Shown in pieces: positions 1 through 55,082 of a stretch of 55,082 nucleotides of DNA. Made by a program: the position numbers and the translations under genes. The stretch's first letter is position 1; every line of letters begins with the position of its first letter. The notes under the pieces were generated by a model. It saw only the letters and a list, made by a program, of their open reading frames with translations. It made no database searches and was not told the DNA's origin. The stretch is from Gammaproteobacteria bacterium (lineage in GTDB: Bacteria; Pseudomonadota; Gammaproteobacteria; Nitrosococcales; Methylophagaceae), in the NCBI GenBank assembly GCA_029882915.1, contig JAOUJZ010000008.1:1-55082 (forward strand). The letters are read 5' to 3'.

Positions 1-1
1 G

Positions 2-1087
2 GTTGAAGGTAAAACTGAATATACGTCATTACTGTACATCCCATCTAAAGCACCGTTTGATCTGTGGGATCGAGATCGCATGCACGGTCTTAAACTGTAT
101 GTAAAACGTGTCTTTATTATGGAAGATGCCGAGCAGTTAATGCCGCGTTACCTGCGTTTTATCCGTGGTGTGATTGATACCAACGATTTGCCATTGAATG
201 TGTCACGTGAAATTTTACAGGGCAGTAAAACAATTGACAGTATTCGTACTGCATCAGTGAAAAAAGTGCTGAGCGAACTGGCAAAGATGGCTAAAAACGA
301 GCCTGAGCAATATGCGACTTTCTGGAAAGAGTTTGGCCAAGTTATTAAGGAAGGTCCAGGTGAAGACTTTGCCAACAAAGAGACATTGGCAAAATTGCTC
401 CGTTTCTCAACGACTGAAAGCGGTTCAGAAGAACAGACTGTTTCTCTGGAAGAGTATGTCGGTCGTATGAAAGACAAGCAAGACAAGATCTACTACATTA
501 CGGCAGAAACTTTTGCGGCTGCGAAAAACAGTCCGCATCTGGAAGTGTTCCGTAAGAAAGGCATTGAAGTGTTGTTGTTGGCAGATCGCGTTGATGAGTG
601 GTTGACCAATTCATTGACTGAATTTGATGGCAAACAATTGCAATCTGTTGCTAAAGGCGATCTGGATCTGGGTGAGTTGGAAGACGAAGCTGAGAAAAAA
701 GCGCATGAAGAAGTGGATAAAAACTTCGAAGATCTGGTTGAGCGTGTCAAAACAACGTTGGGTGACAAGGTTAAAGATGTGCGTATTACCCATCGTTTGA
801 CGGATTCTCCAGCGTGTTTGGTGGCAGATGCCAATGACATGAGTGCTAACCTTGAACGTATGCTCAAGGCCGCCGGTCAGCAGGTGGGTGGTTCAAAACC
901 AATCTTTGAATTGAACCCTGAACACCCAATGGTTGCGCGTTTGAAAGACGAGTCGGATGACACCCGTTTTGAAGACTGGTCATCTATTTTGTTTGATCAA
1001 GCACTATTGGCCGAAGGTGGTCAATTAGAAGATCCTGCGAGTTATGTAAAGCGTTTGAATGAGCTTTTATTAACGCTGACTAAATAA
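2..1087 (+). CDS. htpG: Molecular chaperone HtpG (Hsp90 family), 5'-truncated by the window edge
   Basis: This is the middle and C-terminal part of bacterial Hsp90, an ATP-dependent cytosolic chaperone. The frame is open from base 2 and begins in the conserved middle-domain block ([11 protein letters not shown]), then [21 protein letters not shown]-like sequence and SREILQ, all typical of HtpG. The C-terminal dimerisation domain includes NPEHPMV near the end. The N-terminal ATPase domain lies outside the window. About 360 residues are visible of a family that is usually 620-640 long. The gene is followed at once by a strong terminator and then by hslO, another stress chaperone. Identification is very secure; the start cannot be seen. 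Confidence 0.97.
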
Positions 1088-1107
1088 AGAATCTCTCTTT
1101 ATGCTGT

Positions 1108-1143
1108 AAAATGCCGGGTAGGTTTCTGCCCGGCATTTTTTTT
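1108..1143 (+). terminator. Rho-independent terminator after htpG
   Basis: An 11-bp stem (arms 1108-1118 and 1129-1139, core GCCGGG/CCCGGC) closes a 10-base loop and runs into a T tract at 1136-1143. It lies 20 bases after the htpG stop and directly before the hslO start, so hslO probably depends on readthrough or on its own weak signals. Confidence 0.9.
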
Positions 1144-1152
1144 GGGAAAATT

Positions 1153-2079
1153 ATGAACGATACAACATTAAAGCCATCTGGCGTTACGTCATTTCAGTCT
1201 GATAATTTGCAACGCTTTATTTTCGACAATGCCCCTGTTCGAGGCGAATGGGTACACATGCAGGACAGTTGGCAGCAAGTGCTGACACGACGTGAATATC
1301 CACCTGCAATCCAACATTTACTGGGTCAGATGATGGCGGCGGCTGCATTATTGGCTGCAACGGTCAAAATAAAAGGTCGATTGGTATTGCAAATCAAATC
1401 AGCTGGCCCGGTTGATCTGATGATGGTGGAATGTACCAGTGACAATACTTTGCGAGCCTTTGCTCAATGGGATGGTCATGTGGCTGATAATGCTACGATG
1501 GTAGAGGTGACGGGCGAGGGTACGTTGGCAATTACCATTGAAGTGGAGGGAGCTAAACAACCATATCAAGGTGTGGTGAGTTTGCAAGGTGACTCTATTG
1601 CTGCAGTTCTGGAAACGTATTTCACACAATCGGAACAATTGGACACTAAAATTTGGCTGGCAGCAGATGAAAATGCAGTAGCAGGCTTGTTTTTACAGCA
1701 AATGCCTAGCGAGCAACATACTAAAGACGAAGATGAAGAAAACTGGTCAAGGTTGAGTCAACTGGCGGCGACTGTTACAACCAGCGAGTTATTAGAATTG
1801 GGAGTAGGTACTTTACTACATCGCCTGTTCCATGAAGAAGAGTGTCGCTTGTTACAGGCAACAGAACTCACTTTTGCCTGTAACTGTTCACGTGAACGTG
1901 TAGCGGACACAATCAGTTTATTGGGTGAGAAGGATGCACACGACTTGCTTGAGGAAAAAGGAATTATTGAAGCTGCCTGTGAATTTTGTAATGAGCATTA
2001 TCGCTTTGATAAGGTCGATGTGGCACAGATTTTTTCTGATGTTGCTCCATCAAGCAGTGACTCTTCAACCCTACATTAA
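1153..2079 (+). CDS. hslO: Redox-regulated chaperone Hsp33
   Basis: Hsp33 is a cytosolic holdase activated by oxidative unfolding when its four zinc-binding cysteines form disulfides. The C-terminal zinc site is intact: C243-x-C245 (ACNCS) and C276-x-x-C279 (CEFC). I chose ATG 1153 (308 residues, MNDTTL...) over an in-frame ATG at 1111, because the latter sits inside the htpG terminator hairpin and would add 14 unrelated residues. The length agrees with the family (about 290-300). The gene lies just downstream of htpG, so two stress chaperones are neighbours. No clear Shine-Dalgarno precedes the start beyond GGGAAAA. Confidence 0.95.
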   Translation: MNDTTLKPSGVTSFQSDNLQRFIFDNAPVRGEWVHMQDSWQQVLTRREYPPAIQHLLGQMMAAAALLAATVKIKGRLVLQIKSAGPVDLMMVECTSDNTLRAFAQWDGHVADNATMVEVTGEGTLAITIEVEGAKQPYQGVVSLQGDSIAAVLETYFTQSEQLDTKIWLAADENAVAGLFLQQMPSEQHTKDEDEENWSRLSQLAATVTTSELLELGVGTLLHRLFHEEECRLLQATELTFACNCSRERVADTISLLGEKDAHDLLEEKGIIEAACEFCNEHYRFDKVDVAQIFSDVAPSSSDSSTLH

Positions 2080-2167
2080 TAGTGGAATTCGCCCAAAAGC
2101 TTTTTTTACAATAAAATCGAACAAGTTTGTATAGCACTAAATCATAAAATTATTAGGGTAATAGACC

Positions 2168-3439
2168 ATGGCGCATGTAGTCATTATTGGGGCGAGTACG
2201 GGTGGTTTGCCAGCCGCCTATGAAATGCGAGCGGCATTGGGTGCTGAACATAAGGTCACGGTTGTATCCAACACACCTGTTTTTCACTTTGTACCTAGTA
2301 ATCCCTGGGTTGCTGTGGGTTGGCGGAAGCGTAAAGACACCTGTTTTGATTTGGAACCTCACTTGGCGGCTAAAGATATAGCCTTTAGTGCTGAAGGTGT
2401 GACAGAGATTAGAGCCGAAGATAACCAACTGTTGTTGGGTGATGGCTTAACGCTTGATTACGATTATCTGATTGTCTCTACTGGTCCTAAGCTGGCCTTT
2501 GATGAGGTTGATGGTTTGGGCCCTGAAGGGCACACCGAATCTATCTGTACAATTGAACATGCTGAGAAGGCCTATGAGTCATGGCAGAACTTTCTTAAAA
2601 ATCCCGGGCCGATAGTTGTCGGTGCTGTACAAGGTGCCTCTTGCTATGGGCCTTCTTACGAATTTGCCATGATTGTGAATCGGGCGCTACGCAAAGCCAA
2701 AATTCGCGATCAAGTACCGATGACATTTGTAACGGCTGAACCCTATATTGGCCATCTTGGTTTAGGTGGCGTGGGTGACTCTAAAGGTTTGCTTGAATCA
2801 GAGTTCAGACATAACGACATTAAATGGATCACTAATGCCAGAGTCAGAACAGTTGAAGCTGGAAAAATGATTGTTGAAGAAGTAAATGAGCAGGCCGAAA
2901 TCATCAAAATTCATGAATTACCCTTTAATTACTCAATGATGCTTCCGGCATTCAAAGGTGTGGATTGTGTGGCTAATCTGGGCGAAGAAGCGGTGAATCC
3001 ACGTGGCTTTTTGAAAGTGGATGACTTTCAGCGAAACCCCAAATATCCAAACATTTATGGTATTGGTGTTTGTATTGCCATTCCGCCCGTTGAAGCAACA
3101 CCATTGCCGGTTGGCGCTCCTAAAACTGGTTATATGATTGAAAGTATGGCAACCGCATCTGTGGCTAACATTAAAGCAGTGATCGGCGGTCAAGAACCAA
3201 CGACAAAAGCAACATGGAATGCTATCTGTCTGGCTGATATGGGAAACACGGGTGCAGCCTTTGTCGCCATGCCTCAAATTCCTCCACGTAATACAGCCTG
3301 GATGAAAAAAGGAAAATGGGTACATTGGGCGAAAGTGGGCTTTGAAAAATACTATATCTACAAAATGAAAAAAGGATCATCAGATCCTGTGTTTGAAAAA
3401 TACTTTTTGAAAGTTTTGGGAATAGGAAAGACGAAATAA
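2168..3439 (+). CDS. sqr: Sulfide:quinone oxidoreductase, type I-like
   Basis: A membrane-associated flavoprotein of the disulfide reductase superfamily that oxidises sulfide and passes electrons to the quinone pool. The N-terminus has the FAD dinucleotide motif (GASTGG, residues 8-13), and PSNPWVAVGW follows. The three cysteines used by well-studied SQRs are all present at matching positions: C127 (SIC), C159 (GASC) and C354 (NAIC). The protein closely resembles, from memory, the Acidithiobacillus ferrooxidans enzyme, including VEATPLPVGAPKTGYMIES and the basic C-terminal helix that should bind the membrane. Length 423. AGGG lies 9 bases before the ATG. It appears monocistronic, 88 bases after hslO. 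Flavocytochrome c subunit FccB is the nearest alternative but lacks this pattern. Confidence 0.92.
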   Translation: MAHVVIIGASTGGLPAAYEMRAALGAEHKVTVVSNTPVFHFVPSNPWVAVGWRKRKDTCFDLEPHLAAKDIAFSAEGVTEIRAEDNQLLLGDGLTLDYDYLIVSTGPKLAFDEVDGLGPEGHTESICTIEHAEKAYESWQNFLKNPGPIVVGAVQGASCYGPSYEFAMIVNRALRKAKIRDQVPMTFVTAEPYIGHLGLGGVGDSKGLLESEFRHNDIKWITNARVRTVEAGKMIVEEVNEQAEIIKIHELPFNYSMMLPAFKGVDCVANLGEEAVNPRGFLKVDDFQRNPKYPNIYGIGVCIAIPPVEATPLPVGAPKTGYMIESMATASVANIKAVIGGQEPTTKATWNAICLADMGNTGAAFVAMPQIPPRNTAWMKKGKWVHWAKVGFEKYYIYKMKKGSSDPVFEKYFLKVLGIGKTK

Positions 3440-3570
3440 CGTTTTTGTTAATCTGAAAGTGTTGATGTCAGGTTATTCGACAGTGATTAGAGCTTGATTG
3501 CACTGAAACTGTACATTATTTCAGTTAATGGTGAATGGATGTGCGGAGTAAAAAATACTAGCAATGGATG

Positions 3571-4695
3571 TTAGTCAGCAGAATGTTTACTGCCGATTAA
3601 CTCCACCCAAAAGATGGAACCTTCGCCTTCGGTGCTTTCGACTTCTAGTTCACCACCCATGAGTTCGATAATTTTTCGGGTAATAGGCAATCCAATACCG
3701 GTACCTTCAATATCAGACTCTTCAGCACCCAAACGGTTAAATGCTTCAAATAATTTGGGAATATCTTCTTGAGCAATACCTTTACCTGTATCTGAAATAC
3801 CGACTTTTACATGCCCCTCAGGAGTGGTTTTCACTAATAAATTAACTTCACCATTGGGCTTATTATATTTAATAGCATTACTCAGCAGGTTGAGAAAAAC
3901 CTGTTTCAATCTTTTGTGGTCAGCCGTCAGTGTGTACATAACATCGGTACGACGAGGAAAGTTCAGGCGAACATTAAATTTATCAGCCATCGGCTGAGTT
4001 AAACTGAATGATTCTTTGATAAGTTGAGACAGCTCGACAGCAGATAGATCAATATCAATGATGCCGGCTTCAATTTTTGCGAGGTTAGTCACTTCATTGA
4101 TTAAATCTTCTTGGTGTTTAGCCGCTTCTAATATTAAGCCGCAACTTTCTAAGATACTTTCATTGTCAGTATCAAGTTGGATTAATTGACTAAAACCGGA
4201 AATGGCATTCAGAGGGGTTTTAAGTTCATGAGCTAGACGGGAAACAAATTCAGATTTTGCATGATTGGATCGCTCCGCTAGAATTTTCGCATTCCTTAGT
4301 TCACGCTCCATCCTGCGATTATCCAGACGTATGCTCAATCGAGAGAGTACTTCAACCTCGGATAAAGGCTTAGTGATGTAGTCTGTTGCACCGTTGTCGA
4401 AAGCCAGTTGAATAAGTTCAGCCTGTTGGAGGCCAGTCATGATGAGAATGGGGGTGTGTTTGTAGCCCAGTTCTTCCCGAACGCGACGAGTGACTTCAAG
4501 GCCAGATTGCCCCGGCATTTCAATATCCATCAAAACCAAATCATATTCATGATCTTTAATGTATTCAAATGCTTGGTCACCATTTACAGCTTCGGTGACA
4601 GTGACGTTTAACGGTAGCAGAATTTCTTTTAAATACAGGCGGATACTTTCAACATCATCTGCAATTAGTATTTCAAGTGATTCTGGTGATTTCAT
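3571..4695 (-). CDS. Receiver domain-histidine kinase (REC-HisKA-HATPase)
   Basis: A soluble hybrid sensor protein with the receiver domain first. The receiver (residues about 8-125) has the acidic pair D13/D14, phospho-acceptor D57 (LMDIEMPG) and K109 (TKP). It is followed by a HisKA helix with H156 (RLAHELKTPLNA) and a HATPase with the N box (LLSNAIKYN), DTGKGI and GTGIGLPI motifs. There are no membrane segments, so its input must come through phosphorylation of the receiver or from a partner. I chose ATG 4695, preceded by AAGGG, over an upstream in-frame TTG at 4716. It converges on sqr; no partner regulator gene is adjacent. The signal is unknown. Confidence 0.92.
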   Translation of the reverse strand: MKSPESLEILIADDVESIRLYLKEILLPLNVTVTEAVNGDQAFEYIKDHEYDLVLMDIEMPGQSGLEVTRRVREELGYKHTPILIMTGLQQAELIQLAFDNGATDYITKPLSEVEVLSRLSIRLDNRRMERELRNAKILAERSNHAKSEFVSRLAHELKTPLNAISGFSQLIQLDTDNESILESCGLILEAAKHQEDLINEVTNLAKIEAGIIDIDLSAVELSQLIKESFSLTQPMADKFNVRLNFPRRTDVMYTLTADHKRLKQVFLNLLSNAIKYNKPNGEVNLLVKTTPEGHVKVGISDTGKGIAQEDIPKLFEAFNRLGAEESDIEGTGIGLPITRKIIELMGGELEVESTEGEGSIFWVELIGSKHSAD

Positions 4696-4802
4696 TCTAA
4701 CGATATCCCTTTTCAATCAAGCGATATGAAGTCATTTTTAAATAACAGTGAGTTTATCAGTTATTTAAAGAAAAATGGGTATATCGTATGAATTGTCTTT
4801 AT

Positions 4803-5186
4803 CTAATCGAAAACATCATCATCGTCGAAATCGTCGTTATCTTCATCGTCTTCTTCTTTTATTGCCACTTTCGCAGCGGAATCCTGAGCGGTTTCAGTTT
4901 TGTATGAAAAAGATTTGTTGTGTGACCGCATAAATTGTTGACGGGCAGCTTCCCAAGCTTTCTTATGTTGTGATTTTGCCTGGTTAAATTGCTCTTCATC
5001 TAATGGAAATAATTTTGGTGTTACGATCGATTCATCATATTGAATGATGGCATTGCGCTCTGTGTTGTAGAGATAGATTCTACCTTTATCAGCAGGGGGT
5101 AATTGTTGATCACGGATGATAATAACATTGCCTTTTGCTGTTCTAAGCTCACCGTACCAGATATCATTATTTAAAGGGTCGTTCAT
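4803..5186 (-). CDS. Hypothetical protein with strongly acidic C-terminal tail
   Basis: A 127-residue protein that I do not recognise. The first 60 residues look like a small compact beta-rich domain (WYGELRTAKGNVIIIRD, GRIYLYNTER). A basic, aromatic helix-like middle (KKAWEAARQQF) follows. The last 20 or so residues are almost entirely Asp and Glu, ending DDDDVFD. No signal peptide or membrane helix is visible. It has its own start (ATG at 5186 preceded by GAGGATTTATTTCT on the coding strand) and lies between the sensor kinase and the divergent recC. An acidic tail of this kind often goes with nucleic-acid mimicry or partner binding, but that is only a guess. Confidence 0.75.
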   Translation of the reverse strand: MNDPLNNDIWYGELRTAKGNVIIIRDQQLPPADKGRIYLYNTERNAIIQYDESIVTPKLFPLDEEQFNQAKSQHKKAWEAARQQFMRSHNKSFSYKTETAQDSAAKVAIKEEDDEDNDDFDDDDVFD

Positions 5187-5326
5187 AGAAATAAATCCTC
5201 ATAAAATCTATTTTTGATGGTAGTGCAGTCTCATCTATCATCTCAAGATCGCGAATATTGCATTTGAGAAGAAGTTTTTGCAATGTTTTTTTTCACATGA
5301 GTTTTTCGTCAATGAAAATACTTTCA

Positions 5327-5356
5327 TTGTTTCAGGTTACTGTATTCTCGTATCAT
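5327..5356 (+). promoter_or_regulatory. Candidate promoter for recCBD
   Basis: TTGTTT (5327-5332) and TATCAT (5351-5356) are separated by 18 bases and end 30 bases before the recC ATG. AAGG follows at a good ribosome-binding distance. It is a plausible but weak sigma-70 match; nothing else in the 200-base gap stands out. Confidence 0.35.
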
Positions 5357-5386
5357 GTCGTTTAATATGGAATTAAGGCCAACGAT

Positions 5387-8300
5387 ATGCTGAAGGTTGT
5401 GTATAGCAATAATATGGTGCAGTTAGCTGCACACCTTGCTGATATGCAACAAAATAATCCTTTACCCCCTTTGGAGTCGGAAACGGTTATTGTGCAGAGT
5501 AATGAGCTGGCGCGATGGTTGTCTTTGTTTCTAGCCGGACAGCATGGCATCGCCAGCCATATTGAATTTCCATTTCCATCGGCTTACATCTGGGCATTGT
5601 CTCGACGTCTATTGGCCGATATCCCCAAACAGTCAATCTTTTCAACCGATGCGATGACATGGCGTATTTTTGATCTGTTGCCGCAGTGTCGCCAGCAATC
5701 TGGTTTTGAAATAATTGATGCCTATTTAGGCGATCAGGATGACACGCTTAAGCGCTATGCACTGTCCCACCGTATTGCGGATACATTTGACCAGTATCTG
5801 ATGTATCGCCCGGACTGGATTCACTCTTGGGAGCAGGGACAAACACCAAACTGGCAAGCTAAGTTGTGGCGACGTCTAACCGAAGGTGATGACAAACCAA
5901 AGCATCGGGCGAATCTGCTACAACAATTGCAGGCAATGTTATCGACAGCAAAAGAACGACCGGCAGGATTGCCGCCACGACTGGCTATTTTTGGGATTTC
6001 TGCACTGCCTCCAGTGTATATGGATCTGTTGGAGTTGATGGCTCGATACTGTGATATTACGCTGTTCTTTTTATCACCCAGTGAAGAATACTGGGGCGAC
6101 TTGGTTGATCCAAAAACACAGGCTAAGCGTTTAGTGACTGCACCTGAAGAAGCCGACTATCTAGTATCTGGTCATGCCTTGCTGGCAAGTTTAGGCAAGC
6201 AGGGACAGGACTTTTTTGAGCAATTACAGGCTTATCCACATCAACAACAGACATTATTTATACCGCCTCAGCAGGATCATTTGTTGGGGCAGTTGCAGCA
6301 CGATATTTTTTCGTTAACGGACATGAATGATCGGCCAAAACAAACCATAAGCAAAGATGATGACTCTATTTTGATTCACGCTTGCCATAGTGCAATGCGT
6401 GAGGTTGAAGTGCTGCATGATCAATTACTGGCCTTGTTTGAACGCCATCCAGAATTGTCACCAACGGACGTAGTGGTGATGACACCGGATGTGGGAATTT
6501 ATACGCCCTGGATTGATGCCGTGTTCGGTTGCACGACAGCCGATCAATTTATCCCTTATGGCATTGCAGATGCGGGCGCGAAAAAACAAAGTCCGGTGTT
6601 GTCGGCGTTTATGAGTTTACTGAATTTACCGCAATCTCGTTTTGATGTTGAAACGGTCACGGCGTTACTGGAATGTCCGGCGATCCAGAATCGGTTTGCA
6701 ATAGATGAACAGCAATTGGAGCTGATTCGTTATTGGTTACGTGAAACACATACTCGATGGGGATTATCGGCGCAGGATAAAGCGACGTTAGGATTGCCTG
6801 AAATTGGAAGCAATACCTGGCGAGCAGGGTTAGATCGTTTATTGCTGGGTTACGCAATGCCATTGTCAGTGGATGGCGAACAATGGGAGCTGTTTGATGG
6901 CAAATTAGGATTTGATGGCATCAGTTCTGATCGTGCAGAAACCATGGCCCAACTCTGTGCCTTTATAGATAGTCTTGAACAATTCAGACAACGTTTAAAA
7001 GGTGAATTTACTGCCAGACAATGGCAACAGCAATTGTTGAAATTACTAGACGATATGTTTGTGGCGACCGGCAATAATGACAGCGATGAAGCAGAATTGT
7101 TGTTGATTAGAAATGAACTGGACAAATTAGTCGAAACCACTGAATTGGCCGGGTTTGAACAGGCCATGAATTGTGATCTGGTCAAAGAATGGCTCAAGGG
7201 GCATCTGGATCTCAGCCCGTCACAGTCTCGTTTTATGGGGCATGGTGTGACCTTCTGCGGCATGGTGCCGATGCGAAGTATTCCATTCAAAGTGGTTTGC
7301 CTGATTGGTATGAATGATGAGAGTTACCCTCGTCGTCAGCCGATGCAAGGTTTTGACTTGCTGTCACAGGATTTTAGAAAAGGTGACCGTTCTAGGCGTG
7401 ATGATGACCGTTATCTGTTTCTGGAATCGATTTTATCAGCACAATCGCATCTCTATATCAGTTATGTGGGTGCCAGTATTTATGATAACTCAACAATACC
7501 ACCATCGGTTTTGGTAAGTGATTTACGCGACGTATTGCGACAAGGTTTTGAGACCGCTGATTCGGGTGATATCTGGCAGCAAATTCTAACCCCACATCCC
7601 CTACAGGCATTCAGCCAACGATATTTTGATGGCTCATCGGAAAAGCTATTCAGTTATGTGACTGCTCATTGTCCACCTCAGGCTAAAGATAAAGGCAAAC
7701 CACAGATGTGGTTTGAGCAGTCGTTACCAGAAGCCGATGAGTCATGGCGACAGGTCAGCTTGAATCAATTGCTGAATTTCTTCCGGCATCCTGCCAGATT
7801 TTTATTGCAGGAGCGGTTGGGGTTAAGACTGGACTTGGCTGATGAAATACTGGAAACACGCGAGCCTTTTGCCTTAGATGGCTTGCAGGCATGGCAGTTA
7901 CGTCAACAGTTGCTGGATTATCGCCTGCAGGACAGAAACCTGACTGAAGCAATGACCATGATTCAGGCCACAGGTGTATTGCCGCAAGGCACGATGGGCG
8001 AACAGGTATTTATAGACCAGACTGAAAAAGTGGATGTGTTCGCCGACAAATTATTGCCTAAATACCCGGAAGAGTTTTTGCCACCGCAGGCGTTTGAATT
8101 GAATATTAGCGGCTTTACCTTGATGGGGCAATTACATGGCGTTGCCAGTAGTGGTTTATTCAGTTATCGCATGGGTAAAACGAAAGGCAGTCAATTGTTA
8201 TCAGTATGGATTCAACATCTGGTGCTCAACTGTCTGCAACCTGAAGGGGTGGCATGTGAAAGCCGTTTAATTACCGAGAATGGTGATTATCAATTCCAGC

Positions 8301-8608
8301 CTGTTCCAGAGGCAGAGCTACTATTACACAACTTGCTTGAGTTGTATTGGCAGGGTTTGCAGAACCCTTTGCCATTGTTTGCCAATACCAGTTATGCCTT
8401 TGCCCAGACCAGTCTCAATGGTGGCAAGGCCAATCCAGACATAGCCATACACACCGCATGGCAAGGTGGACAATTTCTAACGGGTGAAATGGAAGACTTA
8501 TATTACCAGCAACTGTATTCGACACCACCGTTGGATGGCGCGTTTAAAACACTGGCTCTAACTGTTTATGAACCACTACAGGCTCATTTGTCAGGAGGCA
8601 AACTGTGA
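5387..8608 (+). CDS. recC: Exodeoxyribonuclease V gamma subunit RecC
   Basis: RecC is the subunit of the RecBCD helicase-nuclease that splits the duplex and recognises the Chi sequence in the 3' strand. The N-terminus has the family block (VQSNELARWLSL, GIASHIEFPFP) and the inactive helicase-like and nuclease-like domains follow; GMVPMRSIPFKVVCLIGMNDESYPR is characteristic of RecC. Length 1073, slightly shorter than the E. coli protein (1122). The stop overlaps the recB GTG start by four bases, indicating translational coupling. Gene order is recC-recB-recD without the ptrA gene found in enterobacteria. AAGG lies 8 bases before ATG 5387. Confidence 0.97.
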   Translation: MLKVVYSNNMVQLAAHLADMQQNNPLPPLESETVIVQSNELARWLSLFLAGQHGIASHIEFPFPSAYIWALSRRLLADIPKQSIFSTDAMTWRIFDLLPQCRQQSGFEIIDAYLGDQDDTLKRYALSHRIADTFDQYLMYRPDWIHSWEQGQTPNWQAKLWRRLTEGDDKPKHRANLLQQLQAMLSTAKERPAGLPPRLAIFGISALPPVYMDLLELMARYCDITLFFLSPSEEYWGDLVDPKTQAKRLVTAPEEADYLVSGHALLASLGKQGQDFFEQLQAYPHQQQTLFIPPQQDHLLGQLQHDIFSLTDMNDRPKQTISKDDDSILIHACHSAMREVEVLHDQLLALFERHPELSPTDVVVMTPDVGIYTPWIDAVFGCTTADQFIPYGIADAGAKKQSPVLSAFMSLLNLPQSRFDVETVTALLECPAIQNRFAIDEQQLELIRYWLRETHTRWGLSAQDKATLGLPEIGSNTWRAGLDRLLLGYAMPLSVDGEQWELFDGKLGFDGISSDRAETMAQLCAFIDSLEQFRQRLKGEFTARQWQQQLLKLLDDMFVATGNNDSDEAELLLIRNELDKLVETTELAGFEQAMNCDLVKEWLKGHLDLSPSQSRFMGHGVTFCGMVPMRSIPFKVVCLIGMNDESYPRRQPMQGFDLLSQDFRKGDRSRRDDDRYLFLESILSAQSHLYISYVGASIYDNSTIPPSVLVSDLRDVLRQGFETADSGDIWQQILTPHPLQAFSQRYFDGSSEKLFSYVTAHCPPQAKDKGKPQMWFEQSLPEADESWRQVSLNQLLNFFRHPARFLLQERLGLRLDLADEILETREPFALDGLQAWQLRQQLLDYRLQDRNLTEAMTMIQATGVLPQGTMGEQVFIDQTEKVDVFADKLLPKYPEEFLPPQAFELNISGFTLMGQLHGVASSGLFSYRMGKTKGSQLLSVWIQHLVLNCLQPEGVACESRLITENGDYQFQPVPEAELLLHNLLELYWQGLQNPLPLFANTSYAFAQTSLNGGKANPDIAIHTAWQGGQFLTGEMEDLYYQQLYSTPPLDGAFKTLALTVYEPLQAHLSGGKL

Positions 8609-11600
8609 CTGCCTTTGATGCACAAACGGTATCCCTTCAAGGGCTGAACTTGATCGAAGCCAGTGCCGGTACGGGTAAAACTTATACCCTTGCCGAGTTG
8701 TATTTGCGCCTTGTTCTGGAAAAAGACTTAACGGTCGATAAGATTCTGGTTGTGACCTATACCCGTGCTGCAACCGAAGAATTGCGGGATCGTCTTCGCC
8801 AAAAACTGGTGGATGCACGGGGTGAATTGCTGAAAAATCCTGCTGACAGAAAAATGTTAATCCATATGGTCGATCCTGAATCTGTTCGGTCAGCCAGTCA
8901 AAAACTGACGTTGGCCATCCAGAGTTTTGATGAAGCGGCTATTTTTACCATTCATGGTTTTTGTCAGCGGGTATTAGGAGATTTTGCGTTTGAAAGTGGT
9001 CAACGTTTTGATGTTGAAATGATTGGCGATGATTATGCCTTGTTGCAATCGGCAACGGACGATTTTTGGCGACGTGAGATCACTACGGCAGATAAGAATT
9101 TTGTGGCTTATTTGCTGGCTAAAAATGAAAGTCCAGAGACGTTATTGAAATCAGTGCGTAACCTGATTGCCAAGCCATACATTGAATGTCTTCCCGTGCC
9201 AGAGATGGACTCGGAACTGTGTTATCAGCAGGCACAATCTCAGTTTGAGCAGTTACAAAACATCTGGCAGAAAGAGCAGGAAACCGTCATTGCCACCTTA
9301 AATAACAAGGACTTGTTGAACGGAAACAAATACCGAACAAGTAGCGTTGAAAAATGGCTGTTACTGCTGAGTAATATGCTGGCATCACCTGACATGCCAT
9401 TGAGTCTGTTTGAGGGCTTTGAAAAGTTCACACCAGAGAAGCTGGAAGATGGCCTGAAAAAAGACAAAATCCTGCCTGAAAATCCTTTTTGGACAGCGTG
9501 TGAACAGTTACTTGCACTTAGCCATCATTTACAACAGGCAAGAGAATTACAACGCCAGCAGTTACGGCTACGGTTGCTGGAAAATCTACGTGACACCTTG
9601 CCTAAACAAAAACAGCAGCAACAATTACAGTCGTACGATGATTTATTACTGAATTTGGAACAGGCGTTATCGGGCGAGCGAGGAGACTGGCTGGTTGCCC
9701 GTTTGCGTCAGCAATATCAGGCAGCCCTGATTGATGAGTTTCAGGATACCGATCCGGTGCAATATGCCAGCTTTAGCCGAATCTATGCTGACAGTGGTTT
9801 GCCAACCTTTTTAGTGGGTGATCCAAAACAGGCCATTTATAGCTTTCGTGGCGCAGATATTTTCACCTATCTACAGGCAAAATCACGGGCTGATATTCAA
9901 CATACGTTGACTACTAACTGGCGTTCTCATCCTGATCTGGTATCGGCGGTAAACACTATCTTTAGCCGTCATGCCGAACCTTTTATTTATAAGGATATCC
10001 CTTTTAAAACTGTCGATGCTGCTCGTAACAATAAGCCAGTATTAACTGTTGAACAGCCTGATTCTGTACCACTGCAAATCTTGTGGGCAGAAAGTGACAA
10101 GTCGATGGCTAAAAAAGATCTGACGGCGATTGCTGCTAATGTCACTGCTGATGAGATAGCCCGTTTATTGAATCTTGCTCAGTCACACCAGGCGACTTTG
10201 CTTGATCACGATGCACAACAACATCGTGCTGTGTCTGGTGGCGATATTGCGGTATTAGTCCGTAATCATAAACAAGCCCATGAAATACAACATTGTCTGC
10301 AACAACGTGGAATTAACAGTGTGCAGCAGGGGCGAGAAAATGTATTTGCCTCAAAAGAAGCGCACATGCTGGAGCGCATACTGTTGGCAATCGCAGAACC
10401 GAATAATGATGCACGATTGAAATCAGCATTAGCGACTCAGTTATGGGGATTAAATGCAGGAGATTTATACCAGCTGCAACAAGATGAAAATGAGTGGCAT
10501 GCCCAGCTTGATGTCTTTTATGAATTGCACCAGCTTTGGTTAAAACATGGCTTTATGCGAATGTTTCGACAATTATTGATATTGGTATCTGCACAACAGC
10601 GTTTACTGACTCTGGCTGATGGTGACCGGCAACTGACCAATATATTGCATTTGCTGGAGTTGATTCAGGATCAATGCAGCCAGAAGAATGACGGAATGGA
10701 AGCGGTATTGCACTGGCTATCAACCCATATTCAGTCTGCCGATCCAAGTGATGAAACCGCACAGTTGAGGCTGGAAAGTGATGAACAACTGGTCAAAATT
10801 ATTACCATCCATAAAAGTAAGGGTCTGGAATACCCGATCGTGTTTTGTCCGTTTCTGTGGGATGTGAATTTGCGATCAGCAAAAGACCCAGTGATCAGTT
10901 TCCATCAGCAAGATAACAATAACAGTGCCTGTGCCGCCTTTTCTGAACCAGCATTGAGTCAGGCGGCTGAGTTGGTAGCCACAGAAGAACGGGCAGAAGA
11001 TTTACGTCTGCTTTATGTTGCATTAACTCGTGCTCGTGAACGCTGCGTGGTGATCTGGGGCAATGTGAAGGGCAAGGCCGAAGGCTCACATGTGAGTAAT
11101 TCAGCGTTATTCAGTTTGTTACATCCGACACACAATGAGCTGGATAGTGTCGCCATGGCAGCCGATTTGTCGGCATTAGCGGAATCCAGTGCTGGCAGTG
11201 TGGCGGTTAGAACCATAAAAGAAGGGGAATTTATTCGTTATCACGCTGGCAGTGACTCGACACAGCCACTGTCTGCAAGACCCTTCTCCGGCATCATTCA
11301 ACAACCCTGGTCAATTAGTAGCTTTAGTGCGTTGACCTACGGCCATGATGCCGAGTTGCCCGATTATGATGCTCAGTCTCTTCACGAGACGGTCATCGTC
11401 CAGACTGCAATGAGTTTGGCTTTGGATCGGTTTTCCTTTCCGAGAGGGGCTCAGGCGGGCACCTGTATACATGCCATGTTTGAACACTGGGACTTTAGCA
11501 GTCGCGATACTGAGGCGATGCAAAGTATGGTATCTCGCACCTTATTGCAATTTGGCTTTGATGAAAAATGGACGCTTGTGGCCTGTCAGTGGTTAAGCGA

Positions 11601-12123
11601 GGTAGTGGCAACGCGATTGGAAGAAGGATTGTCATTAAACCAGTTAACACCTGCCCAACGACTGGATGAAATGGCCTTTTATTTTCCGGTAGCTAATTTA
11701 TCGGTCGATAAGTTACAGCGTGCCATGATGCCATTACTGGATAAAAATTCGCCGTTGGCGACAGTCATTAATCGGCTGACGTTTTCCAGCCTCAGCGGAT
11801 TTATGAAGGGCTTTATTGATCTGGTGTTTGAACATCAGGGCCGCTTTTATATTGTGGATTACAAATCAAATCACTTAGGCAATAACGAACTGGACTATCA
11901 GGCATCACAACTTAGCGATGCGATGGTGGCCCATGATTATCCGTTGCAATACCTGATTTACAATTTGGCCTTGCACCGCTATTTGCGGCTAAGAATGCCG
12001 GATTACGATCCTGAACAACACCTTGGCGGTGTTTATTATCTGTTTGTCAGAGGAATGAAGCCGGATTGGGACAGGCAGGCATTTTTTATGACAAACCGGA
12101 GACAGCCATACTGGATAGTTTAG
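8605..12123 (+). CDS. recB: Exodeoxyribonuclease V beta subunit RecB (C-terminus frameshifted)
   Basis: RecB is the 3'-5' helicase and the only nuclease of RecBCD. Visible are Walker A (ASAGTGKT, residues 19-26), helicase motifs (DEFQDTDPVQY; GDPKQAIYSFRGAD; TTNWRSH; TIHKSKGLEYPIV; LLYVALTRAR) and the nuclease core with D1085-Y-K1087 (VDYKSN). It starts at GTG 8605, overlapping recC by four bases. The open frame ends at 12123 with the tail KPDWDRQAFF..., which does not look like RecB. Dropping one base-step after M1151 (about 12058) restores AGLGQAGIFYDKPETAIL... and carries the frame to a TAA at 12147-12149. So the gene probably extends to 12149 (about 1181 residues) and is either mutated or mis-sequenced. 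Core activities should be intact. Confidence 0.95.
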   Translation: MTAFDAQTVSLQGLNLIEASAGTGKTYTLAELYLRLVLEKDLTVDKILVVTYTRAATEELRDRLRQKLVDARGELLKNPADRKMLIHMVDPESVRSASQKLTLAIQSFDEAAIFTIHGFCQRVLGDFAFESGQRFDVEMIGDDYALLQSATDDFWRREITTADKNFVAYLLAKNESPETLLKSVRNLIAKPYIECLPVPEMDSELCYQQAQSQFEQLQNIWQKEQETVIATLNNKDLLNGNKYRTSSVEKWLLLLSNMLASPDMPLSLFEGFEKFTPEKLEDGLKKDKILPENPFWTACEQLLALSHHLQQARELQRQQLRLRLLENLRDTLPKQKQQQQLQSYDDLLLNLEQALSGERGDWLVARLRQQYQAALIDEFQDTDPVQYASFSRIYADSGLPTFLVGDPKQAIYSFRGADIFTYLQAKSRADIQHTLTTNWRSHPDLVSAVNTIFSRHAEPFIYKDIPFKTVDAARNNKPVLTVEQPDSVPLQILWAESDKSMAKKDLTAIAANVTADEIARLLNLAQSHQATLLDHDAQQHRAVSGGDIAVLVRNHKQAHEIQHCLQQRGINSVQQGRENVFASKEAHMLERILLAIAEPNNDARLKSALATQLWGLNAGDLYQLQQDENEWHAQLDVFYELHQLWLKHGFMRMFRQLLILVSAQQRLLTLADGDRQLTNILHLLELIQDQCSQKNDGMEAVLHWLSTHIQSADPSDETAQLRLESDEQLVKIITIHKSKGLEYPIVFCPFLWDVNLRSAKDPVISFHQQDNNNSACAAFSEPALSQAAELVATEERAEDLRLLYVALTRARERCVVIWGNVKGKAEGSHVSNSALFSLLHPTHNELDSVAMAADLSALAESSAGSVAVRTIKEGEFIRYHAGSDSTQPLSARPFSGIIQQPWSISSFSALTYGHDAELPDYDAQSLHETVIVQTAMSLALDRFSFPRGAQAGTCIHAMFEHWDFSSRDTEAMQSMVSRTLLQFGFDEKWTLVACQWLSEVVATRLEEGLSLNQLTPAQRLDEMAFYFPVANLSVDKLQRAMMPLLDKNSPLATVINRLTFSSLSGFMKGFIDLVFEHQGRFYIVDYKSNHLGNNELDYQASQLSDAMVAHDYPLQYLIYNLALHRYLRLRMPDYDPEQHLGGVYYLFVRGMKPDWDRQAFFMTNRRQPYWIV

Positions 12124-12149
12124 ATCGTTGTTTTCAGGAGGCTGACTAA
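12055..12149 (+). other. Frameshifted 3' tail of recB
   Basis: In the frame starting at 12060 the bases read AGLGQAGIFYDKPETAIL, then DSLDRCFQEAD and a stop at 12147-12149, a normal RecB ending after the RGM motif. The recB frame reaches RGM at 12049-12057 and then has only AA before GCC, one base short; a third A would give RGMK and join the two frames. The restored stop overlaps the recD ATG as TAATG, a typical coupling junction. Confidence 0.85.
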
Positions 12150-13894
12150 TGAGTGAGTTGGCATTAAGACAGGCCGGATTCAGCGAACTTTCTTATCAGT
12201 TTGCCCGATTTATTCAGCGACTGGATAACAGCGGTGATGATCTGGTTGCAATGGCAGCAGCATTGGCTAGCGAAGCGATTTCCGAGGGTCATGTCTGTTT
12301 AAATCTGGCTCAAATGCAACGCAGTGATGTGTTATCGCAGACGGGTTTACCTGAAGAGATGCCGGAGTGGTTGCAACGACTAAAACAAAGCCATGTTGTA
12401 GGCCAGCCCGGCGACTATAAACCACTCATTTTGACTGATGAAGGCTTGCTCTATTTGTATCGTTTCTGGCTGGATGAGCAGAATGTCGCTCAGGCTATAC
12501 GGCAACGATTGCAGTCAGTGGACATCGTGAATCCAGAACAATTACAGCAGGACTTTGCTGACTGGAACAGTGAGCTTGAAGGGATAGATTGGCAAAAGAT
12601 AGTAGTATTGATGGCCTTAACGCGCCAGCTCAGTGTGATTTCTGGTGGGCCGGGAACGGGTAAAACAACCATTGTATTGCGATTGATACAAATGCTGTAC
12701 GGCCAAAACCCGAAGTCAAAGATTGCATTGGCGGCACCGACAGGTAAGGCGGCTGCACGGTTACAACGAAGTATTGATGATAGTGGAACGTCCGGGCTGA
12801 GTGCGAAAACCTTGCATCGTCTGCTTGGCATCACTGCTGATAATACCAACGGACGTTATGATCGAGACCGACCGTTGCCGGTTGATGTACTGATTGTTGA
12901 TGAAGCATCTATGATCGATCTTGGTTTGATGGCGAAATTGATGCAGGCGTTGCCGGATAAGGCACAGTTAGTACTGCTTGGTGATAGCCAACAGTTGGCA
13001 TCGGTAGAGTCGGGAGCAGTGCTGGCTAATTTATGCGCTCAACCTTCACAGGTATCTTCTGAGTTTAGTCAACTGGCGAAGCAGTTTACCGGCATGGATG
13101 TCGCGGCTTCTACCGACACAGTCTCAGCACTGACAGATAGCGTTGTGTTGCTCCAACACAGTTACCGGTTTGATGAACACAGTGACATTGGCAAACTGGC
13201 TAAATCGGTGCAGTCAGGTGATGTGAATGCGGTCTATGACGCAGTTAACAATGCACAAATTCCGATCTGGCAGCAACAAGTGGATGTTTCCAGTATCCAA
13301 GCGCAGGTGATTGATGGTTATCAAGCCTTTTTTGATGCGGTATCCAGTCACACGGATGCATTAACGTGTTTACAGTTATTTGAACATTATCGGGTGTTAA
13401 CAGCATTAAAACAGGGTGTTCAATCAGTGTCATCAATCAATGAACTCATTGAACGACACTATCTGCGCCAGGGCTGGCGAACACATCAACGGTTTTATTC
13501 CGGACGCCCCATTATGGTGACCCAGAATGATTATCGACAGCGTTTATTTAATGGCGATACGGGTCTGGTTTTGTATGATGAGCAGGGAGTGTTACGTGCT
13601 TGTTTCTTATCTGATAATACCGTGCGTTGGGTAGATCTGACTCGACTACCCGCACATGAAACCGCGTTTGCGATGACCGTTCATAAAAGTCAGGGCTCAG
13701 AGTTTGAAAATGTGTGTGTGGTATTGCCAGAAGAAGACAGTGCGATATTAAGTCGTGAACTGCTTTACACTGCGATTACAAGGGCAAAAAAAAAGGTAAG
13801 CCTGTTATGCAGTGACACGGTATTGCAAAAAACAGTACTGACACAGCATCAGCGTGAAACGGGATTGGCAAGTTTGCTGTCAGGACATAATTAA
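12149..13894 (+). CDS. recD: Exodeoxyribonuclease V alpha subunit RecD
   Basis: RecD is the 5'-3' motor of RecBCD (superfamily 1B). Walker A is at residues 166-174 (GGPGTGKTT), followed by the Ia motif (APTGKAAARL), Walker B (LIVDEASMIDL), motif III (LLGDSQQLASVESG) and the C-terminal motif VI region (MTVHKSQGSEF, YTAITRAK). Length 581, close to the E. coli 608. GGAGG lies 10 bases upstream of the ATG. The ATG shares one base with the restored recB stop, so synthesis is probably coupled, and the visible recB frameshift would break that coupling. Confidence 0.97.
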   Translation: MSELALRQAGFSELSYQFARFIQRLDNSGDDLVAMAAALASEAISEGHVCLNLAQMQRSDVLSQTGLPEEMPEWLQRLKQSHVVGQPGDYKPLILTDEGLLYLYRFWLDEQNVAQAIRQRLQSVDIVNPEQLQQDFADWNSELEGIDWQKIVVLMALTRQLSVISGGPGTGKTTIVLRLIQMLYGQNPKSKIALAAPTGKAAARLQRSIDDSGTSGLSAKTLHRLLGITADNTNGRYDRDRPLPVDVLIVDEASMIDLGLMAKLMQALPDKAQLVLLGDSQQLASVESGAVLANLCAQPSQVSSEFSQLAKQFTGMDVAASTDTVSALTDSVVLLQHSYRFDEHSDIGKLAKSVQSGDVNAVYDAVNNAQIPIWQQQVDVSSIQAQVIDGYQAFFDAVSSHTDALTCLQLFEHYRVLTALKQGVQSVSSINELIERHYLRQGWRTHQRFYSGRPIMVTQNDYRQRLFNGDTGLVLYDEQGVLRACFLSDNTVRWVDLTRLPAHETAFAMTVHKSQGSEFENVCVVLPEEDSAILSRELLYTAITRAKKKVSLLCSDTVLQKTVLTQHQRETGLASLLSGHN

Positions 13895-13920
13895 ATCTCA
13901 CCAATTATGAGGATGACAAT

Positions 13921-14163
13921 ATGACAATTGAAGCTGTGAAAGAGGTTCTTTTCTGGTGTGGCATCATCAATATGGGATTGCTCTTCTGGTGGTTATTATT
14001 TTTTGTGTTATTCCATGAATGGATGTACCGAATGCATACCTATTGGTTTGATATGTCGGTACAACGTTTTGATGCCATCCATTACTGCGGTATGGTCTTG
14101 TATAAAATGATAATGATTACCTTCAACTGGGTGCCGTATTTTGCATTGATGATTATGATTTAA
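13921..14163 (+). CDS. DUF6868 family small membrane protein
   Basis: An 80-residue protein with two hydrophobic segments (about 8-31 and 58-80) around a polar stretch containing HEWMYRMHTYWFDMSVQRFDAIHY. This histidine, aromatic and arginine-rich pattern matches what I recall of DUF6868, a short inner-membrane family of unknown function in gammaproteobacteria. GAGGATG gives a good ribosome-binding site. It lies 26 bases after recD and before ubiK, so it may be cotranscribed with recCBD, but there is no evidence that it works with them. Confidence 0.8.
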   Translation: MTIEAVKEVLFWCGIINMGLLFWWLLFFVLFHEWMYRMHTYWFDMSVQRFDAIHYCGMVLYKMIMITFNWVPYFALMIMI

Positions 14164-14214
14164 GTCTGATCAGGATTGCCGTAAAATGGCTGGCACTAAG
14201 ATGAGGAAACAACG

Positions 14215-14466
14215 ATGTTAGATCCGAAAAAAATTGAAGAAGTCATGAATTCGATATCAAGTGCACTGCCACCCGGTATTACGGCGATGCAGGAAGATGT
14301 TGAAAAGAACATTCGTGCTGCATTGAGTGCCACGTTTACCAAACTGGATTTGGTGACCAGAGAAGAATTTGATGTGCAAACCCAGGTTTTGCACCGCACC
14401 CGTGAAAAATTAGAAGCTTTATCGCAGCGTGTCGCTGAATTAGAGCAGTCAAAAACCGAAAAATAA
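14215..14466 (+). CDS. ubiK: Ubiquinone biosynthesis accessory factor UbiK
   Basis: An 83-residue BMFP/YqiC-family protein. UbiK helps ubiquinone biosynthesis under oxic growth by binding UbiJ and possibly lipids. The N-terminal amphipathic helix (PKKIEEVMNSISSALP) and the C-terminal coiled coil (VTREEFDVQTQVLHRTREKLEALSQRV...) are characteristic. AGGAAACAACG precedes the ATG. In many gammaproteobacteria ubiK is followed directly by comM; here ppnP and mtgA come next and a comM remnant lies beyond them. A second ubiquinone gene (coq7) is 35 kb downstream. Confidence 0.9.
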   Translation: MLDPKKIEEVMNSISSALPPGITAMQEDVEKNIRAALSATFTKLDLVTREEFDVQTQVLHRTREKLEALSQRVAELEQSKTEK

Positions 14467-14475
14467 GAGAACAAC

Positions 14476-14790
14476 ATGTCAGAATTTAATAATGTAACCA
14501 TCACTCGTGAAGCCAATGTTTATTTTGATGGTAACGTGACCAGTCGCGCCGTCAAATTTGCAGATGGCAGTAGTAAAACATTAGGCATTATGATGCCGGG
14601 TGAATACACATTTGGAACAGCAAAGCCGGAGTTAATGGAGATTTTGGCAGGTGAGTTAAGCTATCGCCTTGAAGGCACTGATGAATGGTTAACCGTAAAA
14701 GGCGGTGAGTCATTTAATGTACCTGGTGATTCTTCATTTGATTTAAAAGTCAGCCAATTAGCGGATTATTGCTGTTCTTATATAGATTAG
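14476..14790 (+). CDS. ppnP: Pyrimidine/purine nucleoside phosphorylase PpnP
   Basis: A 104-residue cupin-like protein of the former DUF1255/YaiE family. Members phosphorolyse a broad range of nucleosides to a base and (deoxy)ribose 1-phosphate. Features seen are the N-terminal NVTITREANVYFDGNVTSR block, IMMPGEYTFGT, and the cupin strand GGESFNVPGDSSFDLKV; these fit the family along its whole length. It begins nine bases after ubiK with a short AGAG upstream. A function in nucleoside salvage is known for the family and inferred here. Confidence 0.93.
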   Translation: MSEFNNVTITREANVYFDGNVTSRAVKFADGSSKTLGIMMPGEYTFGTAKPELMEILAGELSYRLEGTDEWLTVKGGESFNVPGDSSFDLKVSQLADYCCSYID

Positions 14791-14851
14791 AATGTGTTTG
14801 ACTAGTCTAACCATTAACAATGTCTTTAGATGGTTCTGCTAGGATCGGCTG

Positions 14852-15550
14852 GTGAAAAAAATACGACACCCCATTATTCGTTATTTTCTACTGTTTATGC
14901 TGGCTTTTATCGTGCTCAGCATAGTTGTGGTGGTACCGTTTCGCTGGTTTAATCCTCCAGTGACGATGGTGATGATGGATCGCTGGGTATATTCTGACAA
15001 TGATGACTTTAAGTTAAAGCAGTTGTGGTTGAGTTGGGATGATATTCCTAAACGGGCGGCGCTATCGGTTGTCACTTCTGAAGATCAACTTTTTCCTTTT
15101 CATCCAGGTTTTGATGTCAATTCCATTATAAAATCATTACGTGATTTGGGTGATGGTGGCCAATTGCGCGGTGCCAGCACGATTAGTCAGCAGGTCGCAC
15201 GAAATGTGTATTTGTGGACAGGACGAAGTTGGATACGAAAAGGGCTCGAAGCGTGGTTTACCATGCTGATTGAGTTGACGTGGGGCAAACAACGGATCCT
15301 AGAAGTGTATTTGAATGTTGCTGAGTGGGGTGAGGGTGTTTTTGGTATAGAAGCAGCCAGTCGTCATCATTTTGGAAAATCAGCTTGGCAGCTAAGTCCA
15401 ATGCAAACTGCATTATTGGCGTCAAGTTTACCCAGCCCATTACGTTATGATCTGGCTAGGCCTGATCAGTATCTACGTGAGCGTGCATCTTGGAATCTTA
15501 AGCAGCAGAAACGTCTTGGCGGCACACACTGGTTAGAGCAGTTGAATTAA
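14852..15550 (+). CDS. mtgA: Monofunctional peptidoglycan glycosyltransferase MtgA
   Basis: A GT51-family enzyme that polymerises lipid II into glycan strands without a transpeptidase domain. One N-terminal membrane helix (about residues 10-30) anchors the catalytic domain in the periplasm. The active-site motif SEDQLFPFHPGFD holds the catalytic glutamate E77, and the second motif RGASTISQQVARNVYLW follows. Length 232, normal for MtgA. The start is GTG 14852, with AGGAT eight bases or so upstream. Its stop codon abuts a truncated comM fragment, so the gene seems to have come in, with ppnP, where the first part of comM used to be. Confidence 0.95.
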   Translation: MKKIRHPIIRYFLLFMLAFIVLSIVVVVPFRWFNPPVTMVMMDRWVYSDNDDFKLKQLWLSWDDIPKRAALSVVTSEDQLFPFHPGFDVNSIIKSLRDLGDGGQLRGASTISQQVARNVYLWTGRSWIRKGLEAWFTMLIELTWGKQRILEVYLNVAEWGEGVFGIEAASRHHFGKSAWQLSPMQTALLASSLPSPLRYDLARPDQYLRERASWNLKQQKRLGGTHWLEQLN

Positions 15551-15958
15551 ATGGGCCGTGGTATCCAAAGTGCCAGGTCCATTGATGGATCGTATTGATA
15601 TGCTGGTGCAAGTGCCAGAAGTAGCGAAATCGGTGTTACGACCGGCTGTAGATATGGTGAACAGGAAGAAGATAGAGCCACGGTTCGTGAGTGTGTCCTT
15701 GTTGCCAGAGAACGGCAAATGGCGCGAGCGGGTAAAGCGAATGATTTGTTAGAACATAAAGAGTTAGAGGTTTATTGTCCCTTGAGTGACAGCGATTATC
15801 AATTATTAGAACAAGCCATCAGTCGATTGAATTTGTCGGCAGGTGCCTATCACCGCATATTGAAAGTAGCACGGATGATTGCTGATCTGGCCGACTCACA
15901 ACAGATTGAAACCAAACATCTTGGCGAGGCGATCGGATATCGCCGTCTGGACGGCTAA
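15551..15958 (+). pseudogene. comM: Remnant of comM (YifB, Mg-chelatase-like ATPase), C-terminal part only
   Basis: Two overlapping frames together spell the last 130 or so residues of ComM. The first (from about 15567) reads SKVPGPLMDRID and DMLVQVPEVAKSVLRP; the second (from about 15653 to the stop at 15958) reads YGEQEEDRATVRE, VARERQMARAGKAN, LSAGAYHRILKVARTIADLA-like sequence and ends HLGEAIGYRRLDG. A frameshift lies near 15645-15655. The AAA+ core and the Lon-like N-terminal domain, about 370 residues, are missing. ComM is a branch-migration helicase for natural transformation. No ribosome-binding site or complete domain remains, so this fragment is unlikely to work. A functional copy elsewhere cannot be excluded. 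Confidence 0.85.
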
Positions 15959-15972
15959 GGAAATTCTGATTT

Positions 15973-17985
15973 ATGCAAGATCTTAACCCGCAACAGCGGG
16001 AGGCAGCGCGTCATATTGACGGCCCACTATTAGTTTTAGCGGGTGCGGGCAGTGGTAAAACACGAGTGATCACACGCAAGATTGCTTATTTAATCGAACA
16101 ATGCGGCATTCCTGCCAGACATATCGCAGCGGTCACTTTCACCAACAAAGCTGCACGTGAAATGAAAAGTAGAGTGGCTGAATTAATGGCATCGCGAAAT
16201 TCTTCAGCACGTGGCCTGATGGTATCAACCTTTCATACATTGGGTTTGAATATTCTGCGTCGTGAATTTGCCCATCTCGGTTACCGTACTGGTTTTTCAA
16301 TTTTCGATGCTCAGGACAGTCTGGCGGTATTACGAGATTTGATGGGGCGTGATTTTGCGGCTGACAGTGAACATGCTGAACAATGTCAGTGGCAGATTTC
16401 TGAATGGAAAAATCAGCTGATACTGCCAGCTCAGGCCATGAAAATTGCCGAAGATGGTCAGCAACAGTCAGCGGCTCAGGTTTACCAGCGTTATGTCGAT
16501 GCATTGCAGGCCTATAACGCGGTTGATTTCGATGACCTGATTTTAAAGCCAGTGTTATTGTTCCGTGAGCACCCGGATGTGTTGAAAAAGTGGCAGGCTA
16601 AAATTCATTACCTGCTGGTAGATGAGTATCAGGATACCAATGGCTGTCAATATGAACTGATCAAACAGCTCGTTGGTATTCGTGAAGCGTTAACCGTGGT
16701 GGGTGATGACGACCAGTCTGTCTATTCATGGCGAGGTGCTCGGCCGGAAAACCTTGAACAGTTAAAGCAGGATTTTCCTCGACTGACACTGATCAAGCTG
16801 GAACAAAATTACCGATCAATGGGACGAATCCTGCGTGTTGCCAATCAGTTGATCAGTCACAATCCACACTTGTTTGAGAAAAAACTGTGGAGTGCAATGG
16901 GCGAGGGTGATGCGATTCGAGTCATTGGTTGTCGTGATGACGATCATGAATCAGAAAAAGTGGTGTCAGAACTGCTTTATCACAAGCTCAAACATCAGGC
17001 TAGCTTTAAAGATTACGCAATTCTATATCGTAGTAATCATCAATCCAGACCTATTGAACGCGTTTTACGTGAACATAATGTTCCGTATTTTCTCACTGGT
17101 GGCACCTCGTTTTTCTCACGGGTAGAGGTCAAAGATATCATGGCCTATCTGCGTCTGCTGGCAAATCAGGATGACGATAACGCTTTCTTACGGGTCATTA
17201 ATACACCACGACGCGGCATTGGTGCTACGACTTTGCAGGCGCTTGGTAACTATGCTACTGAACGTAAAACCAGCATGTTTGGCGCCTGTTTTGAAATGGG
17301 ATTAGCTGAGCAACTATCAGCAAAAGCAATCAAGCATCTGGAACATTTCAGTCATTGGCTGGTGGACATTGCCGACCGTGCCAAACGCGGCAATTTGATG
17401 GAAGCTATTCGCGATATGATTGAAGAAATTGATTATCGTGCCTGGCTGGAAGAGGTGACTGGCGATCCCAATCAAGCCACCAGAAGGATGGAAAATGTTG
17501 AAGAACTACTGACATGGATTGACCGGTTGATTGAGCAGGATACCGAAGAAAAAAACATCGGTGATATTGCTGCCCGTCTAACCCTGATGGATATTCTTGA
17601 GCGTCAGGAAGACGAAAATCAGGCTGATGCTGTGCATTTAATGACTTTACATGCGGCTAAAGGTCTGGAATTTCCTCATGTATTTATTGTTGGGATGGAA
17701 GAAGAAATTCTGCCCCATCGTACCAGTATTGAAGAAGACAGCATCGAAGAAGAACGCCGGCTGGCTTATGTTGGCATCACCCGAGCACAACGCAGTCTGG
17801 TTTTTACCATGGCGAATTCACGTAAACGCTACGGTGAAAAAGTGGACTGTGAAGAAAGCCGGTTCTTGCGTGAACTGCCACCAGAAGATCTAATCTGGAC
17901 CACCGAAAAAACACAGGCTGATCCAGAAGAACGCCAGGAGCGTAAAAAAGCCCATATGTCGAATATCAGAGCAATGCTGAAATAG
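15973..17985 (+). CDS. rep: ATP-dependent DNA helicase Rep
   Basis: A superfamily 1A 3'-5' helicase that clears protein roadblocks at replication forks. Walker A is at residues 23-30 (AGAGSGKT), with TFTNKAAREMKSR, motif II (LLVDEYQDTNGCQYELI), motif III (VVGDDDQSVYSWRGA), motif IV (LEQNYRS), motif V (LMTLHAAKGLEFPHVFIVGMEE) and motif VI (RRLAYVGITRAQ). Length 670 against 673 in E. coli. UvrD is the closest alternative, but the length and SVYSWRGA with PENLEQLKQDFP favour Rep. It lies 14 bases after the comM remnant. Confidence 0.95.
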   Translation: MQDLNPQQREAARHIDGPLLVLAGAGSGKTRVITRKIAYLIEQCGIPARHIAAVTFTNKAAREMKSRVAELMASRNSSARGLMVSTFHTLGLNILRREFAHLGYRTGFSIFDAQDSLAVLRDLMGRDFAADSEHAEQCQWQISEWKNQLILPAQAMKIAEDGQQQSAAQVYQRYVDALQAYNAVDFDDLILKPVLLFREHPDVLKKWQAKIHYLLVDEYQDTNGCQYELIKQLVGIREALTVVGDDDQSVYSWRGARPENLEQLKQDFPRLTLIKLEQNYRSMGRILRVANQLISHNPHLFEKKLWSAMGEGDAIRVIGCRDDDHESEKVVSELLYHKLKHQASFKDYAILYRSNHQSRPIERVLREHNVPYFLTGGTSFFSRVEVKDIMAYLRLLANQDDDNAFLRVINTPRRGIGATTLQALGNYATERKTSMFGACFEMGLAEQLSAKAIKHLEHFSHWLVDIADRAKRGNLMEAIRDMIEEIDYRAWLEEVTGDPNQATRRMENVEELLTWIDRLIEQDTEEKNIGDIAARLTLMDILERQEDENQADAVHLMTLHAAKGLEFPHVFIVGMEEEILPHRTSIEEDSIEEERRLAYVGITRAQRSLVFTMANSRKRYGEKVDCEESRFLRELPPEDLIWTTEKTQADPEERQERKKAHMSNIRAMLK

Positions 17986-18041
17986 ATTGGCTGTCCTGTT
18001 TAATCTTAACTATTTGTAATGTAAACAAAAACTCCAATATT

Positions 18042-19253
18042 TTAAGGCACGGATAAATATTGTTTTTTTGTTTTTTTTGGTGACTTTTCAATCCCTTCTG
18101 CGAGGTGACAGCAGTTACGCCCTTTTTTCTTGGCTTGATATAGGGCTTTGTCAGCGCGGCGGATGAGAGTTTCGATATCTTCATCCTGTTCAAGTTCGGC
18201 AATGCCGATACTGACGGTGGGGCTCAAGGGTAGGTCATTTTCCAGAGTTTCTGTTTTTGCTGAATCTGCTGCGAAGGTGGTGCGGAGTCTTTCGGCTGCT
18301 ACCTGTGCCAGTTCGGCGGAGGCATTGGGTAATAGCGCGACAAATTCCTCACCGCCGAAGCGGCAGAAAACATCTTCGCCACGTAGTACTTGGCCAGCGA
18401 TGGCAGCGAACCGGCACAATAGTATATCGCCGGCGCTATGGCCGAGACGGTCATTGATTTGTTTGAACCTGTCGAGATCCATCATCAATATTGAAAGTGG
18501 CTTGTCATATCGACGGGACTGAACCAGCGCCTTTTCGGCCATTAACGAAAAGGATCGGCGGTTGAGTACGCCGGTCAGTGGGTCACGGTTGGCCTGTTTA
18601 TCAAGGTCAGCCTGGAGACGTTCAGCTGTCATCAGCACCATCCCCAGCGTTACGGCAATGGTCATACACAACCACCACAGCAGCATAAAGGCGGCAAATC
18701 CGTTGGGGTTCAATGGGCCTGTCGGTTGGGCACTTAGGTCAGTAGCAAATATACGTATCAGGAAAACGACTGCATTGATACCGTACACCCATCCAGTTGC
18801 ACGCATTGCGGCTGATATCTGTTTGGGTGCAGTGAGTAACTCACGTGCAATCAGGGCCGACAATGCGGCAACAATAATGGCGTTGCCCAACACACGTAGC
18901 TGTATAGAGTCCTGAAGTTGCGTTGCTACTACCCAAGTCAGCAGGATGGCAGTAATCACGACCAAAGCGAGACGTGAGAGAGGAGGCGTTCCAATAAAGT
19001 AGCGAAAGCCGTCCCAGGCCAGAACCAGACCGATCACAACAATCAGCTGCGCCAGAGATAACAATGGTGACCAGTATTGGATACCATAGAAGAGGATCAG
19101 GACGAGAGCTAGGGCACCTGCGCCACCGGCGAGTGCCCAGCGGCCAAGTCCGGGGATAGTCGGGTGCATCCGCCAAAGCAGGAGTCTGGCTCCTGCGCAA
19201 AATAGGTTCGCTAGTGCCACGGCGACTAATAATGTACGAATATCGAATAGCAT
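18042..19253 (-). CDS. Membrane-anchored diguanylate cyclase (GGDEF)
   Basis: A protein with about six to seven hydrophobic segments in residues 1-210, then a GGDEF domain that makes the second messenger cyclic di-GMP from two GTP. The active-site loop is GGEEF (residues 300-304), and the RxxD inhibitory site for product feedback is present (R291-D294), so a working, feedback-regulated cyclase is likely. MMDLDRFKQINDRLGHSAGD is the metal and substrate region. No EAL domain follows. The DNA looks GC-richer than its neighbours by eye. The signal sensed by the membrane part is unknown; it does not match a MASE type I can name. It converges on rep with 56 bases between them. Confidence 0.93.
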   Translation of the reverse strand: MLFDIRTLLVAVALANLFCAGARLLLWRMHPTIPGLGRWALAGGAGALALVLILFYGIQYWSPLLSLAQLIVVIGLVLAWDGFRYFIGTPPLSRLALVVITAILLTWVVATQLQDSIQLRVLGNAIIVAALSALIARELLTAPKQISAAMRATGWVYGINAVVFLIRIFATDLSAQPTGPLNPNGFAAFMLLWWLCMTIAVTLGMVLMTAERLQADLDKQANRDPLTGVLNRRSFSLMAEKALVQSRRYDKPLSILMMDLDRFKQINDRLGHSAGDILLCRFAAIAGQVLRGEDVFCRFGGEEFVALLPNASAELAQVAAERLRTTFAADSAKTETLENDLPLSPTVSIGIAELEQDEDIETLIRRADKALYQAKKKGRNCCHLAEGIEKSPKKTKKQYLSVP

Positions 19254-19297
19254 GCGAAATAAATGGAGTTAGAGTTGTATTATGAGATTAAATCTCA

Positions 19298-19786
19298 CTA
19301 CCATTGAAATTCAGTGTCTGGATCACTCTCAGGTCGATACATCAGTTGCACGCCGTGCAGGAAGTTACGCAGGATTTGGTCTTTGCATTGGCGGAAGTGT
19401 TTGTGATCGGGACGGCGGAAAAAAGCACTGAGTTCGTGTCGACTGATTCTTAAATCCGCTAATAGCAAAATTTCTAAAATATCTTCATCCTTTAGGTCTA
19501 GAGCTATTTTTAGTTTTCTAAAGATAATGTTGTTGTTTATTTTTTTCTCTGGCTTAGGCTGTTCGCCTTCTTTTTTACCACGTTTTTCGTTAATAAACCC
19601 ATTTAGAAATGTGGATAGTTGGACATCGCTACAATTTTTATAATCCGGATCGTCATCTTTTTTTAACCAATTACTGATTTGTTCACGCGTTACTTCAAGA
19701 TCGGCTTGAGCAAAGATCTTGATCATCTTGTCATCGCTAAGGTCAAAGGTATAGCGGAGTCGGCGTAATACATCGTTATTGGTCAC
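19298..19786 (-). CDS. DUF1456 family protein (YehS-like)
   Basis: A 162-residue protein with two copies of a DUF1456 domain. The first (residues about 3-70) begins NNDVLRRLRYTFDLSDDKMIKIF and the second (about 84-150) NNIIFRKLKIALDLKDEDILEIL; each ends with a similar FLNGF or FLHGV helix. A charged linker (KRGKKEGEQPKPEKK) joins them. The start is GTG at 19786, which places the family's usual MLNNDVLRR-like opening at the N-terminus. Function is unknown; a soluble helical protein is expected. It lies upstream of, and in the same direction as, the diguanylate cyclase with a 44-base gap. Confidence 0.88.
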   Translation of the reverse strand: MTNNDVLRRLRYTFDLSDDKMIKIFAQADLEVTREQISNWLKKDDDPDYKNCSDVQLSTFLNGFINEKRGKKEGEQPKPEKKINNNIIFRKLKIALDLKDEDILEILLLADLRISRHELSAFFRRPDHKHFRQCKDQILRNFLHGVQLMYRPESDPDTEFQW

Positions 19787-19865
19787 AAATATGTCCCGGT
19801 TTGAATGGCGGTTTTAATATGGGCTGATATCAAGAGGGTGAATGTCAGAGCATTAAATAGCTTGG

Positions 19866-19897
19866 ATAAAAAAGCCCGCGTTAGCGGGCTTTTTAGT
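19866..19897 (-). terminator. Bidirectional-looking terminator after the cytochrome c5 gene
   Basis: A stem of AAAAAAGCCCGC and GCGGGCTTTTT with a four-base loop (centre near 19882). On the minus strand it gives a GC-rich hairpin followed by a T tract seven bases after the cytochrome c5 stop codon. Confidence 0.88.
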
Positions 19898-19902
19898 GAT
19901 TG

Positions 19903-20382
19903 TTATTTAGCTTGTGAGACCATGTGGTCAACAGCAGCTTTAACATCATCATCACTAAGTGCTGGGTTGCCGCCTTTGGCTGGCATCATATTGAAACCGT
20001 TAATGGCATTTGAATAAAGGGTATCAATCCCTTTTTCAATACGTGGCGCCCAGTCAGCAGCACTGCCAAGTTTAGGTGAACTCATCATACCAGTACTATG
20101 ACACATGGCACAGGCTTGAGTGACGATTTTTTCGCCATTACCACCAGTGCTAGCACTAGCTTCAACAACAGGTGCAGTTTCAACAACGGGCGCTTCGCCG
20201 ACATATTCTTGAGCAACAGGTTTAATACGTTCTTCTACGGCTTCAGCAGTCATGCTTTCTGGAGAAATAGCATGTTTTTCAATGTCTTGCATGGTAGAAA
20301 GGATAATTTTCACCAATCCAAAAAGAATCAAAAAGGTAATGATGCTGCCAACAAAGAATTTGCTCGATTTTTGTGTATTCAT
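19903..20382 (-). CDS. Membrane-anchored cytochrome c5-type monohaem protein
   Basis: A 159-residue c-type cytochrome. One N-terminal membrane helix (residues about 9-30) without a cleavage site suggests an anchored protein with its haem domain in the periplasm. A linker rich in Ala, Val, Pro and Glu follows (residues 55-80). The haem site is C91-A-M-C94-H95, and NMMPAKGG near residue 130 supplies the likely axial methionine; this pattern with ALSDDDVKAAVDHM is that of cytochrome c5. It should carry electrons between the quinol-oxidising complex and a terminal oxidase or other acceptor. AAGG precedes the ATG, and a good promoter and terminator bracket it, so it is monocistronic. Confidence 0.92.
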   Translation of the reverse strand: MNTQKSSKFFVGSIITFLILFGLVKIILSTMQDIEKHAISPESMTAEAVEERIKPVAQEYVGEAPVVETAPVVEASASTGGNGEKIVTQACAMCHSTGMMSSPKLGSAADWAPRIEKGIDTLYSNAINGFNMMPAKGGNPALSDDDVKAAVDHMVSQAK

Positions 20383-20420
20383 GATTAAACCTTAAACTAA
20401 GAGTAATGAAATAATGGCTA

Positions 20421-20448
20421 ATTATACGGCGATAATGGGTTTGGTGAA
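20421..20448 (-). promoter_or_regulatory. Promoter of the cytochrome c5 gene
   Basis: On the minus strand TTCACC (20448-20443) and a perfect TATAAT (20426-20421) are 16 bases apart, about 40 bases before the start codon. Confidence 0.5.
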
Positions 20449-20452
20449 ACTA

Positions 20453-21454
20453 TTACATGATTGCCGTTAACGCCAGTTTTCCAATCGTTGTTCCCAGACC
20501 TATTTGATGATGTGCTTTAGTGATGTTGTCAGCCGTCATTGGACCGACAGTCTCTGTTAGTGTGGTGACCAGTTTGCCTTCATCAAGCAGATCAGCAATG
20601 CGCTGCAATACTTGATGCTGGGCAATGAGATCATCTGTATTAAACATGGGACGTGTAAACATGAATTCCCAGACCAGACCGGCACTCTTGGATTTGAGGC
20701 AGTCCAGATCATGTTTTTCCTTGCTGCCAACGATGGTGCAAATCATACCTTGTGGTGCAATCAATTCTGCCATGGCATCAAAATGTTGATCAGTATCATT
20801 CAGGCACAGAATATAATCAGGATCTTTAAGGCCAAGTGTACGATATTGCAAAACCATATCACTGTGATGATTAATGACATGGTCAGCACCCAGTTTGCGA
20901 CACCATTGTTCAGATTCTGCTCGTGATGCAGTGGTAATAACGTTCATTTTGGCAACAACTTTTGCTAATTGAATGGCAATTGAGCCGACACCACCGGCAC
21001 CGCCAATGATCAGTATGTTTTTGCCAGCTTCTAGTTCGGCATTAATTTTAAGACGAGAAAACAAGGCTTCCCATGCCGTAATACTACATAGCGGCATTAC
21101 TGAGGCTTCAGCAGGTGTTAATGATTTTGGTGCTTTTGCAACGATACGTTCATCGACCAGTTGATGGCTGGCATAACAACCTGGGCGAGTGACATCACCG
21201 GCATAAAAGACGTTGTCGCCGACCTGAAATAACTCAACGTCATCACCTGTTGCGATGACAGTACCGCAGGCATCCCAACCAACAATACGTGGTGATTTTA
21301 AAGGGGGTGTCAGCCCTGCTTTTATTTTAATATCAACTGGGTTGATGGCAATGGCATCAATTTTAATCAGTAAATCTTTGCCACTGGCGATAGGAGTGTC
21401 CTGCTCAAAAAAGACAGGTTCAGAATCTGGGCCGGTAAATCCAAATGAGTTCAT
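20453..21454 (-). CDS. Zinc-independent alcohol dehydrogenase-like oxidoreductase (quinone oxidoreductase family)
   Basis: A medium-chain dehydrogenase/reductase of the ZADH/quinone oxidoreductase type, 333 residues. The N-terminal GroES-like domain has GWDACGTVIATGDDVELFQVGDNVFY. The NADPH-binding Rossmann motif is IIGGAGGVGSIAIQLAK (about residues 148-165 from the ATG). The cysteine and histidine ligands of the structural and catalytic zinc sites are not evident, so the enzyme probably reduces quinones or activated double bonds using NADPH. I chose ATG 21454, preceded by AGGAACACACC, over TTG 21475. The substrate cannot be told from the sequence. It stands alone, upstream of the cytochrome c5 gene. 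Confidence 0.85.
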   Translation of the reverse strand: MNSFGFTGPDSEPVFFEQDTPIASGKDLLIKIDAIAINPVDIKIKAGLTPPLKSPRIVGWDACGTVIATGDDVELFQVGDNVFYAGDVTRPGCYASHQLVDERIVAKAPKSLTPAEASVMPLCSITAWEALFSRLKINAELEAGKNILIIGGAGGVGSIAIQLAKVVAKMNVITTASRAESEQWCRKLGADHVINHHSDMVLQYRTLGLKDPDYILCLNDTDQHFDAMAELIAPQGMICTIVGSKEKHDLDCLKSKSAGLVWEFMFTRPMFNTDDLIAQHQVLQRIADLLDEGKLVTTLTETVGPMTADNITKAHHQIGLGTTIGKLALTAIM

Positions 21455-21679
21455 GGTGTGTTCCTGATGATTCAACTATTTTTGCCTGATCGAAATGACC
21501 TTCACTGACAAATTCCGTTACTCACTTTCCGGAATCGGTAAATTAAATATTTTATGCCAACAGCATGACATAGTTATACGAATTACTGTCGATGTCATAT
21601 AGATTGGCAAACAGTTGATGAAGAGCAAGACGCCCACTTTAAAATAAAACTCAAGACTTGCATTGATTTTATTAGGCTA

Positions 21680-22111
21680 TTAGTTTGTGAGCAACTGTTG
21701 TAAGACGGATAGATAGTCAGATTCTGATGGAGCCTGATTATTTCGTTGGGCCAGCCAAATTGATTCGGTTAAACATTCCATCATCTGGTGTTCGGTATTG
21801 TGAGCATCGCCAAATTTTTCCTGTAACTGTTGGTACAGATTACGAATGCCAGCGGGACGATCAGTCGAAATTTGTTCATGTAAAGAAATATGCAATCCCA
21901 TATGGAGAAAGGGATTAGTTTGACCATTTTCGACAAAATATTCCTGTTCCAAACTGGCATCGGAGTTAAAAATACCGTGATATTCTGGGTGTTCACTAAT
22001 GACTTGTGTGACAACTGACTCTAAGGGACTAAGAGTTTCATTAGCCAGTTTCTTTTGCCATGCATCGTGGTAAAACTGACGCAGTTGCTGACGATTTTGA
22101 CCAAACATCAT
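21680..22111 (-). CDS. DUF1841 family protein
   Basis: A soluble 143-residue protein with the DUF1841 signature: MFGQNRQQLRQFYHDAWQK at the N-terminus, PLESVVTQVISEHPEYH, NPFLHMGLHISLHEQISTDRP and a helical end with HQMMECLTESIWLAQRN. The repeated histidines (HMGLHISLHEQ) could bind a metal, but this is a guess. The function is unknown. The ATG overlaps the nth stop as ATGA, so it is translationally coupled to nth and is the last gene of the rnf operon. This nth-DUF1841 pairing is one I recall from other gamma- and betaproteobacteria. Confidence 0.85.
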   Translation of the reverse strand: MMFGQNRQQLRQFYHDAWQKKLANETLSPLESVVTQVISEHPEYHGIFNSDASLEQEYFVENGQTNPFLHMGLHISLHEQISTDRPAGIRNLYQQLQEKFGDAHNTEHQMMECLTESIWLAQRNNQAPSESDYLSVLQQLLTN

Positions 22112-22758
22112 GACCTATTGGCCTTTTTCTGCTGGCGTTTGAATTCATCGCATAGGTGGGAAACTTTGCATGAATGACATTGAGGATTTCTGGCAGTGCA
22201 GACATAGCGACCATGTAATATCAGCCAGTGGTGGGCATCTTGCTTAAACTCAGTAGGTACCACCTTCATTAAACGATCTTCAACTGTACGTACGGTTTTA
22301 CCTTTTGCCAGACCAGTCCGATTGGCAAGGCGAAATAAATGCGTGTCGACAGCAATAACAGGATGATTAAATATCGTATTTAGAACCACATTTGCTGTTT
22401 TACGTCCGACACCGGGCAGGGCTTCTAATGCTTCACGATCTTCTGGAACCTTTCCCTGATGTTGCTCAAGCAAAATCAGGCAGGTTTTGATGACATTTTC
22501 AGCTTTACTGTTAAAGAGACCGATTGTCTTGATATATTTCTTAAGGCCATCTACCCCTAAATTTAGAATGGCTTGGGGCGTATTGGCGACAGGGTAAAGT
22601 TTATCGGTAGCCTTGTTGACACCAATATCGGTGGCCTGTGCCGATAAGATAACAGCGATCAGTAACTCAAATGGCGTGGTGTAATTGAGTTCCGTAGTCG
22701 GTTCAGGGTTATGTGCCTTAAGGGTGGCAAAAAACTCATGTCGCTGAGTCTGATTCAT
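22108..22758 (-). CDS. nth: Endonuclease III
   Basis: A bifunctional DNA glycosylase and AP lyase that removes oxidised pyrimidines in base excision repair. The helix-hairpin-helix motif LPGVGRKTANVVLN contains the catalytic lysine K120, and the catalytic aspartate is D138 (AVDTHLF). The 4Fe-4S cluster ligands are at C187, C194, C197 and C203 (Cx6Cx2Cx5C), the same numbers as in the E. coli enzyme. Length 216. It is the sixth-to-last junction of the rnf operon, only three bases after rnfE, an arrangement also known in E. coli (rsx-nth). Confidence 0.97.
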   Translation of the reverse strand: MNQTQRHEFFATLKAHNPEPTTELNYTTPFELLIAVILSAQATDIGVNKATDKLYPVANTPQAILNLGVDGLKKYIKTIGLFNSKAENVIKTCLILLEQHQGKVPEDREALEALPGVGRKTANVVLNTIFNHPVIAVDTHLFRLANRTGLAKGKTVRTVEDRLMKVVPTEFKQDAHHWLILHGRYVCTARNPQCHSCKVSHLCDEFKRQQKKANRS

Positions 22759-22761
22759 AAA

Positions 22762-23445
22762 CTAACTGGCTGGTTCAGCAATTGCGTTGATATTTTGAGG
22801 CTGTTTAGAGGCCTGTTTTGCATCAATGATATTTTTTAATGCCACAATTAGACCCAAACCGATAAATGCACCAGGAGGCAACAAGGCCATTAAAAATCCA
22901 CGATAGTCTTCAAATACTACAATAGTAAAATTTCGTGCTGCTTCACCAAACATTAAATGGGCTTCACTTAATAACGTGCCTTGACCGATTACTTCACGCA
23001 TGCCGCCCAAAATAACCAGAACAGTGGTAAAGCCGATCCCCATCATTAAGCCATCAACGACAGAGGGACCAACGGGGTTTCTGGCCGCAAACGCTTCAGC
23101 ACGGCCTGTAATGGCGCAGTTGGTCACAATTAAAGGTATGAAAATACCTAAGATTAAATACAGTTCGTGGAACCAGGCATTCATGGATAACTCAATAATG
23201 GTCACAATCGAAGCAATGATCATCACAAAGACTGGCAGGCGGGCCTCATCAGGAATTTGTTTACGTAATAACGATACGATTCCATTGGAGGCAACAAGGG
23301 TCAGAATAGTCGCTAATCCAAGGCCTAACCCGTTGATCACAGTGTTAGTCACTGCCAGTAACGGACATAACCCTAATAATTGCACCAAGGCTGGGTTGTT
23401 TTTCCATAATCCGTCCCGAATGATTGGGCCATACTGTTCATTCAT
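22762..23445 (-). CDS. rnfE: Electron transport complex subunit RnfE
   Basis: A polytopic inner-membrane subunit of the Rnf complex, 227 residues from ATG 23445, with about six helices. RnfE and RnfA together bind a 2Fe-2S cluster between them in recent structures; the conserved [10 protein letters not shown] and [14 protein letters not shown] segments contain the likely cysteine ligands. I chose ATG 23445 ([17 protein letters not shown]), with AAGGATG upstream, over an in-frame start at 23484 that lies well inside rnfG. It overlaps the rnfG stop by eight bases. Confidence 0.95.
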
Positions 23446-24073
23446 TATTCTGAGCATCCTTAAAAAGATCATCACGATGTTCATCGAAATATAGCAATGC
23501 GTTTTTCACTGCTTTTACTACTGCACGTGGAGTAATAGTTGCACCAGTAAATTGGTCAAAGTCACCACCATCTTTCTTCACTTGCCATCTGGATTGATCA
23601 GGGTTTTTCAGAGATAAACCCTTAAACTTCAGGATCCAGTTAGATTTCTTTTCGTTAATTTTATCGCCTAACCCGGGGGTTTCCTTATGATTAATGACGC
23701 GTACACCAGACAGGCTACCATCAGCGAAGATACCAATCAGTAATTTAATCTGGCCGTTGTAGCCATTTGGAGCAACAGCAGTCAGTATAGCTGCTACTGG
23801 CTGCTCATTCAGACGAGCGCGGTATACAGTCGTGGCTTCTTTGGTGCCAAGTTGCCCGCTTTTTGGCAGTGTGAGCGTATCAGTCAGAATAGCGTTGTCA
23901 TATTCATCATGAGCAATGACGGCATTGATAGCATTGAGTAATGTCTGGCGCTCATTTTCGATGATTTTATCATGGGTACCAGCCTCAGTGAGTGCAACCA
24001 GACTGGTTGCGACAATAGCAAAAATCGCCAACATCACACCTACACCTAATACTTGAGTTTTGAGTGTTTTCAT
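23438..24073 (-). CDS. rnfG: Electron transport complex subunit RnfG
   Basis: A periplasm-facing flavin subunit of the Rnf complex with one N-terminal membrane helix (residues about 8-28). It carries FMN covalently bound through a phosphoester to threonine in the motif FTGATIT (T179 likely). ETPGLGDK is the second conserved block. Length 211. Its ATG shares one base with the rnfD stop (TAATG), so the two are coupled. Confidence 0.96.
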
Positions 24074-25107
24074 TATTTCACTGATCCATAAACTCTAGGC
24101 TGAGTGTAATAATCGATCAAGGGCACCAACATATTCATTAATAATACCGCAAATGCAATCCCATCAGGGTATCCACCCCATACGCGAATTATATAAGTTA
24201 AAAGTCCAACTCCTACACCAAAAACAAGTCGACCTTTAATGGTCGTGGCAGCAGTAATGGGATCGGTAGCAATGAAAAATGCACCTAACATGGTGCCACC
24301 ACTAAGTAGGTGAAATAGGGGGGAACCTGTAATTTCAGGCGCGATCAGCCAAGTTATAAGGCTAATAACCATTAACCCGGTCAGCATGGCAACAGGAATA
24401 TGCCAGCTGATAACGCGGCGATAAATGAGCAATAAACCACCAATAGCAAACCAGATATTGACCCATTCCCACCCTTTGCCAGAAAAATGACCAAACAAAG
24501 GTTGATTGATAATTTGTGCGGGGTGTTGCAATAAGCCGATTTGCGTTTTCATACTGTCTAGAGGCGTTGCACCTGATATGGTGTCAATACCCTGACCGAT
24601 AGTTACTTGTCCGCTAAAAATCATTTGAAAAGCCGAACTGATAGTCAATGGGTTCTCTGCCAAACTATGGACAGGTAACCAGGTTGTCATTTCGAGCGGA
24701 AAAGAAATAAGTAGGATGACATAAGCCACCATGGCTGGGTTAAAAGGATTGTATCCAAGGCCACCATAAAGATGTTTGGCAAATATAATTGCAAACAGAA
24801 TACCTACTGTGGTCAACCACCACGGTGACAATGGTGGCAATGCAATGGCTAATAATACTGCCGTAACAATGGCACTGCCATCGGTCAAAAATGGTTTAAG
24901 TGGACGGTCACGGAGTTTTAGCATTGCTGCTTCAGCAAGCAGTGCCACTACAATCGCCAAAAGTATTGTGAACAGCACACCCGGGCCAAAGAAAAATACC
25001 AGTGTAATAACGGCTGGAATCAAGGCCACAATCACGGTCAGCATCTGTAAGGTAACGCGATTAGTTCCAGATAAAAATGGGGATGACAGTCGGTGTAAAG
25101 GCATCAT
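24073..25107 (-). CDS. rnfD: Electron transport complex subunit RnfD
   Basis: A polytopic membrane subunit of the Rnf complex, 344 residues with about nine or ten hydrophobic segments. A second covalent FMN is expected on threonine T181 in SGATPLDSMKTQ. GYNPFNPAMVAYV and the ending region ATDPITAATTIKGRLVFGVG and GGYPDGIAFAVLLMN are family hallmarks shared with NqrB. It overlaps rnfC by four bases (ATGA). Confidence 0.96.
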   Translation of the reverse strand: MMPLHRLSSPFLSGTNRVTLQMLTVIVALIPAVITLVFFFGPGVLFTILLAIVVALLAEAAMLKLRDRPLKPFLTDGSAIVTAVLLAIALPPLSPWWLTTVGILFAIIFAKHLYGGLGYNPFNPAMVAYVILLISFPLEMTTWLPVHSLAENPLTISSAFQMIFSGQVTIGQGIDTISGATPLDSMKTQIGLLQHPAQIINQPLFGHFSGKGWEWVNIWFAIGGLLLIYRRVISWHIPVAMLTGLMVISLITWLIAPEITGSPLFHLLSGGTMLGAFFIATDPITAATTIKGRLVFGVGVGLLTYIIRVWGGYPDGIAFAVLLMNMLVPLIDYYTQPRVYGSVK

Positions 25108-26612
25108 TTTTTCTCCTGACTATCAGATTGAGATGGTTCAGCATTCTCTTTATTCGCCTGACTGGCGGCAAGTGCTGCTTTGCGTTGCTGATGACGTAGC
25201 TCTTTTTCGTGTTTTTCCAGTTCCAGACGAGCTAGGCGATTCTCATGGCGGATACGAGCAACATCAGATTTAGCACGTTCTTGTTGTTGGTTCATCGTTT
25301 CAGTTTTTGCAAACCGAAAGTAATGGACTAACGGAATCTTACTTGGACAGACATAACTGCAACAGCCACATTCAATACAGTCAAATAGGTTGTATTCACG
25401 TGTTTTATCAAGATCTTTAGCACGAGAGTGCCAATAGAGTTGTTGAGGTAGCAGGCTGACAGGGCAAGCTGTTGCACATTCCCCACAACGAATACATGGT
25501 AGAGGTTTAATATCAGGGGCAGGTTCATCAACTCCAACTATAATACAGTTGGCTGTTTTCGTTACTGGCAAGTGGTCACCAGACAAGTTGTAGCCCATCA
25601 TCGGACCACCTAAAATAAATGGTTGACCAGGCTCACGTTGGGTTTCACAAAAAGCCAACAATTCGTCCATAGGCGTGCCAAACAGTGTTTCAAAGTTACC
25701 TGCATGTTTGACATCTTTGCCGGTTACAGTGACGATTCTGGATATTAATGGTTCTCCATGGCTGATGGCACGACCAATAGCATAAGTTGTGCCCACATTA
25801 TGACAAACAATACCAATATCAATAGGCAAACCATGGCTTGGGACTTGTTTATTAGTAACGACTTGAATCAATTGCTTTTCACTACCGGTTGGATAGCGAG
25901 TAGGAATTACAGTAACGATGGTATCTTCGATGTGTGGTCGTTGTTTTAATGCCATTTCCATTGCTGATATGGCTTCTGGTTTATTATCTTCAATCGCTAT
26001 CACGCAGTGTTTAACACGTAATGCATAACGCATGATTTCAACACCATCCAATATGCCCTCGGCTCGCTCACGCATGATCATGTCATCACAGGTGATATAG
26101 GGTTCACATTCAGCACCGTTGATAATCAGTGTATCTACATGATGATGTACACCAGGATTTAGTTTTATATAGCTAGGAAAGCCAGCACCTCCTAGACCAA
26201 CAATACCGGCATCACGTAAACGTTGACGAACTTCGTGTTCAGTTAATGCGGTGAAATCATGGATTGGTTGACGTTCTATCCAGCGGTCTTCACCATCTGT
26301 TTCAATGGTGACACAAGGAGCAGACAAACCGGATGGATGCGGAACAGGCTGATCGTCAATCGCTACAATGGTTCCAGAGCTTGGTGCGTGCAGACAGGCT
26401 GAGACATGCCCATTGGCCTTGGCAATTTTCTGGCCTTTGAGTACATAATCACCCACAGCCACCAGCGGTGTGGAAGGCTCACCAATATGCTGTTGTAGAG
26501 GCAGTATTAATTTTTTGCTTAGCGGCGTTTTGCGTATAGCTGTCAGAGTAGAGCGTTTTTTCTGACCATCCAGTACTAATCCACCCGGGAATGATCCTAA
26601 ACCGTCGGTCAT
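25104..26612 (-). CDS. rnfC: Electron transport complex subunit RnfC
   Basis: The soluble NADH- and FMN-binding subunit of Rnf, 502 residues. The N-terminus has a biotinyl/lipoyl-like hairpin ([22 protein letters not shown]), the centre the flavin and NADH region ([26 protein letters not shown]), and residues about 370-425 hold two 4Fe-4S motifs ([12 protein letters not shown] and [12 protein letters not shown]). The C-terminal 70 residues are a charged helix rich in Arg, Glu and Lys with Ala, a shorter version of the long tail seen in enterobacterial RnfC. It overlaps both neighbours by four bases. Confidence 0.97.
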
Positions 26613-27169
26613 GGCTGATCTCCAATCTTTAAATCAACATGAGCAGGATCAGGCCAGCGCCAAGTGTTTGGATTAGGTTTTGTTTCAACCATATCAATAC
26701 AATCTACAGGGCAAGGTGGCAGACAAAGTTCACAGCCCGTGCATTCATCGGCAATAACAGTGTGCATTTGTTTTGCCGCACCCAGAATCGCATCAACCGG
26801 ACAGGCTTGAATGCACAAAGTGCAGCCGATACAGCGATCTTCATCTATCACTGCCAGCATTTTGGGTTTTTCTACGCCACATTCATCATCAAGAGGCTTG
26901 ACTTCAACTTCCAGTAAATCCGACAGTGCTTGAATGGTTGCCTCGCCACCGGGAGGGCACCGGTTAATGTCTGCTTCTCCTGATGCAATAGCTTCCGCAT
27001 AGGGGCGGCAACCGGCAAAACTGCATTGACCGCACTGTGTTTGTGGCAATAATTTATCGATTTGTTCAACAATGGGATCACCTTCAACTTTAAAGTGTAT
27101 GGAGGCAAAACCCAGCAGTAGCCCAAAAATTAACGCCATCAGAGTGATGGCAACTATTGCTGTGAACAT
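26609..27169 (-). CDS. rnfB: Electron transport complex subunit RnfB
   Basis: The ferredoxin-like electron-entry subunit of Rnf. One N-terminal membrane helix (residues 5-25) is followed by a 4Fe-4S domain with C46, C49, C54 and C71 ([11 protein letters not shown]) and two bacterial ferredoxin motifs ([16 protein letters not shown] and [16 protein letters not shown]). Length 186. It lies three bases after rnfA and overlaps rnfC by four bases. Confidence 0.97.
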
Positions 27170-27172
27170 ATT

Positions 27173-27754
27173 TTAAACCTTGACCAGGCCAGCAAAGCCC
27201 ATAAAGGCCATAGACATTAAACCTGCTGTGATTAAACTAATAGCAGCACCTTGGAAGGGCACAGGTACGTCGGATACAGCTATTCGTTCTCGCATAGAGG
27301 CAAAGATGACTAACACCATAGAAAAACCAATAGCAGCACCAAAGCCATATAAAGCCGATTCTAAAAAGCCATGCTGTTCCTGTACGTTCAGCAAGGCAAC
27401 ACCTAATACCGCACAGTTCGTCGTAATCAGCGGTAAGAAGATACCGAGCACCTGATAAAGTAACGGGCTTGTTTTGTGAACAACCAACTCAGTAAATTGC
27501 ACCACTACTGCAATAACAAAAATAAAACTAATGGTGCGTAGAAATTCGATACCTAATGGTATTAGCAGATATTCGTTTATCAAATAACTGCTGATGGATG
27601 ACAAGGTCAATACAAAGGTTGTGGCCAGCCCCATACCCATTGCCGTTTCAAGTTTACGAGACACGCCCATAAATGGACACAATCCCAAAAATTTAACCAG
27701 AACAATATTGTTGACCAGTATGGTGCTAATTAATATGAGGGCATAGTCTGCCAT
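27173..27754 (-). CDS. rnfA: Electron transport complex subunit RnfA
   Basis: A six-helix inner-membrane subunit of Rnf, paired with RnfE. From ATG 27754 it is 193 residues, the same as E. coli RsxA, and begins [20 protein letters not shown]; an upstream in-frame start at 27799 would add 15 unusual residues. [19 protein letters not shown] and [13 protein letters not shown] contain the conserved cysteines. TAGG lies about eight bases before the ATG. This is the first gene of rnfABCDGE-nth-DUF1841. Rnf couples electron flow between NADH and ferredoxin to ion translocation; in some bacteria the same proteins (Rsx) keep SoxR reduced. Confidence 0.96.
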
Positions 27755-27785
27755 GCAATAACCTACTATAAATATCGGGACTTCG

Positions 27786-27838
27786 CTGTACCTTATCAAA
27801 TATGGGGTACAGGGCGCATTTCATGGCCAGTAATTATA
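27786..27838 (-). promoter_or_regulatory. Candidate rnfA promoter with an inverted repeat in its leader
   Basis: A perfect minus-strand TATAAT lies at 27838-27833, with no clear -35 box. Just downstream, in the presumed 5' leader, CTGTACC (27786-27792) and GGTACAG (27806-27812) form a perfect 7-bp inverted repeat with a 13-base centre. This could be a leader hairpin or an operator. The 278-base gap to aroG is otherwise AT-rich and shows nothing I recognise. Confidence 0.35.
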
Positions 27839-28032
27839 GCTTATTTTTGAAAAACCCAAAGCATTATATTTTAATTAGTGCTTTTTAATTAATAACTTAT
27901 ATGTTTTTGTTATATAGATATAAATATTCAATGATTAATTTAAATCACAATCAATTTGAAATGAAAGAATTCAGATAAGCATTCTGACTGCTTAAGACCC
28001 TTACTCAACACCATAATGTGAGTAACAAATAG

Positions 28033-29088
28033 CTATTTTTGGCGTCGCTTGCGAACTGCTTCAGCTAATTCTCGTAACAAAACTTCACTATTGTCCCATG
28101 CCATACAGGCATCAGTAATGCTTTGACCATAGACAAGTTCTTTATCGGGTTCAACATTTTGTCTGCCAGCAATAAGGTTGCTTTCCAGCATGAGCCCCAT
28201 AATGCGCCTTTCACCATTTGCAATTTGATTTGCAACATCACGGCATACCACTTCTTGCTGGATGTGACTTTTTCCACTGTTGGCATGACTGCAATCAACC
28301 ATAAAACGAGCCGCCTGGCCTGTGCGACCAATGATGGCGGCAGCTTCTTTAATACTGGCCGCATCATAATTCGGTTTTTTACCACCACGCAAAATAACAT
28401 GGCAATCAGGATTACCAGTGGTGGAGAATATCGCTGAATGTCCTGATTTGGTCAGTGACATGAAATGATGTGGTTTTGAAGCAGATAGGCAGGCATCGAC
28501 AGCAATCTGCAAACCACCATCGGTGGCATTTTTAAAGCCCACCGGACATGATAAACCAGAAGCTAATTCTCTATGAGCCTGACTTTCGGTGGTGCGAGCC
28601 CCAATAGCTCCCCACGAAATCAAATCAGCAATATACTGGGGACTGATTAAATCCAGATATTCACTTGCAGCAGGAACTTCCATTTCAGCCAGATCAAGTA
28701 ATAATTTGCGAGCGAAATGCAGGCCATCGTTAATTTTGAAACTGCCATCAAGGTATGGATCGTTTATCAGACCTTTCCACCCAACAACAGAGCGTGGTTT
28801 TTCAAAATAGACACGCATAATGATATGCAGATCATCTTTTAATTCGGTGATCAGTGGCTTTAGTCGGGTTGCATATTCTCGTGCAGCATCGGGATCATGA
28901 ATTGAGCAGGGCCCAATAATTACTACTAATCGATCGTCCTCACCATGCAGTATTTTTTGGGTAAGATCTCTGGCCTTAAACACCGTTTCCGATGCCTGTT
29001 CGGTGATAGGTAATTCCTGGTGTAACTGTGCCGGTGGCAAGACTTCCTGCATACCGGTAATACGCAAATCATCGGTGCTGTAAAGCAT
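28033..29088 (-). CDS. aroG: 3-deoxy-7-phosphoheptulonate synthase (DAHP synthase, type I)
   Basis: The first enzyme of the shikimate pathway, joining phosphoenolpyruvate and erythrose 4-phosphate. Family motifs are IGPCSIHDP, RVYFEKPRSVVGWKG, LISPQYIADLISWGAIGARTTESQ, GFKNATDG and LRGGKKPNYDA with HANSGK near the end. Length 351, matching the E. coli AroF/G/H isoenzymes. Which aromatic amino acid inhibits it cannot be read safely, so the symbol aroG is by family only. It is a single gene between the rnf operon and nhaD. Confidence 0.94.
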   Translation of the reverse strand: MLYSTDDLRITGMQEVLPPAQLHQELPITEQASETVFKARDLTQKILHGEDDRLVVIIGPCSIHDPDAAREYATRLKPLITELKDDLHIIMRVYFEKPRSVVGWKGLINDPYLDGSFKINDGLHFARKLLLDLAEMEVPAASEYLDLISPQYIADLISWGAIGARTTESQAHRELASGLSCPVGFKNATDGGLQIAVDACLSASKPHHFMSLTKSGHSAIFSTTGNPDCHVILRGGKKPNYDAASIKEAAAIIGRTGQAARFMVDCSHANSGKSHIQQEVVCRDVANQIANGERRIMGLMLESNLIAGRQNVEPDKELVYGQSITDACMAWDNSEVLLRELAEAVRKRRQK

Positions 29089-29117
29089 GAATATTATTAC
29101 TCTTAAATAGTGTTATT

Positions 29118-29145
29118 AACCGAGCAATCAGACAACTACTCGGTT
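29118..29145 (-). terminator. Weak hairpin after nhaD
   Basis: AACCGAG (29118-29124) pairs with CTCGGTT (29139-29145), 34 bases after the nhaD stop on the minus strand, followed only by an AT-rich run rather than a clean T tract. It is a possible terminator between nhaD and aroG. Confidence 0.35.
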
Positions 29146-29178
29146 TGATTAGTTCTAATTGTGATTGTTTCAGATAAC

Positions 29179-30669
29179 TTATGAAATAGCCTGATGGAAT
29201 AGGTCGGCATTAAGCCACAGATGTACCCAGATACTGGCGGCATATCCTAAAGCAATAGCCCACATCCATTTCAAGTGAGCGAAGAAGGTATAGATACCGC
29301 GTGCCTGACCCATTACAGCTACACCCGCGGCAGAGCCAATTGATAATAATGAACCACCAACACCAGCAGTTAATGTCACTAACAACCATTGCCCATGATC
29401 CATATCAGGCATCATTGATAACACGGCAAACATCACCGGGATATTGTCAATTATGGCAGATAAAATACCGACAAGGATATTGGCATTGGTAGCCCCGAGG
29501 TCACCATACATCAGCTGCGAGCCAACAGTGAGGTAACCAATCGTACCTAAACCACCTACACACAGAATAATACCGTAGAAAAACATGAGGGTATCCCACT
29601 CGGCACGTTCTAATTGCTGGAATATATTAAAAGGTGCTGTTTGTGGTTTATCACTACTTTCAATATTCAATGTTGTTCGACCACTATCAGCCATAGAATT
29701 AGAGATACGTTGGTCACGAAGGTCACGAATTTTAATTACATAACCGTACAACTTTAACAAACCAAGCCCGGTCATCATACCGATAACAGGTGGAAGATGG
29801 AGGAAATTATGGGCACAGACAGCCATGGTAATGGTGAGTAAAAACAGGCCAACAACGACCAGTGCACCATGTTTCATGCTCGCTGTTTCATTCAGTGATG
29901 TGGGGTGATCGTTTGCAACCGCTATCGACATAAGCATGGCAGGTACAATCCAGTTGACGACTGATGGAATAAATAGAACAAAAAATTCTTGAAATTCGAC
30001 CACACCTTTTTGCCAGACCATTAAGGTAGTGATATCACCAAAGGGACTGAACGCACCACCTGCATTTGCAGCCACAACGATATTGATACAGGCAAGTGCA
30101 ACAAACTTATGATTTGTTCCGCCTACGGCCATAGCCACTGTTGCCATCAATAATGCGGTGGTAAGATTGTCGGCTATTGGTGAAATAAAGAATGCCAGAA
30201 GCCCGGTCAACCAGAAGATGGTTCGAAGAGAGAATCCCTGGTTAACTAACCATGTGCGTAGGGCATCGAATACACCTCGTTCACCCATAGTATTGATATA
30301 AGTCATTGCTGCTAATAAAAACAGTAGCAATTCAGCGTATTCAAGCAGGTTATGACGAATCATAATTTCGGCAGTATGATGATATGCGGTATCTGTTTGC
30401 CCCGCATATATAACAGCAATCATCGCCCAAATAATACCGGCAGCAACCATTACGGGCTTGGACTTTCGCATATGAATTTCTTCTTCAAGGATAACCAGAG
30501 CATAGGCAATCACAAAAATTGCCAGCGATGCATAACCTATCCAATGACCAGTTAGGTCAAGCAACTTGACGTTATCAGCAGCTAAAGAAACCTGTGGAAA
30601 AGAAAACAGTAACAAGCTAAATAACAGAGTTATGGTTATCGAGCGATTAAGCTGCATATGTCTCATCAT
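29179..30669 (-). CDS. nhaD: Na+/H+ antiporter NhaD
   Basis: An inner-membrane antiporter of the ion transporter superfamily that exports Na+ in exchange for protons, mostly found in marine and halophilic bacteria. It has a hydrophobic start that may be a cleaved signal or first helix (residues 10-30, ending VSLAAD) and then about twelve membrane segments. Conserved charged motifs are visible: ISPIADNLTTALL and NAGGAFSPFGDITTLMVWQ, plus GLGTIGYLT later. A hydrophilic loop rich in Ser and Asp lies about residues 315-345. Length 496. AAGGG precedes the ATG. Its nearness to rnf suggests a shared role in the sodium cycle. Confidence 0.94.
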   Translation of the reverse strand: MMRHMQLNRSITITLLFSLLLFSFPQVSLAADNVKLLDLTGHWIGYASLAIFVIAYALVILEEEIHMRKSKPVMVAAGIIWAMIAVIYAGQTDTAYHHTAEIMIRHNLLEYAELLLFLLAAMTYINTMGERGVFDALRTWLVNQGFSLRTIFWLTGLLAFFISPIADNLTTALLMATVAMAVGGTNHKFVALACINIVVAANAGGAFSPFGDITTLMVWQKGVVEFQEFFVLFIPSVVNWIVPAMLMSIAVANDHPTSLNETASMKHGALVVVGLFLLTITMAVCAHNFLHLPPVIGMMTGLGLLKLYGYVIKIRDLRDQRISNSMADSGRTTLNIESSDKPQTAPFNIFQQLERAEWDTLMFFYGIILCVGGLGTIGYLTVGSQLMYGDLGATNANILVGILSAIIDNIPVMFAVLSMMPDMDHGQWLLVTLTAGVGGSLLSIGSAAGVAVMGQARGIYTFFAHLKWMWAIALGYAASIWVHLWLNADLFHQAIS

Positions 30670-30754
30670 TGGAAATCCCTTGAATTGAAGGATAAAAATA
30701 TTAATGGATAATGATACCGCGCTACTTTGCTATGGGGAAGTGAAAGATTGGTAT

Positions 30755-31225
30755 TCATTTCATTACTGACTGGTAAAAACCTTTTGATGCGGCTTCAACC
30801 AAATCAAACACATGTTCAAATCCATTTTGACCTCCATAATAGGGATCTGGTACATCATTTTCAGGATGCTCAGGAGTGTATTCGAGAAAACGTTTTACCT
30901 TATGGTGATGTTCTTTGGGGCTGGCTGCCAATAACATAGAATAGTTATCACTATCCATTGCCAGAATATGATCAAAGTGTTCAAAGTCTGACGACGCTAC
31001 TTTGCGAGCACGAATATTAGATAATTTTACCCCACGTTTGTGAGCAGTCTGTTGTGCTCTTGAATCGGGTTGTTCACCCACATGATAGGCATGTGTGCCA
31101 GCTGAATCGACCAGAAATCGGTCTGCTGTACCCATATCATCAAGCAGTTTATTAAATACACCTTCAGCAGTGGGTGAACGACAAATATTGCCCATGCAGA
31201 CAAACAGTACTTTGATTTGATTCAT
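30755..31225 (-). CDS. Low-molecular-weight protein tyrosine phosphatase
   Basis: A 156-residue soluble phosphatase. The active-site loop near the N-terminus is C10-MGNIC-R16-S (CX5R), and the general acid is D127 in the DPYYGG motif; both are intact, so it should be active. ICRSPTAEGVF is typical of the family. It is the second gene of a pair with the fructosamine kinase, 14 bases after it. Absence of a neighbouring tyrosine kinase or capsule operon argues against a role in exopolysaccharide export; its substrate is unknown. Confidence 0.94.
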   Translation of the reverse strand: MNQIKVLFVCMGNICRSPTAEGVFNKLLDDMGTADRFLVDSAGTHAYHVGEQPDSRAQQTAHKRGVKLSNIRARKVASSDFEHFDHILAMDSDNYSMLLAASPKEHHHKVKRFLEYTPEHPENDVPDPYYGGQNGFEHVFDLVEAASKGFYQSVMK

Positions 31226-31239
31226 GTTGATAGCTCTAG

Positions 31240-32121
31240 TTAAATTTCAGCAAGACATTGTTCAATCATGGATTCAGCCTGAGCCAGATAACCGCCGCCA
31301 AATAAATTCACATGATTGAGTATGTGGTAGAGATTATAAAGTGTTTTTCTAGTTTTATAACCAGTATCTAATGGATATTCAGACTGATAGGCACTATAAA
31401 ACTCACCCCCGAACCCACCGAACAATTCGGTCATTGCGACATCTGTTTCTCTATCGCCATAATAGCAGGCCGGATCAAAAATAATTGGATTACCCTGGCT
31501 ATCTGCCGCAGCATTACCGCCCCATAAATCACCGTGTAATAAGGACGGCGTAGGGGAATAATTATCAAAAAAGGCATTGAGCTCGCTCATAAGCCGTTGT
31601 CCTTTTTCTTGTAATCGTCCACCAAAACCATTTTTGGCGGCAAACTCTAGCTGAGCGCCAAGGCGGTGTTGTTGCCAGAATGTCAGCCAGTCATGTTCAC
31701 GATCATTGTGTTGTGGGGTACTCCCAATAGTATTGTCGATGTGCCAGCCAAAATAAGGTTGTTGATGCTGATGTAATTGTGCCAACTGTTTACCTAATAA
31801 TTGATTGGCCTGACCTCGCAAATTTCCTAGAGAAATATACTCCTGAACCAGATAACTGTGGTTATCAGCCTGACCGTAGCAGATGACTTTTGGGATTCGA
31901 ACGGCTGCTAATTCAGCCATTTCTTGCAAACCACGTGCTTCTGCTTCAAACATGGGCAGTAAACGGGGCTGGTTGAGTTTAATAAAGAAGGAATGTTGCT
32001 GTGTTTCTAATCGGTAAGCCGTATTTATGCAGCCACCAGCAATAGGGGATAAATGATAATTACTGAGCGTTAATGCCGTTGCTTTTTCAATATCTTGCAC
32101 AATATGACTGAGTTGAGACAT
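31240..32121 (-). CDS. Fructosamine kinase family protein
   Basis: A 293-residue member of the fructosamine-3-kinase/ketosamine kinase family (protein kinase-like fold). These enzymes phosphorylate sugars attached to amines, which makes the adduct unstable and so repairs glycated proteins. Seen are the N-terminal nucleotide-binding region (GGCINTAYRLETQQHSFFIKLNQ), the catalytic loop LLHGDLWGGN and the metal-binding FDPACYYGDRETDVAMTELFGGF. It heads an apparent two-gene operon with the low-molecular-weight phosphatase, a neighbour arrangement I recall from other proteobacteria and cyanobacteria. Confidence 0.92.
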   Translation of the reverse strand: MSQLSHIVQDIEKATALTLSNYHLSPIAGGCINTAYRLETQQHSFFIKLNQPRLLPMFEAEARGLQEMAELAAVRIPKVICYGQADNHSYLVQEYISLGNLRGQANQLLGKQLAQLHQHQQPYFGWHIDNTIGSTPQHNDREHDWLTFWQQHRLGAQLEFAAKNGFGGRLQEKGQRLMSELNAFFDNYSPTPSLLHGDLWGGNAAADSQGNPIIFDPACYYGDRETDVAMTELFGGFGGEFYSAYQSEYPLDTGYKTRKTLYNLYHILNHVNLFGGGYLAQAESMIEQCLAEI

Positions 32122-32234
32122 GAGCTATCCTGCCAGTGAAACGTTAGGTTAATTGTATAAGATAAGTATATTGCATGAGTAGCCCGAGGTGGTATATTCT
32201 TGACTATATAACTAGGATATTTAGGGAGCGCGTT

Positions 32235-34241
32235 ATGGATGTCGACGAAGTTACTCATGCTAATAGTTATTTGCCACATGGAACGTGCATATCATGGGAT
32301 GTGCCGCTGTTATCACTTTATGTTATTTCAGACTTGTTTATTGCGCTTGCTTATTTTTCGATTCCCATTGCCATAGTTTATTTTGTTCATAAACGTAATG
32401 AAGCGACATTTAAACCTATCTATTATTTATTTGCTTTATTTATAGCCGCGTGTGGGATAACTCACGTCATGAATATCGTGACATTGTGGTTTCCTCTTTA
32501 TTACCTTGCAGGTTTTTTCAAATTAGTAACTGCCGTGGTTTCTATAGCAACGGCTGTTTATCTCGTTCCCAAACTGTCCGAGTATGTCCAGTTACCAGAT
32601 CTGGCAGATATAATTGATATTAATAAAAACCTATTAAAGGAAAACAAGCACCGTAAGCAGGCCGAACTAAATTTGCGGACAAGTCAACAAAAAACAGATG
32701 ATCTCAATCAAATGTTGAAAACAGTTTTAGACGCAGTACCTGTACGTTTGTTCTGGAAAGATTTAAACCTTAATTATCTCGGCGCTAATTTTCTGTTTTG
32801 TCGGGATGCAGGTATGAGGACACCCGAGATGCTAGTAGGAAAATCTGATTTTGATATGCCATGGAAAGACACTTATGCCAAATTTTATCGTGAAGATGAT
32901 CAAAGAGTGATCGATACTGGAATTGGAAAACTTCACTTTGAAGAAAAATTACTGGATGCCAATGGTGATGAAAAGTGGTTAGCGACGAATAAATTACCAC
33001 TTATAAATAGCCAAGGTGACATTTTTGGTGTGTTAGGAACCTATGATGAAATTACACAGCGCAAACAAATGGAGGCAGGATTAGTTGTAGCAAAAGAAAC
33101 GGCTGAAGAAGCCAATAAAGCCAAGAGTCAGTTTTTATCGAGGATGAGTCATGAACTTCGTACCCCGTTAAATGGTATTTTGGGTTTTTCTCAGCTTTTG
33201 CAAATGGATGAGCTAACGGAGAAGCAAAAAGGATATGTCACTAATATCACTGTTTCAGGCACACATCTTTTAGATTTGATCAATGACATACTGGAACTGT
33301 CGCATATTGAAAGTGGCAAGATGACAGTTTCTATTGAAGCCATTAATGTGCATGAACTGATGCAAGAAATAATTCCTTCTATAGAAACACAACTTGAAAC
33401 AAACCACTTAACTTTGGCGATTAATATTGAGACGGAAGAATTATGGGTAAAAGCAGACAGCGTAAAACTAAAACAACTGCTATTTAATTTATTATCAAAT
33501 GCGGTTAAATACAATAGAGCTAATGGCACCGTTACTCTATCTATCCAGATAAAAGGTGAAAAACTGCGTTTTTCAATACAAGATACAGGTGAAGGTATAC
33601 CAGCCGACATGTTTGAGGCTTTATTTGAACCTTTTAATCGTTTAGGTAAGCATAAATCATCTATTGAAGGCACGGGTATAGGACTCGCTATTAGCAGACA
33701 GTTGGCCCGGTTAATGAATACTGAATTGATGCTGGACAGTGTAGTTGGCCAAGGAACAACATTCTGGTTTGATTTACCACTCACTCTATCAATACAGCAG
33801 TATGAAGACGATGCTAGTGATAAAATTTCGATTCAGCTACAGAATAAAAATGCTGGCAGATTTAAAGTCCTATATATAGAAGATAATCCCGCCAATATGA
33901 TGTTAATGCGCCAGATTATGGATGGCATGGATGATGTTGAATTATTTGAAGCCATGACGGGAGAAGAAGGGATCGAAAAGGCTCTTGAGATTAAGCCGGA
34001 TATTATTTTGTTGGATATAGATTTGCCGGGTCTGAATGGTTTTGAAACCTTAGAGGTCTTGAATAAGAAAAACCTGTCATCTGAAATGAAGGTCATTGCA
34101 GTGACTGCTAATGCCATGCTTGATGAAGTAGCACGAGGACATAAAGCAGGTTTCGATGACTACATAACAAAGCCAGTTGATGTACTTAATATTATCTCTG
34201 TTATTGAAAATATACGACTTAAAATAAATAAGGGCCAGTAA
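32235..34241 (+). CDS. Hybrid sensor histidine kinase with an ethylene-receptor-like membrane domain
   Basis: Domains in order: three membrane helices (residues about 26-112), coiled linker, PAS (about 150-280), HisKA with H306 (RMSHELRTPLNG), HATPase (LLSNAVKYN, DTGEGI, GTGIGLAIS) and a receiver with D594 (LLDIDLPGLNG). The membrane domain resembles the plant ETR1 ethylene-binding domain: SDLFIALAYFSIPI and CGITHVMNI. The residues D33, Y40, C73 and H77 have exactly the spacing of ETR1 D25, Y32, C65 and H69; the last two bind Cu(I). Binding of ethylene or another small ligand through copper is therefore plausible, but inferred. I chose ATG 32235 with GGGAG seven bases upstream over ATG 32175. 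rpiA follows after 30 bases. Confidence 0.92.
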   Translation: MDVDEVTHANSYLPHGTCISWDVPLLSLYVISDLFIALAYFSIPIAIVYFVHKRNEATFKPIYYLFALFIAACGITHVMNIVTLWFPLYYLAGFFKLVTAVVSIATAVYLVPKLSEYVQLPDLADIIDINKNLLKENKHRKQAELNLRTSQQKTDDLNQMLKTVLDAVPVRLFWKDLNLNYLGANFLFCRDAGMRTPEMLVGKSDFDMPWKDTYAKFYREDDQRVIDTGIGKLHFEEKLLDANGDEKWLATNKLPLINSQGDIFGVLGTYDEITQRKQMEAGLVVAKETAEEANKAKSQFLSRMSHELRTPLNGILGFSQLLQMDELTEKQKGYVTNITVSGTHLLDLINDILELSHIESGKMTVSIEAINVHELMQEIIPSIETQLETNHLTLAINIETEELWVKADSVKLKQLLFNLLSNAVKYNRANGTVTLSIQIKGEKLRFSIQDTGEGIPADMFEALFEPFNRLGKHKSSIEGTGIGLAISRQLARLMNTELMLDSVVGQGTTFWFDLPLTLSIQQYEDDASDKISIQLQNKNAGRFKVLYIEDNPANMMLMRQIMDGMDDVELFEAMTGEEGIEKALEIKPDIILLDIDLPGLNGFETLEVLNKKNLSSEMKVIAVTANAMLDEVARGHKAGFDDYITKPVDVLNIISVIENIRLKINKGQ

Positions 34242-34271
34242 CAAAAAATTATCTAAGCGGCGGTGTAAGTT

Positions 34272-34973
34272 ATGACTGAAGTGCTAAATGAAAAAAAAAG
34301 TGTTGCGATACACGCTGCCAACCTAGTAGAAAATGGCATGATTGTTGGCTTGGGAACAGGATCGACGGCTAATTATTTTATAGAAGAATTGGCACGAAAA
34401 AAGCGTGAACAGGGGCTGAAAATCACCACAGTTGCGAGCTCTGTTGTGAGTACAATAAAAGCTCAGAAAGCAGGGTTAGAATTGATGGCTATTGAACATG
34501 TGACCAATTTGGATCTCTATGTAGATGGTGCAGATGAAGTGACTCCAGATCTGACTTTATTAAAAGGCCGTGGTTTTGATTTGGTAAAAGAAAAATTATT
34601 AGCAAAAGCCTGTCAGAAAATGATCGTCATGGTTGATCAGAGTAAACTGGTTGACCGCATTGGCCAGAATTTCCCTATTCCTGTAGAGGTGATGCCATTT
34701 GCCTGGCAATTAGTGCAAAAGAGTTTGCAAGATGTTGGGGGGCATGGAGAGTTAAGATCGAATTCTAGTGGTGATGGACTGGCGATTACATCTCATGGCA
34801 GTTTGGTCTTGGATATGACCTTTGATGATCAGTATGATGTGGCAAACTTGAATGCACTATTGAATGCCATTCCGGGTGTGGTTGAGCACGGCATTTTTGA
34901 ACAACTGGCATCACTGGTGTTGATTGGCAGTCATGATCAAGTAGAACAGCGCTGGGTAAAACCAGACCAGTAG
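34272..34973 (+). CDS. rpiA: Ribose-5-phosphate isomerase A
   Basis: Interconverts ribose 5-phosphate and ribulose 5-phosphate in the pentose phosphate and ribulose monophosphate pathways. The phosphate-binding loop GLGTGSTA, the DGADEV motif with catalytic aspartates, and KGRG (here KGRGFDLVKEKLLA) are all present. The usual length is about 220; this is 233. It lies 30 bases after the hybrid kinase and could be cotranscribed with it, although no functional tie is known. Gene ends convergently with the peroxiredoxin gene. Confidence 0.95.
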   Translation: MTEVLNEKKSVAIHAANLVENGMIVGLGTGSTANYFIEELARKKREQGLKITTVASSVVSTIKAQKAGLELMAIEHVTNLDLYVDGADEVTPDLTLLKGRGFDLVKEKLLAKACQKMIVMVDQSKLVDRIGQNFPIPVEVMPFAWQLVQKSLQDVGGHGELRSNSSGDGLAITSHGSLVLDMTFDDQYDVANLNALLNAIPGVVEHGIFEQLASLVLIGSHDQVEQRWVKPDQ

Positions 34974-35006
34974 AAAACATTCAACCAGTCTGGCTTTATA
35001 GCGATG

Positions 35007-35513
35007 TTAGACTAGCTCTAACAAGGTTTCAGCTTTAGAAGCATGAAACTCTCCACTGCCTTCCACGCCTAGGTATTTTACAATGCCATCATCCACTAAC
35101 ATGGCAAATCGGAAGCAGCGAATACCCATGCCACCGGCCGTTAAGTCACGATCTAAACCAAGTGCCTTAGTATAGATAGCACTGCCATCAGCCATCATTC
35201 GGACTTTGTTAGTGGCGTGTTGATCTTTACCCCACGACGCCATTACAAAGGCATCATTGACCGCCATACACCAAATTTCATCAACGCCTTTTGCTTTGAG
35301 CTGGTCGGCATATTCAACGTAACCGGGCAAGTGTTCAGCTGAACAGAGTGGTGTGTATGCACCAGGCACACCAAAAATGATAATTTTCTTGCCACGAGTT
35401 TCCGTAATAACATCATGGGGTTGTGGATTAGCTGGACAGCCGGTTTCGGCATCAAACTCTATAGATTCAGTTAGTTTACCCTCTGGTAATTGGTCGCCAA
35501 CAGAAATAGTCAT
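35007..35513 (-). CDS. Peroxiredoxin (Prx5 family)
   Basis: A 168-residue thiol peroxidase that reduces hydrogen peroxide and organic peroxides, probably with glutaredoxin or thioredoxin. The active site is PGAYTPLCSAEHLPGY with peroxidatic C57. Other cysteines (at about residues 26, 83 and 131) might resolve it; there is no fused glutaredoxin domain. The gene has one of the best ribosome-binding sites in the window (AAGGAGG, eight bases before ATG). It is transcribed away from the Gfo/Idh/MocA gene across a 159-base gap. Confidence 0.93.
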   Translation of the reverse strand: MTISVGDQLPEGKLTESIEFDAETGCPANPQPHDVITETRGKKIIIFGVPGAYTPLCSAEHLPGYVEYADQLKAKGVDEIWCMAVNDAFVMASWGKDQHATNKVRMMADGSAIYTKALGLDRDLTAGGMGIRCFRFAMLVDDGIVKYLGVEGSGEFHASKAETLLELV

Positions 35514-35672
35514 GGTAATGCCTCCTTAATTGAAAGAAAATGAAGATTTGCACACACATGACCTAATGTCAAAAATAACGTTAAAAACCCTATATATTTC
35601 AATGTTATATGGACTGGAACTATATACTGTAAGTCTATATGATTAGTGTGAATTTATTACGGATCTATACTG

Positions 35673-36686
35673 ATGACAATACAAAAAAAATTACGGTGGG
35701 GAATATTGGGTGCGGCACGTGTCAACGAACGTTTATTGCCGGCCATTATAGAAGCCAGTAATGCCGAGTTAATAGCCATAGCGAGTCGTCGTGCCGGGGC
35801 AGCAGTTGAAACATTAACCAAATATGCACCACAAGAAAAAGGGATACAGACATTAGATGATCCTGAACAATTACTGGCTAATGTTGATATTGATGCTATC
35901 TATTTGCCGATGGCCAACGATGAACATGCTGAGTGGGCCTTAAAAGCGATTTCTAAAGGAAAACATGTCCTGATTGAAAAACCTATGGCTTTAACTGTAG
36001 ACGATATCAAGGCCATTGAGTCAGCATCGAAACAACACAATGTCACGGTTATGGAAGGGTTTATGTATTGGTTTCATCCACAACATGACACCGTACAAGA
36101 GATAATAAATTCTGGTGTTATTGGTGATGTTAGAACCGTACGGACTTGCTTTTCTTTTCCGATGAAGTCTGCCCGACTATATCGTCTTGAGAAAGACATG
36201 GCTCATGGTGGTGGTGCGATGTGGGATATTGGCCCTTATGCCGTTCACACCGCACGTAAATGGTTTGATAGTGAGCCTGTGGCTGTGACAGCAATGGCGA
36301 AACTGCTCGATAGTGGGGCTGATGCAAGTTTAAGTGGTGTGCTTGATTATGACGATGGTAAATATGCCCATTTTGATATTAGTTTTGAGCGTGCCCGCCG
36401 AAGTGAATATGAAATTATTGGAACTCTGGGTGGCATTAAGTGCCATACCGTTTGGCAAAATCCTGAAGACGTGCCAGTGGTTTCATGGTGGACAGATGCC
36501 GGTGAACAGCATCAAGTTGAATTAGAAAGTGCCAATCACTTTGTGCTTGAAATTGAGCATTTCAGTGACTGCGTTTTGAATGCAAAATCGCCTGCATTGT
36601 CGATAGCAGATGCACAAGAAAATTGTAGAACGATGGTTGCAGCAATACAGTCCATCAACACAGGAAAAGTAGTTAATTTACGTTAA
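35673..36686 (+). CDS. Gfo/Idh/MocA family NAD(P)-dependent oxidoreductase
   Basis: A 337-residue sugar or polyol dehydrogenase. The N-terminal Rossmann fold begins WGILGAARVNERLL, the catalytic lysine is in the conserved EKP motif (HVLIEKPMALT), and the C-terminal alpha/beta domain contains GGGAMWDIGPYAVHTARKW with the histidine expected near the active site. It resembles trans-dihydrodiol or glucose-fructose oxidoreductase-like members, but the substrate cannot be named. It stands alone and faces away from the peroxiredoxin gene. Confidence 0.9.
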   Translation: MTIQKKLRWGILGAARVNERLLPAIIEASNAELIAIASRRAGAAVETLTKYAPQEKGIQTLDDPEQLLANVDIDAIYLPMANDEHAEWALKAISKGKHVLIEKPMALTVDDIKAIESASKQHNVTVMEGFMYWFHPQHDTVQEIINSGVIGDVRTVRTCFSFPMKSARLYRLEKDMAHGGGAMWDIGPYAVHTARKWFDSEPVAVTAMAKLLDSGADASLSGVLDYDDGKYAHFDISFERARRSEYEIIGTLGGIKCHTVWQNPEDVPVVSWWTDAGEQHQVELESANHFVLEIEHFSDCVLNAKSPALSIADAQENCRTMVAAIQSINTGKVVNLR

Positions 36687-36699
36687 CCTAATATTGGGG

Positions 36700-36918
36700 T
36701 TATGCTTTATCGTTAAACATAGAGCGGCGTCGATCGGCGGATACCCTACGTTCGATCTGTTCCTTTTCAGATGCAGGTTTACGCCGACTCGGTTTTCTGC
36801 GCCTTTCAACAGCGGTTACGGGTTTTTCTTCATCAGCAATAGCTTGAAACCGAATCGTTTTAGAGGGTTGACTCGGAGATGTGACAGATGTTGTATAGAT
36901 ACGTGGTAGCTCAATCAT
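36700..36918 (-). CDS. Small basic hypothetical protein with RR-rich tail
   Basis: A 72-residue protein, very basic in its second half (VERRRKPSRRKPASEK, then ERRVSADRRRS). I do not recognise it. The ERRxxxDRR pattern echoes the DRRSxxDRR motif in the two Cys-rich membrane proteins near 45 kb. No strong ribosome-binding site precedes the ATG. An ORF of nearly equal length overlaps it on the other strand, but that one is hydrophobic and irregular and has no start signal. Real but short gene, or a spurious ORF: I favour real. Confidence 0.5.
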   Translation of the reverse strand: MIELPRIYTTSVTSPSQPSKTIRFQAIADEEKPVTAVERRRKPSRRKPASEKEQIERRVSADRRRSMFNDKA

Positions 36919-37111
36919 AATAATAATCTAAACTATGTTTAACAATTGAATTATCGACAGCAATACAAAAAGCTTTAGTTTTTTGTGGTTATTACATCAA
37001 TCGCAGAGATAAAAAATATATCTCAATCATTTGTATTCAGTTATTACTACCTGCTCTCTCTAATATTTTTGATGCTAGAAAACACTATTTTATCTGCTAT
37101 TAGCTGCGTTA

Positions 37112-37477
37112 TTATTTACTGAGAGTTTTTGCAACCGCTCGTAATAAACGTTCTTCATTAACAGGTTTTTGGATCCAACCTGTTGCACCTGAGCCTTTTG
37201 CCTTTTTTTTCTTATATTCGCTGTCTTCTGTTGTCATAATCAGAATGGGTGTATAGCGATAATTGTCCAGATTTCGTAATGCAGCAGTAAAACTCATTCC
37301 ACCCATATTAGGCATGTTTAGGTCAGTGATAACCAGATCAACATCATTATCACGAGCAAATATCATGGCTTCTCTGCCATCTTCTGCCAAGGTAACGGTA
37401 TGACCATGTGATTCTAGTATATTTTTGACCATCATTCGAATCACTTTTGCATCATCAACGGCTAAAATATGTGCCAT
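37112..37477 (-). CDS. Single-domain response regulator (CheY/PilH-like)
   Basis: A 121-residue stand-alone receiver domain. D8 and D9 form the acidic pocket, D52 (ITDLNMPNMGG) is the phosphorylation site and K104 (QKP) completes the active site. It resembles CheY-like proteins that act on flagellar motors or twitching motility, or as phosphate sinks. AAGGA precedes the ATG. It starts 21 bases after mfd and is probably read through from it, though no functional link is known. A CheV gene lies 12 kb away. Confidence 0.92.
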   Translation of the reverse strand: MAHILAVDDAKVIRMMVKNILESHGHTVTLAEDGREAMIFARDNDVDLVITDLNMPNMGGMSFTAALRNLDNYRYTPILIMTTEDSEYKKKKAKGSGATGWIQKPVNEERLLRAVAKTLSK

Positions 37478-37498
37478 ATTTAAATTCCTTACAAAATA

Positions 37499-40400
37499 TT
37501 AAGTGGATACGTAAAGTGTATCTAATAGTTGTTCTAAAGCCAAGATACGATCGGCAGCTTCCGGCATACTTTCAATAAATCGTAGCTTGTCCTGTCCATC
37601 CAGTTTAAATTTTGCCGGCTGTGACTGAATCAACTGGATAATGGTCATGGGGTCAATGTTCGGTTCTTTATCGAAAATAATTCGACCGCCTTGATCGTAA
37701 ACATCCATTTTACGAATACCAATGGCTTTAGCCTTGAAACGGAGTTCATGAATGGCGATCAGGGTTTGAATTTGTTCAGGCAGTAAGCCAAAACGATCAA
37801 TCATTTCTACCTGTAATTCACGTAAAGCCTCGTGGTCAGCCGCTGCTGAAATACGTTTGTACAATACTAGACGAGCATGGACATCAGGTAGGTAATCACT
37901 TGGAATCAAGGCTGGAACATGCAAGTCGATTTCAACAAAGTGGCGGTCGTGAATATTAAGGCTTGGTTCTTTGCCAGATTTTAAAGCGGTAACTGCACGT
38001 TCTAACAGTTCGTTGTATAGGCCAAAACCAATTTCCTGCATTTGACCACTTTGTTCATCACCCAATAATTCACCGGCACCGCGTATTTCCATATCATGAG
38101 TCGCCAGAGTGAAACCAGCTCCAAGATCTTCGATGGATTCAATGGCTTCAAGACGTTTGATGGCATCTTTAGTCATGGCTTTTTGTGGTGGCACAATTAG
38201 GTAGGCATAGGCACGATGATGTGAACGACCAACACGACCACGGATTTGGTACAGTTGAGCTAGCCCTAATTTATCAGCACGATCGATGAAAATGGTGTTG
38301 GCAGATGGAATGTCGATCCCAGTTTCAATGATAGTAGTACACACCAGCACATTAAAACGTTGGTGGTAGAAATCAAGCATGACTTGTTCTAATTCACGTT
38401 CACGCATCTGACCATGAGCAATGGTGACCTTGGCTTCAGGAATGATCAGTTCAATTTCACGGGCAACACGATCTATATCTTCTACTTTATTATGTAGAAA
38501 ATAAACCTGACCTCCGCGCTTTATTTCACGCAATATACCTTCACGAATTTTTTCTGCATTCCATTGTTGAACAAAGGTTTTTATCGATAGTCGTCGTGCT
38601 GGTGGGGTGGCAATAATCGACAAATCACGAATGCCTGAAATGGACATGTTCAGTGTGCGTGGAATAGGAGTGGCTGTTAGGGTGAGCACATCTATCTCAG
38701 CACGGTATTTTTTGATTTGTTCTTTTTGAGTGACACCAAAACGATGTTCTTCATCCAAGATAAATAAGCCCAGTCGTTTAGGGTGAATATCCTGTTGTAG
38801 TAATTTATGGGTGCCGATAATGATATCGGCAGTGCCTTCAGTCATGGCTTTTTTAACTGCATCGAGCTGTTTTTTAGAACGAAAACGTGACATGACTTCA
38901 ATATGAACCGGCCAATCAGCAAAGCGATCCTTAAAGTTTTCATAATGTTGCTGCGCTAATAATGTAGTGGGAACCAGTACCATGACTTGTTTTCCAGATT
39001 GTGTTGCTAGGAATGCAGCACGCATGGCGACTTCTGTTTTACCAAAGCCCACATCACCACAGATCAGACGATCCATCGGCTTATCAGAGGTCATGTCTTT
39101 GATAACGTCGTCAATAGCATCTTGTTGATCGGGGGTGGTTTCAAATGGGAAAGCAGAAATAAAAGTAGAGTATTGCTCATCTGGATCTGCGATAGGTGGT
39201 TTTTTATGAGCTGCTCGTTGAGCATAAATATCCAGCAGTTCAGCAGCAACGTCACGGACTTTTTCGGCTGCTCTACGTCGTGCTTTTTCCCATTGACCTG
39301 AACCCAGTTTATGAAGAGGAGCGAGTTCAGGCGCAGCACCCGAATAGCGGCTAATTAAATCCAGTGCGGCAACAGGAACGTACAGTTTGTCGCCTTTGGC
39401 ATATTCAAGTGTGACATATTCGGTGGCAACATCGCCAACATCCAACGTTTGCAAACCAAGGTAACGGCCAACACCATGATCTTCATGAACAACGGCATCA
39501 CCAATCGTCAATTCGGCAAGGTTACGGATAACCGCATCAGAGTCACGTTTCTTACGACTACGGCGACGGCGTTGCATGACCTGCTGCCCAAACAACTGGG
39601 GTTCAGCTATGACAGCAATATTATTTTGGGGAAGTACAAGACCGTGCTCAAGTGGTGCCACAGTAATACCAATGGGGGCATTATCTGCTAGAAAATCATC
39701 CCAACGTTGATAGGCTTTGGGTTGTATGGCGTTATTACGTAGTAATTCAAGTAAAGTTTCTCGACGCCCCGCTGTTTCGGCTGCGAATAATATGCGGCCA
39801 TGAAATGTGTCTATAAATTGGTTTAGTGCCTCACAAGGCTTATCATTACGAGCATTGAGCGTTAGCTGTGGTGGGATGATGGTGCTGTAGTTATGGTTGC
39901 CTATACCCTGATCTAGTTCAAACGTTTGGGCATGAAGTCGCTGATAGTTTTTAAAGCTGGCAAATAGCTCCTCAACGGGTATAAACATATCGTTGGGAGC
40001 GAGTAGTGGTCTTTCCTTGTCAACATGGTGTTGTTGGTAACGTTGAGTGATTTCCTTCCAGAAATCAGTCGCCGCTTGATAGGGATCATTAATATTGATC
40101 AATAGAGTGGTATCAGGCAAGTAGTCGATCAGGCTATTTGTATGTTCGACAAACAGTGGTAAATAATACTCAATACCGCCTGGTATATTTCCTTCACTAA
40201 CTTCTCGATAGATCAGACTGCGTTGAGGATCGCCCTCAAAATGTTGACGAAATTGCTGGCGGAATAACTGGATGCTGGTATCAGTAGTGGGGAATTCCCG
40301 GGCAGGTAATAACTGAATGGAATCAATCGTATCGATCGAACGTTGTGTTTCTGGGTCAAATGTTCTCAGACTATCAATTTCATCATCAAACAAATCGATC

Positions 40401-40966
40401 CGGTAGGGGAGTTTACTTCCCATCGGATACAGATCAATGATCGCTCCACGAACGGCAAATTCACCATATTCCATCACCTGAGACACACAACGATAACCGA
40501 CTTTTTCCAACTTTGCTCGCCAGGATTCAATCTCAAATTGGTCACCGGTTTTCAGCATTAAGGTGTTACCGTCGAGAAATTCACGCGGTGCAATTCGATG
40601 CATGATAGTGGCGATGGGTACTAATAAAATTCCACGATTGAAGTTGGGTAAATGATGTAGCGTTTCTAGACGTTCAGAAATAATGTCTTGATGTGGTGAG
40701 AAGGAGTCATAAGGTAAGGTTTCCCAATCTGGGAAATGTAAAATTGGTAATACTTGGTTACCTAGGTAAAAGCGAGCTTCGAGTTCTAGCCGGTGTGCTG
40801 AAGCCGTGTCATCGGTTAATACTAAAATCGGGCCGTCATGTTGTTGTGCCGCATTGGCTAACAACAAACCTTGTGCACTGCCATAAAGCTGGCCAGCATG
40901 AAAAAGATTTTTAGTTTTTGTTGGTAACTGTGGCCGTAAAGGGCTGGGTGAGTCTGAAAAGACCAT
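37499..40966 (-). CDS. mfd: Transcription-repair coupling factor Mfd
   Basis: An ATP-dependent translocase that pushes or removes RNA polymerase stalled at DNA lesions and recruits UvrA. It has the UvrB-like N-terminal module, the RNA polymerase interaction domain (VVHEDHGVGRYLGL), a RecG-type motor with Walker A at about residues 635-645 (GDVGFGKTEVA), DEEHRFG near 737, and a TRCF C-terminal domain. Length 1155 from ATG 40966, close to E. coli (1148); an in-frame TTG at 40975 is less likely. It faces away from uvrC, its partner in nucleotide excision repair, with a small membrane gene between them. Confidence 0.97.
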   Translation of the reverse strand: MVFSDSPSPLRPQLPTKTKNLFHAGQLYGSAQGLLLANAAQQHDGPILVLTDDTASAHRLELEARFYLGNQVLPILHFPDWETLPYDSFSPHQDIISERLETLHHLPNFNRGILLVPIATIMHRIAPREFLDGNTLMLKTGDQFEIESWRAKLEKVGYRCVSQVMEYGEFAVRGAIIDLYPMGSKLPYRIDLFDDEIDSLRTFDPETQRSIDTIDSIQLLPAREFPTTDTSIQLFRQQFRQHFEGDPQRSLIYREVSEGNIPGGIEYYLPLFVEHTNSLIDYLPDTTLLININDPYQAATDFWKEITQRYQQHHVDKERPLLAPNDMFIPVEELFASFKNYQRLHAQTFELDQGIGNHNYSTIIPPQLTLNARNDKPCEALNQFIDTFHGRILFAAETAGRRETLLELLRNNAIQPKAYQRWDDFLADNAPIGITVAPLEHGLVLPQNNIAVIAEPQLFGQQVMQRRRRSRKKRDSDAVIRNLAELTIGDAVVHEDHGVGRYLGLQTLDVGDVATEYVTLEYAKGDKLYVPVAALDLISRYSGAAPELAPLHKLGSGQWEKARRRAAEKVRDVAAELLDIYAQRAAHKKPPIADPDEQYSTFISAFPFETTPDQQDAIDDVIKDMTSDKPMDRLICGDVGFGKTEVAMRAAFLATQSGKQVMVLVPTTLLAQQHYENFKDRFADWPVHIEVMSRFRSKKQLDAVKKAMTEGTADIIIGTHKLLQQDIHPKRLGLFILDEEHRFGVTQKEQIKKYRAEIDVLTLTATPIPRTLNMSISGIRDLSIIATPPARRLSIKTFVQQWNAEKIREGILREIKRGGQVYFLHNKVEDIDRVAREIELIIPEAKVTIAHGQMRERELEQVMLDFYHQRFNVLVCTTIIETGIDIPSANTIFIDRADKLGLAQLYQIRGRVGRSHHRAYAYLIVPPQKAMTKDAIKRLEAIESIEDLGAGFTLATHDMEIRGAGELLGDEQSGQMQEIGFGLYNELLERAVTALKSGKEPSLNIHDRHFVEIDLHVPALIPSDYLPDVHARLVLYKRISAAADHEALRELQVEMIDRFGLLPEQIQTLIAIHELRFKAKAIGIRKMDVYDQGGRIIFDKEPNIDPMTIIQLIQSQPAKFKLDGQDKLRFIESMPEAADRILALEQLLDTLYVST

Positions 40967-41119
40967 GATACTCAATGATTAATAGCTATAAGACACGCTA
41001 TTTTCACATAAACAGACTATATAAATACAGCGAATACTCTGTGGGAGCGATTTATTACCCATGATTAATGTGTGATAATGCATAACGATTAATGACCTTC
41101 TGGCTGGAGAAAATAATAC

Positions 41120-41323
41120 ATGAAGCGGATTGAAAATGTCATATTGCTAAAAGTGATTGGTAGCTGCGAGTTGTTGGCTGCATTAGCAATGTTCTATTTG
41201 TATAATGACAAAGTACCTGCAGTGATAGGCGCCGTGATTTTGTTAGGGTTGTCGGCCAATAGTTTTTATCAGGCCCATAAGTGCTACCAACGCCAGTATG
41301 CTCCTAAAAAAACAGAAGACTAA
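41120..41323 (+). CDS. Small membrane protein of unknown function
   Basis: A 67-residue protein with two hydrophobic segments (residues about 7-25 and 30-50) separated by YNDKVPA, followed by a basic tail (HKCYQRQYAPKKTED). GGAGA lies about 11 bases before the ATG. It resembles no family I can name. It lies between the divergent mfd and uvrC, 28 bases before uvrC, and may be cotranscribed with uvrC and pgsA. Confidence 0.7.
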   Translation: MKRIENVILLKVIGSCELLAALAMFYLYNDKVPAVIGAVILLGLSANSFYQAHKCYQRQYAPKKTED

Positions 41324-41351
41324 CAGCGAGTCATAACCGTCTACTGTTGTT

Positions 41352-43190
41352 ATGGGTGATGACTCAACACAATCTGCCGATATTGAATTTGATTCATCGG
41401 TATTCATAAAAACACTTACTAATCGTCCCGGCGTCTATCGTATGGTGGATAGCTCGGGTACAGTGATTTATGTTGGTAAAGCTAAAAATTTAAAAAAGCG
41501 CGTTTCCAGTTATTTCCGTAAAACGGGACAGACATCAAAAACACGGGTGATGGTGGCACAAATTGCCAACATTGAAACCGTGGTTACTCATACAGAAAAT
41601 GAAGCCCTTATCCTTGAAAATAATTTAATAAAGGAGTTAATGCCGCGCTACAACATTCTGTTACGAGATGATAAAACCTACCCTTATTTGTTTATATCTG
41701 GCGATAAGTTTCCAAGGTTGAGTTTACATCGTGGTGCCAAGCGAAAAGCAGGTAAATATTTTGGTCCATATCCCAGCGCCGGTGCAGTTCGAGAAAGTTT
41801 AAACTTGTTGCAGAGACTGTTTCCTGTCCGTCAGTGCGATGATAGCTATTATCAGACTCGCTCCCGGCCTTGTTTACAGTATCAGATTAAGCGCTGTACT
41901 GGTCCTTGTGTAGGGTTGATATCAGAACAGGATTATCAAAAAGACGTGCAACACACCATCCTGTTTTTGGAAGGAAAAAATCAGCAGGTGATGGATGCTT
42001 TAACAGAACAAATGGAGGCAGCATCGGCAAGCCTGGATTTTGAACAGGCAGCGATAATAAGAGACAAAATCATCAGCTTGCGGAGAATACAGGAACGGCA
42101 GTATGTCAGCTCGGAATACGGTGATCTGGATGTGTTGGCTGCTATTATTCGTGATGGTATGGCCGTGGTAGAAGTCTGTTTTATTCGAGGTGGACGCAGT
42201 TTAGGAAATAAGAGCTATTTCCCTAAAGGTTCTTCAGACAGTTCACCAGAAGAATTATTGGCGGCGTTTATCCCCCAATATTATCTCGGTAAGGATATTC
42301 CCTCTGAAATTCTAGTGAGTCATACATTTGAAGATATAGACTTGCTGCAAGACGTACTGAAATCAGAATCAAAACACCGCGTTCAGCTTCGTTGTCCACA
42401 GCGAGGTCCCAGTGTACGGTGGATGAAAATGGCGGTCACCAATGCCGATATCAGCCTCAGTCAGCGTTTGAGTAGTCGGGCAAATTTATTGCAACGTTTT
42501 GAGATCTTACAAGATGCATTGCAAATGGACGATATCCCCAAGCGCATTGAATGTTTCGATATCAGTCATACTCGTGGCGAAAAGACTGTCGCGTCGTGTG
42601 TGGTGTTTGGCCTTGAAGGTGCCATTAAAAGTGATTATCGTAAGTTTAATATTGAAGGTATTACTCCGGGCGATGATTATGCCGCGATGAATCAGGCCCT
42701 AACGCGTCGTTTTACCCGATTGCAAAAAGGTGAAGGTAAACGACCTGATTTATTATTGATAGACGGTGGTAAAGGGCAACTAACGGAGGCCAAAGCAGTA
42801 ATGGCAGACCTACAGCTTGATATTGATATATTAGGTATTGCCAAAGGACCCGAACGTAAACCTGGAGAAGAAACATTGTTCTTGGTGGGACGAGAAGGCG
42901 AAGTGGATTTACCAGCAGATTCTCCCGCCTTACATCTATTGCAGCAAGTCCGTGATGAGGCTCACCGCTTTGCTATTACTGGTCACAGGCAACGTCGTGC
43001 CAAAGCTCGTAATACGTCACCGTTGGAAGGTATTTCAGGTATGGGGCCAAAGCGTCGTCAAAAATTGTTGCAACAGTTTGGAGGCTTGCAAGAAGTGAAA
43101 CGGGCAGGGGTGGAAGATCTGGCTCGTGTTGATGGAATAAGTGAAGCTTTAGCTCAAAAAATCTACGATATTTTTCATGGCGAGAAATAA
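41352..43190 (+). CDS. uvrC: Excinuclease ABC subunit C
   Basis: UvrC makes both incisions in nucleotide excision repair. Visible are the N-terminal GIY-YIG nuclease (RPGVYRMVD, TVIYVGKAKNLKKRVSSYF), a Cys-rich segment (RPCLQYQIKRCTGPC), the UvrB-binding UVR motif (SASLDFEQAAIIRDKI), an RNase H-like nuclease (ECFDISHTRGEKTVAS and LLIDGGKGQL) and a C-terminal helix-hairpin-helix (LEGISGMGPKRRQKLL). Length 612, normal. The start at ATG 41352 has no convincing ribosome-binding site but gives the usual N-terminus. pgsA follows after about 50 bases, a common gammaproteobacterial arrangement. Confidence 0.97.
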   Translation: MGDDSTQSADIEFDSSVFIKTLTNRPGVYRMVDSSGTVIYVGKAKNLKKRVSSYFRKTGQTSKTRVMVAQIANIETVVTHTENEALILENNLIKELMPRYNILLRDDKTYPYLFISGDKFPRLSLHRGAKRKAGKYFGPYPSAGAVRESLNLLQRLFPVRQCDDSYYQTRSRPCLQYQIKRCTGPCVGLISEQDYQKDVQHTILFLEGKNQQVMDALTEQMEAASASLDFEQAAIIRDKIISLRRIQERQYVSSEYGDLDVLAAIIRDGMAVVEVCFIRGGRSLGNKSYFPKGSSDSSPEELLAAFIPQYYLGKDIPSEILVSHTFEDIDLLQDVLKSESKHRVQLRCPQRGPSVRWMKMAVTNADISLSQRLSSRANLLQRFEILQDALQMDDIPKRIECFDISHTRGEKTVASCVVFGLEGAIKSDYRKFNIEGITPGDDYAAMNQALTRRFTRLQKGEGKRPDLLLIDGGKGQLTEAKAVMADLQLDIDILGIAKGPERKPGEETLFLVGREGEVDLPADSPALHLLQQVRDEAHRFAITGHRQRRAKARNTSPLEGISGMGPKRRQKLLQQFGGLQEVKRAGVEDLARVDGISEALAQKIYDIFHGEK

Positions 43191-43240
43191 CAGCGTTAAG
43201 GTGATATATTAAGCTGACTATTAAGTTTTAAGTGGACGTT

Positions 43241-43798
43241 ATGCTGAATTTACCTAATATTTTGAGCTTGTTGCGAATTGCATTGATACCGGTGCTGGTA
43301 GGACTTTATTTCTTACCGCATGGGTCTGCCCCAGTCTGGGCGACGATTGTGTTTGTGATTGCAGCAATCACGGATTGGTTTGATGGTTACTTAGCAAGAA
43401 AATGGCAGCAAACATCGCCCTTTGGTGCATTTATTGACCCTGTGGCTGACAAGCTAATTGTTGCGGTGGCTTTGGTGCTGATTTTATACAAGACATCAGA
43501 ATGGTATATTTTGATTCCAGTGGTGATTATCATCGGACGTGAAATTACAATTTCCGCTTTACGGGAATGGATGGCAGAATTAGGGCAGCGAAATGCTGTT
43601 AAAGTATCCTATGTTGGAAAATTGAAAACAACATTTCAGATGATCTCAATTGCGTGTTTGATTTTTTATAAACCCTTGTTTGGATTGCCAACATTTGAGA
43701 TAGGCGTTGTGCTGCTTTATTTTGCGGCTGCATTAACAATCAGCTCTATGTTCAGTTACTTGAAAGCAGCATGGCCAATGTTGGTATCTAAGGGTTGA
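43241..43798 (+). CDS. pgsA: CDP-diacylglycerol-glycerol-3-phosphate 3-phosphatidyltransferase
   Basis: An inner-membrane enzyme that makes phosphatidylglycerol phosphate from CDP-diacylglycerol, the committed step to phosphatidylglycerol. The CDP-alcohol phosphatidyltransferase motif is complete: D48-G-x2-A-R-x8-G62-x3-D66-x3-D70 (DGYLAR...GAFIDPVAD). It has about five membrane segments. I use ATG 43241 (185 residues, MLNLPNILSL) rather than a GTG nine bases upstream. Its stop codon lies inside the -35 box of the tRNA-Gly promoter. Confidence 0.95.
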   Translation: MLNLPNILSLLRIALIPVLVGLYFLPHGSAPVWATIVFVIAAITDWFDGYLARKWQQTSPFGAFIDPVADKLIVAVALVLILYKTSEWYILIPVVIIIGREITISALREWMAELGQRNAVKVSYVGKLKTTFQMISIACLIFYKPLFGLPTFEIGVVLLYFAAALTISSMFSYLKAAWPMLVSKG

Positions 43799-43822
43799 CA
43801 GGAAAATATAACAGCCTATAAT
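43795..43822 (+). promoter_or_regulatory. Consensus promoter of tRNA-Gly
   Basis: A perfect TTGACA (43795-43800) and a perfect TATAAT (43817-43822) are 16 bases apart. Transcription should start about 8 bases before the tRNA. The -35 box includes the pgsA stop codon (TGA, 43796-43798). Confidence 0.85.
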
Positions 43823-43836
43823 GCACGTCTTTCTCA

Positions 43837-43912
<76 letters not shown>

Positions 43913-43918
43913 AATTCC

Positions 43919-43948
43919 AAAAAGCCGCAGTTTCATCTGCGGCTTTTT
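43919..43948 (+). terminator. Terminator after tRNA-Gly
   Basis: AAAAAGCCGCAG and CTGCGGCTTTTT form a 12-bp stem with a six-base loop, seven bases after the tRNA end. Confidence 0.9.
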
Positions 43949-44010
43949 AGTCTCATTTATCTGCAATCCTATACTCAGAAATTTGTCATAAAAATAGGCA
44001 AGTCATTCTC

Positions 44011-44529
44011 ATGAAAAAAGTCGCTATATTTGTTGATGTTCAAAACATCTACTACACCACAAAACAAGTATTCAACTGCCATTTCAACTACAGTGAGTTT
44101 TGGAAGCAAGCAACTGATAACAGAGGCGTTGTAAATGCGTTCGCTTACGCTATTGATAGAAGCGATCAAAAACAGCAGCAATTCCAAAACATACTTAAAG
44201 AGATTGGTTTTGAGGTCAAACTAAAACCTTTTATTCAAAGAGCAGACGGATCGGCAAAAGGCGATTGGGATGTTGGCATCACACTAGATGTAATGGATTA
44301 CGCAAGCAAGGCAGATGTAATCATATTAGTGTCGGGCGATGGCGATTTTGATATGTTGGTAAGGAAAATAATAAAAGACCACGGTGTAGCCGTTGAAGTT
44401 TATAGTGTGGCAAAGCTAACAGCAGCATCTTTAATTAATGAAGCAACCAGATTTGTGCCCATTGAAGATGCGTTATTATTAAAAACGAATAGAAAAAATC
44501 AAGGTGTCAGCCAACTTGATTTACCATAA
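44011..44529 (+). CDS. NYN domain protein (LabA/DUF88 family, PIN-like nuclease fold)
   Basis: A 172-residue protein with a single NYN domain, a PIN-like fold usually found in RNA-cleaving enzymes. The metal-binding acidic residues are kept: D9 in AIFVDVQNIYY, D85 and D87 in KGDWDVGI, and D110 and D112 in VSGDGDFDML. The N11-type NI motif after D9 is also intact. So catalytic competence is likely; the RNA target is unknown. It lies 63 bases after the tRNA-Gly terminator and 41 bases before a convergent gene. No antitoxin-like gene is next to it. The base composition looks a little AT-richer than that of uvrC. Confidence 0.88.
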   Translation: MKKVAIFVDVQNIYYTTKQVFNCHFNYSEFWKQATDNRGVVNAFAYAIDRSDQKQQQFQNILKEIGFEVKLKPFIQRADGSAKGDWDVGITLDVMDYASKADVIILVSGDGDFDMLVRKIIKDHGVAVEVYSVAKLTAASLINEATRFVPIEDALLLKTNRKNQGVSQLDLP

Positions 44530-44547
44530 CTACTCATCATGGGTAAA
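44520..44547 (+). terminator. Possible terminator after the NYN gene
   Basis: TTTACC (44520-44525) pairs with GGTAAA (44542-44547) and a T-rich run follows. The stem is short, so this is only a candidate. Confidence 0.3.
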
Positions 44548-44569
44548 TGTGTTTTAATTAATTAGTTAG

Positions 44570-44941
44570 TCAGGCGAAACTATGTCTTCTTCGTTCTGAT
44601 CCAGTACGGTGATTATGATTAGTAGAAACATTCTTCATTTCTATGCTTGGGTAGCGACGGTCTTGTTCGCTACGGCGATCATCGTAATGGATATAAGTGC
44701 AGGTACAATTTTTAGCTGTACATCCAGAAACCGGTAGTACCGTAACTTCACGGGCTAAAAATCTTTTTCTTTCTAGATGACTAACCGCCTCACATGCATT
44801 TGAGCACGGATGAATGCTAACACCATGAAAGTTCTTTTCACGTGTATTAATATGATGGGCGGGCTTTTGAGAATGCTTATTTAACATAAACCAGATGGAA
44901 AGTGCCAAGACGATAATTAGTATATATAGCCACATATCCAT
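44570..44941 (-). CDS. Cys-rich membrane-anchored protein, copy 1 of a tandem pair
   Basis: A 123-residue protein I cannot assign to a named family. One N-terminal membrane helix (residues 3-20) is followed by a short basic linker and a conserved core: HGVSIHPCSNACEAV, KRFLAREVTVLPV, then GCTAKNCTCTYIHYDDRRSEQDRR. Five cysteines in the core could bind a metal or form disulfides. The C-terminal part is basic with repeated RR pairs and ends SERRRHSFA. AAGGAG precedes the ATG. The next upstream gene encodes a close paralogue with the same arrangement and ribosome-binding site. Confidence 0.75.
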   Translation of the reverse strand: MDMWLYILIIVLALSIWFMLNKHSQKPAHHINTREKNFHGVSIHPCSNACEAVSHLERKRFLAREVTVLPVSGCTAKNCTCTYIHYDDRRSEQDRRYPSIEMKNVSTNHNHRTGSERRRHSFA

Positions 44942-45158
44942 AATTTATCACTCCTTTTGATAATAACGTATAGTTAAAAACGGGGCGCTTTAAATCTTAT
45001 AATGAACTTTATTTATAGATATATCAATGTTGTTATATTCTATAAAACTCCACTTAGTAGAAGTGGTAAGGCTATGGTTTTGAAACAAATATTCTACCGG
45101 ATGAGGTTTTGTTAAGGCTCAGTCGTTTATTTGATGACCTGAAGGCATCACCTTATCA

Positions 45159-45569
45159 CTAACTGTAGCTTGATTGGTAGCCAGGTAAACCATGCCATCT
45201 TCTGTCTCTTCCTGAACGGTTATTATGCCTTTCAGGAACATCTGTTAATCGGATGCTAACTCCTCTATATCGACGATCTAATTTGCTACGACGGTCTTCA
45301 TAATGGATATAAGTGCACGTACATTTTTTAGCTGTGCATCCATGGACAGGTAGTGCAGTAACTTCACTGGCTAAAAACCTTTTACCTTTGAATTGACTAA
45401 CGGCTTGGCATGCATTTAAACAAGGCTGAATGCTAACACCATGATAACTCTTGGATGTTCTGGTAGAGCTACCTGAAGTAGGGTGTTTGTGAATAGGCTT
45501 GGATTTGGTGTGCTTCAACCAAATCCAAACTGAAAATATCAATATAAGAATAAATAGCCAAATATTCAT
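45159..45569 (-). CDS. Cys-rich membrane-anchored protein, copy 2 of a tandem pair
   Basis: A 136-residue paralogue of the protein at 44570-44941. It has an N-terminal membrane helix (residues 3-19), a longer Ser/Thr-rich linker, and the same core: YHGVSIQPCLNACQAVS, KRFLASEVTALPV, GCTAKKCTCTYIHYEDRRSKLDRR. The five core cysteines align one for one. The tail is basic and ends with NRSGRDRRWHG. AAGGAGTGAGAG lies upstream of the ATG, almost the same as in copy 1. 217 bases separate the copies, so each may have its own promoter. Confidence 0.75.
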   Translation of the reverse strand: MNIWLFILILIFSVWIWLKHTKSKPIHKHPTSGSSTRTSKSYHGVSIQPCLNACQAVSQFKGKRFLASEVTALPVHGCTAKKCTCTYIHYEDRRSKLDRRYRGVSIRLTDVPERHNNRSGRDRRWHGLPGYQSSYS

Positions 45570-45829
45570 GATCTCTCACTCCTTTATGGTATGAGCTCAC
45601 AGTGGGGCTATGTCTGTAAAAAGTAACTCTTTACAATCACTTAAGAGATTTTATATGTCACATCATTATAATCAATTTAATAATTGTGAGGACTAATTAT
45701 GGATTTAACTAGTCTACACTCATAATCATTATGTTTATACCAATGACTGCTTTTTAATAGGAAAGTTTCCAGACAATTAAGAATGGATTTTGTATTGTTT
45801 AGAATACCAACAGTCGACATTCCTCCAAT
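45570..45829. other. Intergenic stretch without a recognisable gene
   Basis: An AT-rich gap between the second Cys-rich gene and the tRNA-Thr terminator. A minus-strand TATAAT lies near 45670-45675 and could serve the gene at 45159-45569, but no convincing -35 box goes with it. No RNA gene or longer reading frame is visible. Confidence 0.5.
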
Positions 45830-45860
45830 AAAAAAGCCCCAGTATAAATACTGAGGCTTT
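45830..45860 (-). terminator. Terminator after tRNA-Thr
   Basis: On the minus strand AAAGCCTCAGTA and TACTGGGGCTTT pair (one mismatch) around a TTTA loop, then a run of six T residues. It ends transcription from the tRNA-Thr gene. Confidence 0.8.
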
Positions 45861-45868
45861 GATATATC

Positions 45869-45944
45869 TGGAGCCGGTAATAGGACTTGAACCTACGACC
45901 CGCTGATTACAAATCAGCTGCTCTACCAACTGAGCTATACCGGC
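45869..45944 (-). tRNA. tRNA-Thr (anticodon TGT)
   Basis: A 76-base cloverleaf read on the minus strand: acceptor GCCGGTA/TACCGGC, D arm AGTTGGTAGA, anticodon loop TTTGTAA, T loop GTTCAAGTC, encoded CCA. The anticodon reads TGT. Confidence 0.97.
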
Positions 45945-45958
45945 GAAAGAAGACCGAA

Positions 45959-45987
45959 ATTATACGGAGGCCTGTATGTGTTAGCAA
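45959..45987 (-). promoter_or_regulatory. Promoter of tRNA-Thr
   Basis: Minus-strand TTGCTA (45987-45982) and a perfect TATAAT (45964-45959) with a 17-base spacer, 14 bases before the tRNA 5' end. Confidence 0.75.
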
Positions 45988-46054
45988 GTAAAAAGTTGAT
46001 TTAATTTTATTATTGCTATTGATAGTTAACGTATGCGAATGAGCATAAAAAGTG

Positions 46055-46087
46055 TTTTTTCAATTTGCGTGGAATAATTGAAAAAAA
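46055..46087 (-). terminator. AT-rich hairpin after tRNA-His
   Basis: TTTTTTCAATT (46055-46065) and AATTGAAAAAA (46076-46086) form an 11-bp but AT-only-ended stem directly after tRNA-His on the minus strand. It is a possible terminator. Confidence 0.4.
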
Positions 46088-46164
46088 TGGGGTGAGTGAT
46101 GGGGCTCGAACCCACGACAACCGGAATCACAATCCGGGACTCTACCAACTGAGCTACACTCACC
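46088..46164 (-). tRNA. tRNA-His (anticodon GTG)
   Basis: A 77-base minus-strand tRNA. It has the extra 5' G at position -1 that pairs with C73 and marks tRNA-His (GGTGAGT...ACTCACC then CCA), anticodon loop TTGTGAT and T loop GTTCGAG. The anticodon reads GTG. Confidence 0.97.
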
Positions 46165-46292
46165 ATTATGAACGCAAGAATAGAAACGTGTGTTTCAGTG
46201 TTCATTTGGAAAGCAGGTAATTCTACTGCCTTTATTTTTCAGGTCAAGAAAAATTATTCAGGAGATAATTTTAATGTATCCCTAAAGTATGG

Positions 46293-46316
46293 AGGAGGCA
46301 CGTCCATGTGCTTCCT
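46293..46316 (-). terminator. Hairpin after rnr
   Basis: AGGAGGCAC (46293-46301) and GTGCTTCCT (46308-46316) pair with one mismatch and a six-base loop, 16 bases after the rnr stop on the minus strand. No T tract follows, so it is a weak terminator or an RNA-protecting hairpin. Confidence 0.35.
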
Positions 46317-46331
46317 AACAATAGTGTTTGT

Positions 46332-48500
46332 TTAGACTATTTCCAGATCTATTTTTTTGTCATCCAAATTAACACGTACCACTTTCACCAGAACTTTGTC
46401 AGCAAGTCGATATATTTTGTTGGTGCGTTCACCTATAAGACGATGTCCTGAGGCATCAAACTGATAATAGTCATTACCAAGTGCGGTAATATGCACCAGA
46501 CCTTCAATGTAGATGTCACTAAGCTCCACAAACAGTCCAAAGCTAGTAACGCTACTGATTACACCTTCGTGAACTTCAGTGACACGGTCCTGCATATATT
46601 CACACTTGAGCCAGTCGCTAACATCTCGTGTAGCTTCATCAGCACGACGGCTTGTCATTGAGCAGTGCTCGCCTAGCTGAAGCATGTCTTCATGTGAATA
46701 ATGCCATTTTGATTTTTTCTGTTTAGTCACTATGTGGCGAATAGCACGGTGAACTAATAAGTCAGGATAGCGGCGGATAGGTGAGGTAAAATGCGCATAT
46801 GCTTCCAGTGCCAGCCCAAAATGACCGACATTATCGGGGTTGTATACAGCTTGTTTCATACTACGTAGCATGACAGTTTGTAGTAAGTGTGCATCCGGTC
46901 GTTGACGGGCTGCATGTAGCAGCGATGCGTAATGGCCAGGTTGAGGATCATCACCGCCACCTAAAGACAGTCCAAGTTCACCTAGAAATTCACGTAAACC
47001 GGACAGTTTTTCCTCAGAAGGTGTTTCATGAATACGGAACAGTGCTGGTACTTGATTTTTTAACAAAAATTGAGCAGCACAGACATTGGCCGCGACCATG
47101 AATTCTTCGATCAGGCGATGGGCATCATTTCTTTCTCGAGGTTCAATCGATTTTATTTTTCGGTTGTCATCAAAAATGAATTGAGTTTCTGTCAGTTCAA
47201 AATCGATGGCACCACGTTGTTCCCGTGCTTTTAACATCACTTGATATAAGTCATACATGGTTTCTAAACCAGGTAAGACCGCTTTATATTTTTCTCGTAG
47301 TACGGTGTCCTTATCTACCAGTATCGCGGCTACATCATCGTATAGTAACCGTGCCTTTGAATTCATCACTGCTTGATGGAATTGGTGCGACTCCAGTTCA
47401 CCATCTGTATTGATTACCATTTCACAAACCATGCAAAGACGGTCAACCTCGGGGTTTAAAGAGCACAGACCGTTTGACAATGCTTCAGGTAACATCGGAA
47501 TGACCTGACTAGGGAAGTACACAGAGGTACCTCGTTCCTGAGCGCTTATATCTAATGGTGTGTCTGGTTCAACGTAATAGGAAACATCAGCAATGGCTAC
47601 CCATAGACGCCAAGAACCTGATTTTAAAGGCTCAGCGTAGACAGCATCATCGAAGTCACGGGCATCAGCGCCATCAATAGTTACCAATGGTAGAGAACGG
47701 AGATCAAGACGACCATCAATGGCTGAAGCTGGGATTTGTTCTCCAAATGATTCGGCTTGTTTTATGGTCTCTACCGACCATACATGAGGCAATTCAAAAT
47801 CGCGTAATGCAATGTCTATTTCCATCCCCGGTGCCATATGATCACCCAAAACAGTAACCACTTTTCCAAGTGGTGAACGATGTTTATGTGGCTGTTCGGT
47901 GATTTCTATTTCAACAATTTGTCCTTCCTTGGCATCTTTTAGGCCTTCGGGTGGGATCAGGATGTCCTGACTTATTCGCCGATTATTAGGGATAAGATAG
48001 TAAATGCCCGCATCGGAAAATAAGCGACCGACGATGCGTTCATTAGCATGTTTGATGACTTCAACAATCGCGCCTTCTTTACGACCGCGACGATCAATGC
48101 CGGTCACACGAGCAACAGCTCGGTCACCATGTAATACAACGCGCATTTCACGGTCACTCAGGAAAAGGTCATCGCCAGCTTCATCAGGTATCAGAAAACC
48201 ATAACCATCGGGATGCCCCATCACACGACCAGTGATTAAGTTCATTTTGGACACAACACCATAGGCACTTTTACGATTGCGTAGTAGTTGCCCATCGCGT
48301 TCCATTGCCCGGAGGCGACGGCGAAGTGCTTCAGTTTGTTGCTCGCCTTTAAGGCCAAGTAGTTTGCTAATATTACGACGAGTTAGAGGGCGGTTATTTT
48401 GTTTGAGGAGTTCGATAATGAATTCGCGGCTTGGGATAGGGTTGTCATATTTTTCAGCTTCACGCGATGAATATTGATCTTTTAACTTTTTTGTAGACAT
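46332..48500 (-). CDS. rnr: Ribonuclease R
   Basis: A processive 3'-5' exoribonuclease that degrades structured RNA. The N-terminal helix-turn-helix region (REFIIELLKQNNRPLTRRNISKLLGL), cold-shock domains, RNB catalytic domain with the metal-binding DARDFDDAVYAE and the C-terminal S1 domain (GVISSVTSFGLFVELSDIYIEGLVHI) are in the usual order. Length 722; E. coli RNase R (813) has a longer basic C-terminal tail, which is absent here (the protein ends LDDKKIDLEIV). RNase II is excluded by the length and N-terminus. Its start codon lies next to the divergent tRNA-Leu promoter. Confidence 0.96.
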   Translation of the reverse strand: MSTKKLKDQYSSREAEKYDNPIPSREFIIELLKQNNRPLTRRNISKLLGLKGEQQTEALRRRLRAMERDGQLLRNRKSAYGVVSKMNLITGRVMGHPDGYGFLIPDEAGDDLFLSDREMRVVLHGDRAVARVTGIDRRGRKEGAIVEVIKHANERIVGRLFSDAGIYYLIPNNRRISQDILIPPEGLKDAKEGQIVEIEITEQPHKHRSPLGKVVTVLGDHMAPGMEIDIALRDFELPHVWSVETIKQAESFGEQIPASAIDGRLDLRSLPLVTIDGADARDFDDAVYAEPLKSGSWRLWVAIADVSYYVEPDTPLDISAQERGTSVYFPSQVIPMLPEALSNGLCSLNPEVDRLCMVCEMVINTDGELESHQFHQAVMNSKARLLYDDVAAILVDKDTVLREKYKAVLPGLETMYDLYQVMLKAREQRGAIDFELTETQFIFDDNRKIKSIEPRERNDAHRLIEEFMVAANVCAAQFLLKNQVPALFRIHETPSEEKLSGLREFLGELGLSLGGGDDPQPGHYASLLHAARQRPDAHLLQTVMLRSMKQAVYNPDNVGHFGLALEAYAHFTSPIRRYPDLLVHRAIRHIVTKQKKSKWHYSHEDMLQLGEHCSMTSRRADEATRDVSDWLKCEYMQDRVTEVHEGVISSVTSFGLFVELSDIYIEGLVHITALGNDYYQFDASGHRLIGERTNKIYRLADKVLVKVVRVNLDDKKIDLEIV

Positions 48501-48528
48501 TGACAGGGATATTTCCAGTAGGTAAAGT
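48500..48528 (+). promoter_or_regulatory. Promoter of tRNA-Leu
   Basis: TTGACA (48500-48505) and TAAAGT (48523-48528) are 17 bases apart and 30 bases before the tRNA. The first base of the -35 box is also the first base of the divergent rnr start codon. Confidence 0.65.
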
Positions 48529-48558
48529 GCCCGCTCTTATTTGAACAATCGTTCAATT

Positions 48559-48645
48559 GCCGAGGTGGCGGAATTGGTAGACGCGCTAGCTTCAGGTGCT
48601 AGTGAATGTAAATTCGTGCGAGTTCGAGTCTCGCTCTCGGCACCA
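48559..48645 (+). tRNA. tRNA-Leu (anticodon CAG)
   Basis: An 87-base type II tRNA with the long variable arm of tRNA-Leu: acceptor GCCGAGG/TCTCGGC, anticodon loop TTCAGGT, variable arm around GAATGTAAATTCGT, T loop GTTCGAGTC and an encoded CCA. The anticodon reads CAG. Confidence 0.96.
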
Positions 48646-48909
48646 TTTTCGCGGTGTGATAAATAGTGTGCGACAACCAGCATCGCGTTATTCTAACCTT
48701 ATTTTACAATAACTAGGTCAAATTCTAGCTTATTTGTCTGACTTTTTATTGTATTATCATGCTGTTGTCGAGTGGATGTTTATTAACATTACTTTGTCTG
48801 AACCTGTTTAAAATACCCCGGATATCAAGTTGCACATAAACTCGGCTCAGATTTTGCTTTATCAAATATTGATGATGGTTTAAGTATTATTTTATCTGCT
48901 TGTTTTAAT

Positions 48910-48935
48910 TAAATATGGACAAAAATTGCCGATAA
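48910..48935 (+). promoter_or_regulatory. Candidate sigma-28 (FliA) promoter of cheV
   Basis: TAAA (48910-48913) is followed after 14 bases by GCCGATAA (48928-48935), an exact match to the flagellar sigma -10 consensus; the usual gap is 15. It is 90 bases before cheV, a gene expected to be under flagellar control. The GCCG also forms half of a small inverted repeat (ATTGCCG/CGGCAAT). Confidence 0.55.
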
Positions 48936-48949
48936 TGCGGCAATGATTG

Positions 48950-48978
48950 TTGTCCGCTGTACTAGAACTGCCTATAAG
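48950..48978 (+). promoter_or_regulatory. Candidate sigma-70 promoter of cheV
   Basis: TTGTCC (48950-48955) and TATAAG (48973-48978) with a 17-base spacer, 47 bases before the cheV start. It may act in tandem with the sigma-28-like site. The rest of the 380-base gap from tRNA-Leu shows nothing else clear. Confidence 0.4.
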
Positions 48979-49025
48979 GTGTATTGTTAAATCGAAAATT
49001 TGGTTGAAATGTAAAGAAGGTTACT

Positions 49026-49994
49026 ATGGCTACATTGATGGATTCTATTGATGAACGTACACAGCTTGCAGGGACAAACCACCTTGAAGTCTTGTTGTTT
49101 AGTTTAGGTACTAATGATGATACCGGGCGAAATGAAGTGTTTGGTATTAATGTCTTTAAAGTACGTGAAGTATTAAATATTCCTGAAATCACCACTGCTC
49201 CAGAAATGCCGGAAGGTGTGGAAGGCTTTGTTAGTCTTCGGGGTGACATGGTACCTATTATAAATTTACAAAAATTTTGTAAATTTAAGTCTAAAGAAAA
49301 ACCCGGGATTTTAATGATCACCGAATACAATACCCATGTTCAGGGTTTTTTGGTGACATCGGTTGATACCATTCAGCGACTGAACTGGGAGCAGGTAAAA
49401 GAGCCACCACCGTTGCTATCTAAACAAATGGGCGGTTTGGTTACAGCAGTATCAGAATTAGCGGATAAACGTCTAGTCATGATTATGGATGTTGAAAAAA
49501 TATTGGCGGATGCCGGTGGATTCTATGATGAATCAATTTTTGATGGTATCCATAAAATCAAGTCTGATCAGCGCCACACTATTTTATTTGCTGATGACTC
49601 TGCAATTGCCAGAAAACAGATTCTCAAAGCGCTTGAACATTTGGGTGTTGATCATGTTGGTGCAGTAAATGGTGCTGAGGCATGGAAATTACTGGATAAT
49701 CTGGCCAAGAAGTGTGAAGAGCGAGGGGAAGATATTACAAGTGAAATTCAACTTGTTCTGACTGATGTCGAAATGCCAGAGATGGATGGCTATGTATTGA
49801 CCCAAAAAATCAAAGCTGATCCACGTTTACAGCATTTACCTGTCATTATGCATTCATCATTAACTGCTGCTGCCAATCAGACAATGGGTAGGAGTGTGGG
49901 TGCAGATGCCTATGTACCAAAATTTCAGCCTCGAGATTTAGCGGACACCTTGCAACAATTTTTTGATGAAAGTGATAAACGTATCGATGATTAA
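49026..49994 (+). CDS. cheV: Chemotaxis protein CheV (CheW-receiver fusion)
   Basis: A coupling protein that links chemoreceptors to the CheA kinase, joined to a receiver domain that adjusts the coupling on phosphorylation. The CheW-like domain spans residues about 18-165 (FGINVFKVREVL, PEGVEGFVSLRGDMVPIINL). The receiver spans about 185-320 with the acidic pair D190 and D191 (FADDS) and phospho-acceptor D247 (LTDVEMPEMDG). Length 322. No other chemotaxis gene is close, so this is an orphan CheV. AAGAAGG lies before the ATG, and a terminator follows. Confidence 0.95.
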   Translation: MATLMDSIDERTQLAGTNHLEVLLFSLGTNDDTGRNEVFGINVFKVREVLNIPEITTAPEMPEGVEGFVSLRGDMVPIINLQKFCKFKSKEKPGILMITEYNTHVQGFLVTSVDTIQRLNWEQVKEPPPLLSKQMGGLVTAVSELADKRLVMIMDVEKILADAGGFYDESIFDGIHKIKSDQRHTILFADDSAIARKQILKALEHLGVDHVGAVNGAEAWKLLDNLAKKCEERGEDITSEIQLVLTDVEMPEMDGYVLTQKIKADPRLQHLPVIMHSSLTAAANQTMGRSVGADAYVPKFQPRDLADTLQQFFDESDKRIDD

Positions 49995-49997
49995 TAT

Positions 49998-50030
49998 TAA
50001 AAAGGCTTGTGTATAAAACAAGCCTTTTTT
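49998..50030 (+). terminator. Terminator after cheV
   Basis: AAAAAGGCTTGT and ACAAGCCTTTTTT form a 12-bp stem with a seven-base loop and a T tract, just after the cheV stop. Confidence 0.9.
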
Positions 50031-50144
50031 AATTTCGAGCTCATAAAATATCAAGCAGGACATTTATTGTTGAGTTTTAGCTTAGTCCTATTTTGCGCTA
50101 ATATAAATACAGTCAATCTAATCATTTATTAATGAGACTTGTTC

Positions 50145-50789
50145 ATGACAATACGTAGATTTAGTGCACTCGACACGGCGATTATGGAATGTGATAAAGC
50201 GGTGAAAACTGTTTTTGGCAAACCAGAAACGACCCATCGTCCAATTCCGGGACATGAGTTGCATGATGAAACAATGACATTAGATGAACAGCAACGTTCA
50301 ATTCGTCTAATGCGGGTTAATCATTCTGGTGAAGTATCTGCACAGGCTCTGTATCAGGGGCAGGCATTAACTGCCAAATTACCTGAAATTAGACAAGCGA
50401 TGGAGCAGGCAGCACTAGAAGAAAATGATCATCTGGTGTGGTGCCAGCAGCGAATCCATGATTTTGGCGGTCATACCAGTGTATTAAATCCGTTATGGTA
50501 TGTAGGTTCTTTTGCTATTGGTGCGGTCGCTGGCAAAATTGGGGATAAATGGAGTTTGGGCTTTGTCGCAGAAACGGAAAAACAGGTGGTAAAACATCTG
50601 GATGAACATTTAAGACACATGAGTTCAAATGATCATAAAAGCCGTGCAGTTCTGGAGCAGATGAAAGAGGATGAACTGCATCATGGTACAGTAGCGCTGG
50701 AAGCGGGCGGTGCTGAATTGCCTCAACCAGTTAAGCTGGCAATGGGCTTGATGTCCAAAGTGATGACTAAAACCAGTTATTGGATATAG
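50145..50789 (+). CDS. coq7: Ubiquinone biosynthesis hydroxylase Coq7
   Basis: A di-iron carboxylate monooxygenase that adds the hydroxyl group at C6 of demethoxyubiquinol, the next to last ring step of ubiquinone synthesis; it replaces the flavin enzyme UbiF in many bacteria. Iron ligands are visible: E63 (HSGEVSAQ), E93-x-x-H96 (EENDH), E146-type TEKQVVKH and the C-terminal ExxH (EDELHHG). It begins at ATG 50145 (MTIRRFSALD, 214 residues); a TTG six bases upstream is less likely. It is monocistronic after the cheV terminator. Confidence 0.94.
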   Translation: MTIRRFSALDTAIMECDKAVKTVFGKPETTHRPIPGHELHDETMTLDEQQRSIRLMRVNHSGEVSAQALYQGQALTAKLPEIRQAMEQAALEENDHLVWCQQRIHDFGGHTSVLNPLWYVGSFAIGAVAGKIGDKWSLGFVAETEKQVVKHLDEHLRHMSSNDHKSRAVLEQMKEDELHHGTVALEAGGAELPQPVKLAMGLMSKVMTKTSYWI

Positions 50790-50813
50790 TCGTTTTAGTG
50801 GGCGGCTCTATAT

Positions 50814-51119
50814 TTAGATTTGTGATAACTCCGCTGATACGTGAAATAGATTGGCATCATTTTCATCTGTCACGCATCGAATCACTTTACCTTGTGCGGT
50901 AAATGGCGGTAAACGCTCGCCACTTGGATTCATTATAATATCAATGATATCGCCTACAGAAAGTGCATAGTCAGTTGTCATATACAGGCCGGTTGCACTT
51001 AAATCCTGACTATCACCATGATGCGTTATACCACTGTTACCTTTGATGGTATATGTGACTTGCGTTTCAATACGCATACGTACAAAGTCGCGTTTTTCTT
51101 CGTAATCTTGTCCAGCCAT
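50814..51119 (-). CDS. PilZ domain protein
   Basis: A 101-residue protein made of one PilZ domain, which binds cyclic di-GMP. The ligand motifs are complete: R10-x-x-x-R14 (KRDFVR) and D39-x-S41-x-x-G44 (DLSATG). It is therefore a likely c-di-GMP effector and a possible reader of the signal made by the GGDEF protein at 18.0-19.3 kb. It converges on coq7 with a 24-base gap. Its partner is unknown. Confidence 0.92.
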   Translation of the reverse strand: MAGQDYEEKRDFVRMRIETQVTYTIKGNSGITHHGDSQDLSATGLYMTTDYALSVGDIIDIIMNPSGERLPPFTAQGKVIRCVTDENDANLFHVSAELSQI

Positions 51120-51213
51120 TTATTCCTTGCCTCTTATTTTCTAATAAAACTAAGGTTGCCTATTGCATGGGAGTATCCTAAGCTAAAAATACCTTATTAG
51201 GCTAGAGAAAAAC

Positions 51214-53625
51214 ATGGTCAAGATCACACAAATTCCAGTAGAACGTTTATACCAGAATTGCGACTCTGAGCAATTTGACTTTTCTTCTACTGAAGAACTA
51301 GAAGTCTTACCTACGATTATTGGGCAATCACGGGCTTTGGAAGCCGTTGATTTTGGAGCCAATATTATTGGTGAGGGCTATAATCTTTTTGTGATGGGGG
51401 CAACGGGAGCCGGTAAATATACACTGGTTAAACGTTTTCTCGACGAACAGGTAAAACAGCGTCCACAGGGACTCGACTGGGGCTATTTACACAACTTTGT
51501 TGATCCACAAAAGCCTTGGTTTGTATCACTGCCAGCCGGACAAGGTAGTCAGTTATGGCAGGATATTCAAAAAGTCGTCATACAGTTGCTGGAGGAACTG
51601 CCTAGAGCCTTTGATGATGAATATTACCGTGGAAGAATAAGAGCCATTGATGAGGCATCTCGTAAACATCGTGTGAGGATGTTTGGCAACCTGCAGCAAG
51701 AAGCGGATAAAAAAGGCATTCTATTGCTGAGGATGCAGGATGGCAATTATGCTTTTGCTGCCAAGCGTAATGGCCAGCCGATGACCACCGAAGAGTTTGA
51801 ACAACTGCCTTTGGATGAGCAGGAAAAAACAGAAGACATCATTGCATCCTTACACGAAGAGTTACAGCATACCATTCTAGAGCTACGTGAGTGGGAACAT
51901 GACAATCAGAAAAAAATAAGTGCTTTAAATGCTGAGGTGGCATTAGAAGTGATTAGTAGGCATGTCAGTAAACTTAAACATGCTTACCCTAATTCAACCT
52001 GTCTACAGAAATATTTTGATGCTATGCAAAAGGATATGCGGGGCAATGTTGATGCGTTTCTAAAAGTAAGTGAAAGCAATGAAGATGAGGCGTCACCAAT
52101 AGGTATTGATAGCTCATTATTTCGCCGTTATCAGATAAATTTGATTGTAGATAACACGGATAAGCAGGGGGCTCCAGTTGTCTATGAAAGCCTACCAAAC
52201 CATCAAAGCCTGTTCGGGTGTGTAGAGCATATGGCTATGATGGGTGCTCTGGTGACTGACTTTAGTTTGATTAAAGGAGGTGCTTTTCATCGTGCAAATG
52301 GCGGTTACCTGATACTGGATGCAGAGAAACTGTTGATGCAGCCATTTGCATGGGAAGGTATGAAACAGGCATTGCAAGGCAAAGAGCTGAAGCTGAACAC
52401 ATTGGAACGGATGTACAGTATTGTATCGACAGTGTCACTGGAACCTGAACCAATCCCCTTGGATGTAAAAGTGATTCTGCTAGGTAATCGACGTTTGTAT
52501 TATCTACTCTATGAACTAGATCCCGAATTTGCCGAATTATTTAAGGTCGTGGCAGATTTTGAAGATGAAATGACACGTGATGCGGATAGCCACCTGTTAT
52601 ATGCTCGACTAATGGCAACGACAGTGCAGCAAGAAAGCTTATTGCATCTTGAGCGTGATGCAGTGTCTCGTGTTATTGAACATAGCGCTCGAACCGCAGA
52701 TGATGCATCCAAGCTTTCCTTGCATCAAGGAGATTTAACAGATTTGTTGCGAGAGTCAAATTACTGGGCGCATAAAGATGGAGCTAAAATGGTGGCCAGG
52801 CATCATGTTGATTTGGCGATACAAAGCCGGATTCAACGTGTTGATCGACAGCGTACACTATTGTATAGCCAGATAGAACGTGCAATCACTTGTATTGAAG
52901 TAACCGGTAAGCAAATAGGGCAGATAAATGCACTTTCTGTTCTTTATGCAGGAGGGTTTAGTTTTGCCCAACCATCACGGTTAACCGCGAATTGTCGTTA
53001 TGGTGAAGGCGATATCATTGATATTGAACGTGAAGTCGATTTGGGGGGGGATATTCATTCCAAAGGTGTGATGATAATGAGTGGTTATCTAGGCACTACT
53101 TATGCCAAGGATAAGCCATTATCAATGTCAGCAAGTCTGGTGTTTGAGCAAAGTTATGGTGAAATTGATGGCGACAGTGCGACATTGGCGGAATTGTGCG
53201 TCTTGCTGTCAGCAATTGCTGGTGTGCCGTTAAAACAATCTATTGCGATCACTGGCTCGATGAATCAGCATGGAAAAGTGCAGGCTATTGGCGGTGTGAA
53301 TGAAAAGATAGAAGGTTTTTTTGATATCTGTAAAAAGGTCAACTATACAGGTGAGCAAGGTGTCATTATTCCTCATGCTAATGTGCAGCATTTGATGTTG
53401 CGTCAGGATGTGATTGATGCGGTTGCTAATCAGACTTTTCAGATCCATGCGGTAGAAACAGTTGAACAGGCATTGGCCTTGTTAACTGATCTGACGGTTG
53501 GAGAGTTGGATGCCGGTGGAAATTATCCGGATGGAAGTTTTAATGCTGCGGTAGCTCGACAGATTCAACTCTGGGCAGATGTACATAAACATGAAAAAGA
53601 AGCTCATCCTGATGATGGCAGTTAA
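51214..53625 (+). CDS. Lon-like ATP-dependent protease (LonB-type, AAA_32 and S16)
   Basis: An 803-residue protein of the Lon-related family that includes E. coli YcbZ. Walker A is at residues 62-70 (GATGAGKYT), followed by a long helical insertion (about 130-300), a second AAA segment with GGYLILDAEKL and LEPEPIPLDVKVILLGNR, and a C-terminal S16 protease domain. The catalytic pair is present: S655 (DGDSAT) and K698 (GVNEKIEG), 43 residues apart as in Lon. It lacks the Lon substrate-binding N domain. No membrane helix is visible, unlike archaeal LonB. Substrates are unknown. Confidence 0.93.
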   Translation: MVKITQIPVERLYQNCDSEQFDFSSTEELEVLPTIIGQSRALEAVDFGANIIGEGYNLFVMGATGAGKYTLVKRFLDEQVKQRPQGLDWGYLHNFVDPQKPWFVSLPAGQGSQLWQDIQKVVIQLLEELPRAFDDEYYRGRIRAIDEASRKHRVRMFGNLQQEADKKGILLLRMQDGNYAFAAKRNGQPMTTEEFEQLPLDEQEKTEDIIASLHEELQHTILELREWEHDNQKKISALNAEVALEVISRHVSKLKHAYPNSTCLQKYFDAMQKDMRGNVDAFLKVSESNEDEASPIGIDSSLFRRYQINLIVDNTDKQGAPVVYESLPNHQSLFGCVEHMAMMGALVTDFSLIKGGAFHRANGGYLILDAEKLLMQPFAWEGMKQALQGKELKLNTLERMYSIVSTVSLEPEPIPLDVKVILLGNRRLYYLLYELDPEFAELFKVVADFEDEMTRDADSHLLYARLMATTVQQESLLHLERDAVSRVIEHSARTADDASKLSLHQGDLTDLLRESNYWAHKDGAKMVARHHVDLAIQSRIQRVDRQRTLLYSQIERAITCIEVTGKQIGQINALSVLYAGGFSFAQPSRLTANCRYGEGDIIDIEREVDLGGDIHSKGVMIMSGYLGTTYAKDKPLSMSASLVFEQSYGEIDGDSATLAELCVLLSAIAGVPLKQSIAITGSMNQHGKVQAIGGVNEKIEGFFDICKKVNYTGEQGVIIPHANVQHLMLRQDVIDAVANQTFQIHAVETVEQALALLTDLTVGELDAGGNYPDGSFNAAVARQIQLWADVHKHEKEAHPDDGS

Positions 53626-53694
53626 GAATGACTGTAGTTTTTATAAAAACGGTCGATAATAAGTGATAACAATATAGTGTACAGGGCGACACAA

Positions 53695-54132
53695 ATGAAA
53701 CTTAAATCGTTATTACTATCGATTTCATCAATCGGTTTATTGTGGCATGTTGCTACCGTTAGCGCTTTGGCATTGCCACCAATACCGACTGAGCCTATTT
53801 ACTTTGAACCACCAGTAGTTGAAGCAACGGATAATACAAGACAATTTAGCTGCGTTGAATTGGATAATACGATTCGTTATTTACATCCCTATCGATACAG
53901 TTATAAGCCGGATTTCTATCAAGACGATGCAAACAAAATAGCAACTACACTTATTATGTTTGACTCTATTCCTATCGTTGATTCTATTCCAGTTGTGAAA
54001 GGTTTATTGGGTTTTGCCTATTTGGGCTACTCAACTTTGATAGAAGAAAAAGAACAACGGCGTACATTACAGGTAGAACAACAGATTTCCATGTTACAAC
54101 AGCTTAAGGCGGAAAAACATTGTTTTGAATAA
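53695..54132 (+). CDS. Secreted or periplasmic protein of unknown function
   Basis: A 145-residue protein with a clear signal peptide (MKLKSLLLSISSIGLLWHVATVSALA, cut in two parts here by its hydrophobic core at residues 5-25). The mature part begins with a Pro-rich stretch (LPPIPTEPIYFEPP), contains two cysteines (FSC near 53 and the end HCFE) that could form a disulfide, a hydrophobic segment near residues 95-115 (FDSIPIVDSIPVVKGLLGFAY) and a C-terminal helical coil. I chose ATG 53695 with AGGG upstream over a GTG at 53677. I know of no family. It lies before the repeat-protein gene with a 110-base gap. Confidence 0.75.
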   Translation: MKLKSLLLSISSIGLLWHVATVSALALPPIPTEPIYFEPPVVEATDNTRQFSCVELDNTIRYLHPYRYSYKPDFYQDDANKIATTLIMFDSIPIVDSIPVVKGLLGFAYLGYSTLIEEKEQRRTLQVEQQISMLQQLKAEKHCFE

Positions 54133-54181
54133 AGTCGCCTCCGCGTATGCAAACTTTAAAATGAAATAGTGTTTTATCTAC

Positions 54182-54211
54182 TTGTAGTCTTATCTTCAAC
54201 TCATGTACTAT
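54182..54211 (+). promoter_or_regulatory. Candidate promoter of the repeat-protein gene
   Basis: TTGTAG (54182-54187) and TACTAT (54206-54211) with an 18-base spacer, 31 bases before the ATG. GAGG follows at ribosome-binding distance. The match is moderate. Confidence 0.35.
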
Positions 54212-54242
54212 CGGGTAATAATTTACCACGAGGTATTCAATT

Positions 54243-55082
54243 ATGAGTACAACCATAGATATAAAAGCAAGGTGGCGTGCAGCCAATTTAGAAACGGCAC
54301 GAGAGAGCAGAAAAAAGTGGTATGAGGCTAATTTAGACAATCAACCAACTGAAAGCCACTGGTATGAAATCAGTGATGAAAAATACACACCTACCAAGAG
54401 AAAATGGTATCGCTCGAATCTAGAAATAGCTCGAGCCAGTCGTGCTAAATGGTATGAAGCGAATTTAGATAACAAGCCGACAGAAAAACACTGGTATGAA
54501 ATCAGTGATGAAAAAGTCAGTGAAACCAAGAAGAAATGGTATGAGGCTAATCTTGAAGCTGCGCGTGCCAGTCATGCCAAATGGTATGAAGCCAATATGG
54601 GTGTGGATCAATATGCGGATGCCAAGTGGAAATGGTATCAGGCTAACCTTGCGTTAACTAGAACGCAGAAGATCAAGAAGAAATGGTATCAGGCTAATCT
54701 GGAAGCAGCACGTGAAGGCCAAAAAAAATGGTATGAAGCCAACCTTCAACAACAGCATTTGGATACCAAGAGAAGATGGTATGAAGCTAATCTGAAAGAG
54801 GCTGTTATTGCAGTTAGAGAAACCCGTGCCAAATGGTATGAAGCGAATTTAGATAACAAGCCGACAGAAAAACACTGGTATGAAATCAGTGATGAAAAAG
54901 TCAGTGAGACCAAGAAGAAATGGTATCAGGCTAATCTTGAAACAGCGCGCGCCAACAGAGCTAAATGGTATGAAGCGAATTTAGATAATCAGCCGACAGA
55001 AAAACACTGGTATGAAATCAGCGATGAAAAAGTCAGTGAAACCAAGAAGAAATGGTATCAGGCTAATCTTGAAGCTGCGCGT
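54243..55082 (+). CDS. Tandem-repeat protein with KWYEANL units (3' end beyond the window)
   Basis: An open frame of exactly 280 codons from ATG 54243 to the window edge, with no stop. It consists almost wholly of repeats about 15 residues long, each opening with Trp-Tyr: W26, W40, W55, W70, W84, W99, W114, W131, W148, W163, W179, W198, W212, W227, W242, W256 and W271; W11 begins a divergent first unit (WRAANL). Two forms occur: WYEANLEAARASRAK and the pair WYEANLDNQPTEKH-WYEISDEKVSETKKK. They combine in a 44-residue unit. There is no cysteine, signal peptide or membrane helix. The protein is rich in Lys, Glu, Ala and Arg. No family is known to me; basic YYEAN-type repeats in some phage and viral DNA-binding proteins are a loose analogy. 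GAGG supports the start. Confidence 0.85.
   Translation, partial: MSTTIDIKARWRAANLETARESRKKWYEANLDNQPTESHWYEISDEKYTPTKRKWYRSNLEIARASRAKWYEANLDNKPTEKHWYEISDEKVSETKKKWYEANLEAARASHAKWYEANMGVDQYADAKWKWYQANLALTRTQKIKKKWYQANLEAAREGQKKWYEANLQQQHLDTKRRWYEANLKEAVIAVRETRAKWYEANLDNKPTEKHWYEISDEKVSETKKKWYQANLETARANRAKWYEANLDNQPTEKHWYEISDEKVSETKKKWYQANLEAAR
54447..55082 (+). repeat. Near-identical 132-base higher-order repeats in the repeat-protein gene
   Basis: Copies begin at 54447, 54831 and 54963, each reading AAATGGTATGAAGCGAATTT and continuing alike for about 95 bases or more, with very few changes (for example GAA to GAG). The last two are exactly 132 bases (44 codons) apart. A more diverged copy begins near 54312. 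Units between 54579 and 54830 are less alike. Even synonymous positions agree, so the duplications are recent or kept alike by conversion. Confidence 0.9.

Follow-up and report, generated by a model that had tools for sequence, protein, structure and literature searches.

A tryptophan-tyrosine repeat gene kept at a constant locus in the Methylophagaceae

The last part of the window, as the whole stretch of 55,082 nucleotides analysed here is called, carries the first 280 codons of a gene (54243..55082, plus strand) for a protein built from Trp-centred units of about 15 residues, 18 of which lie in the part seen, and the frame is open past the end of the window. Of 57 Methylophagaceae genomes, that of the window included, 53 carry a gene of this kind, and it keeps the same locus across the 23 genomes in which the surroundings were compared. 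As judged from sequence, the product may be a cytosolic, basic, multivalent array that binds a polyanion, with DNA or RNA as the likeliest ligand, and this reading is given a probability of roughly 0.35; what the protein binds, where it resides and what it does, as well as a helical form in solution, are inferred in what follows.

Repeat array and integrity of the gene

The sequence-only reading had described a repeat protein with a fixed Trp-Tyr pair, an Ala-Asn-Leu core and a period of 14-15 residues. The repeat itself is real, since in addition to the 18 units within 280 residues the Trp autocorrelation of the window protein reaches 10 pairs at lag 15, compared with a maximum of 7 over any lag from 5 to 34 in 2000 residue shuffles. 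The Ala-Asn-Leu core is looser than described. Trp-Tyr is found in 17 of the 18 units, the first one reading R-W-R-A-A-N-L, and the core is ANL in 12 units, ANM in one and SNL in another, with the remaining four reading H-W-Y-E-I-S-D-E. Thirteen of the 17 unit-to-unit spacings have the described length (14 residues in four cases, 15 in nine), but spacings of 16 (one), 17 (two) and 19 (one) also occur. At the nucleotide level, Tandem Repeats Finder reports two 132-nt arrays inside the gene, with 78% and 94% matching. Cysteine is absent from the window protein and no signal peptide-like start is recognisable by eye, both as had been stated.

The window corresponds to contig C26 of the assembly and shares its end point, and extension brings the C-terminus into view: nucleotides 1-333 of another contig of the same genome (G000:C90) hold 110 codons in the same repeat and a TAA stop. 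The first 150 nt of C90 differ from the last 150 nt of the window by a single mismatch, and the full-length protein would measure about 340 residues if this overlap is the true junction, a length that is uncertain because repeats can mislead an assembler. Downstream of the stop follow a metallo-hydrolase-like gene, BamE and a Fur-like gene, assigned by clustering with a tested gene, by profile test and by eye, respectively. Since the frame closes on C90 and is followed there by the downstream neighbours seen in relatives, the gene is intact and split by the assembly alone. A decayed gene or an assembly artefact, the former raised earlier as the outcome that would overturn the repeat-protein reading, is excluded by this closure together with the full-length copies in relatives, isolates included. 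The array was indeed still repeating at the window end.

Across the family, closed frames encode 202-427 residues, except for one piece of 168 residues at an assembly gap. Pooled over 47 closed frames, some of them near-identical to one another, the composition is 6.3% Trp, 5.8% Tyr, 12.7% Lys, 12.7% Ala, 7.6% Asn and 0.6% Gly, with no Cys. The isoelectric point lies between 8.9 and 9.8 (about 9.5) in 46 of the 47, and at 6.8 in the assembly-gap piece; acidic residues make up 11-15% of complete orthologues, and the net charge goes down to +6 in one of them. A full-length protein has about 25 evenly spaced Trp residues, and 779 of 904 aromatic-pair spacings in the closed frames are 14, 15, 17 or 19 residues (122, 384, 218 and 55 cases). 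The units of about 15 residues are of several types, which follow one another in a fixed order to form a super-repeat of about 190 residues. Complete genes from Methylophaga (g3) and from genus g2 contain two copies of this super-repeat; in the window's genus (g1) there is a single copy or a set of rearranged pieces. Array length differs between species. In 55 super-repeats, defined as stretches with a score above 150 bits that span the greater part of the model, a rule by which rearranged arrays are left out, 28 columns are invariant; these include eight Trp, six Asn, four Tyr, four Lys, two Arg, two His and two Leu, and no Asp or Glu.

The core Ala is encoded by all four codons in 1002 units (GCT 298, GCC 247, GCG 162, GCA 116), which argues for conservation of the unit at the protein level, the units being related by descent and hence not independent. 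Codon bias was also considered as a sign of high expression. In G034 the gene has a raw rank of 3 of 48 and, after correction for amino-acid composition, of 6 of 48; in G013 the corresponding ranks are 18 of 46 and 29 of 46. The two genomes ranked give no consistent sign of high expression.

Distribution, locus and upstream element

The gene is found in 34 of the 36 family genomes with at least 90% completeness and at most 5% contamination, and in none of six genomes of the other family of the order. A class-wide sample yielded it in four of 369 genomes, all four of the window's family, and a phylum-wide sample in one of 398, the window's own; among the genomes searched in order, class and phylum it is thus confined to Methylophagaceae. 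Named matches comprise nine Methylophaga records and one pseudomonadotal MAG (10 loci), from a scan with few peptide patterns that detects close relatives only, and isolates with the gene include Methylophaga aminisulfidivorans MP and M. sulfidovorans DSM 11578. The family is called Methylophagaceae here on the strength of these named matches; NCBI taxonomy places Methylophaga in Piscirickettsiaceae. Plasmids gave no match to the protein, and none of 38 pattern matches in viral contigs was confirmed; with only two weak matches in phages besides, a horizontal or mobile origin was rejected.

Four family genomes are without the gene, G022 and G051 (84-85% complete) as well as G029 and G031 (at least 97%). 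G029 (L095) measures 1.1 Mb, is given as 100% complete and has no hexulose-phosphate synthase above the family cut-off; it is possibly a reduced lineage that gave up RuMP methylotrophy. Between its Coq7-like gene and carbonic anhydrase no remnant of the repeat is seen by eye in three forward frames, while the rest of the locus is recognisable.

Formaldehyde can modify the kinds of residue that make up nearly half of the repeat protein: Lys, Trp, Tyr, Asn, Gln, Arg and His together amount to about 46% of the residues in closed frames, and Cys is absent. A protein that responds to or absorbs formaldehyde would fit this composition. It would also fit the absence of the gene from G029, the sole near-complete genome without hexulose-phosphate synthase, an enzyme that is above cut-off in 47 of the 57 family genomes. 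However, one genome is no correlation, all the more as G029 is strongly reduced, and G031 has the RuMP enzyme but not the repeat gene. With one genome that fits and one that does not, the link to methylotrophy is a hint only. Moreover, a stoichiometric sink would presumably be costly and small beside the carbon flux, and this is the least probable of the explanations considered.

The surroundings were compared for thirty loci, which belong to 23 distinct genomes. Downstream of the repeat gene, BamE and Fur-like genes are present in all 23, and a beta-carbonic anhydrase in 21 (not in G000 and G013), with a Pro_CA match in the one tested. In the window's own genome (L032 1-1663, G000:C90) the beta-carbonic anhydrase is missing at the locus, and the best match elsewhere is 36% identical. 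Upstream, a LonB/LonC-like AAA+ protease (51214..53625, plus strand; Pfam AAA_32, LonB_AAA-LID, Lon_C and LonC_helical) is often, not always, a neighbour, and is probably functionally unrelated. Directly upstream of the repeat gene, separated from it by 110 nt in the window, lies a gene for a small orphan protein of 145 residues (53695..54132, plus strand) with a hydrophobic N-terminus that by eye is typical of export. The small protein has no match in Pfam, NCBIfam or PADLOC; the motif L-P-P-x-P-x-E-P-I-Y-F-E-P-P-V-V near the mature start, a C-[YF]-E end and two Cys were noted in the copies examined. Its gene immediately precedes the repeat gene in 22 of the 23 genomes; in the remaining one, G018, it is missing from the locus. 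Where the distance between the two genes was measured, 27 of 28 loci have 73-114 nt, mostly about 97 nt. G029 and G031 lack the small gene along with the repeat gene and keep the carbonic anhydrase; the less complete G022 and G051 lack both genes as well.

The interval between the two genes holds a promoter-like two-block element, TTGT-N19-GTACTATC (54182..54212, plus strand), at a distance of 30 nt from the start of the repeat gene. After one frame at an assembly gap had been dropped, 49 upstream regions (48 distinct) remained, of which 45 hold the relaxed pattern TTG(T/G)-N-GTAnTAT(C/T) and 43 a stricter one; the number expected from mononucleotide shuffles is 0.11, a comparison to be read with the relatedness of the upstream sequences by descent in mind. 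The spacer is 19 nt in 42 of the 45, and the element ends 29-39 nt ahead of the start codon. The layout is that of a promoter, but the match to sigma-70 is poor and a scan for the sigma-70 consensus did not report it. The pattern marks the repeat locus in four of five family genomes searched (not in G018). In six genomes 16 other sites were found, compared with 17 for a reversed control, and therefore there is no sign of a regulon. The position of the element suggests that the repeat gene is transcribed separately.

This bears on another explanation, in which the repeat protein would act at the envelope or membrane surface together with the small exported protein encoded upstream. The close and nearly constant pairing of the two genes and their joint absence from G029 and G031 are consistent with it, as is the richness of the protein in Trp and Tyr, residues that favour membrane interfaces. 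By contrast, the suggested separate transcription, the locus of G018, which has kept the repeat gene although the small one is missing there, the lack, by eye, of a signal peptide and the low hydrophobic moment for a helix (see below) argue against such a partnership, which is considered unlikely.

Known families, structure models and phage arrays

The statement that the unit belongs to no characterised family holds for the libraries searched. Neither Pfam nor NCBIfam gives a match above the curated cut-off for the window protein, and PADLOC gives nothing for it or for one orthologue. For 20 orthologues the best Pfam E-value is 3.2e-4 and every listed family occurs in one of the 20 members; alpha-solenoid families in Pfam (TPR, HEAT, ankyrin and others) are not matched. 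Sequence searches of the PDB give a best E-value of 0.15 for the window protein and no match at E of at most 1 for a profile of 20 sequences, and the phage array discussed below has none either. In PHROGs, phrog_19508 is matched at 1e-9 by three of the 20 orthologues and phrog_37791 by five, while no single stretch of the window protein passes on its own; the matches were taken as repeat composition and membership was rejected. Among the papers listed on the unit itself and on Methylophaga repeat, tryptophan-rich, hypothetical-protein and proteome topics, none describes the gene, as judged from titles and the beginnings of abstracts. The supplements of one paper list hypothetical proteins (PMC6548844).

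AlphaFold models made with 20 orthologues (mean pLDDT 56.1, pTM 0.17) and with the 55 super-repeats (mean pLDDT 62.5, pTM 0.22) both show separate helices, with intervening stretches that often hold Pro. With these values the fold is not established; the helical part of the earlier proposal of an extended helical array agrees with both models, but at low confidence. Over 1101 Pro-free stretches of 30 residues the mean hydrophobic moment amounts to 0.20 for an angle of 100 degrees, compared with 0.32 for 148 degrees. The weak moment at 100 degrees does not indicate a classical amphipathic helix and argues against a simple amphipathic membrane helix.

Phasins and other coat proteins consist of Pro-punctuated amphipathic helices, and such repeated helices occur in lipid-surface proteins. 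By analogy, the repeat protein, which likewise has repeated helical segments with Pro breaks, might coat storage granules in the manner of a phasin or a lipid-droplet protein. However, its moment is weak, no strong amphipathic helix is seen and no Pfam phasin matches the 20 orthologues at E 0.01. Furthermore, PHA synthase (PF07167) is found in none of the 57 family genomes, with the control set positive in Caulobacter, which disfavours a phasin-like coating and makes a granule coat very improbable.

The nearest known thing is found in phages, as W-x3-N-P-E-K-x-R-E arrays (phage CV-1-33; the HNH nuclease of Streptomyces phage Samisti12). A tblastn search against phages returned the two weak matches mentioned above, with E-values of 4e-4 and 3e-4. 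One is gene 20 of Chlorobiaceae phage CV-1-33, a clean 15-residue array of K-W-R-A-E-N-P-E-K-V-R-E-Y-Q-R. The other is a Microcystis phage protein with an A-N-L core, which looks like a pentapeptide array; as pentapeptide repeats have a period of 5 and no Trp pattern, the match was taken as compositional (Pfam Pentapeptide scores the window protein at E 9.4). A search for the phage array gave 27 phage records; at the match, nine of them carry the annotation HNH endonuclease or endonuclease VII, with two phages represented twice among the nine. In two records, one annotated as an HNH endonuclease and the other as a hypothetical protein, the array by eye follows an N-terminus that contains Cys and is itself followed by a nuclease-like part at the C-terminus. 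The W-x3-N-P-E-K 15-mer array (L105 2019-2633, L107 520-1272, L108 681-1394) occurs alone or within nuclease-like proteins, and is spread over unrelated phages and an archaeal virus. Among the papers listed on phage HNH repeats, titles and the beginnings of abstracts hold no description of its role.

The WY units and the phage arrays have in common a 15-residue period, the Trp, an Asn at position +4, a Lys before the Trp and a basic, hydrophilic character; 15 is the commonest spacing in the repeat protein, in which 14, 17 and 19 occur too. Profiles built from 325 distinct own units and from 12 phage units of three proteins align in register. When columns are permuted, 63 of 20000 arrangements reach the real score, and 79 of 20000 do so if the Trp is kept in place. 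Most of the resemblance comes from the Trp, the Asn and the Lys that precedes the Trp. A permutation test at the sequence level on six proteins gave 0 to 10 of 300, and in five of the six the best permuted array scored above the real one. By contrast, the Pro-Glu that follows the Asn (N-P-E) is peculiar to the phage arrays: positions 5 and 6 hold 40% Leu and 30% Glu in the WY units, but 83% Pro and 92% Glu in the phage units. The Tyr after the Trp, the Ala-Asn-Leu core in place of x-Asn-Pro, the super-repeat and the stand-alone chromosomal gene are found with the repeat protein only. It is also without the zinc ribbon or HNH domain of the phage nucleases, and the Cys-containing N-terminus and nuclease part of two phage proteins (P0003 and P0004, not P0001) have no counterpart in it, with no Cys in 47 frames and no such domain in 20 orthologues. 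On balance, the alignment supports a design shared by the two kinds of array, at which they may have arrived by convergence.

Function of the array and meaning for the family

The reading as a polyanion-binding, most likely nucleic-acid-binding, array is preferred because the protein is basic, because aromatic residues, basic residues and Asn are prominent at its invariant positions, and because of the parallel to phage nucleases. The Trp-Tyr units would form a string of short helical segments with Pro-containing breaks between them, along which the evenly spaced Trp/Tyr pairs would stack on the polyanion while the conserved Lys, Arg, Asn and His would contact it, and many weak contacts would sum to one strong, length-tolerant interaction. 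Against nucleic acid as the ligand speak the absence of a recognised DNA- or RNA-binding domain and the neighbours (carbonic anhydrase, a metallo-beta-lactamase fold and BamE), which do not suggest it. The acidic residues of complete orthologues, the net charge of only +6 in one of them, the low confidence of the models, the possible convergence with the phage arrays and the inconsistent codon bias also count against this reading. Of the ligands named in the sequence-only reading, nucleic acid stays plausible, and nothing found here speaks positively for a membrane or a polysaccharide.

Close behind ranks a tentative alternative in which the partner is a protein. Carboxysome and pyrenoid linker proteins such as CsoS2 and EPYC1 are multivalent and gather their clients by hydrophilic repeats with aromatic and basic stickers, and each WY unit could similarly be a short motif for one abundant client enzyme, the array giving rise to a cluster or condensate. 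The multivalent, hydrophilic make-up with evenly spaced aromatic stickers and Lys/Arg, the variation in array length between species and the lack of a confident compact fold in the models are all in line with such a scaffold. The likeness is one of description, and unlike these linkers the repeat protein has ordered unit types and no known client. Indeed, unit order and position-specific residues are fixed across the 55 super-repeats beyond what a plain string of motifs would need, if partly rearranged in g1. In addition, no client is indicated, and the commonly adjacent carbonic anhydrase gene is also present where the repeat gene is absent.

A more far-reaching form of the polyanion-binding reading, regarded as quite improbable, is that the protein is the first member of a new class of modular arrays, confined to a single family of marine methylotrophs. 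Every unit would make one contact to the polymer, the order of the units would set a preference for spacing or sequence, and the whole would serve a methylotrophic condition, possibly formaldehyde stress.

What is new here is a conserved gene without a family model, a solved relative or a paper in the libraries searched, although short aromatic tandem arrays already exist as a kind. Trp is a costly residue, and some 25 of them at even spacing in each protein ask for an explanation. Since the gene is present in named Methylophaga isolates, its function is directly testable, and if the design is common with the arrays of phage nucleases, one answer may explain both. Its occurrence in nearly all near-complete genomes of the family, at a constant locus in the 23 compared and behind a conserved upstream element, indicates that it should matter to these bacteria.
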